A stretch of DNA of 38,776 bases, taken from contig CAIKXV010000101.1 of NCBI GenBank assembly GCA_903831455.1, positions 1 through 38,776 of the forward strand. Direction: 5' to 3'. This DNA comes from an uncultured Pseudomonadota bacterium. Its GTDB lineage: Bacteria > Pseudomonadota > Gammaproteobacteria > Burkholderiales > CAIKXV01. Position 1 is the first letter of the stretch; every line of letters starts with the position of its first letter. Position numbers and translations under genes: made by a program. This document shows positions 1 through 38,776 of this stretch, piece after piece. A model generated the notes under the pieces. The model was not told the origin of the DNA. It was given only the letters and a program-made list of their open reading frames with translations, and did not search any database.

Positions 1-692
1 CGCCCGGCCACGATCACGAGGTCGCCGGGCTGCAGGCCCGACGTGTCGCGATCGAGGTCGGTGAACCCCGAGGCGATGCCCGTGACGTCGCCCACCGGGC
101 TGTTGTGCAGCTGGTCGATGCGATCGACCACCTGGGCCACCAGCGTGCCGAGGTCGAGAAACCCCTGGCCGCCGCGCTTGCCCTGCTCGGCGATCGCCAG
201 CACCTTCGCCTCGGCCTCGTCGAGCAGCACCTTGGCCGCCCTGCCGCTGGGCGTGTAGGCCGAGTCGGCGATCTCGGTGCCCACGCGGGCGAGCTCCCGC
301 ATCAGGGAACGCTCGCGCACGATCTCCGCGTAGCGCCGGATGTTTGCTGCCGTGGGCACGTTGTTGGCGAGCGCCGACAGGTAACCGAGTCCCCCGACCT
401 TCGCGAGTTCGCCCGAGCGCTCGAGACTTTCAGCCAGCGTGATCACGTCCGCAGGCTTGTTGTCCTCGAGCAGCCGCGTGAGATGCGTCCAGATCGTCCG
501 GTGGTCGGCGCTGTAGAAATCCCCGGCCGACACCAGATCGGCGATCCGCTCCCACGCGGTATTCTCGAGCAGCAGCCCGCCGAGCACCGACTGCTCGGCC
601 TCGATCGAGTGCGGCGCCTGGCGAAGGGCGTCGAGTTCGCGGTCCCGCGTGGGTGGGGTGTGCGCAGCGGATGCGGGCGGGGTATCGGGCAT
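1..692 (-). CDS. dnaB: Replicative DNA helicase DnaB, N-terminal part (runs off the window)
   Basis: The first 230 codons of the hexameric 5'-3' helicase that unwinds DNA at the replication fork. Reading from ATG at 692-690, residues about 25-130 form the DnaB N-terminal helical domain (HSIEAEQSVLGGLLLEN near residues 28-44; NNVPTAANIRRYAEIVRE further on), followed by the linker helix and the start of the RecA-like domain (TGIASGFTDLDRDTSGLQPG). The window ends at GDLVIVAGR, just before the Walker A motif, so the ATPase core is not visible. A short Pro/Ala-rich leader precedes the conserved domain. It lies downstream of rpsF-priB-rpsR-rplI on the same strand, the usual betaproteobacterial order, but a strong hairpin at 773-802 separates it from rplI. 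Identification is secure. Confidence 0.96.
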   Translation of the reverse strand, partial: MPDTPPASAAHTPPTRDRELDALRQAPHSIEAEQSVLGGLLLENTAWERIADLVSAGDFYSADHRTIWTHLTRLLEDNKPADVITLAESLERSGELAKVGGLGYLSALANNVPTAANIRRYAEIVRERSLMRELARVGTEIADSAYTPSGRAAKVLLDEAEAKVLAIAEQGKRGGQGFLDLGTLVAQVVDRIDQLHNSPVGDVTGIASGFTDLDRDTSGLQPGDLVIVAG

Positions 693-772
693 GGATCGCG
701 GTGGGCGGCGGCGGGATGGAACCTAGAGTAGCACCGGCCAGCGGACCCTGAGGCAGGGGTGGGTACCCAAGT

Positions 773-802
773 GGCGAGGGGCTCCTTTCGGAGCCCCTCG
801 CC
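773..802 (-). terminator. Perfect 13-bp hairpin with GAAA loop after rplI
   Basis: GGCGAGGGGCTCC and its exact reverse complement are separated by four bases. On the minus strand the loop reads GAAA, a GNRA tetraloop. It starts 27 bases after the rplI stop and lies 80 bases before the dnaB start. The base run after the stem (ACTTGGG on the minus strand) is not a U-tract, so it is either a weak terminator or a 3'-end-stabilising and processing structure that sets the rplI/dnaB ratio. Confidence 0.6.
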
Positions 803-828
803 GGCGACGCGGACGGTGCAGCGCGGTG

Positions 829-1275
829 CTACGCGCCGAGCACCGACACCGTGATGGTCGCCTGCACGTCGGTGTGGAGGCTGACGACGATCGGGAAGTC
901 GCCGATCGTCTTCAGATGGCCATCGGGCATGCGCACCATCGAGCGCTCGATGGTGAATTCCATGGCCTTCAGCGCGTCGGCGATGTCGGCGTTGGTGACC
1001 GACCCGAACAGCTTGCCGTCCACCCCCGCCTTCTGGGTGACCTGGACCGTCAGCCCCTCCAGGCGCTCGCCCACGGCCTGCGCGGCCGCCAGACGCTCGG
1101 CCGACTCGCGCTCGAGTTCGGCGCGGCGGGCCTCGAAGGCCTGCAGGTTCGCCTCGGTCGCGCGCTTGGCCTTGCCGGTGGGAATGAGGAAGTTGCGGGC
1201 GTACCCGTCCTTGACCTTGACCACGTCGCCGAGCTGGCCGAGGTTGGTGATCTTCTCGAGCAGGATGATCTGCAT
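829..1275 (-). CDS. rplI: 50S ribosomal protein L9
   Basis: A 148-residue protein of the usual length for L9, which binds 23S rRNA domain V near the base of the L1 stalk with an N-terminal globular domain and reaches out through a long helix to a C-terminal domain. The start [19 protein letters not shown] and the following [16 protein letters not shown] are the L9 signature. Residues about 42-75 (rich in Ala, Glu and Arg) match the connecting helix. It begins 12 bases after the rpsR stop with a GGGGG stretch upstream. It is the last gene of the rpsF-priB-rpsR-rplI operon and is followed by the hairpin at 773-802. Confidence 0.98.
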
Positions 1276-1287
1276 GTGCGCCCCCGG

Positions 1288-1569
1288 TCAGTGCAGGTCG
1301 GTGTAAGGCAGCAGGGCGAGGAAGCGCGCGCGCTTCACCGCAACCGACAGCTGGCGCTGGAAGTGCGCCTTGGTGCCGGTGATCCGGGCCGGGATCAGCT
1401 TGCCGTTCTCGTTGATGAAATCCTTCAGCAGATCGACATCCTTGTAGTCGATGTGCTTGATGCCCTCGGCGGTGAACCGGCAGAACTTGCGCCGGCGGAA
1501 GAGCGAACGGGCTGCGCGCTTCTTCTTCTTGTCGTCCTTGCCGCGTCCGCGGCCACGAGCCATTGCCAT
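1288..1569 (-). CDS. rpsR: 30S ribosomal protein S18
   Basis: A 93-residue S18, which with S6 occupies the platform of the small subunit. The core [13 protein letters not shown] (residues about 24-36) followed by [13 protein letters not shown] is diagnostic. The first 23 residues are a very basic Arg/Gly/Lys leader, longer than the E. coli form. Two in-frame ATGs (1569 and 1563) are possible. GGAG nine bases upstream of the first favours 1569. It sits 45 bases after priB and 12 bases before rplI. S6 and S18 form a complex that in many bacteria represses this operon through the rpsF leader. Confidence 0.98.
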
Positions 1570-1614
1570 TTGGGTGAACTCCAGCAGAAGTGATCGATAT
1601 CGGAAATGAGGTCT

Positions 1615-1917
1615 TCAGTCGGGGCGGTTCGGGTCGTCGGCCTCGCGGCGCAGGGCTTCCAGGTGCAGCACCAGCCGCTCGTCGCGCAGACTGCCGCGGC
1701 AGAGGAAGCCGCGAACGCTGACCGGGGCGGTGTCGCCGGATTCGGGAAGCTGCAGGACCACGTCTCCGACCGCCACCGCGTCCACGGTGCACTGGACATC
1801 GCGCGGGGCCCCGGCTTCCATCATCCGCGAGCGGTGCTCGATGCGCAGTCGCACCAGCGGCAGCCCTGCGGGCGTGTAGCGCAGCGCTTCGCGCTCGACG
1901 ATACGGCCCGAGAGCAC
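1615..1917 (-). CDS. priB: Primosomal replication protein N (PriB)
   Basis: A small single OB-fold protein that stabilises PriA on forked DNA and so promotes DnaB loading at stalled replication forks. LSGRIVEREALRYTPAGLPL is the family N-terminal signature, and the length of about 100 residues is normal. Placement between rpsF and rpsR is the classic arrangement. The start is uncertain. GTG at 1917 is the first standard start codon, but it has no Shine-Dalgarno sequence and cuts into the conserved N-terminus. The in-frame CTG at 1929 would give LNRVVLSGR, matching the MNR-x-LSGR start typical of the family, and has a GGGG stretch six bases upstream. The rpsF stop is only 22 bases before that CTG, so translation is probably coupled to S6. 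Confidence 0.9.
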   Translation of the reverse strand: MLSGRIVEREALRYTPAGLPLVRLRIEHRSRMMEAGAPRDVQCTVDAVAVGDVVLQLPESGDTAPVSVRGFLCRGSLRDERLVLHLEALRREADDPNRPD

Positions 1918-1951
1918 GACGCGATTCAGCGCCGACCCCGCCCGCGCCCGC

Positions 1952-2380
1952 TCAGGCGCCTGCAGCGGGTTCGGCCGCGCGCGCGGGAGCGTCCCCGCGA
2001 TCGCTGCGCTCGCCTCGCTCGCCGCGATCGCGCCGCGGGCGATCCCGGCCTTCGGTCGGCTTGGGCTCGCGCATCATCGGCGAGGGCGCGGTGACCGCCT
2101 CGTCCATCTTGATGGTCATGTGGCGCAGGACCGCGTCGTTGAAGCGGAACGCGTGCTCGAGTTCGTCCAGGGTCGCCTGGTCGCACTCGATGTTCATCAG
2201 CACGTAGTGCGCCTTGTGCATCTTCTGGATCGGGAAGGCGAGCTGGCGACGGCCCCAGTCTTCCTTGCGATGGATGATGCCGCCGTGACCGGCGATCATG
2301 CCGGTGTAGCGCTCGACCATGCCGGGGACCTGTTCGCTCTGGTCCGGATGGACGATGAAAACGACTTCGTAGTGCCGCAT
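1952..2380 (-). CDS. rpsF: 30S ribosomal protein S6
   Basis: A 142-residue S6, the S18 partner on the small-subunit platform. The start [20 protein letters not shown] is diagnostic. ATG at 2380-2378 is preceded by AAAGGAG at ideal spacing, and an upstream in-frame extension to 2449 lacks family similarity. Residues about 1-100 form the ferredoxin-like fold, including [19 protein letters not shown]. The last 40 residues or so are a strongly charged Arg/Asp/Glu tail ([19 protein letters not shown]), then Ala/Pro. E. coli S6 has a short acidic tail modified by RimK; this tail is mixed in charge and lacks terminal Glu residues. First gene of the rpsF-priB-rpsR-rplI operon, behind a leader of about 330 nt. 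Confidence 0.98.
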
Positions 2381-2401
2381 CGATTCTCCTTTCGGTCGTC
2401 T

Positions 2402-2419
2402 CGGGCACCGTGGTGCCCG
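2402..2419 (-). promoter_or_regulatory. Hairpin just upstream of the rpsF ribosome binding site
   Basis: CGGGCACC and GGTGCCCG are exact reverse complements separated by two bases, so the real loop would be about four bases. It ends roughly a dozen bases before the rpsF Shine-Dalgarno. Many bacteria have an S6:S18-binding RNA element in the rpsF leader. Position and the nearby CACC/CCG-type sequence make this a candidate, but I cannot match the published consensus with certainty. Confidence 0.35.
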
Positions 2420-2588
2420 GGCCCCCCGGCTGCAACCCCGGTGGAGCAAGGACGCGCGCCGGCATGGGCTCCGCCGCGCGAATGGGTCCGCCTCCCGAAG
2501 GCGCGGACGCTACCGACAGGCCTGCAAGACGCCGCCTGCCCTCTCCAGGATCACCGCCCCCGCAACCGGCTCGCCGGTCGCGCTGTCC

Positions 2589-2681
2589 GGGCACGGGACC
2601 CGGGCACTTTGCCCGGGTACGGGACCCGGACGCTTTGCCCGGGCACGGGACCCGGACGCCTTGCCCGGGCACAGGGCACCC
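2589..2681. repeat. 26-bp tandem repeat, three full copies plus a partial
   Basis: Copies lie at 2589-2614, 2615-2640 and 2641-2666, with a degraded fourth from 2667. Each begins GGGCACGGGACCCGG (one copy has T for C at position 4) and ends CTTTGCCC or CCTTGCCC. Copies differ at only a few positions. In each, GGGCA at one end can pair with TGCCC at the other, so transcripts could form a row of small hairpins. The unit is not a multiple of three and lies outside any gene, between the rpsF operon promoter and the rpsF start. Confidence 0.85.
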
Positions 2682-2716
2682 AGGCCAATTCCGGGCGGTG
2701 TCCCGGAAAGCCGTCC

Positions 2717-2745
2717 ATTATGGCTGATACCGCCCTCCGGGGCAA
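2717..2745 (-). promoter_or_regulatory. Sigma-70-type promoter of the rpsF operon
   Basis: On the minus strand TTGCCC (2745-2740) and CATAAT (2722-2717) are separated by exactly 17 bases, a good match to TTGACA/TATAAT. It begins 4 bases past the rlmB stop. Transcription would start near 2710. This separates the ribosomal protein operon from the rnr-rlmB pair. Confidence 0.65.
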
Positions 2746-2749
2746 CCTG

Positions 2750-3499
2750 TCAGGCTGCTGCGCAGGCCCGCTGCCGGCGCGCCTCGAACAGGCAGATGCC
2801 GGCCGCCACCGACACGTTCACGCTCTCCACCGTCCCGAGCATCGGGATCCGAACCCGGGCATCGCAGCGCTCGCGCGTGAGGCGGCGCAGGCCCGCGCCC
2901 TCCGCGCCGAGCACCCAGGCAAGCGGCCCCTGCAAGCGGGCCGAGAACAGGTCCTCCTCGCCCTCGCCGTCCGCAGCCACGCACCACACCCCCTTCTGCT
3001 GCAGCGCCTCGATGGTGCGCGCGAGGTTGGTCACCACCACGTAGCGCACGCTCTCCGCCGCGCCGGAGGCCACCTTCTCGACCGTAGCCCCGATGCCCAC
3101 GGCCCGGTCGCGCGGCGCGATCACCGCATCCACCCCCATCGCGTCGGCCACGCGCAGCAGGGCCCCGAGGTTGCGCGGGTCCTGGATGCCGTCGAGCAGC
3201 AGCAGCAACGGCAGCGGCGGCAGCGTCTCGAGCAGGTCGTCGAAGGCCAGCGCGCTGCGCGGCAGCACCCGAGCGACCGCGCCCTGGTGCCGCGACTGCG
3301 CACCGGCCAGCGCGTCGAGCCGTCGGTCGTCGCTGGCGATCACGCGCACGCCGCGCTCGCCGGCCAGCCGGAGCAGATCCTTCATCCTGCCGTCCTGGCG
3401 GGCGGCATCGACGTGCAGTTCACGCACCGAGGCGGGATCGGCACGCAGCCTCGCGGTGACCGCGTGCAGCCCGAACAGCACTCGCAGCGGCTCGCTCAT
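2750..3499 (-). CDS. rlmB: 23S rRNA (guanosine-2'-O-)-methyltransferase RlmB
   Basis: A SPOUT-class (TrmH/SpoU) methyltransferase that methylates the 2'-O of G2251 in the peptidyl-transferase loop of 23S rRNA, using S-adenosylmethionine. It has 249 residues, the usual length. An N-terminal substrate-binding domain (about 1-80) precedes the knotted catalytic domain with all three SpoU motifs: DGIQDPRNLGALLRVADAMG (103-122), WVLGAEGAGLRRL (195-207) and IPMLGTVESVNVSVAAGI (218-235). The ATG start shares bases with the rnr stop (ATGA at 3499-3496), so RlmB is probably translated by coupling to RNase R. The rnr-rlmB pairing is conserved across proteobacteria. Confidence 0.96.
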   Translation of the reverse strand: MSEPLRVLFGLHAVTARLRADPASVRELHVDAARQDGRMKDLLRLAGERGVRVIASDDRRLDALAGAQSRHQGAVARVLPRSALAFDDLLETLPPLPLLLLLDGIQDPRNLGALLRVADAMGVDAVIAPRDRAVGIGATVEKVASGAAESVRYVVVTNLARTIEALQQKGVWCVAADGEGEEDLFSARLQGPLAWVLGAEGAGLRRLTRERCDARVRIPMLGTVESVNVSVAAGICLFEARRQRACAAA

Positions 3500-5988
3500 C
3501 GCCCCCCCCGACCGCTGGCCTTGCCGCGGGCAGTCTTCTCCGATGCAGCCTCGGCGCGCCCGCCCGCGCGCGCAGCCTTGCCGGCCCGCTGGCCCGAGGC
3601 GGCCAGCGGACCGCGCAGCCGGGCCCCGGGCGCGAGCACGAAATCGATCCGGCTGGTAGTCAGGTCGACGCGCGCGACCTGCACCGCGATCCGGTCGCCG
3701 ATGCGGTAGCGCTGCCCGGTACGCTCGCCGAGCAACTGGTGCCGGACCGCATCGAAGTGGAAGTAGTCGTTGCCGAGCTCCGAGATGTGCACGAGTCCAT
3801 CCACGTAGAGGTCGTCGAGCGTCACGAACACGCCGAACGAGGCCACCCCGCTCAGCGTGCCGGCGAAGCGCTCGCCGACGCGGTCCTGCATGTAGTAGCA
3901 CTTGAGCCAGGCCTCGACCTCGCGCGAGGCTTCGTCGGCGCGGCGCTCGGTCTGCGAGCAGTGCTGGCCCAGCGAAGCCCAGTCCATGCCACCGGCCGGC
4001 TCGTAGCGACCGCCCTCGAGCACCGCCCGGATCGCCCGGTGCACGCACAGGTCGGGGTAGCGGCGGATCGGCGAGGTGAAGTGGGTGTAGCCGTCATAGG
4101 CCAGCCCGAAATGCCCGATGTTGTCCGGGCTGTACACCGCCTGCGCGAGCGATCGCAGCATCACCGTCTGCAGCAGCAGGCGATCCGGCCGGTCGCGGAT
4201 CTGCTCGAGCACCAGCGCATAGTCGCGCGCGTGCGGCGCTTCCCCGCCGCCGATCGACAACCCGAAGCCGCGAAGGAACTCGCGCAGCGACTCCAGCCGG
4301 TCGCGCCTCGGGCCGGCATGGATGCGATAGAGCATCGGGTGCGCGTGGCGCGCGAGGAAATGGGACGCGCACACGTTGGCTGCGAGCATGCACTCCTCGA
4401 TCAGGCGATGGGCATCGTTGCGCTCGACCGGCACGATGCGCTCGATCTTGCCGAGCTCGTCGAAGATCATCCGGGTCTCGGAGGACTCGAAGTCGATCGC
4501 CCCGCGCTGCGCACGGGCCGCCAGCAGCGCGCGAAACACGGCCTCCAGCGCCTTGAGGTGGGGCACCAGATCGCGATAGTTGCGGGCATAGGCCATCGGG
4601 CTGCCACCGAGGATCTCGGCCACCTCGGTGTAGGTGAGCCGTGCACGCGAGTGCATCACCGCCGGATAGAACCGGTAGTCGAGCAGTCGGCCTTCGGCCG
4701 ACACGTCCACCTCGCAGACCATGCACAGCCGGTCGACGCCCGGGTTGAGCGAGCACAGCCCGTTGGACAGCGCCTCGGGCAGCATCGGGATCACCCGCCT
4801 CGGAAAGTAGACCGAGGTGCCGCGAGCCCTCGCCTCGACGTCGATCGCATCGCCCGGGCGGACATAGTGCGATACATCGGCGATCGCGACGAACAGCCGG
4901 AACGCAGCGCCGGGTGCCGGCGGCGTACCGCTCCCCGGCATCGATGCCGCGGTCGGCCCTGTAGCCGGCGTCTCGAAGCCCTTGCCCAGCAGGCGGCTTA
5001 CCCGCTGGCGCAGGCTGGCGGCGCGGGTCGGCGTCGGGGTCTCCGCCCCTGCGTCCGCGCCGAGGCGGCGGGACGGCCGAGCGCGCCGGCCCGACGGTTC
5101 CGCCGAAGGCGGAGCCGCAACCGGGTCGAGCCTGACGCAGCAGACCGCGTCGTCGAAATCACGCGCGGTCTCCCCATCGATGGTCACCAGCGGCAACTCG
5201 CGCAGATCCACCCGGCCCTTGAGATCGGCCTTGCGGGGCGCCTCGGGCAGGCGTGCTGCCAGCCGCTCGACGGCAGCGCTGAAGGCGTGCGGAAGGTCGT
5301 GCTTGCGCAGCGCGATCTCGATCTCCATGCCAGGGTCGGCGTATCCCCCCAGTACTTCGACGATGCGGCCGATCGGCTGCGTGCGACGGGTCGGCTGCTC
5401 GATGATCTCCGCGACCACCACCTGCCCCGCCCGCGCCCCGCTGCGATCGTCCGGGGCGATCAGGATGTCCTGCGCGAGGCGACGCTCCTCCGCGACCACG
5501 AAGCGCACCCCGTGCTCGACGTGCAGTCGGCCGACCACGCGCCGGTTTCCCCGCTCGAGGACCTCGACGACCACCGCTTCGCGCTTGCCGCGGCGCGGCG
5601 CCTGCACCTCGCGCGCGAGCACGCGGTCCCCGTGCAGCACCTTCTGCATCTCGCCGGGACCGAGGAACAGATCGCCGGACGCGTCATCGGGAACCAGGAA
5701 GCCGAAGCCGTCGGGATGGCCCATGACGCGCCCGCGGATCAGGTCCATCTTGGACGGCAGGCCGAGCGCGCCCCGCCGGTTGGCGATGACCTCGCCCTCG
5801 CGCTCCATCGCCGCGAGGCGTCGGCCAAAGCCTTCGAGCGCCGGCTCGCCGACGTCGAGTCGTCGCGCAAGGTCGGCCGGATCGACAGGGACCCCTGCCT
5901 CGCGCAACGCCGCGAGGATGTCCTCGCGCTCGGGGATGGGCGTCTCGTAGACGCGCGGGGACCTCAGGCCACGACGCTCGCGGGTCAA
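3496..5988 (-). CDS. rnr: Ribonuclease R with an unusual catalytic-domain insertion
   Basis: A processive 3'-5' exoribonuclease that degrades structured RNA and takes part in rRNA quality control; 830 residues. Order: winged-helix N-terminus (PIPEREDILAALREAG, 18-32), cold-shock domains (LIRGRVMGHPDGFGFLVPDD, 83-102), RNB catalytic domain with the metal-binding DGETARDFDDAV (271-282) and VAIADVSHYVRPGDAID (367-383), S1 domain (FAGTLSGVASFGVFVTLDD), then a Lys/Arg/Ala/Gly-rich tail. Between DDAVCCV and FRLFVAIADVS, where relatives have about 8-12 residues, there are about 75 Pro/Ala/Arg-rich residues (286-361). The start is TTG at 5988, with GGAGG eight bases upstream. The gene overlaps rlmB by four bases and is divergent from tRNA-Leu, whose promoter abuts this start codon. 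Confidence 0.96.
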   Translation of the reverse strand: MTRERRGLRSPRVYETPIPEREDILAALREAGVPVDPADLARRLDVGEPALEGFGRRLAAMEREGEVIANRRGALGLPSKMDLIRGRVMGHPDGFGFLVPDDASGDLFLGPGEMQKVLHGDRVLAREVQAPRRGKREAVVVEVLERGNRRVVGRLHVEHGVRFVVAEERRLAQDILIAPDDRSGARAGQVVVAEIIEQPTRRTQPIGRIVEVLGGYADPGMEIEIALRKHDLPHAFSAAVERLAARLPEAPRKADLKGRVDLRELPLVTIDGETARDFDDAVCCVRLDPVAAPPSAEPSGRRARPSRRLGADAGAETPTPTRAASLRQRVSRLLGKGFETPATGPTAASMPGSGTPPAPGAAFRLFVAIADVSHYVRPGDAIDVEARARGTSVYFPRRVIPMLPEALSNGLCSLNPGVDRLCMVCEVDVSAEGRLLDYRFYPAVMHSRARLTYTEVAEILGGSPMAYARNYRDLVPHLKALEAVFRALLAARAQRGAIDFESSETRMIFDELGKIERIVPVERNDAHRLIEECMLAANVCASHFLARHAHPMLYRIHAGPRRDRLESLREFLRGFGLSIGGGEAPHARDYALVLEQIRDRPDRLLLQTVMLRSLAQAVYSPDNIGHFGLAYDGYTHFTSPIRRYPDLCVHRAIRAVLEGGRYEPAGGMDWASLGQHCSQTERRADEASREVEAWLKCYYMQDRVGERFAGTLSGVASFGVFVTLDDLYVDGLVHISELGNDYFHFDAVRHQLLGERTGQRYRIGDRIAVQVARVDLTTSRIDFVLAPGARLRGPLAASGQRAGKAARAGGRAEAASEKTARGKASGRGGR

Positions 5989-6017
5989 TTGACAAACCTC
6001 CGGCAGTTCACTACATT
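5989..6017 (+). promoter_or_regulatory. Strong promoter of tRNA-Leu, abutting the rnr start codon
   Basis: TTGACA (5989-5994), a 17-base spacer and TACATT (6012-6017) form a near-ideal sigma-70 promoter on the plus strand. Transcription should start near 6024, seven bases before the mature tRNA. The -35 box is immediately next to the rnr TTG start codon (5988-5986) on the opposite strand, and the rnr ribosome binding site lies inside the spacer. Confidence 0.75.
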
Positions 6018-6030
6018 TCGCCGCCGCAGT

Positions 6031-6117
6031 GCCGAGATGGCGGAATTGGTAGACGCACCAGGTTCAGGTCCTGGCGGTGGCAACACTGTGGAGGTTCGAG
6101 TCCTCTTCTCGGCACCA
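6031..6117 (+). tRNA. tRNA-Leu (anticodon CAG)
   Basis: An 87-base class II tRNA. The acceptor arm GCCGAGA (6031-6037) pairs with TCTCGGC (6107-6113), followed by A and an encoded CCA (6115-6117). The anticodon stem CCAGG/CCTGG (6058-6062, 6070-6074) encloses TTCAGGT with anticodon CAG at 6065-6067, reading CUG, an abundant leucine codon in such a GC-rich genome. A long variable arm (GCGGTGGCAACACTGT region) and GGTTCGAGTCC in the T arm complete the leucine-type structure. It is the only RNA gene seen and is divergent from rnr. Confidence 0.97.
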
Positions 6118-6454
6118 GCCCCGCACCTTGCAGGCCGGGTCTGTCCGGCCCGGCCCGAGTGCGCGGCGATCGGGCCACCCGGGCAGTCCGACGGGCCATG
6201 GGCCCGGATGCAGGCGCGCCGGCAGCCGGCGCTGCAGGGCGCTTGGCGGAGTACGGCTTGCTCCGGGCGACCGCGTCGGCGACCCACCGCGCCCGGCGCT
6301 TCCCGACACCCCGGTGGAGTGTGGGTCGCCCTGTCGTGGCCCCTGCACCTCGATGCGCGATTGCCGACGCCTGCCGCGCCGCGCGCCGCTCGGCCCGCGC
6401 GCGAGCCGTAGCGAACGCCGCGTGCCGGCGAGCGCGCGTAGCTGCCGCGGACGA
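6118..6454. other. Convergent gap between tRNA-Leu and the phosphoribosyltransferase gene
   Basis: No gene is supported here: the open frames are Arg/Ala/Pro-rich and lack ribosome binding sites. It holds three GC-rich dyads near the tRNA: GGCCGGG/CCCGGCC at 6133-6155 (9-base loop), CGGGCC-ATG-GGCCCG at 6192-6206 and GCGCCGGC/GCCGGCGC at 6216-6232. None has a T-run. They may help end the tRNA transcript and the opposing purA-phosphoribosyltransferase transcript. Confidence 0.5.
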
Positions 6455-6976
6455 TCAATGGGCTCCCGAAGCCTTCGCGTCCACGCAGAGGCTCGCGGGC
6501 GACATGCGGTCGTAGCCTTCGTGCGGCTGGTGTATCCACGGGTTCTCCGGAAGATAGCGCACGAAATAGTCGGGCTTGATCATCGAGACCGCCTTGTACC
6601 AGAGCACGGCGGTCCGCACGTCCTCGATGCCCTCGCGCGTGGTCTCCAGGTGCCGCCGCACGACATCGAGCGTGATGCCGGAATCGACCAGATCGTCGAC
6701 CAGCAGGATACGACGCCCCAGCTCGGGCGTGGTCATGGTGAGGTGCTCGGCCACCCGGATGTGGCCGCGGACCGTGCCGCCCTCGCCCCCGTAGGACTGG
6801 GTGGAGATGATCGCCAGCGGGACGTCGAAGATGCGCGAGAGCACGTCGCCCACGCGCAGCCCTCCGCGGGCGATGCAGACGATCTGGTCGAACGACCATC
6901 CCGACTCGTAGACGAGCCGCGCGAGGGCCTCGTTGTCGCGCCGGTAGTCTTCCCAGCTCACGTACAGGTCGGCCAT
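6455..6976 (-). CDS. Purine-type phosphoribosyltransferase (COG2236-like)
   Basis: A 173-residue type I phosphoribosyltransferase. ILLVDDLVDSGITLDVV (about residues 97-113) is the PRPP-binding loop with its paired acidic residues. VCIARGGLRVGDVLSRIFDVPLA is the PPi-loop region, and the C-terminal WIHQPHEGYDR resembles the purine-hood region of xanthine/hypoxanthine-guanine enzymes. It would salvage a purine base with PRPP to a nucleotide, but the exact base cannot be read from sequence. ATG at 6976-6974 starts MADLYVSWEDY; a longer frame to 7306 is only purA in another frame. It follows purA by 14 bases, so salvage and the last committed AMP branch are co-transcribed. Confidence 0.88.
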   Translation of the reverse strand: MADLYVSWEDYRRDNEALARLVYESGWSFDQIVCIARGGLRVGDVLSRIFDVPLAIISTQSYGGEGGTVRGHIRVAEHLTMTTPELGRRILLVDDLVDSGITLDVVRRHLETTREGIEDVRTAVLWYKAVSMIKPDYFVRYLPENPWIHQPHEGYDRMSPASLCVDAKASGAH

Positions 6977-6990
6977 GGTCGCCTCGCGCG

Positions 6991-8346
<1,356 letters not shown>

Positions 8347-9504
8347 CTAGCGTTGCGCCGGCAGCGACTCGACCCTCCAGCCGCCCTTCGAAGCCACGAG
8401 CCGACGATCGACGCCGGCCCCCTCGGGCACCCCATCGCCCAGATCGACGACGACCTTTTCACCCGCGGCCCTGAGGGCAGCGATCGCATCGGCCAGACCG
8501 GCCGCCTGCCCGCCCGGGGCGAGGATCACGCCGGACTGCGCCTGCGGCCCGACGAGCGCCGAGAGCGCGAAGAGGTCGAGGCTGAAGCCGGTTGCCGGTC
8601 GCGCGCGTCCGAAGGCTGCGCCCAGTTCGTCGTAGCGGCCACCGGCTGCCACCGCACTCGGGTGGCTTGCGGTGTAGGCCGCGAACACCACCCCGGTGTG
8701 GTATCGGTATCCGCGCAGTTCGGCGAGATCCACGTGCAGGGTCGCCGCCTCGCGCGTGGCCTGCGCAATGGCCTCCAGCGCATCGAGCGCCGACAACAGC
8801 GCCGGCTCCCGCGGCAGGCAGGCGCGTGCTTCGGCGAGTACGCCCTCGTCGCCGTAGAGGCGCGGCAGTCGTCGCAGCGCCGCGCGCCAGGGTTCGGGCA
8901 GCGAACCGGTGAGCGACGCGACCAGCGGCTCGTCCTTGCGCTGCAGCGCTTCGAACAGCTCGGCCTCGAGGGTGGCCTCCACGCCGGCTCCCGCCACCAG
9001 CGCGCGGAACACCCCGACGTGGCCGAGATCGAGGTGGATCCCGCCCAGTCCGGCCGCGCGCAACGCCTCGAGCATCAGGCGCTGCACCTCGATGTCGCTC
9101 GCCACCCCGCCGTGCCCGAACAGTTCGGCGCCCAGTTGCAGAAGTTCGCGGCGCGCCGATCCACTGGCCGGGCGCGCATGCAGCACGCTGCCGCAGTAGG
9201 CGTAGCGCGCGACCCCGGTCCGAGGTGCGCGATAGGCGTCGATCCGGGCGACCTGGGGCGTGATGTCGGCGCGCAGGCCCATCAGGCGCCCCGACAACTG
9301 GTCGGCCACCTTGACCGTCCGCAGGTCGAGGTCGATGCCGGTGCCCACGCGCAGCGAGTCGACGAACTCGAGCATCGGCGGAATCACCGTCCGGTAGCCG
9401 TGGCCCCGGAACAGGGCGAGCAGGCGCGAGCGCAGCGCCTCGACCTGTTCGGCCTCGGGCGGCAGCACGTCCTCGACATGTTCCGGCAGCAGCCAGTTGC
9501 GCAT
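8347..9504 (-). CDS. hisZ: ATP phosphoribosyltransferase regulatory subunit HisZ
   Basis: A class II histidyl-tRNA-synthetase-like protein without tRNA charging activity. It pairs with short-form HisG to make the octameric first enzyme of histidine synthesis and carries its feedback control. About 385 residues. WLLPEHVEDVLPPEAEQVEALR near the N-terminus and the motif 2-like region (LMGLRADITPQVARIDAY, then YAYCGSVLHARP) identify it, and LRGYRYHTGVVFAAY with GGRYDELGAAFG corresponds to the HisA-type motifs. ATG at 9504 is chosen because GAGG lies five bases upstream; an in-frame GTG at 9522 has no ribosome binding site. A TAGAAT at 9531-9526 could be a -10 box, but no good -35 is seen. hisG is not in the window. 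Confidence 0.95.
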   Translation of the reverse strand: MRNWLLPEHVEDVLPPEAEQVEALRSRLLALFRGHGYRTVIPPMLEFVDSLRVGTGIDLDLRTVKVADQLSGRLMGLRADITPQVARIDAYRAPRTGVARYAYCGSVLHARPASGSARRELLQLGAELFGHGGVASDIEVQRLMLEALRAAGLGGIHLDLGHVGVFRALVAGAGVEATLEAELFEALQRKDEPLVASLTGSLPEPWRAALRRLPRLYGDEGVLAEARACLPREPALLSALDALEAIAQATREAATLHVDLAELRGYRYHTGVVFAAYTASHPSAVAAGGRYDELGAAFGRARPATGFSLDLFALSALVGPQAQSGVILAPGGQAAGLADAIAALRAAGEKVVVDLGDGVPEGAGVDRRLVASKGGWRVESLPAQR

Positions 9505-9590
9505 CTCGGCCTCGGTAAACACGTGATTCTACCAGCCCGCGCCTGGTATCAGGCCCCCGGCGAGCCGGCCGCCCGCGCGCGACCGGGCGC

Positions 9591-9782
9591 TCAGTGCACC
9601 CAGAGCAGCAAGGCCAGCCCGACGATCATCGAGGCGAGTCCGATCACGCGCAACTGCGCATCCGGAAGTTCGGTCATCCGTCGAAACGCCTCCCGCCACG
9701 CCCCCGGGGCCACGAACGGCAGGATGCCTTCCAGCACCAGCATCAGTCCCAGCGCCGCGATCAGCGCCTCGCGCAGTTCCAC
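9591..9782 (-). CDS. DUF2065 family small membrane protein
   Basis: A 63-residue protein with two hydrophobic stretches, LREALIAALGLMLVLEGILPFVA (about 3-25) and VIGLASMIVGLALLLWV (about 46-62), joined by a short polar loop with PGAWREAFRRM. This matches the YjeT/DUF2065 family, which is found in proteobacteria between hflC and hisZ or purA, exactly as here. Its function is unknown; the constant link to the HflKC complex suggests an inner-membrane accessory role. It starts 42 bases after the hflC stop and probably belongs to the hfq-hflX-hflK-hflC transcript. Confidence 0.88.
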   Translation of the reverse strand: MELREALIAALGLMLVLEGILPFVAPGAWREAFRRMTELPDAQLRVIGLASMIVGLALLLWVH

Positions 9783-9824
9783 CCGGCGCGCCCCCCCCGC
9801 GGCTCGACCCCGGCCGTCCCTGCC

Positions 9825-10745
9825 CTAGCGACGCGGGGCGACCGGCCCTGCGGGTGCTGCCGCCGGCGCGGGGGCGCCCCCCGGCGAGCGGAAGTAGCGG
9901 AAGAACTCCGAGTTGGGCTCGAGCACGAACACGTTGTTCCTGCCCGAGAAACTCTGCCGGTAGGCCTCCAGGCTGCGGTAGAACGCGTAGAACTCGGCGT
10001 TGGACTGGAAGGCGGCGTTGTAGATGCGCGAGGCCCGGGCATCGCCCTCGCCCTTCACGCGCTGCGCCTCGCGGAAGGCTTCGGCCAGGATGATCTCGCG
10101 CTGGCGATCGGCATCGGCGCGGATCTTCTCGCCTTCGGCCGAACCGGTCGAACGCAGCTCGTTGGCCACGCGCTTGCGCTCGGCCTCCATCCGCCGGTAG
10201 ACCGACTCGCTGACCTCCTGGGGGAAGTCCACGCGCTTGATCCGCACGTCGACCACCTCGATGCCGATCGCCCGGGCATCGGCCTCGGCGCGCTCGCGCA
10301 TCACCTGCACGATCTTGTCGCGCTCGCCCGAGATCACGTCGTTGACGGTGCGCGCGCCGAACTCCGATCGCAGGCTGGAGTTGATGGTCTGCGACAGCCG
10401 ATTGATGGCCGCAGCCTCGTTGCCCTGCACGCTGATGAAGTACTGGCGGACGTCGCTGATGCGCCACTTCACGAAGGAGTCGACCAGGACGTTCTTCTTC
10501 TCGGACGTCTGGAAGCGCTCGGGTTCGGGCGCGTCGATGGTGAGTACCCGTCGGTCGAAGTACCGGACGGTGTCGAGCACCGGGATCTTGAAGTTCAGTC
10601 CGGGCTCTTCGACGACCTTGGCGATGGTGCCCAGGCGCAGGACGATGGCGCCCTGGCGCTGATCGACCACGAACAGGCTCGAGCCCGCCGCCGCGGCGGC
10701 CGCCAGTACGATGCCCAGCAGGAGTCCAGGGTTGTTCCGGATCAT
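9825..10745 (-). CDS. hflC: FtsH protease modulator HflC
   Basis: An SPFH/prohibitin-family inner-membrane protein. With HflK it forms a large periplasm-facing cage that encloses and restrains the FtsH protease. It has 306 residues: an N-terminal membrane anchor (about 7-26, Leu/Ala-rich), the SPFH domain beginning FVVDQRQGAIVLRLG, then a charged coiled-coil helix (ERKRVANELRSTGSAEGEKIRADADRQ) and a Pro/Ala-rich tail after SEFFRYFRSPGG. The last stretch resembles other HflC proteins (NNVFVLEPNSEFFRYF). Its ATG overlaps the hflK stop by four bases (ATGA), so the two partners are probably made in a fixed ratio. Confidence 0.97.
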   Translation of the reverse strand: MIRNNPGLLLGIVLAAAAAAGSSLFVVDQRQGAIVLRLGTIAKVVEEPGLNFKIPVLDTVRYFDRRVLTIDAPEPERFQTSEKKNVLVDSFVKWRISDVRQYFISVQGNEAAAINRLSQTINSSLRSEFGARTVNDVISGERDKIVQVMRERAEADARAIGIEVVDVRIKRVDFPQEVSESVYRRMEAERKRVANELRSTGSAEGEKIRADADRQREIILAEAFREAQRVKGEGDARASRIYNAAFQSNAEFYAFYRSLEAYRQSFSGRNNVFVLEPNSEFFRYFRSPGGAPAPAAAPAGPVAPRR

Positions 10746-12016
10746 TGCCGCTGCTCCCGTTCACGCGACCGCAGGGCCTCGCGCGAGCGAGCGCCGGCCT
10801 CCGGCGCCGCCTGCGGCGCGGGCGCAGCCGTCGATGCACTGCCCGCCTCCCCGGCGGGACGACCCGCCGCCGCCGGGTCGGGCGGGGTCACGGCCGCGCC
10901 GGTCGCACCGACCGAGGCCATCAGCCGATCGAGCGGGAGGAAGAGCAGGTTGCTGCCCGATCGCTGGTCGACGACCACCTTGGTGGCGTTGGTCATCACA
11001 TGCGTGAGTGCATCGAGGTAGAGCCGGTCGCGCGTGACCCGCGGGGCCTTGTTGTATTCCTCGACCACCAGGCGGAAGCGGGCGGCCTCGCCCTCCGCGG
11101 TTGCGATCACGCGCTGACGATAGCCCTCGGCCTCCTCGGCGAGCCGTGCCGCCGCACCGCGGGCCTTCGGGATCACGTCGTTCGCGTAGGCTTCGCCTTC
11201 GTTCTTCTGGCGCTCGCGATCCTGACCCGCCTTCACCGCGTCGTCGAAGGCTGCCTGGACCTGTTCGGGCGGTTGCGCCCCCTGCATGGTCACGTTGCTG
11301 ATCAGGATGCCGACCCGATAACGGTCGAGGATATCCTGCATCAGCTTCTGCACCTCGGCCTGGACCCCGCCGCGATCCTCGTAGAGCACCGCATCCATGC
11401 TGCGACGGCCGACCGTCTGCCGAATGGCCGTCTCGGCGGCCTGCAGCACCGTCTCCTCGGGGTTGCGCACGTTGAGCAGGTAGTCGCGCCCGGAGGACAG
11501 CGTGTACTGCACCGCGAACTGGACGTCGACGATGTTCTCGTCGTCGGTGAGCATCAGCGACTCGCGCAGCACCTTGTTGCGCGGGTTGTTCCGGTAGCCG
11601 ATTTCCAGCGTGCGGACCCCGGAGACGTTGACGACCTCGACGGTCTCGATCGGCCACGGCAGGTGCCAGCGCGGCCCCGGTCCGGTTTCCTCGGCGAACT
11701 TGCCGAAGCGCAACACCACCCCGCGCTCGGCCGGGCCGACGATGTACACGCCACTGGCGAGCCACATGAGCAGCACGAGTCCGACGACGAGCGCACCGCC
11801 GCCCTTCCACTGACCGGGCGAGATGGACGGACCGGTCGGCCCGCCCCCGTCCCCGTTCGGCTGCGGCGCGCCGGGCGAGCGTCGCGAGCCCAGCAACTCG
11901 TTCAGGCGACGGTTGAACCGCCGCCAGAGTTCGTCGAGGTCAGGCGGTCCCGGGTTGCGTCCACCGCCCCCGCCGCCGCCGCCGCCGCGTCCCCACTGAT
12001 TGTCGTTCATGCCCAT
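10742..12016 (-). CDS. hflK: FtsH protease modulator HflK
   Basis: The partner of HflC in the membrane cage around FtsH. The N-terminus is Gly-rich (a run of nine Gly) followed by PPDLDELWRRFNRRLNELLG, the family signature. One transmembrane helix (ALVVGLVLLMWLASGVYIV, about residues 74-92) leads into the SPFH domain (GPAERGVVLRFGKF), a long charged helical region (RERQKNEGEAYANDVIPKAR) and a Pro/Ala-rich tail. Three starts are close together: GTG 12022, ATG 12016 and ATG 12010. ATG 12016 is taken because AAGGG lies five bases upstream, but 12010 gives the more usual N-terminus (MNDNQWG). The C-terminal codons overlap hflC. Confidence 0.95.
   Translation of the reverse strand: MGMNDNQWGRGGGGGGGGGRNPGPPDLDELWRRFNRRLNELLGSRRSPGAPQPNGDGGGPTGPSISPGQWKGGGALVVGLVLLMWLASGVYIVGPAERGVVLRFGKFAEETGPGPRWHLPWPIETVEVVNVSGVRTLEIGYRNNPRNKVLRESLMLTDDENIVDVQFAVQYTLSSGRDYLLNVRNPEETVLQAAETAIRQTVGRRSMDAVLYEDRGGVQAEVQKLMQDILDRYRVGILISNVTMQGAQPPEQVQAAFDDAVKAGQDRERQKNEGEAYANDVIPKARGAAARLAEEAEGYRQRVIATAEGEAARFRLVVEEYNKAPRVTRDRLYLDALTHVMTNATKVVVDQRSGSNLLFLPLDRLMASVGATGAAVTPPDPAAAGRPAGEAGSASTAAPAPQAAPEAGARSREALRSREREQRQ
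11970..11987. repeat. (CCG)6 microsatellite inside hflK
   Basis: Six uninterrupted CCG triplets, read as GGC on the coding strand, encode most of the HflK N-terminal glycine run. Changes in copy number would stay in frame and only alter the length of the flexible Gly segment. Confidence 0.85.
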
Positions 12017-12082
12017 CCACACCCTTGACCCGCCCGTCGCTTCGGCGGACTCGGCGCCCCGCGGGCGCCACCAGCGCCGCCA

Positions 12083-13513
12083 TCAGGCAGCGCGCGATTC
12101 TCCGACCACATCGACCGGCTCGAGTTCCCCGGAGGGCTCGTCCACGGTCGCGCTCCCTGCCCGTCGCCCCGTCAAAGCCCGCTCGCGCGCGGCATCTCGC
12201 CCGTCGCGGACGTATCGGGGAGTCGGGGCGGTTCCCGCATCCTCCCTGCCTGCCGGCACCTGCTGCGCGATGGGTTGCGCGGAGCACACCGTACCACGGT
12301 CCGCAGGGGCGGTCGCGCCCGCGACGCGCACCGGATCCGACACACGCGGACTCGGCACGGATTCCGGCCACTCATCGAGCGGATTCGCGCGCTCGCCGCA
12401 CTCGACGGCGCGGACGCCGGCCTCGCGCCGCGCGAAGAATTCGTCGAGCGCCGCCCGAAGGAGATCGAGGCCCTCGCCCGCGAGGGCCGACAGCCAGATC
12501 TCGGACACCGCGCCGGATTCGTCGCGGGCCGCGCGCGCCGGCACGCCCGCCCTGTCGATCTTGTTGCAGACCACGATCCGCGGCACCGACTCGGCGCCGA
12601 TCTCGACCAGCACCCGGTCGACTTCGCGCATCTGGCGATCGCGATCGGCGCTGGAGAAATCGACCACGTGCAGCAGCAGGTCGGCCTGCGCGGTCTCTTC
12701 GAGCGTGGCCCGGAAGGCCGCCACCAGTTCGTGCGGCAGGTCGCGGATGAACCCGACCGTGTCGGACAGCACCACGTTGCGCCCCGCGGGCGTGTACAGC
12801 CGGCGGCTGGTGGTGTCGAGGGTGGCGAACAGCTGGTCGGCCGCGTAGGTGCCCGCGTGGGTGAGCGCGTTGAAGAGGGTCGACTTGCCCGCGTTCGTGT
12901 ACCCGACCAGCGAGACGGTGCAGGCCGCCCCGCGATCCCGGGAGCGTCGCTGCGTGGCGCGCTGGCGGCCGACCCGCGCGAGCTTGTCGCGCAGCACCTT
13001 CACGCGCTTGCCGAGCAGGCGCCGGTCGGTCTCGAGCTGGGTCTCGCCCGGTCCGCGCAGGCCGATGCCGCCCTTCTGGCGCTCGAGGTGCGTCCAGCCG
13101 CGCACCAGCCGGGTGGCGAGGTGGTCCAGTTGCGCGAGCTCGACCTGGAGCTTGCCCTCGTGGCTGCGCGCACGCTGGGCGAAGATGTCGAGGATGAGGG
13201 TCGTGCGATCGACCACGCGGCACTGCAGCGCCCGCTCGAGGTTGCGCTCCTGGGCGGGCGTCAGCGCGTGATTGAAGACGACGAGGGAGGCGTCGAGCGC
13301 CTCGCGTTCGCGACCGATTTCCGCGACCTTTCCCGACCCTGCGTAGGTGGACGGGTCGGGTCGGCCACGACCGCCGCCGATCACGCCCGCGACTTCGAGG
13401 CCGGCGGAGGCGACCAGTTCGCGCAGTTCCCCCAGGCTTTCCTCGTAATCACGCTCGGAGGAACCGAGTGCGACGAGCAGGGCGCGAGTGCCGGTGTCGG
13501 GACGGTCGAACAT
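12083..13513 (-). CDS. hflX: GTPase HflX with a long C-terminal tail
   Basis: A ribosome-associated GTPase that splits stalled 70S ribosomes under stress. Residues 1-190 are the HflX N-terminal domain (ADRTTLILDIFAQRA-like at 101-115; KGGIGLRGPGETQLETDRR, 147-165). The G domain follows, with Walker A GYTNAGKS (204-211), DTVGFIRDLP (251-260) and NKID (317-320). The catalytic core ends near residue 362 (LDEFFARRE). About 114 more residues follow with no recognisable domain, rich in Ala, Arg, Pro and Glu, making the protein (476) longer than most relatives (about 370-430). It lies 33 bases after hfq. The hfq-hflX-hflK-hflC order is conserved across proteobacteria. Confidence 0.96.
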   Translation of the reverse strand: MFDRPDTGTRALLVALGSSERDYEESLGELRELVASAGLEVAGVIGGGRGRPDPSTYAGSGKVAEIGREREALDASLVVFNHALTPAQERNLERALQCRVVDRTTLILDIFAQRARSHEGKLQVELAQLDHLATRLVRGWTHLERQKGGIGLRGPGETQLETDRRLLGKRVKVLRDKLARVGRQRATQRRSRDRGAACTVSLVGYTNAGKSTLFNALTHAGTYAADQLFATLDTTSRRLYTPAGRNVVLSDTVGFIRDLPHELVAAFRATLEETAQADLLLHVVDFSSADRDRQMREVDRVLVEIGAESVPRIVVCNKIDRAGVPARAARDESGAVSEIWLSALAGEGLDLLRAALDEFFARREAGVRAVECGERANPLDEWPESVPSPRVSDPVRVAGATAPADRGTVCSAQPIAQQVPAGREDAGTAPTPRYVRDGRDAARERALTGRRAGSATVDEPSGELEPVDVVGESRAA

Positions 13514-13546
13514 CCGTTAGCGGGCGGAGAGGCGCGCGTGCGCGCC

Positions 13547-13786
13547 TCAGCCCTCCGCCGAGTTCTCGGCCTGGAAGTTGACGGCGCGGGCGGGCACCAC
13601 CGTGGAGATCGCGTGCTTGTACACCATCTGGGTCACGGTGTTCCGAAGCAGGACCACGTACTGGTCGAAGGACTCGATCTGCCCCTGCAGCTTGATGCCA
13701 TTCACGAGGTAGATCGATACCGGGATGTGTTCCCTGCGCAGCGTGTTGAGGAACGGATCCTGGAGTAGCTGGCCCTTCGCGCTCAC
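13547..13786 (-). CDS. hfq: RNA chaperone Hfq
   Basis: A 79-residue Sm-like protein that forms a hexameric ring and pairs small RNAs with target mRNAs. [28 protein letters not shown] carries the proximal-face residues and Sm1. [12 protein letters not shown] is Sm2 with the conserved YKHA. The C-terminal tail is short, as in betaproteobacteria, unlike the long E. coli tail. The start is GTG at 13786-13784 with GAGG eight bases upstream. A good promoter lies at 13811-13840. It leads the hfq-hflX-hflK-hflC group. Confidence 0.98.
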
Positions 13787-13810
13787 GGTGATACCTCGCT
13801 GTTTTTTTCG

Positions 13811-13840
13811 ATTCTGACTCTACTGGATTTTTCCGGTCAA
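13811..13840 (-). promoter_or_regulatory. Promoter of the hfq operon
   Basis: On the minus strand TTGACC (13840-13835) and CAGAAT (13816-13811) are separated by 18 bases in the only AT-rich stretch of the der-hfq gap. Transcription would start near 13804, giving a leader of about 18 nt. A run of seven T on the plus strand at 13802-13808 falls at the predicted start. Confidence 0.55.
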
Positions 13841-13928
13841 AGCCATTGCGGGCCAGCGCCCACGGGCTGTCCAGCAGACCTTCCTCGCGCCTGGCAGGGC
13901 GCTCCCCCGCCGCGCCTCGCCGGTTCGC

Positions 13929-15290
13929 TCAGCGCGAACGTCGCCCGGTGGCCGGTGCCCGGCGCGAAGCGAACGGGTTGCCCCCGGTACGGAACTGCAG
14001 GCGCAGCGGCGTCCCCTCCAGCCGGAACACCGCCCGGAAGGCGTGCTCGAGGTACCGCCGGTAGCTCGCGGGCAGCGAGTCGAGCGCGTTGCCGTGGATC
14101 ACGATCACCGGCGGGTTGCTGCCCCCCTGGTGCGCATAACGCAATTTGGGGCGCACCAGCCCGGAGCGCGGGGGCGACTGGCGTTCGACCGCCGCCATCA
14201 GCGCGCGCGTGAGGCGCGGCGTCGGCAGGTCGATCATCGCGGCGCGCCAGGCCTTGTCCACCGCGGGAAGGACGGCGTCCACGCCGCTGCCACGCTGGGC
14301 CGAAATGAACAGGGTGCGCGCGAAGGCGAGGAAGCCCAGCCGACGCTCGAGGTCGTCGCGAAAGCGCGTCCGCGCGCCCGCGTCGAGCGCATCCCACTTG
14401 TTGGCGACCAGCACGAGCGCACGGCCCGCTTCGAGGATGTAGCCGGCGATGTGCGCGTCCTGGTCGCTCACCGGTTCGCGCGCATCGAGCACCAGTACCG
14501 CGACGTTGCAGCCGTCGATCGCCTGCAGCGTCTTGATCACCGAGAACTTCTCGACGGCCTCGTCGATGCGCGCGCGGCGACGCATGCCGGCGGTGTCGAC
14601 CAGCACGTAGCGGCGTCCGCCACGCTCGAACTCGACGTCGATGCTGTCGCGCGTCGTCCCCGGGAAGTCGTAGACCAGCATGCGCTGCTCGCCCAGCAGC
14701 GCGTTGACCAGCGTGGACTTGCCGACGTTCGGGCGTCCGACCACGGCCACGCGCGGCACCTTCTGGGCCTCGGGCACGGGTTCGGGTTCCGGATCCTCGG
14801 GGAAGCGGTCGAGGATCGCTTCGAGCAGGTCGCCCACGCCCTCTCCGTGCGCGGAGGACACCGGCCAGGGCTCTCCGAGGCCCAGCGCATGGAACTCGAC
14901 GGCGGCCATGCCGGGCCGCATGCCCTCGGCCTTGTTCACCACCAGCCACACCGGGCGCCCGGTCGCGCGCAGGCGCGAGGCGATCTCCTGGTCGAGTCCG
15001 GTCAGCCCCGCACGGCCATCGACCAGGAAGAGGATCGCATCGGCCTCGTCGATCGCGCGCTCGGTCTGGCGCGCCATCTCGCGCGAGATGCCCTCGCCGG
15101 ACACCGGCTCGAAGCCACCGGTATCGACCACCAGGAATCGGCGTTCGCCGAAACGGCCACGGCCGTAATGACGGTCACGGGTGAGACCGGGCAGGTCGGC
15201 GACCAGCGCATCCCGCGTACCCGTGAGCCGGTTGAACAGGGTCGATTTGCCGACGTTCGGTCGGCCGACCAGCACGAGGGTCGGTTGCAT
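13929..15290 (-). CDS. der: Ribosome biogenesis GTPase Der
   Basis: A tandem-domain GTPase needed for 50S subunit maturation; 453 residues. G domain 1: GRPNVGKS (9-16), DTGGF (56-60), NKAEG (119-123). G domain 2: GRPNVGKS (185-192), DTAGM (232-236), NKWD (297-300). A KH-like C-terminal domain follows (RPKLRYAHQGGSNPP, then LDSLPASYRRYLEHAFR). The last 15 residues are Arg/Ala-rich. The start is two bases after the bamB stop, so it is probably co-transcribed with yfgM-bamB. The 142-base gap after it contains the hfq promoter. Confidence 0.98.
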   Translation of the reverse strand: MQPTLVLVGRPNVGKSTLFNRLTGTRDALVADLPGLTRDRHYGRGRFGERRFLVVDTGGFEPVSGEGISREMARQTERAIDEADAILFLVDGRAGLTGLDQEIASRLRATGRPVWLVVNKAEGMRPGMAAVEFHALGLGEPWPVSSAHGEGVGDLLEAILDRFPEDPEPEPVPEAQKVPRVAVVGRPNVGKSTLVNALLGEQRMLVYDFPGTTRDSIDVEFERGGRRYVLVDTAGMRRRARIDEAVEKFSVIKTLQAIDGCNVAVLVLDAREPVSDQDAHIAGYILEAGRALVLVANKWDALDAGARTRFRDDLERRLGFLAFARTLFISAQRGSGVDAVLPAVDKAWRAAMIDLPTPRLTRALMAAVERQSPPRSGLVRPKLRYAHQGGSNPPVIVIHGNALDSLPASYRRYLEHAFRAVFRLEGTPLRLQFRTGGNPFASRRAPATGRRSR

Positions 15291-15292
15291 CG

Positions 15293-16438
15293 TCAGGCGG
15301 CAAGCCCGATCGCGTACACCCCGCCGCCGCGAGTCTGCACGATGAAGCCTCCCGGCACCGGCAGGGCCGCGGTGACGATGGCCGTGCCGTCGGTGGCGAT
15401 GCGTCCGGCGAAGCTGCCATCCTCGATGTCGATCAGGTGCACCTGTCCCTGGTAGTCGCCCACGACCAGCACGCTGCCGATCCTGCGCGGCGCGCCCACC
15501 GATCGAAGGCGCAGGGCAGCCTGTCGCCAGAGGCTCGCGCCCCCGGCGCGGTCGAGCGCATGCACCGCGCCGACGTCATCGACGACGTAGACCGCGCGCG
15601 CATCCATGTCGAGCCCGACGCTGCTGGAGATGTCGCGTCCCCAGTCGAGGCTGCCACGCTTGGCGTCGAAGCAGGCCACCCGCCCCTGGAAGGCCACCGC
15701 GCATACCTGGGAGCCTTCGAAGGCCGGGGCGCTGGCCACCTCGACCACACGCTCGAGTTCCGTGGCGCCGCGGGGTAGCGCCACGGCCACGTCGATCCCG
15801 ACCGCGCCGGTGCGGGCATCCAGGCCGACCAGACGGCCATTCGGGAATCCGGCGAATACCGCGCCGCGGACGACCGTGAGCGCCGCGTGGCTGCGCAGCG
15901 CGAGACTGGGAGAGGCCGGTCGCTGGTAGACCCAGCGTCGGCGACCGCTGTCGGCCTCCAGCCCGAAGATGCGCCCGTCGGTCGTGCGCGCGATCACCAG
16001 GCCCGCGTCGATCACGGGTGCGGCCAGCACCTCGCTGGAGATCGAGGCCTGCCACGCCGGCTTGCCCTCTCGGGTCAGCACCGCGATCTCGCCGTCGAGC
16101 CCGCCCGCGGCAACGCGTCCGTCGCCGGCCCCGATGCCCGCCGACGCACGCTTGATGCCCGACGGCTGGCGCCATAGCAGCCGCCCGTCGGATACGGCGT
16201 GGGCCGACACCGCCCCGTCGCCGCCGATCGCGTAGACCTGTCCGTCCTCGAAGGCCGGCGTGAAGACCTCCCTCGCGGCCGCGGCCACGCGCCCCTGCCA
16301 CAGCACGCGCAGGTTCAGCCGGGCCTTGATGGGCTGGAGCTCGGCGGGTCGCTCGGCGGCGATCCGCCGGGTGCCACAACCGGCCACGACTCCACCGCCG
16401 AGCAGCGCGCCCAGCGCGACCCGGCGTGCGCGGTTCAT
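15293..16438 (-). CDS. bamB: Outer membrane assembly lipoprotein BamB
   Basis: A beta-propeller lipoprotein of the BAM complex that folds beta-barrel proteins into the outer membrane. The N-terminus MNRARRVALG and a hydrophobic stretch end in the lipobox VAGC, with Cys21 as the lipidation site. The rest is built of PQQ-like repeats (AFEDGQVYAIGGDGAVSA, VIDAGLVIARTTDGRIFGLE, VYVVDDVGAVHALDRAGG), as expected for the eight-bladed propeller; 381 residues is normal. The start overlaps the upstream yfgM-like stop by four bases, and der follows two bases later. The yfgM-bamB-der order is conserved. Confidence 0.96.
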   Translation of the reverse strand: MNRARRVALGALLGGGVVAGCGTRRIAAERPAELQPIKARLNLRVLWQGRVAAAAREVFTPAFEDGQVYAIGGDGAVSAHAVSDGRLLWRQPSGIKRASAGIGAGDGRVAAGGLDGEIAVLTREGKPAWQASISSEVLAAPVIDAGLVIARTTDGRIFGLEADSGRRRWVYQRPASPSLALRSHAALTVVRGAVFAGFPNGRLVGLDARTGAVGIDVAVALPRGATELERVVEVASAPAFEGSQVCAVAFQGRVACFDAKRGSLDWGRDISSSVGLDMDARAVYVVDDVGAVHALDRAGGASLWRQAALRLRSVGAPRRIGSVLVVGDYQGQVHLIDIEDGSFAGRIATDGTAIVTAALPVPGGFIVQTRGGGVYAIGLAA

Positions 16439-17073
16439 CGCGCGCCTCCCGCGGCATCGAGCTTCACCTCCACGAGTGCACGGTAGGGGCTGTTCGCCTC
16501 CATGCGCTCGAGCGCGTTCTGGTAGGCCGTGCGCGCGGCAGGCGCGTCGCCCTGCGCGATGAGCACGTCGCCCCGAAGATCAAGGAACAGCGCGTCGAAG
16601 GTCGCCGACCGCTTCAGGTCGAGCACGCGCAGGGCTGCGACGTAATCCCGATCGTCGACCATGACCGCCGCGAGCCGCAGTCGCGCGAGGTCGCGATACT
16701 CGTCCTGCCGGGCGTTGGCCGCCGCCCACTCCAGTCGAGCGCGTGCGCTCTTGCTGTCGCCGGATTCGACGTCGATCCGGGCGGCGACCAGGGCGGCGAG
16801 CACGGCGTAACCCGTCGAGGGGTACTTCTCGACCAGTTGGCCCGCGGCCTCGCGCACCCGCTTGAGATCGTTGCCCTGCAGCGATTCCTGGATCGCCAGG
16901 TAGAGCACGGCTGCCGCCTCCGTCTGGCGGGCCTGGTACCACCGCCAGCCCGTCGCGCCCGCCACCACGAGCGCGATCACGAGCGCAAGGGTGGAGACGA
17001 GCCGTCCCCAGCGCTCCCACCAGCTCTTGATCGCGTCGATCTGGTCCTGTTGCTCGAGGTCGAAATGGGCCAT
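16435..17073 (-). CDS. YfgM-like ancillary SecYEG translocon protein
   Basis: A 212-residue inner-membrane protein. A short cytoplasmic N-terminus (MAHFDLEQQDQIDAIKSWWERWG) is followed by one transmembrane helix (LVSTLALVIALVVAGATGWRWY, about 25-46) and a periplasmic helical region of TPR-like repeats (YLAIQESLQGNDLKRVREAA, ARAAYQNALERM-type near the end). This matches YfgM (DUF2133/TPR_21), which in E. coli contacts SecYEG and PpiD and passes exported proteins to periplasmic chaperones. The hisS-yfgM-bamB-der order supports the call. It overlaps bamB by four bases, so the export and outer-membrane assembly genes are coupled. Confidence 0.92.
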   Translation of the reverse strand: MAHFDLEQQDQIDAIKSWWERWGRLVSTLALVIALVVAGATGWRWYQARQTEAAAVLYLAIQESLQGNDLKRVREAAGQLVEKYPSTGYAVLAALVAARIDVESGDSKSARARLEWAAANARQDEYRDLARLRLAAVMVDDRDYVAALRVLDLKRSATFDALFLDLRGDVLIAQGDAPAARTAYQNALERMEANSPYRALVEVKLDAAGGAR

Positions 17074-17094
17074 GGTAGGGAAAACTGCAACCGA

Positions 17095-18375
<1,281 letters not shown>

Positions 18376-18452
18376 CGGGGGGCGCCGGCAGACCCGGCGG
18401 AGGCGTGGAATCGGGACCGGAACCCGCGCGAGCGCGTCCCGGCTAACCCGGC

Positions 18453-18472
18453 ATTATAGCCGCCGCGGCGGC
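18453..18472 (-). promoter_or_regulatory. TATAAT -10 box and GC palindrome upstream of hisS
   Basis: A perfect TATAAT (18458-18453 on the minus strand) sits in the ispG-hisS gap, directly next to the 14-bp palindrome GCCGCCGCGGCGGC (18459-18472). No convincing -35 box is seen 16-18 bases away (ACGGTC-like). A second palindrome, CGTCGGCCGACG, lies at 18479-18490 near the ispG stop. The arrangement suggests ispG read-through control followed by a new start for the hisS-yfgM-bamB-der transcript. Confidence 0.4.
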
Positions 18473-18494
18473 CCGGACCGTCGGCCGACGGCCG

Positions 18495-19814
18495 TCAGGC
18501 CGCGGAGGCCGCCTCGGCCCCGGCCACGTAGCGGGCGCGCACGTAGTCGTCGACGATCGCCTGGAACTCCTCGGCGATGTGATCACCCTTCAGCGTGACC
18601 GTCTTGCGGCCGTCGACGAACACCGGCGCCACCGGCACCTCGCCCGACCCGGGCAGGCTGATGCCGATGTTCGCGTGCTTGCTCTCGCCCGGCCCGTTGA
18701 CCACGCAGCCCATGACCGCGACGGTCATCTCCTCGACCCCGGGATGACGCTCGCGCCAGACCGGCATCTGGGCGCGCAGGTAGCCCTGGATCCGATCGGC
18801 GAGTTCCTGGAACACCGTGCTGCTGGTGCGTCCACAGCCCGGACAGGCCACGACCATCGGCGTGAACGAGCGCAGGCCCATCGTCTGCAGGATCTCCTGC
18901 GCCACGATGACCTCGCGGGTGCGGTCGCCATTGGGTTCGGGCGTGAGCGAGATGCGGATGGTGTCGCCGATGCCCTCCTGCAGAAGCACCGCCAGCGCGG
19001 CCGTGGAGGCGACGATCCCCTTCGAACCCATGCCGGCCTCGGTCAGGCCGAGGTGCAGCGGATAGTCGCAGCGGCGGGAGAGTTCGCGGTAGACGGTGAT
19101 CAGGTCCTGGACCGCGCTGACCTTCGCCGAGAGCACGATCCGGTCGCCGGGCAGGCCCAGCGTTTCGGCCTCGCGGGCGCTGTCGATCGCCGACACCACC
19201 AGCGCCTCGCGCATCACCGCACCGGCCTCCAGCGGCCGTTCGCGGCGGGCGTTCTCGTCCATCAGCCGCGCGAGCAACGCCTGGTCGAGGCTTCCCCAGT
19301 TCACGCCGATCCGGACCGGCTTGCCGTAGCGGATGGCCGCCTCGATCATCGTGGCGAACTGCTCGTCGCGCTTGCTGCCACGGCCGACATTGCCCGGGTT
19401 GATCCGGTACGCGTCGAGCACCTGCGCGCAGTCCGGGTACTGGGTCAGCAGTCGATGCCCGTTGAAGTGGAAATCGCCGACCACGGGAACGTTGCAGCCC
19501 ATGGCGTCGAGCCGGCGCCGGATCGCGGGCACCTGGGCCGCAGCCTCGGGGCTGTTGACCGTGATGCGCACGACCTCCGAACCGGCCCGCGCGAGGTCGG
19601 CGACCTGCCTTGCCGTCGCCTCCGCATCCGCGGTGTCGGTGTTGGTCATCGACTGCACCATGATCGGGGCGTCACCCCCGATCCGGACGTGGCCAACCCG
19701 CACTTCGCGGGTTCGCCGCCGCGGGGAGGGACCCACCGGGGCGGCCTGGACGACGCAGTCCGAGGGGCCGGCTGCGAAGGCCGGGGCGGGACAGGCAGGG
19801 GCGCGGTCGTTCAT
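18495..19814 (-). CDS. ispG: 4-hydroxy-3-methylbut-2-enyl diphosphate synthase (flavodoxin), IspG
   Basis: A [4Fe-4S] enzyme of the non-mevalonate isoprenoid pathway that converts ME-cPP to HMBPP. From ATG 19814 it has 439 residues. The first 37 are unconserved; then [24 protein letters not shown] starts the TIM-barrel, with DFHFNGH (114-120) and [16 protein letters not shown]. Cluster ligands Cys324 and Cys327 (CPGCGRTSS) and Cys370, with catalytic Glu377 ([19 protein letters not shown]), are all present. The longer proteobacterial form carries the extra segment seen here around [13 protein letters not shown] further upstream in-frame start at 19862 adds 16 unconserved residues and is not preferred. 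No clear ribosome binding site. rodZ precedes it. Confidence 0.97.
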
Positions 19815-19908
19815 CTCGGGACGGGGCAGGAGTTCGAAGGCTTCGCGAGGACAGACCCGCACTGTAGCGCAGGTGCCCGCGAGTCTGTAACCACCGGCCG
19901 GGGCAGGG

Positions 19909-20916
19909 TCAGTCGAGCGTGAGCCGGGCCACGTTCACCAGCGTGTGCGGTTGCAGGTCGACGCGGCGCGCCTCGTAGTCGACGCGCACGCCGCTGGCGT
20001 TGCCCACCACGACCGCGAGCGGCGCCAGGCCCTTCACCACCTGCTCGGTACCCGCCCGGTTGACGCCGGACAGGATGACCTGGCCCGACGCATCCCGGAT
20101 CTCGACCCACGACTCCCGCTCGAAGGCGAGACGTACCGTGCGCGCCGCGGGCGTCTGCGACTGCGGCGCAGGTGCAGCGGCAGGCGGGCTCTCGCCGGTG
20201 GCCGGCACGGGCGAGATCGACCCGCCACTGGCTGCGGGCGCCTCCGGGCCGGCAGGCTGTTCGGCTCCGGCCCCCAGTAGCGGCGAAGGCTCGACCGGCG
20301 TGGTGACCGCGGCAGGAGCCACGACCTGCTCGCTGGAGAACGGCGACCAGATCCGATCGACGACGGCGACGATAGCCACCGCGAGGACCACGCCGAGGGC
20401 GATCCGCACGTAGCGGCGAGAGGGCCGGTCGGCTCTGGGCAGCGTCGCACCGACGCCGATGTCGAGCAGGGGATCCGGCGGAACGAGGGCCGGCATCGGG
20501 CAACGCTCGTCGAGGGCGCGCATCAGCGCCGGAACGTCCGCCCCGACCAGCCTCGCGTAGTTGCGCGCGAATCCGCGGACGTAGATCGGCGAGCGCAGGC
20601 GGTCGAACGCGTCCTTCTCGAGCGCCTCGACCTGCCGCGGGTGGAGCTTGAGCTGACGCGCCACCTCGACCACCGACCAGCCCAGCGCCTGCCGGGCGTG
20701 CGCGAGGCTCGCCCCCGGCCCCGGCGGCGCCTCGTCGCCCACCGGCGCGGGCGCTGCCCCCGGCACCGGAATGCGATCCGACCCCTGGGTGGCCGGCGTC
20801 GCCGCAGCCGCGACGACAGCGCCCTCGGGAGCCTCCGCGACGGGATCCGTCCCTCCCGGCGGGAGCGCCGTGCCGGAGGCGGGCGGTGTGGGCTCGACCT
20901 GATCGCCGGGTTTCAT
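19909..20916 (-). CDS. rodZ: RodZ-like cell-shape protein
   Basis: A bitopic inner-membrane protein that links MreB filaments to the elongation machinery. A Cro-type HTH_25 domain lies at about residues 70-135 ([21 protein letters not shown] and [14 protein letters not shown]), followed by one transmembrane helix ([21 protein letters not shown], 170-190), a Pro/Ala-rich periplasmic linker (195-258) and a C-terminal DUF4115 beta domain ([20 protein letters not shown] onward). About 68 Pro/Ala/Gly-rich residues precede the HTH, longer than in E. coli RodZ. ATG 20916 lacks a clear ribosome binding site, and an in-frame GTG at residue 59 would give a shorter, more typical N-terminus. The pilF-rodZ-ispG-hisS order is conserved. 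Confidence 0.93.
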
Positions 20917-20976
20917 GGGAGTGCGATGTTCTCGTAGACGGGTGACTGTATTGTTGCAGAGGATGGCCGGGCGCGG

Positions 20977-21813
20977 TCAGCGCGGCGCCTGGGTCGCCCC
21001 ACCGAGCAGCGCGGTCTCGGGCGCGGACGGGAACGTCCGACGCAACTGCTGGGCATAGAGCATCTCCGCCTTGCGATCACCCAGCGCGCGTTCGATGCGC
21101 ACCCCGAGCCAGAGCACCTCGGGCGTCGGCGCCGTCGCCTGCATCAGGCGCTCCATCAGCACGCGGGCCTGCCGCGCGTTGCCGGCGGCGAAGTCCATGT
21201 CGGCGAGCTGGAAGAGCGCGACCGGCTGTGCCGGCTGCTGGACGAGCGCCTGCTCGAAGAATCGGCGCGCCCCCGCCTCGTCGCCCCCGCGCCGCGAGCA
21301 CACGCCCGCGTTGGCGAGGGTGCGGTCGGCATTGGCATAGAGCGGGCTGCGTAGCGCCGCCTGGAACAGGCGGATGGACTCCATCGGCCTGCCCCGCTCG
21401 CACAGGAACCAGCCGTAGTTGTTGTTGACGTCGGGATCCGAGGGACTCAACCGCAGCGCACGCTCGAAATTGCCGACCGCCTGGGCGTCGTCGCGCAACT
21501 GCATGTTGATCAGGCCGAGCAGGTTGAAGGCCTGCGCGTTGTCCGGATCGAGCTTGCTCGCCGAGGTCGCCTCCTCGAGTGCCGGGGTGACCGATCCGCG
21601 CGACAGGTACAGCCCGGCGAGCTCGATGCGCAGGCGGGCGGCCTCCCTCGCATCGGGCTTCGGCTCCGGCAACTTGGGCGGTTCGGCCACCGCGGGCTTG
21701 TTCGCCGCCTGCTGCCCTCCCCCGCCGAAGATCGGCGTGGAGCCGCACCCGGACAGCAGCAGCGAGACCGTGGCCACCAGCGCGAGCGGCAGCGTGTTCC
21801 GATGTGTGCTCAT
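20977..21813 (-). CDS. pilF: Type IV pilus biogenesis/stability lipoprotein PilF (PilW)
   Basis: A TPR outer-membrane lipoprotein, the pilotin for multimerisation of the PilQ secretin in type IV pili. 278 residues. The signal peptide ends in the lipobox LSGC with Cys23. About six TPR units follow ([61 protein letters not shown]). The NYGWFLC sequence is typical of PilF. The ATG overlaps the rlmN stop by four bases (ATGA at 21813-21810), and GGGGG lies just upstream inside rlmN. No other pilus genes are in the window, so the presence of pili is inference. Confidence 0.94.
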
Positions 21814-22907
21814 TGCACCCCCTGCAGTCGGCGGATCACGCGGCGCGTGCGATCCTGGACCTGTCCGGCGAGCTGGCCACAGGCCGCATCGATGTCGTCG
21901 CCACGGGTCTTGCGCGTGGTGACGACCAGTCCCGACTGCTGCAGCACGTCGCGGAATGCGCGGACCGCCTCGGACGGGGATCGTCGGAACCCGGACGCCG
22001 GGAACGGATTGAACGGGATCAGGTTGATCTTGCAGGGCACCGGGGCGACCGTGCGGGCCAGCTGGCGCGCCTGCTCGACGGAGTCGTTGACGCCATCGAG
22101 CATCACGTATTCGAACGTCACGAAATCCCGAGGCGCGTGCTCCAGGTAGCGGTTGCACGCGGCCAGCAGTTCGCGGATGGGAAAGCGCCGGTTGATCGGT
22201 ACCAGCCGATCGCGCAGCGCGTCGTCCGGGGCGTGCAGCGAGACGGCCAGCGCGACCGGGCACTCGCGGGCGAGGCGATCCATCTCGGGCACCACGCCGG
22301 AGGTCGACAGGGTGACCCGGCGCCGGGACAGCCCGTAGGCATGGTCGTCGAGCATCACGTGCAGCGCCGTCACCACGTTGCGGAAGTTGGTGAGCGGCTC
22401 GCCCATGCCCATCATCACCACGTTGCTGATCACGCGCTCGCCCGCCTCCGGCGCATCGGGGCCGATCGCGCCGAGTTCGCGGTTGGCGAGCCATAGCTGG
22501 CCGATGATCTCGGCCACCGACAGGTTGCGGTTGAAACCCTGTGCGCCGGTGGCACAGAACGCGCATTCGAGCGCGCAGCCCACCTGGCTGGAGACGCACA
22601 GCGTGCCGCGGTTGACCTCGGGGATGAACACCGTCTCGATCGCGTTGCCGCCGCCGGAGGCCAGCAGCCACTTCCGCGTCCCGTCGCTCGCCGTGCTGTC
22701 CGAGATGATGGGCAGCGCCGCGACCTCGGCGCTCGCCTCGAGCTTCTCGCGGAACGACTTCGCGAGGTTGGTCATCCGCGAGAAGTCGCTCTCGCCTTCG
22801 CGATGGATCCATCGCATGAGCTGCTGCGCGCGGAACGCGCGCTCGCCCATGGTCGCGCTGTGCGCGACCAGGCCCTGCCGGTCGAACTCGAGCAGGTTGA
22901 CCTTCAT
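21810..22907 (-). CDS. rlmN: Dual-specificity 23S rRNA/tRNA adenine-C2 methyltransferase RlmN
   Basis: A radical-SAM enzyme that methylates A2503 of 23S rRNA and A37 of some tRNAs. 365 residues. The radical-SAM cluster motif [15 protein letters not shown] gives Cys111, Cys115 and Cys118. The conserved methyl-accepting Cys343 lies in [22 protein letters not shown] (167-175) and [19 protein letters not shown] are family motifs. ATG at 22907 shares one base with the ndk stop (TGATG), so translation is coupled. The ndk-rlmN-pilF-rodZ-ispG-hisS order is the conserved betaproteobacterial cluster. Confidence 0.98.
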
Positions 22908-23332
22908 CAGCGCGGGTGGATCTCCAGGCTGGGGAAGAAGAACGCGATCTCGTTCGCGGCCGTGTCGGCGCCGTCGGAACCGTGGACCGCATTGGCGTCG
23001 ATGCTGTCGGCGAAATCCGCGCGGATGGTGCCGGGCGCCGCCTTCTTCGGATCGGTCGCGCCCATGAGGTCGCGGTTGCGGGCGATGGCCTCCTCGCCTT
23101 CGAGCACCTGGATCATCACCGGACCGGAGGTCATGAACTTCACGAGGTCGCCGAAGAACGGCCGCTCCATGTGGACGGCGTAGAACCGGGCAGCCTGCTC
23201 GGTGGACAGGCGGGTCATGCGCGCCGCCACCACCCGCAGTCCCGCCTTCTCGAAGCGCGAGTAGATCTCCCCGATCACGTTCTTGGCGACCGCATCGGGC
23301 TTGATGATGGACAGGGTGCGTTCGACTGCCAT
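22907..23332 (-). CDS. ndk: Nucleoside diphosphate kinase
   Basis: Transfers the gamma phosphate between nucleoside triphosphates and diphosphates through a phospho-histidine, balancing (d)NTP pools. 141 residues, a normal length. [20 protein letters not shown] is the N-terminal signature. [20 protein letters not shown] carries the substrate loop, and [16 protein letters not shown] carries the active-site His (NxVHGSDS family motif, here with GADTA after it). ATG at 23332 has AGGAG eight bases upstream. It is the first gene of the long minus-strand run and is followed by rlmN with a one-base overlap. Confidence 0.98.
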
Positions 23333-23692
23333 GGCTGCTCTCCTGGATTACCTGTGTGCGCGGGCGCCGCCAGCGGCGCCTGCGTTCGGCCTGCCGCCGC
23401 GCGCAGCGCGCGCCGGTCGGGCCGTGACGGTCGCCCCGTGGTCGCGCCGTCGGCAGGACACACGGAGCCTTGCCGGCATGCGCAGGGCCTGCACGCTTCG
23501 CGGCCACCCTGCTTGCGCGACCGGCTGCGGGCGCGCGGAGAATATCAGAATCGTTGTCCGCAATAAACCATAACGCTCCGTTTTTCCAAGGATTTTCGAC
23601 CTTGCGACGCCCCCGGCCGGGAAGGCAGCCGCGGGTGCTAGCATCCGGGGCGACACCTCCCCGAAATCCGCCGGCAGCCCGTGAGGCGCGTG
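23333..23692. other. Divergent control region between ndk and the SPOR gene
   Basis: No gene is supported. The ndk side holds its ribosome binding site and an exact 8-bp hairpin (GGCGCCGC/GCGGCGCC, 23363-23380). The middle (about 23540-23605) is markedly AT-rich for this genome, containing GAATATCAGAATC, CAATAAACCATAA and TTTTTCC, and must hold promoters for both directions. On the minus strand TTTATT-N17-TATTCT is a possible but weak ndk promoter. The SPOR side has GAGG six bases before its ATG. Confidence 0.45.
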
Positions 23693-24481
23693 ATGACCCT
23701 CCCCGCGTCAGTACCCCCCGGATCCCCCGATGCGCCGATCGACGTCCGACGCCGGGCGCTGCGTCGACTCGTGATCGCGCTCCTGCTGCTGGGGGCCGCC
23801 TTCCTTGCGCTGCTCGGCTACGGACGACTGGCGCCCCCTCGCACGGTGACCTCGGTCGCAGCCCCGGGCACGCCCGCCGCGCCGGCACCGGCGCCTGCGC
23901 CCTCCACGCCGGCCGAAGAGCGCTCCACGACGGGCGACGCGGCAACCGTCCCGGCGGCGGAGCCCGCGCCCGAAACGCCAGCCAGGTCCGCGCCCCCACC
24001 CCCGCCGGTCGTGATCAACCCCGAGCCCCCTGCCCCCCCGGCACCCGGCAAGCCGGTGGCGCGCACGACCGTGGGGCCGCCCACGCCAGCCGTGTCCGCC
24101 TCGCCTCCATCCTCGCCGTCGCCCGCGGCGCCCGCCTCCACCGCCGCATCCGTCCCGTCCTCCGCCGCGCCGGTGCAACCGCCCGCCGCCGCCCCCCCCG
24201 GCACGCGCGTGACCGACATGGCCGGCGTGCCCGCCCGCCAGCCTGCCCGATCGGACGCAGCGAAGGCGGACCCGACGCGCGGCTACCTCGTGCAGGCCGG
24301 GGTATTCGGCACCCCCCAGAACGCCGAAGCGCTGCAGCGCAAGCTCGCCGCGGCCGGCCTGCCCGCCACCACCGAGACGCGGGTGGTGCTGGGCCCGTTC
24401 CGGGATCGCGCCGAGGCCGAGCGTGCGCGCGAAACCCTGCGCGGGCTGGGCGTGGACGCGCTACTGATGCCCGGGCGATAG
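23693..24481 (+). CDS. SPOR-domain inner-membrane protein
   Basis: A 262-residue bitopic membrane protein. A short cytoplasmic N-terminus with RRRALRR precedes one transmembrane helix ([18 protein letters not shown]). About 130 Pro/Ala/Ser/Thr-rich residues follow, certainly disordered, then a SPOR domain at the C-terminus ([20 protein letters not shown]... [19 protein letters not shown]). SPOR domains bind glycan strands stripped of stem peptides at the division septum, so a septal or cell-wall role is likely but not proven. ATG at 23693 has GAGG six bases upstream; a GTG at 23681 is a poorer start. It is a single gene divergent from ndk and convergent with the orphan gene at 24573. Confidence 0.85.
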
Positions 24482-24572
24482 GCCACCGCATCGAACGCAG
24501 CGCCAGCGCGCGCCCCGCGATTCGCCGACGACCCGGCCGAGTTGACCGGCAAGCGCGCGCGGGCGGGATCGC

Positions 24573-25583
24573 TCAGGCGCAGGCGAGGCGGCGCAACTCG
24601 ACCCGCCCCAGCGTGCCGGGCCCTCCCTCGAGCAGCGACCACTGGTGCGCGAGGGCGCGGCGGAACGCCGACTGCCCGAGCACGGCCGACGTCGCCCGGT
24701 CGCCCGCGAGGCCGACCGGGCAGGCGCGAAGGGTACTGGGAGCGCTCGCCACCCGGGCCATCGCAGGAAACGGACGGCGCCCCGACGCGCGGTCGCCGCC
24801 CGCATGCACCGCGGCATCGGCTGCGCGCGGGACGGGAAGCGACGCCCCCGCCGGGGGGGCCGCAAGGTCGGCGAAGAATCGGGCTCGGGTCCGCAGGAAC
24901 GCTTCGAGCATCGTGAGCAGGTCGGCCTCGGCCACGAAGTCGCGCACGAGCCACGCCGGCCCGGCGACGAGTCGGGCCCGCAGTTCGAACCCGCGCAGCC
25001 CGTCGTAGTCGTGTACGGCCACGAGCGCGATGTCATGCGGCCCGATGCGATCCCGCTCTCGGGGGCCGGCGAGCAGCCCGAGCCGCAACCGGGGGCCCAC
25101 CCGACCCGCGGCAGGGGGCGCGAGCGGCTGATCCCCGGCGAAGGACCTCTTCGCGGCCGGTGCTGGCGCGGGCCGCTCGCCCATGGGGCCGGCCTGGCCT
25201 GCCGCCGTCGCGACTCGCGCTCCGGCATCCACCCACCCGCCGTCGCAGGCGGCGAACGCTTCGCGAAGATTCCCGCAGACCGGGTCCGGGCAGCCGGGCG
25301 CCGAGCGCGCGCGGATCAGCGCCGCATGCGCGTGCACGTCAAACCCGTCGCCGCGGTCCGTGGCGGACGATCGGACGACCTCGACCCGGAGCATCGACGC
25401 CGCAAGCGTCGGCAGCGAGCCACGCGCGCCCGGGCGGACGGGCAGCGGCCCGTCCGGGACGCCCGCGGCGGCGAGCCGGGACCTGGAGGCCGCTCTGGCG
25501 AGGGCCGCGGCAGTCGGCAGGGGCGCGAACACGATGGAGATCGGAACCAGGGGAAGCACACGCAGGGGCTGTGGGAGATGCAA
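24573..25583 (-). CDS. Unrecognised protein (336 residues), orphan gene
   Basis: I do not recognise this protein. The frame is convincing as coding: GC-rich third positions, a mixed second position and normal-looking segments such as HDIALVAVHDYDGLRGFELR and DFVAEADLLTMLEAFLRTRARFF. The opposite-strand frame is Arg/Gly-rich and shadow-like. The N-terminal 25 residues (LRVLPLVPISIVFAPLPTAAALA) are hydrophobic and could be a signal or anchor. Three cysteines cluster in CPDPVCGNLREAFAAC (about 97-112). The middle (about 125-155) is Ala/Pro-rich. The start is uncertain: TTG at 25583 opens the frame without a ribosome binding site, and ATG at 25394 (MLRVEVVRSS) is an alternative. It is divergent from the CysB-like regulator and convergent with the SPOR gene. 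No function is proposed. Confidence 0.68.
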   Translation of the reverse strand: MHLPQPLRVLPLVPISIVFAPLPTAAALARAASRSRLAAAGVPDGPLPVRPGARGSLPTLAASMLRVEVVRSSATDRGDGFDVHAHAALIRARSAPGCPDPVCGNLREAFAACDGGWVDAGARVATAAGQAGPMGERPAPAPAAKRSFAGDQPLAPPAAGRVGPRLRLGLLAGPRERDRIGPHDIALVAVHDYDGLRGFELRARLVAGPAWLVRDFVAEADLLTMLEAFLRTRARFFADLAAPPAGASLPVPRAADAAVHAGGDRASGRRPFPAMARVASAPSTLRACPVGLAGDRATSAVLGQSAFRRALAHQWSLLEGGPGTLGRVELRRLACA

Positions 25584-25617
25584 CGACCGGCGGATGCTGC
25601 CCGTGGCCCGTCATGCG

Positions 25618-25669
25618 ATCAACGAATATTTTCCATTATCATTATGCTTTCATTACATGTCCCATCCAC
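25618..25669. promoter_or_regulatory. AT-rich divergent promoter region of the CysB-like regulator
   Basis: Between the orphan gene and the regulator lies a stretch of about 45 bases that is unusually AT-rich, with repeated CATTA elements (CCATTATCATTATG, TTTCATTACATG). On the plus strand TTTCCA (25631-25636) and TTACAT (25654-25659) are 17 bases apart, which would start transcription only a few bases before the ATG at 25670. LysR regulators typically bind such a divergent region and repress themselves. No exact operator can be named. Confidence 0.45.
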
Positions 25670-26656
25670 ATGAATCTCCAGCAACTGCGTACCGTCCGCG
25701 AGGCCGTCCGCCACGGCTGCAACCTCACCGCCACTGCCGATGCGCTGCACACCTCGCAGCCTGGCGTGAGTCGCCAGATCCGCGAACTCGAGCAGGAGAT
25801 CGGCGTGGAGATCTTCCGGCGCTACGGCAAGCGGCTCCTCGGCCTCACGGCGCCCGGGGAGACCGTCGTGGCGATCATCGAGCGCCTGCTGCACGAGGTG
25901 GAGAACCTGCGCCGCGCCTCGGAGGAGCACGCGAACGCCCGCGGCGGGCAGCTGGTCGTGGCCACCACGCACACGCAGGCCCGCTACGTGATGCCGGCAG
26001 TGGTCTCCGAGTTCAAACGCGAATATCCGGACGTGCGCCTGGTGCTGCAACAGTGCCGGCCGGAGCAGATCGCCGGCGAACTGCTCTCGGGCAGTGCCGA
26101 CCTTGGCATCGCGACCGAATCGCTGCTCGATTTCCCGGAGCTGGTGGTGCTGCCCGCCTACGAGTGGAGCCACGTGGTCGTGGTGCCGGCGCGCCACCCC
26201 CTGTTGAAGGCTGGACGCCTCGGCCTCGCCCGGCTGTCCGAGCACCCGCTGATTACCTACGACCCCGGCTTTACCGGACGGCCCCACATCGACGCAGCCT
26301 TCGCGCGGGCGAAGCTGCGCCCGGAAATCACGCTCACCGCGATGGACGCGGACGTGATCAAGACCTACGTCGAACTCGGGCTGGGCGTGGGCATCGTCGC
26401 CGAGATGGCGTTCGACCCAGCGCGCGATCGGGCGTTGCGCGCGATCCCCGCCGCCCACCTGTTCGAACGCAACTTCACGCGCGTCGCGCTGCGCAAGGGC
26501 ACCTACCTGCGCGGCTTCATGCTGGCCTTCCTCGAGCGCTTCTCCCCCGAACTCTCCGCGGCGATCGTCCGCCGCGCGATGGGCGGCGCATCGACCGGTC
26601 CCGGCCGAACGCAGGCCGCCGCGCGGACGACCCGCGACCCGCGCCCGCGGCACTGA
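25670..26656 (+). CDS. cysB: CysB-family LysR-type transcriptional regulator
   Basis: A 328-residue LysR-type regulator. The N-terminal winged helix (MNLQQLRTVREAVRHGCNLT, then TSQPGVSRQIRELEQEIGVEIF) matches CysB rather than generic LysR. The effector domain has the CysB hallmarks TTHTQARYVMPAVV (about 99-112), YDPGFTGRPHIDAAF and MDADVIKTYVELGLGVGIVAEMA. In enteric bacteria CysB activates sulfate and thiosulfate uptake and cysteine synthesis with N-acetylserine as inducer; the paralogue Cbl controls sulfonate use and cannot be excluded. ATG at 25670 fits the family start; the upstream in-frame extension has no family similarity. No cysteine genes are nearby. The C-terminus after RRAMGG is a short Arg/Pro-rich tail. 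Confidence 0.9.
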   Translation: MNLQQLRTVREAVRHGCNLTATADALHTSQPGVSRQIRELEQEIGVEIFRRYGKRLLGLTAPGETVVAIIERLLHEVENLRRASEEHANARGGQLVVATTHTQARYVMPAVVSEFKREYPDVRLVLQQCRPEQIAGELLSGSADLGIATESLLDFPELVVLPAYEWSHVVVVPARHPLLKAGRLGLARLSEHPLITYDPGFTGRPHIDAAFARAKLRPEITLTAMDADVIKTYVELGLGVGIVAEMAFDPARDRALRAIPAAHLFERNFTRVALRKGTYLRGFMLAFLERFSPELSAAIVRRAMGGASTGPGRTQAAARTTRDPRPRH

Positions 26657-26903
26657 AGCGCTCCTGATCGCACGGGGGTCGGCAGGCCTCGGGCGGGAAC
26701 AGGGGGCTGCCATGCGGGCCGCCGGACCGGCTGCGGTCGCCGCGGACCGGGCCGCGTGGCGGGGGGCGAACGCGGCGTCGCGATCGTGCCCCGGCCCCGG
26801 CTCGCGGACCGGGGACGAGCCGATCGCGCATCAATCGGGCACCATAGACGCCCCCCGGCGTGCGCGGTGCGCCACCGATATCCGGAACACGGAGCCCAGC
26901 CCA

Positions 26904-27881
26904 GTGAATCGCCTTCGCATGACCCTCGCCGCTGCACTCGGCCTCGCCGGAGGCAGCCTGCTGGCCCAGACGCCCGCGCCGTTTCCCGCCAAACAGGTCC
27001 GGCTGATCGTGCCTTTCGCGCCCGGTGGGGCCAACGACATCGTCGCACGACTGGTCGGGGCCCGGCTCGGCGAACTGTGGGCGCAACCGGTGCTGATCGA
27101 GAACCGTCCCGGCGCCGGGGCCACCCTGGGCATGGAACAGGTCGCGCGCGCTGCGCCGGACGGCTACACGCTCGGCGCGGGCAACCAGTCAAGCCTCGTG
27201 ATCGGCCCGCTGCTCAACCCCAAGGTGGGCTATGACCCGCAGCGCGACCTGACCGCGATCGGAAGCACCTCGTCCACACCCTACGTGGTGGCGGTCAATG
27301 CCCGCGTGCCGATGCGCAGCGTGGCCGACCTGGTGCGAGTGGCGAAGGCAAAGCCGGGCTTCCTCGCCTATGGCACCGCGGGCTCGGGCACCATCTCGCA
27401 TATCGCCACCGAGCTGCTGCTCGAGGCGACAGGCACGCGGATGCTTCACGTGCCGTACAAGGGGGCGGGTCCGTATCTCACGGCGCTCATCGCAGGCGAG
27501 ATCGACCTCGCGCTGGTCGCCCTCTCCGCCGCCGAGCCCTTCGTGCGCAACGGCCAGTTGCGGCTCCTGGCGTCGACCGGCGCGCGCCGCGCCGAGACCG
27601 CACCCGACCTGCCCACGCTCGCCGAGACCGGCCTGCGGATCGCTCCGATCGAGGGCCGCTACGGCATCGTCGGGCCCGCGGCGATGCCGCGCGACCTGGT
27701 CGCACGCATCAACGCATCGATCGGCGCGGCGGTGAAAAGCCCCGAGTTGCGCCAGCGCCTGCTGTCCCAGGGCTTCGAGCCGATCATCGACCGCCCCGAG
27801 CAGTACGCCGCCGCCATCCGCGCCGAGATCGAGTCCATCACCCGCGTGATCCGAAGCTCGGGGATCAAGGCCGAGCAGTAG
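26904..27881 (+). CDS. TctC/Bug-family periplasmic substrate-binding protein (first)
   Basis: A 325-residue extracytoplasmic receptor of the tripartite tricarboxylate transporter family. A signal peptide (VNRLRMTLAAALGLAGGSLLAQ) precedes the mature domain beginning FPAKQVRLIVPFAPGGANDIVARL, the family hallmark, then VENRPGA-type IENRPGAGATLGMEQVARAAPDGYTL and HVPYKGAGPYLTALIAGEIDLA. Such receptors bind small carboxylates or related amides in a closed cleft. The GTG start at 26904 has GGAG nine bases upstream. No TctA or TctB membrane gene is nearby, so it is an orphan receptor, common in Burkholderiales. It lies 247 bases after the CysB-like gene. The intervening stretch shows no gene. Substrate unknown. 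Confidence 0.93.
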   Translation: MNRLRMTLAAALGLAGGSLLAQTPAPFPAKQVRLIVPFAPGGANDIVARLVGARLGELWAQPVLIENRPGAGATLGMEQVARAAPDGYTLGAGNQSSLVIGPLLNPKVGYDPQRDLTAIGSTSSTPYVVAVNARVPMRSVADLVRVAKAKPGFLAYGTAGSGTISHIATELLLEATGTRMLHVPYKGAGPYLTALIAGEIDLALVALSAAEPFVRNGQLRLLASTGARRAETAPDLPTLAETGLRIAPIEGRYGIVGPAAMPRDLVARINASIGAAVKSPELRQRLLSQGFEPIIDRPEQYAAAIRAEIESITRVIRSSGIKAEQ

Positions 27882-27990
27882 CCGATCGATCCTCGCGCCG
27901 CGCCGGCAGCCCGGAGGCACGCTTGACGGTGGACGGGTCGCTGCCTATCGTGCCCATACCGTTCACCCGCTCCCGAAGGACTGCCGCGAC

Positions 27991-29088
27991 GTGATGCCGC
28001 CCCCTGCCCCCCGCCGCCCTTGCCCCGGCGAATCCCCGCGGCGATCCGGCATCGGCCGCCGATCGCAGGCGTGCGTCCCGCTGCCGCGCGCCGTCGCGAA
28101 CCACCTGTCCCCAGCGCTCACCCGCCTGATCGGCGCGCTCGTCCTGTCGGCGATCGCCAGCGCGCCGCCGGTGCATGCCCAGGCGGCGTGGCCGGCCAAG
28201 CCGATCACGCTGATGGTCACCGTCGCGGCAGGAGGGTCCATCGACGCGATCGCCAGGATCATCGGCGACGAACTCTCGCGGGCAGTCGGCCAGCAGGTGC
28301 TCGTCGAGAACCGCGGGGGGGCCGCGGGCAACATCGCGGCCCTTGCCGTCGCGCGCGCGGCCCCCGACGGACACGTGCTGCTCGTGTCGGGCACCAACCT
28401 CGTGCTCAACCCCTTCCTGCGCAAGAAGGACGACACCTGGGTCGATCCGGTGAAGTCCCTCGCCCCGGTGACCCTGACCGCGCGTACCAACTACGTGCTG
28501 GTGGTCGGCCCGCACGTGAAGGTGAACTCCGTCGACGAGTTCCTCTCGTGGGCGAGGCGACAGGACGGCAAGCTCGCCTTCGGCTCCTCGGGCGCCGGCA
28601 GCAACATCCACCTCGCCACCGAGGTCTTCAACTCCATCGCCGACATCCGCGCCACGCACGTGCCCTACAAGGGCCTCGCCCCGGCGGTACAGGACCTGCT
28701 CGGCGGGCGCATCGACTACCTCTTCGACTCGGCCACGGCCGTCGAGCAGGTCCGCGCGGGACGTCTTCGCGCACTTGCGGTCATCGGCCCCCAGCCACTC
28801 GCCGCCCTGCCCGAACTCAAGGCGCTGTCGGCCCTCGGGGTGCGCGGGCTCGACGGGATGTCCGGGTGGCACGGATGGTTCGCCCCGGCGGGTACCCCGG
28901 CGGAGACGCTGCGTCGTGTCCACTCGGAAGTGGCCCGCATCGTGGCCAACCCGAAGGTCCGTGAACGCATCGCCGCGCAGGGCGCGGAGCCCGCCACCGC
29001 ATCTCCCGAGGAGTTCGGGCGCCGGGTGGTCGAGGACATGCAGCGCGTCGAGCCGGTGATCCGGCGACTGGGGCTCAGCGTCTACTGA
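27991..29088 (+). CDS. TctC/Bug-family periplasmic substrate-binding protein (second)
   Basis: A second receptor of the same family, 365 residues, clearly diverged from its neighbour. A basic N-terminal region is followed by a signal peptide (LTRLIGALVLSAIASAPPVHAQA). The mature domain begins WPAKPITLMVTVAAGGSIDAIARI, with VENRGGAAGNIAALAVARAAPDGH, FGSSGAGSNIHLATEVF and HVPYKGLAPAVQDLLGGRIDYLFDS. The IVPFxPGG loop is altered to MVTVAAGGS, hinting at a different ligand. GTG 27991 has AAGGA ten bases upstream; ATG 27994 directly follows and is equally possible. The N-terminus before the signal peptide is unusually long (about 40 residues). It lies 109 bases after the first receptor, with no membrane partner nearby. 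Confidence 0.92.
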   Translation: MMPPPAPRRPCPGESPRRSGIGRRSQACVPLPRAVANHLSPALTRLIGALVLSAIASAPPVHAQAAWPAKPITLMVTVAAGGSIDAIARIIGDELSRAVGQQVLVENRGGAAGNIAALAVARAAPDGHVLLVSGTNLVLNPFLRKKDDTWVDPVKSLAPVTLTARTNYVLVVGPHVKVNSVDEFLSWARRQDGKLAFGSSGAGSNIHLATEVFNSIADIRATHVPYKGLAPAVQDLLGGRIDYLFDSATAVEQVRAGRLRALAVIGPQPLAALPELKALSALGVRGLDGMSGWHGWFAPAGTPAETLRRVHSEVARIVANPKVRERIAAQGAEPATASPEEFGRRVVEDMQRVEPVIRRLGLSVY

Positions 29089-29224
29089 CGGCAGGTGCTT
29101 CGGGGAACACGGTCCGGCGGCATTCGCGGCCGGAGTGTAAGGGGGCGGATCCAGTCAACCGGAGAGTTGTCGCACGCGAAAGTCCGCCGCTGGCAGTCAC
29201 GACCATGAACGGAGGAGACTCGAC

Positions 29225-29812
29225 ATGAAGCGACGCACCCTGCTCACCGCCGGGGCCTCGGCGAGCGCGCTGGCACTGGCCGGCTGCGCGACCCCGGGAT
29301 CGATGGACGGATGGATCTCGTTGTTCGATGGCGGCAGCCTCGACGCATTCGACCGCCTCGGAGAGGCCGACTGGAGGGTCGCCGGCGGAATCCTCGAGGC
29401 CACCCGCGGGCCCGGCTTCCTGGTCACGAAGCGAAGCTTCGGCGACTTCCGCCTGCAGGCGGAGTTCTACGTCGAGGCCAGCACCAACAGCGGCATCTTC
29501 ATCCGCTGCCAGGACGGGCGGAAGGTCACGGCGTCCAACGCCTACGAAGTCAACATCTGGGACACGCGCAAGGACCCCACCTACGGCACCGGAGCGGTCG
29601 TGGATTTCGCAAAGGTGTCGATGCCCTACCCGAAGGCGGGCGGCCGCTGGAACACGTTCGACATCACCGCGCGTGGCCGTCGCATCGCGGTGGTGATGAA
29701 CGGCCAGCGCACCGTCGACTTCGAGGACGGCAAGTTCGCCTCGGGTCCGATCGCGCTGCAGTCGGGCGGGGGACTGGTCCGGTTCCGCTCGGTCAGGATC
29801 CTTCCCGGCTGA
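29225..29812 (+). CDS. DUF1080 (3-keto-disaccharide hydrolase-like) lipoprotein
   Basis: A 195-residue exported protein. MKRRTLLTAG followed by a small hydrophobic stretch and the lipobox LAGC (Cys21) looks like a Tat-type lipoprotein signal. The mature part, WISLFDGGSLDAFDRLGEADWRV onward, with FLVTKRSFGDFRLQAEFYVE, NSGIFIRCQDG, NAYEVNIWD and IALQSGGGLVRFRSVRILPG, is a single DUF1080 domain, a concanavalin-like sandwich found in glycan-active proteins, some of which hydrolyse 3-keto-sugars. The substrate here is unknown. A strong GGAGGAG lies seven bases before ATG 29225. The gene follows the TctC receptors by 136 bases and is convergent with tilS. Confidence 0.88.
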   Translation: MKRRTLLTAGASASALALAGCATPGSMDGWISLFDGGSLDAFDRLGEADWRVAGGILEATRGPGFLVTKRSFGDFRLQAEFYVEASTNSGIFIRCQDGRKVTASNAYEVNIWDTRKDPTYGTGAVVDFAKVSMPYPKAGGRWNTFDITARGRRIAVVMNGQRTVDFEDGKFASGPIALQSGGGLVRFRSVRILPG

Positions 29813-29824
29813 ACCCGCGCGCCG

Positions 29825-29903
29825 CGGACATGTCCGGGGGTCACTGCACGCCGGTGACAGGCATGCCCGGTCGCCGCTCCGCACCAGGGCCGGATATGTC
29901 CGG
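29825..29903. repeat. Pair of GGACATGTCC-type dyads between convergent genes
   Basis: CGGACATGTCCG (29825-29836) is a perfect palindrome and CCGGATATGTCCGG (29890-29903) is a one-mismatch relative. They flank a shorter dyad, GTCAC/GTGAC. The block fills the 101-base gap between the DUF1080 gene (+) and tilS (-) and could act as a bidirectional transcription end, though it has no T-run. It may also be a dispersed repeat element. Confidence 0.5.
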
Positions 29904-31363
29904 GCTTCGCTGATCACCGACGCCCGGGTGCGGGGCGCCAGTCGAATACCCGGCCGGGTTCGCCCGGCCGGGCCTGCGCCTCGCTCGCCACCGCCAGCCC
30001 AGGCACGCAGATCACGCGTCCCTCGTGCTCCAGCAATGGCCACCCGGGCCGCAGCCACGGCGGCACGCCCGCTTCCTGCCAGAGGTTGCGCAGCGTGCGG
30101 CGGCGCGGCGGCGCGCCGACCGCGATCCGCGGTACCTCGTCGCGCCCGCGCCCGCGAATCCGCACCTCGATCGGGTGCTCCCGCAGCCAGTGTTGCGACA
30201 CCCCTGCGCCGCGAGCGGCGCGACTGACCAGCAGCCCGCCCTCGCCCACCCGCATCCGGGCCCGCGCGTCCCAGGGTTGCAGCCAACCCTCCTCGGCTGC
30301 CGCCGCCCCGGATGCCGGCACGAGCCACACGCGATCGCGCCATCGGCGCAGCACGTGCGAGCCAAGCCTCACCGCCACCTGCGCATCGACGGCGGCGGAC
30401 AGCAACTGTCGCTGCGCCTCGGCGAGGCGGCGCTCGGCGGGCATCGGCTCGTCCATCCCGTCCAGCCACGCGCGCAACAGCGCACGCGCTCGCGCATCGC
30501 CCAGCGCCCGCAACGCGCCGATCGACACGCTGCCATCGGCTGCCCGAGCCTGCGCGAGATCCGCGTCGGCGACCGACCGCAGCAAGGCATCCGCCTCCCC
30601 GAGCAGGCGCGCGCTGCGCGCGAGCGCAGCACGCGCGCCGGGGAACCGCTCGACCAGGAGCGGCAGGACTCGCGTGCGCAGGAAGTTGCGATCGAAGGCC
30701 TCGCTGGCGTTGCTCTCGTCCTCGACCCAGGACAATCCTCGCGCGCGCGCGCAGGATTCGATGTCGGCACGGGACACCTCGAGCAGCGGTCTCAGCCAGC
30801 GCCGCCGCTCGTGCAGTTCCGGCATGGCGGCCAGTCCGCGCGGACCCGCGCCGCGCAGCAGTTGCAGCAGCACGGTCTCGGCCTGGTCGTCGCGGTGATG
30901 TCCGAGCACGATCCAGTCGGCGCGCTGTTGCGCGAGCACCGCCATCCGCGCAGCACGGGCCGCCGCCTCCAACCCGAGCCCCCCGCCGGGGTCGACTTGG
31001 ACACGGCTCACGGTACAGGGGACGCCGAGCCCGCGACACAGGTCGCGCGCCCGCCGCGCCCAACCGGCAGCGTTCGGGCTCAGCCCGTGGTGGACGTGCA
31101 CCGCGCGCACGCTGAACCCGCGCACAGGCGCCAACCGCGCGAGCGCATCGGTCAGGACCGTGGAGTCGCAGCCGCCGGAGAGCCCGACACAGAGCGTGGT
31201 CCCCCGCCCCATGCCGGACCGATCCAGCGCACGGACGATCGCCTCATCGACCACCGCGCAGGCATCGCGCCCCCCGGCCGGGGCTCCCGCCGAACCCGCG
31301 GCGGGTGGCAACGCGGCAGGCCTCGGGCCGCGACGAGCGGGCCGAGGCGCCGGCGGCGCACGC

Positions 31364-32332
<969 letters not shown>

Positions 32333-32468
32333 GGGGCGGATCATAGCCCATGCGCATCGCGGCAGCGTGATCCCCCAGGCTCGCGAACCCGCGGATCACC
32401 CTGCCCGCGATCGAGCGGCCCCGACCCTCGCCGCCCGCTGCGCGCGGCGCCCCGAGCGGCCCATCGGC

Positions 32469-32474
32469 TAGAAT
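32469..32474 (+). promoter_or_regulatory. Possible -10 box (TAGAAT) of the exonuclease gene
   Basis: TAGAAT lies 28 bases before the ATG at 32503 in the 170-base accA-exonuclease divergent gap. The expected -35 region is GC-rich with no match to TTGACA, so an activator or a different sigma factor may be needed. No other clear site is seen in the gap. Confidence 0.35.
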
Positions 32475-32502
32475 CGCCCGCCGCTTCCACCACGGACCCG
32501 CC

Positions 32503-33294
32503 ATGCTGCCGACGCTCGCCTTCGACATCGAGACGATCCCCGACATCGCGGGACTGAGGCGCCTGCACGACCTTCCCGACTCCCTGCCAGACTCGGACGT
32601 CGCCGACATGGCTTTCCAGAAACGCCGCGCAAGCCACGGGCACGACTTCCTTCCGCTGCACCTGCACCGTGTCGTGGCCATTGCCTGCGCGATGCGCGAG
32701 GGCGATCACTTCAGGGTGTGGTCGCTGGGCGAGCCAGACGAGGACGAGGCCTCGCTGCTACGCCGCTTCTTCGACGGCGTGGATCGCTACACCCCGCAAC
32801 TGGTGTCCTGGAATGGCGGCGGCTTCGATCTCCCGGTCATGCACTACCGCGCGCTGGTGCATGGGCTGTCCGCGCCACGCTACTGGGACCAGGGCGAGGA
32901 CGACCGCGACTTCAAGTGGAACAACTACATCAGCCGCTACCACAGCCGGCACCTGGACCTGATGGACCTGCTCGCGCTCTACCAGGGGCGGGCCGCCGTG
33001 CCGCTCGACGAACTGGCGAAGCTGTGCGGCTTTCCCGGGAAGCTGGGCATGGACGGCAGCCAGGTGTGGGGAGCTTGGCAGGCGGGGAGGCTGCCGGAGA
33101 TCCGCGACTACTGCGAGACGGACGCGGCCAACACCTACCTCATGTTCCTGCGGTTCCAGCGACTGCGCGGGCTGCTGCAGCCGCAGGCGTACGAAGCCGA
33201 AGTCGCGCGGGTGCGCGCGACGGTCGAGCGAACGCCCGGCGAGCACTGGCGGGCGTTCCTCGCGGCGTGGCCCTCGCCGGCGTCCGCGGGATGA
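32503..33294 (+). CDS. Predicted PolB-like 3'-5' exonuclease
   Basis: A 263-residue DnaQ-fold exonuclease of the type seen in family B DNA polymerases (DNA_pol_B_exo2 family). [14 protein letters not shown] (about 5-18) is ExoI with the metal-binding Dx[20 protein letters not shown] (about 100-118) is Exo[19 protein letters not shown] (about 206-222) is ExoIII, of the YxxxD kind, with CETDA supplying the Asp. No polymerase domain is present. A role in DNA or RNA trimming is likely, but the substrate is unknown. It is a short upstream neighbour of rlmD (67 bases apart, same strand) and probably co-transcribed with it. Confidence 0.88.
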
Positions 33295-33361
33295 TCACGG
33301 CAGACCCGACTCGCCCCAGCCGACGGGGGCGCGCGCTCGTCCGCGGACGGGCGGGCACTCG

Positions 33362-34996
33362 ATGAGCCGTCGCGGCAGTCCCCACCGCGCCGGCCACCCG
33401 GGCAGCTTCGTCCACGCGCGGGCGAACGCAGCGAGCCTGCCGCAGGTGCCCGTCCACGCGCTGGACCACGAAGGCCGCGGCGTGGCCAAGCTCGACGGAC
33501 GCACGCTGTTCGTCGACGGCGCGCTCCCCGGCGAGCGCGCGCGGGTGGTCGAGTGGCGGCAGAAGCCCACCTACGGATTCGCCGAGGCGGTGGCCATCGA
33601 CCGCGAGAGCGCGGCGCGGGTCACCCCGCGCTGCAGCCACTTCGGCACCTGTGGCGGCTGCGCGATGCAGCACATGGAGCCCCGCGCGCAGGTGGCGGCC
33701 AAGCAGCGGGTGCTGGAGGACGCGCTGTGGCACATCGCGCGCGTGCGTCCCGCCCTGCTGCTGCCCGCGATCCACGGCCCGACCTGGGGCTACCGGCACC
33801 GCGCGCGGCTGACGGTACGGGACGTCGCGAAGAAGGGCGGCGTGCTGGTGGGCTTCCACGAAAAGCGCAGCAGCTTCGTGGCCGACATGCGCGAGTGCCC
33901 GGTGCTGCCACCGGAGGTCGAGGCACTGCTGCTGCCGCTTCGCGAGGCGGTGGGCGCGCTGTCGATCCGCGATCGAATGCCGCAGGTGGAGGTGGCCGTG
34001 GGCGCGGGCGAGGCGGGGCGTCCCCACGTGGTGCTCGTGTTTCGCAACCTGCTGCCGCTCACACCGGACGATCAGGCGCTGCTGCGCAGGTTCGCCGACG
34101 AGCACCGCGTGCAGGTGTTCCTGCAGCCGAAGGGGCCCGAGACCGTAGCGCCTTTCCACCCGCCCGCGCCTGCCCTGCTGGAGTACCGCTTGCCCGAGCA
34201 CGGTGTACGCCTGCGCTTCTCGCCCACCGAGTTCACCCAGGTCAACCCGGGCGTGAACGAGATGCTGGTGCGCCGGGCCCTTGGCCTGCTCGACCCGCGG
34301 CCGGGCGAACGCATCGCGGATTTCTTCTGCGGGCTGGGCAATTTCTCGCTGCCCATCGCGACGCGCGGCGCGCAGGTGCACGGCGTGGAGGGCTCGGAGG
34401 CGCTGGTGCGGCGGGCGCGGGAGAACGCCGCGCTCAACGACCTGGCGGCCCGCACGAGCTTTTCCGTCGCGGATCTTTTCACGGCGGACGCCGCGTCGAT
34501 CGCCGCGCTCGGCGCGTTCGACCAGTGGCTGGTGGACCCGCCGCGCGATGGAGCGATCGCGCTGGTGAAGGCGCTGCCCGATGCACGCGGGCTCCCCCTC
34601 CCCTCGACGCGAGCCCCCTCCGCGGCCGACGAAGCCCGCCCCGGGGAGAGGTTGTCACCACCGAGCGGTCATGGCCCGCATGCCGACGCATCGACCGACC
34701 CCGAGGGGGCACCGGCCGCGACGTCCCGGGCGGAGTCACCGCGGACGACAGCGGGGTCCGGGCAGGGCGAAGGACCAACGGCCGCGGCGGATGCACCGGC
34801 AACCGATGCCGTCCCGCAGGTGGTCGCCCCTCGCCGGATCGTGTACGTGTCGTGCAACCCCGCCACCCTCGCGCGCGATGCCGCGGTGCTGGTCCACGAG
34901 AAGGGGTATGTGCTGCGGGCGGCCGGCGTCGCCAACATGTTTCCGCACACCGGGCACGTGGAGTCGATCGCCTGTTTCGAGCGTGCCGGGGACTGA
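33362..34996 (+). CDS. rlmD: 23S rRNA (uracil-C5-)-methyltransferase RlmD with an unusual insertion
   Basis: Methylates U1939 of 23S rRNA using S-adenosylmethionine. 544 residues against about 430-460 for relatives. A TRAM domain ([23 protein letters not shown], 29-51) is followed by a [4Fe-4S] cluster site (Cys91, Cys97, Cys100 in [10 protein letters not shown], and Cys179), then the Rossmann methyltransferase with [10 protein letters not shown] (291-300), [14 protein letters not shown] (320-333), DPPRDG (392-397) and the catalytic Cys498 in [13 protein letters not shown]. Between [15 protein letters not shown] and RRIVYVSC lie about 80 Pro/Ala/Ser/Gly/Thr-rich residues (407-490) where relatives have a short loop. 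ATG 33362 is chosen; no good ribosome binding site is seen. Confidence 0.95.
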
Positions 34997-35030
34997 CTCC
35001 GCCACGCGGCTCGAAATCGCAGGGGCGGAG
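34997..35030. terminator. Weak inverted repeat between convergent rlmD and GGDEF-EAL genes
   Basis: CTCCGCC (34997-35003) and GGCGGAG (35024-35030) can pair across a 20-base loop in the 49-base convergent gap. There is no T-run on either side, so termination by this structure is only a possibility. Confidence 0.25.
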
Positions 35031-35045
35031 GCGCCCCGGGGAGTC

Positions 35046-37097
35046 TCAGGCGCGAGACGAGCAGAAGGCCTCGATCTGGTCGGCGGGTAGCGGCTGCGAG
35101 AACAGATAGCCCTGGAGTTCCCCGCACCCGATGTCGGTGAAGAATCGGGCCTGTCCGTCGGTTTCCACGGCCTCCACCACGACGGTGATCCCGAGCGCCC
35201 GACCCAGCGAGGCGATTGCCGCGGCGATCGCACGGTCCCGGTCGCTGTTGCCCACCTCCGCGGTGAGGATCCGATCGATCTTGAGGATGTGGACGGGCAG
35301 CGTGCGCAGCCGCTCGATCGAACTGATACCCGCACCGAAATCGTCGATGGCCAGCCGAACGCCGAGGGCGCGCAGGTCCTCGAGCGTGCGGCACACGGTG
35401 TCGGGTTCGGGAATCAGCAGCGATTCGGTGAGTTCGAGTTCGATGCATCCCGGTGGAACCTGGGTGTCACGCAGCACGGCCGATACCATCTGGGCGAACT
35501 GCACGTGCTGGAATTGCCGACCGGACACGTTGACCGAGAGGTGCAGGTGCCCGAGCCCCCGGTCGTGCCACTCGCGCAACTGCGCGGCTGCGGTACGCAG
35601 CACCCACTCGCCGACCTCGGTGATGAGCGCCATGCCGTCGAGCGTGGGCAGGAAGTTCGCGGGCAGCAGCAGTCCTTTCGCCGGGTGCTCCCAGCGCAGG
35701 AGGGCTTCGACCCCCACGACGCGTCGGGTGAGCGCATCCACGCGCGGCTGGTAGTGAAGCCGGAACTGTTGCGTCGCGAGGGCCTGCCGAAGCTCGGCCT
35801 CCAGTTGCTGCCGTTCGGCCGCGCGCGCGTTCATGCTGGCCTGGTAGAAGGCGTGCGATCCGCGTCCGCAGGCCTTGCAGGTGTACATCGCGGCATCCGC
35901 GTTGCGGAGCAGGTCTTCCGGGGACTCGCCATCGTCCGGGAACACGGCGATGCCGATCGTCGCCCCCACCCGCACCTCCGTGCCGTCGATATGGAAGGGC
36001 GCGGCCACGGTCTGGTTGATGCGCCGCGCGGCATACGCCGCGTGGTCGGGGCTCGCGACGCGCGGCAGGATCGCCGTGAATTCGTCTCCCCCCATGCGGA
36101 ACAGGACATCGTGGCTGCGCAGGCACCGCCGGATACGCTCGGCCACCGCCTTGAGCAGGCGGTCGCCTGCGTCATGGCCGATGCTGTCGTTGACGTCCTT
36201 GAAGTGGTCGAGGTCGATGAACAGCAGCGCGCCGGGCACGGCGCTGGCCCGCGCCTGTGCGACCGCCTCGGTCAGGCGCGGGCTGAAGCTCATTCGGTTG
36301 GGCAACCCGGTCAGCGGATCGTGGCGCGCCTGATGGTGGATCTCGGCCTCGTGGGCGGAGCGCTCGACTTCGTGCCGGGCGATGACCCGGTCCGCCCTTC
36401 GAACGACGACCAGCAGGAACAGATAGAGCGCGGCGAGTGCGCCCACCAGAAGCCCCGCGATCTGCAGCCGTGCCCGCTTCTGCTCCGCGATCAGGTCGGT
36501 GACGTCGGAGTACACCTCGAATACGCCCTCGACCGGCGAATCCGGCTCGGCCCGGACCGGGATGTAGGAGTAGATCAGGTTGCGGCCGGACACCACCCCC
36601 TCGAACGTATCGAACTGGTCGCGGAAGGTGATCGCACTGGCGATCTCGCCGCGGCGCGCCCGAACGAAGCCCGCGTTGTCGGCCTTGACCTCGCCGATCT
36701 GGCGCTCATCGGTCGAGAACACGGTGACGCCGTCGATGTTGTAGATCTTGACCTTCGCGATCCGCAGGCCGCCCATCTTGCCCACGACATCCGCGCGCAG
36801 CCTCTGCACCGCCGGGTCTGCCAGCAGGGTCTCGCGGCTGCGTCCGCGCGAGTCGGCGATGTAGCCGCTGTAGTTTCGCCAGACCGTATTCGCGAACGCG
36901 CGCGTGAGATCGGCGTTGGCCCGCGATTCATGCTCGACCATCAGGCGCAGCGTGACGACCTGGAAGACCCAGATCAGCCCGATCGTCACCAGGACCAGCC
37001 CGGTCACGCTGGTGAGCGAGAAGAACCTCGTGAGCCGGAACGTGCGCCCAGGCATCCGCCCTAACGCTGCCTGTCCCCCGACGTCAGTTCGACTCAT
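35046..37097 (-). CDS. Membrane-bound GGDEF-EAL cyclic-di-GMP protein
   Basis: A 683-residue sensor and enzyme of cyclic-di-GMP turnover. Transmembrane helix 1 (about 30-50) is followed by an extracytoplasmic sensor region (about 52-208, with a PAS/Cache-like YNIDGVTVFSTDERQIGE), helix 2 (LQIAGLLVGALAALYLFLLVVV, 211-232) and the GGDEF domain with intact GGDEF (336-340) and an inhibitory I-site RSHD (327-330). The EAL domain keeps EAL (464-466), the Asn of SVNVSGRQ, ELTES, DDFGAG, LKID, VEAVET and QGY. Both activities may therefore be present. The start is uncertain: ATG 37097 (MSRTDVGG) is used; ATG 37055 (MPGRTFRL) has AGGGCGG upstream and is also good. It is convergent with rlmD. Confidence 0.93.
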   Translation of the reverse strand: MSRTDVGGQAALGRMPGRTFRLTRFFSLTSVTGLVLVTIGLIWVFQVVTLRLMVEHESRANADLTRAFANTVWRNYSGYIADSRGRSRETLLADPAVQRLRADVVGKMGGLRIAKVKIYNIDGVTVFSTDERQIGEVKADNAGFVRARRGEIASAITFRDQFDTFEGVVSGRNLIYSYIPVRAEPDSPVEGVFEVYSDVTDLIAEQKRARLQIAGLLVGALAALYLFLLVVVRRADRVIARHEVERSAHEAEIHHQARHDPLTGLPNRMSFSPRLTEAVAQARASAVPGALLFIDLDHFKDVNDSIGHDAGDRLLKAVAERIRRCLRSHDVLFRMGGDEFTAILPRVASPDHAAYAARRINQTVAAPFHIDGTEVRVGATIGIAVFPDDGESPEDLLRNADAAMYTCKACGRGSHAFYQASMNARAAERQQLEAELRQALATQQFRLHYQPRVDALTRRVVGVEALLRWEHPAKGLLLPANFLPTLDGMALITEVGEWVLRTAAAQLREWHDRGLGHLHLSVNVSGRQFQHVQFAQMVSAVLRDTQVPPGCIELELTESLLIPEPDTVCRTLEDLRALGVRLAIDDFGAGISSIERLRTLPVHILKIDRILTAEVGNSDRDRAIAAAIASLGRALGITVVVEAVETDGQARFFTDIGCGELQGYLFSQPLPADQIEAFCSSRA

Positions 37098-37442
37098 GTC
37101 GAATCCGCACCTGGCCGCCCCCGTGTCGCGATACCGGCGATGCACTGCCCCCTCGCGCGTACCGCCGTGTCGTGATGGGCGCCTGTCTGCCCGGGCCGCC
37201 ATCGACCCCGGGTGCAGCAGGCGCTTCCGTTGTTAGCGGTCCGGTTTACCGATTCTGCAGTGCAACTGGCAAGGGCCTTCTTCACGGCCCCGGGGATGGC
37301 GACCGCTGCCCGAGGCCGAATGAGTCGGCCTTCAGACAACCTGACTCGGCCGCCAGCGGCGGATCGGTTGCCTCGCCGGCATCCGCCGGCGGCGCGCCCG
37401 GCCGGGAGGAACCCGCGCGCCCCGGGCAGCCTCGAAGGCGCG
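37098..37442. other. Intergenic region upstream of the GGDEF-EAL gene
   Basis: No gene is supported on either strand. It must contain the promoter of the GGDEF-EAL gene; the least GC-rich stretch is around 37220-37280, where the minus strand shows TTGCCA with a weak TAAACC 18 bases on. No operator or repeat stands out. Confidence 0.4.
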
Positions 37443-37469
37443 AAAAAAGGGCAGCCCGGCGGGCTGCCC
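37443..37469 (-). terminator. Intrinsic terminator of the Bax-inhibitor-1 family gene
   Basis: On the minus strand GGGCAGCCC, a three-base GCC loop and GGGCTGCCC are followed immediately by TTTTTT (37448-37443). The stem is a perfect 9 bp. It lies 47 bases after the stop at 37517 and is the clearest Rho-independent terminator in the window. Confidence 0.92.
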
Positions 37470-37516
37470 CTTCAGTCCTCGTGGCGCCCCGCCGGCTGGC
37501 AGGCGCTCCGGGTGGT

Positions 37517-38209
37517 TCAGTCGCGCTCGCCCGTCAGCGCCATCAGGATCTGGATCAGGCTGGTGAAGATGTTGTAGATGCTGATGTAGAGCGACAGCGT
37601 GGCCGACACGTAGTTGGTCTCGCCGCCGTGGATGATGCCGCTCAGCGTGTAGAGGATGATCATCGCCGAGAGCAGCACCACGACCGCGGAGATGGTCAGC
37701 GCGAGCGCGGGCATCTGCAGGAAGAGGTTGGCCACGATCGCCACCATCGCGACGATCACGCCCACCATCAGGAACTTGCCCATGAAGCTGAAGTCGCGCT
37801 TCGTGACCGTGGCCACGGCGGCCAGCCCGAAGAACGTGGCGCCGGTGCCCGCCGCGGCCATCGCGACGATCTGCGCGCCGTTGGCGAGCGCGAACGCGGA
37901 CTGCAGCAGCGCGGCCAGCAGGAAGCCCATCATGCCGGTGAAGGCCAGCAGCAGCGCCACCCCGACCCCGCTGTCGCGGTTCTTCTCGATCAGGAAGATC
38001 ATCCCGTAGAAGGCCGCGAGCATGACCACGAAGCTGATGATCGGGCTGCTGCGCATGAAGCCGAAATTGAACTGCATGCCGACCATGGCGCCGATCAGCG
38101 TCGGGATCATGGTGAGCGCGAGCATCAGGTAGGTGTTGCGCAGCACCCGGTTCTGGACGGCGCCGAGGGTGCCGGTCTGGCTGGGGAACTGAAGGTCCTG
38201 AGGTTGCAT
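37517..38209 (-). CDS. Bax inhibitor-1 (YbhL/YccA type) inner-membrane protein
   Basis: A 230-residue, seven-helix membrane protein of the BI-1/TMBIM family. After MQPQDLQFPSQTG and a polar NRVLRNTYLML come successive hydrophobic helices (LALTMIPTLIGAMVGM; FVVMLAAFYGMIFLIE; VALLLAFTGMMGFLLAALL; IVAMAAAGTGATFFGLAAVA; FLMVGVIVAMVAIVANLFL; ISAVVVLLSAMIILYTLSGII), then the family ending GGETNYVSATLSLYISIYNIFTSLIQIL. Bacterial relatives include YccA, a modulator of FtsH, which would tie it in function to hflK and hflC in this window, and YbhL. ATG 38209 has GGAGG seven bases upstream; the longer frame to 38410 adds unconserved residues. It is a single gene with its own terminator. Confidence 0.94.
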   Translation of the reverse strand: MQPQDLQFPSQTGTLGAVQNRVLRNTYLMLALTMIPTLIGAMVGMQFNFGFMRSSPIISFVVMLAAFYGMIFLIEKNRDSGVGVALLLAFTGMMGFLLAALLQSAFALANGAQIVAMAAAGTGATFFGLAAVATVTKRDFSFMGKFLMVGVIVAMVAIVANLFLQMPALALTISAVVVLLSAMIILYTLSGIIHGGETNYVSATLSLYISIYNIFTSLIQILMALTGERD

Positions 38210-38776
38210 CTGTACCCTCCGACGGGATCTGTAGTGCTGGAATAACAACGACTTGAAAGATATTTGCGAGGTGCTGTCGAGGACTTGACCTCTCGCATCT
38301 GCCGACTTCGACTGCCGCCGACGCGCCCGCTCGGAGCAACCCGACGCGAACGGGATCGAACCTGGCCCGGCACGCAGAAGCGCCCCGAGCAACCACCCGC
38401 CAACTGACACAGTGACTCAGACCGCCTGCGGACGACCGAGTTCCCCGGTCGGCGGCGGGCTGACCGCTTTGCCGGCTACAGCCTGACTGCCTCGCCAGCC
38501 TGCGAATCGTGGCGCGCAAGTCGATCGGGGTCAATCCCCAGCGTCGTGTGGAGTCCAGACGCAGCCTCCGCGTAGACCCGGCCCCCCTCACGGACTCGTG
38601 CACGGCGACCCGCGGGTCAGCGCGGCCCGTCGCGGGATACCCCGCCGCCCTTGGCGCTCGTGCCCGATCGCGGACTGGACCGGCCCCGCGCACGGCGGCT
38701 TTTCCCCACCTGGCCCGCGTCGGCCTGCCCATCGGCCGGTCGGCGGGCGGGCCCGCCCGCCGGTCGCGCCCCTGCC
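38210..38776. other. Right-end region without a supportable gene
   Basis: Holds the leader of the Bax-inhibitor-1 family gene: its ribosome binding site and an AT-rich patch at 38241-38265 (AATAACAACG, GAAAGATATTT) where the promoter must lie, though no clean -35/-10 pair is seen. From about 38300 onward the sequence is GC-rich. Several open frames cross it, but none has a start signal or recognisable motif. A minus-strand frame at about 38490-38620 reads VREGGRVYAEA and LGIDPDRLARHDSQ but has no start codon. The 22-bp palindrome at 38741-38762 is described separately. Confidence 0.4.
38741..38762. repeat. 22-bp perfect GC palindrome
   Basis: CGGCGGGCGGG is followed directly by its reverse complement CCCGCCCGCCG with no loop. 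It is all G and C, 14 bases from the end of the window. It may be a transcription end, a cruciform-forming site or an assembly break point. Confidence 0.8.

Follow-up and report, generated by a model that had tools for sequence, protein, structure and literature searches.

The rpsF leader of an uncultured Burkholderiales bacterium carries a conspicuous tandem array of 26-bp units, and it quite probably represents a lineage-private minisatellite that arose by local tandem duplication and folds on itself in the 5′ part of the leader, while the S6:S18 operator next to the start codon works independently and provides the usual autoregulation. The array was studied in a window consisting of the whole 38,776-nucleotide stretch of DNA from this organism.

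An array of 26-bp units lies between the rpsF promoter and the rpsF start

Tandem Repeats Finder identified an array with a period of 26 bp, 3.6 copies and a score of 144 at positions 2587-2681 of the minus strand, in the predicted transcribed leader. The three full copies (2593-2618, 2619-2644 and 2645-2670) showed 3, 0 and 1 base differences, respectively, when compared to the middle copy. When 2000 dinucleotide shuffles of the region 2381-2749 were used as a control, 24 yielded any array with a score of at least 50 and the highest score was 92, showing that the tandem units of the array exceed chance expectation. These results bore out the array that a previous, sequence-only reading of this DNA had described between the promoter and rpsF, as well as its proposal that each copy pairs with itself, because single units in the RNA sense folded alone into hairpins of 8 or 9 pairs. 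The units are palindromic and imperfect inverted sequences flank the array. An open reading frame of 248 codons running across the array was dismissed, since 26 is not divisible by 3 and this reading frame overlaps rpsF in a different frame.

The gene downstream of the array, rpsF (1952-2380, minus strand; Pfam PF01250), encodes ribosomal protein S6 and is the first gene of a minus-strand operon that also comprises a gene for an SSB_1 protein (PF22657) at the priB position, rpsR (PF01084) and rplI (PF01281/PF03948). Immediately upstream of the rpsF leader is an rlmB-like gene for a SpoU rRNA methylase (2750-3499, minus strand; PF00588, PF08032). A search with the RlmB protein led to a betaproteobacterial neighbourhood, with 62% identity at the lowest E-value and a maximum of 64% among the best 80 of 144 matches.

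A consensus scan recovered the rpsF operon promoter, TTGCCC-N17-CATAAT, at positions 2745-2717 of the minus strand, exactly as the sequence-only reading had it. Upstream of rpsF, the pattern TTGCCN-N17-[CG]ATA[AC]T was found once per leader in all six genus relatives read, the scan itself having been applied to three of them. The -35 box of these relatives has the form TTGCC[CTGA] and the spacer is 17 nt, with a -10 box that reads CATAAT in G005, G009, G003 and G007, CATACT in G010 and GATACT in G008. Because the promoter recurs in six genus relatives and the array is located downstream of it, between 2717 and the rpsF start at 2380, the array is probably transcribed as part of the rpsF leader, in line with the earlier proposal. 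From the -10 box to the ATG we counted 336 nt, close to the 330 nt or so that had been estimated. No terminators were detected in the region 2300-2800, nor in the leaders of three relatives' loci (L007, L009 and L155).

The array is found in one genome and at one locus

When up to 3 mismatches were allowed, a sample of 399 genomes of the order and the set of 11 genus genomes each contained a single genome with the 26-mer, namely the one under study, and the matches in it fell only at this locus. The own genome contains three copies, all of them in the array. The own-genome, genus and order searches thus found the 26-mer at the rpsF locus only, which supports the sequence-only reading. One genome of the species entered the analysis (306 contigs; completeness 97.84), and no copy-number variant of the array was seen in it. 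Searching the genus with the leader gave weak matches, with a best E of about 0.001, that were interpreted as chance similarity of GC-rich sequence; one of them, C161, contains another array (L166).

We then compared leaders among six of the ten other genus genomes (G005, G009, G010, G003, G007 and G008). Outside this comparison were G001, G004 and G006, which lacked both an S6 match and a full-length RlmB match, and G002, which carries other sequence after rlmB and whose contig ends before any rpsF. The distance from the -10 box to the ATG was 119 nt in G005, 131 nt in G009, 164 nt in G010, 122 nt in G003, 119 nt in G007 and 205 nt in G008, and 336 nt in the window. The array was absent from the leaders of all six relatives, which keep both the promoter and the operator described below.

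An S6 match was obtained in 54 relatives, and the sequence upstream was read for 30 of them (29 loci and G007). When the 480 nt upstream of rpsF were compared between the window and the 30 relatives (31 stretches), two held an array with a score of at least 100: the window and G007. The G007 array (score 150) is made of a different unit, 37 bp in length and present in two copies without mismatch, and is situated upstream of its promoter. The arrays in the window and in G007 suggest that the gap preceding rpsF took up tandem duplications in two lineages. The gap upstream of the promoter also carries GGGGTCAGGTCTTG stretches in G007 (L155:54-533) and in G005 (L006, 480 nt upstream of rpsF). A literature search for tandem repeats in rpsF leaders found no paper.

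The genomic background of such arrays was estimated in an even sample of the own genome consisting of 40 contigs drawn by number, first 20 kb each (383,828 bases), which was the only sample used for the rate. Five arrays scored at least 100, with periods of 195, 207, 50, 31 and 1. The 50-bp array, beside a TctC-family gene, and the 31-bp array, between cupin and MmgE/PrpD genes, have units unlike the 26-mer and look intergenic when their ORF and Pfam context is considered, even with open frames crossing both. The 50-bp unit (L187:400-559, TctC-family gene alongside) is palindromic and present in 3.2 copies with 96% matches. A further sample of 318,895 bases, which is biased because its contigs were chosen for weak leader matches or RlmB-like hits, also contained an array of 28-bp units located at the end of a contig and preceding a RelA/SpoT gene (L170:1-219; 7.8 copies), an array of 25-bp units flanked by GST and ChaC genes, and two further arrays with a period that is a multiple of 3. 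In a 400,000-base sample of G010 there were three arrays, every period being a multiple of 3. A rough extrapolation from two arrays gives about 20 such arrays per genome. On the better strand, fold z-scores were -5.6 for the 50-bp array, -3.6 for the 28-bp array, -2.5 for the 25-bp array and -1.5 for the 31-bp array, and -4.2 for the array in the window, a spread indicating that not all such arrays are strong hairpins. A run of about 82 C residues at a contig end (L203:5681-5762) is probably a sequencing or assembly artefact.

A predicted S6:S18 operator adjoins the rpsF start codon

Directly before the start codon, relatives have in common the block CCTTG-CCTCACCGG...CCGGGAGG...CAAGGAG, which fits the published rpsF_leader. 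According to Babina et al. (2015; PMC4647458), E. coli rpsF is repressed at the level of translation by the S6:S18 complex through this element, whose H1 stem includes the Shine-Dalgarno (SD) sequence and whose protein site has two conserved cytosines. At gathering score, the sole Rfam match in the window was a tRNA, and Rfam gave no match for 2381-2456 or for eight relatives' loci (L007-L012, L014 and L015). Because Rfam was silent on these eight loci, we built our own covariance model, R1, with 28 of the 30 relatives; the window was excluded, and so were L027 and L034, in which the motif was not clear by eye. R1 matched the window at 2381-2456 of the minus strand with 33.9 bits and an E-value of 5.9e-7, the runner-up having 11.2 bits (E 0.33). 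In the own genome, where 150 of the 3563 candidates from the first look were scored, R1 had no match up to E 10 other than 2381-2456. None of the 12 R1 matches obtained up to E 10 with filters off fell within the array (2587-2681). When the Rfam threshold was lifted, the region 2300-2800 produced 19 matches up to E 10, which were read as chance matches to GC-rich palindromes; the best of them, mir-BART7, reached 27.4 bits where the gathering score is 70.

The written operator structure was 97.4% paired on the 28 relatives and 48.9-64.3% paired when slid along the alignment. Covariation analysis of the same relatives revealed 18 cells that change on both sides, compared to a mean of 4.4 in shuffled alignments, none of which (0 of 500) was as high. 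Three pairs showed two-sided change, a number equalled by 42 of 500 shuffles, and nine pair types were seen, equalled by 445 of 500. The element in the window, CCUU(G) / GCUCC-ACCGG...CCGG-GGGGC / AAGG, contains the inner operator stem with the conserved ACCG at the protein site, aligned as GCUCC-ACCGG...CCGG-GGGGC. In the outer stem, CCUU and AAGG can pair and the fifth pair is gone; its counterpart in the 28 relatives has no pair with two-sided change. The outer stem (H1) had a probability of at most 0.012 in all models folded and is not predicted in free RNA. The SD sequence AAAGGAG (2386-2392, minus strand) was assigned by its position and its alignment with the AGGAG of the relatives.

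Alignment and folding point to an extra hairpin, CGGGCACCACGGTGCCCG (2402-2419, minus strand), that separates the inner stem from the SD strand. The sequence-only reading had noticed a hairpin near the ribosome binding site, and this hairpin indeed exists, but rather than a separate element it is an extra stem inside the S6:S18 operator, which that reading had overlooked. G008 (L010:770-858) has a GC-rich insert at the same place of its rpsF operator.

As judged by the covariance model, the known S6:S18 operator is thus present at 2381-2456, apart from the array, and S6:S18 most likely binds to this predicted operator. Like the published rpsF_leader (PMC4647458), 2381-2456 directly precedes rpsF in an rpsF-priB-rpsR-rplI operon, with the SD sequence within the putative outer stem and conserved cytosines at the protein site; unlike it, the operator of the window has an additional 18-nt hairpin and has lost the fifth pair of the outer stem, and the array itself is separate from the element.

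The array is predicted to fold mostly on itself

The array and its borders (2585-2685) had a minimum free energy (MFE) of -68.8 kcal/mol and a z-score of -5.4, mostly by pairing neighbouring copies together. With another shuffle set, the array (2587-2681) gave z-scores of -3.4 for the transcribed strand and -4.2 for its complement. The whole leader (2711-2361) folded with a z-score of -3.44, and 1 of 100 shuffles was as good. Folding of the array better than that of shuffled sequence would be expected of palindromic repeats and equally of a selected structure.

In a model of the RNA from 2710 to 2321, 89% of the array pairing was internal and 0.003% involved the operator. The inner operator stem had a value of 0.5516 both with and without the array, and the SD sequence was unpaired at 0.513. 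Changing the number of array copies from 0 to 6 shifted the modelled operator and SD values by at most 0.0002. The array is enclosed by a predicted stem of 18 pairs, whose 5′ arm (2693-2710, minus strand) and 3′ arm (2541-2559, minus strand) pair in the MFE structure at 0-6 copies, and thus also when the array is removed. Stems of this length occurred in 13 of 300 shuffles, so that the enclosing stem by itself is weak evidence.

The position of the RNA 5′ end had a strong influence on these folds. The value of the inner operator stem was 0.55 with the full leader, 0.009 when the RNA started just past the array (a start that also deletes the 5′ arm of the enclosing stem), 0.42 when it started at 2500 and 0.18 at 2456. 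Independence of the operator would consequently hold only if transcription starts near 2710, and in these models an undisturbed operator hinges on the transcript start and the enclosing stem, not on the array. When the array was shuffled, none of 60 leaders was as stable as the real one; the operator stem averaged 0.44 and 8 of 60 reached the real value. This drop of the operator stem suggests that self-pairing of the array may be selected.

MFE folding of the 5′ segment in the relatives placed a stem at the same position in G005, G009, G010 and G007, a different stem covering the whole segment in G008, and none in G003. The array may have expanded within an ancestral 5′ stem-loop. In G005, G009, G010 and G007 (L006, L007, L008 and L155), the predicted stem just past the transcript start is formed by CUUGCCUG/CGGGCAAG and variants thereof.

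Discussion

According to the sequence-only reading, known S6:S18 leader elements are single structures and not tandem arrays. We infer that a GC-rich palindromic segment underwent local tandem duplication to give an array towards the 5′ end of the rpsF mRNA leader, that the units of this array fold mostly on themselves inside a 5′ domain closed by a stem, and that the array lacks a function of its own. Since its units would self-fold within the closed domain, the S6:S18 operator could work independently: S6:S18 would bind 2381-2456 and block translation in the usual way, and the array would be tolerated in the structured 5′ part of the leader. A regulatory role of the array, suggested by the sequence-only reading, is unsupported given a separate operator at 2381-2456, six relatives that lack the array and a copy number that is neutral from 0 to 6 in the model.

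As in bacterial minisatellites and VNTR loci, the tandem 26-bp units are intergenic, the unit is restricted to a single locus and the genome contains further arrays; unlike in these loci, the array is placed in the predicted mRNA leader of a ribosomal operon. Intergenic direct repeats of TAACTGA have been described in Beggiatoaceae, with 169 sets in one genome (PMC4679880). Those repeats resemble the present array in being direct repeats before genes, some of them in or near ribosomal protein operons, and differ from it in having 7-bp units at many loci, whereas the unit here is 26 bp long, palindromic and found at one locus.

5′ stems can protect mRNAs. The array might therefore be a functional 5′ stabiliser, a long self-paired domain that opposes mRNA decay from the 5′ end with a strength set by copy number. 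Such a role would agree with the stem predicted close to the transcript start both in the window and in five of six relatives (that of G008 being different and G003 having none) and with the modelled gain of about 16-23 kcal/mol per copy up to six copies. However, the enclosing stem forms without the array, its length is equalled in 13 of 300 shuffles and the relatives manage without the array, so that we regard stabilisation as improbable. Slightly more doubtful still is an extended version, in which a length-adjustable, self-insulating array within a 5′ segment that is closed by a stem and occupies a position common to the genus would set the stability of the rpsF operon mRNA while leaving the operator undisturbed.

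The sequence-only reading had proposed that operon expression could be switched or tuned in a phase-like manner as the array gains or loses copies. Such an action is described in PMC4679880 for Moraxella surface proteins, with tandem repeats in the interval from promoter to start codon. We consider this very unlikely for the rpsF operon, because the modelled pairing of the operator and the SD sequence did not respond to copy numbers of 0-6 and an essential operon would be an improbable target. Membership of a multicopy element (REP/BIME or MITE) that landed here, which the palindromic units and the imperfectly inverted flanks might evoke, is scarcely credible and was rejected, given that the region 2560-2720 produced one own-genome match at E 0.001 (40 of 76 first-look candidates scored) rather than many copies, and that the three 26-mers of the genome are all in this array, with none in the other genomes searched.

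If the array is, as we favour, a self-folding minisatellite private to this lineage, the leader of an essential operon can absorb a large GC-rich repeat and yet keep its promoter and its protein-binding operator. The present analysis also corrects a tempting misreading: the conspicuous repeat is unlikely to be the regulator, and the known regulatory element next to it had gone unnoticed.
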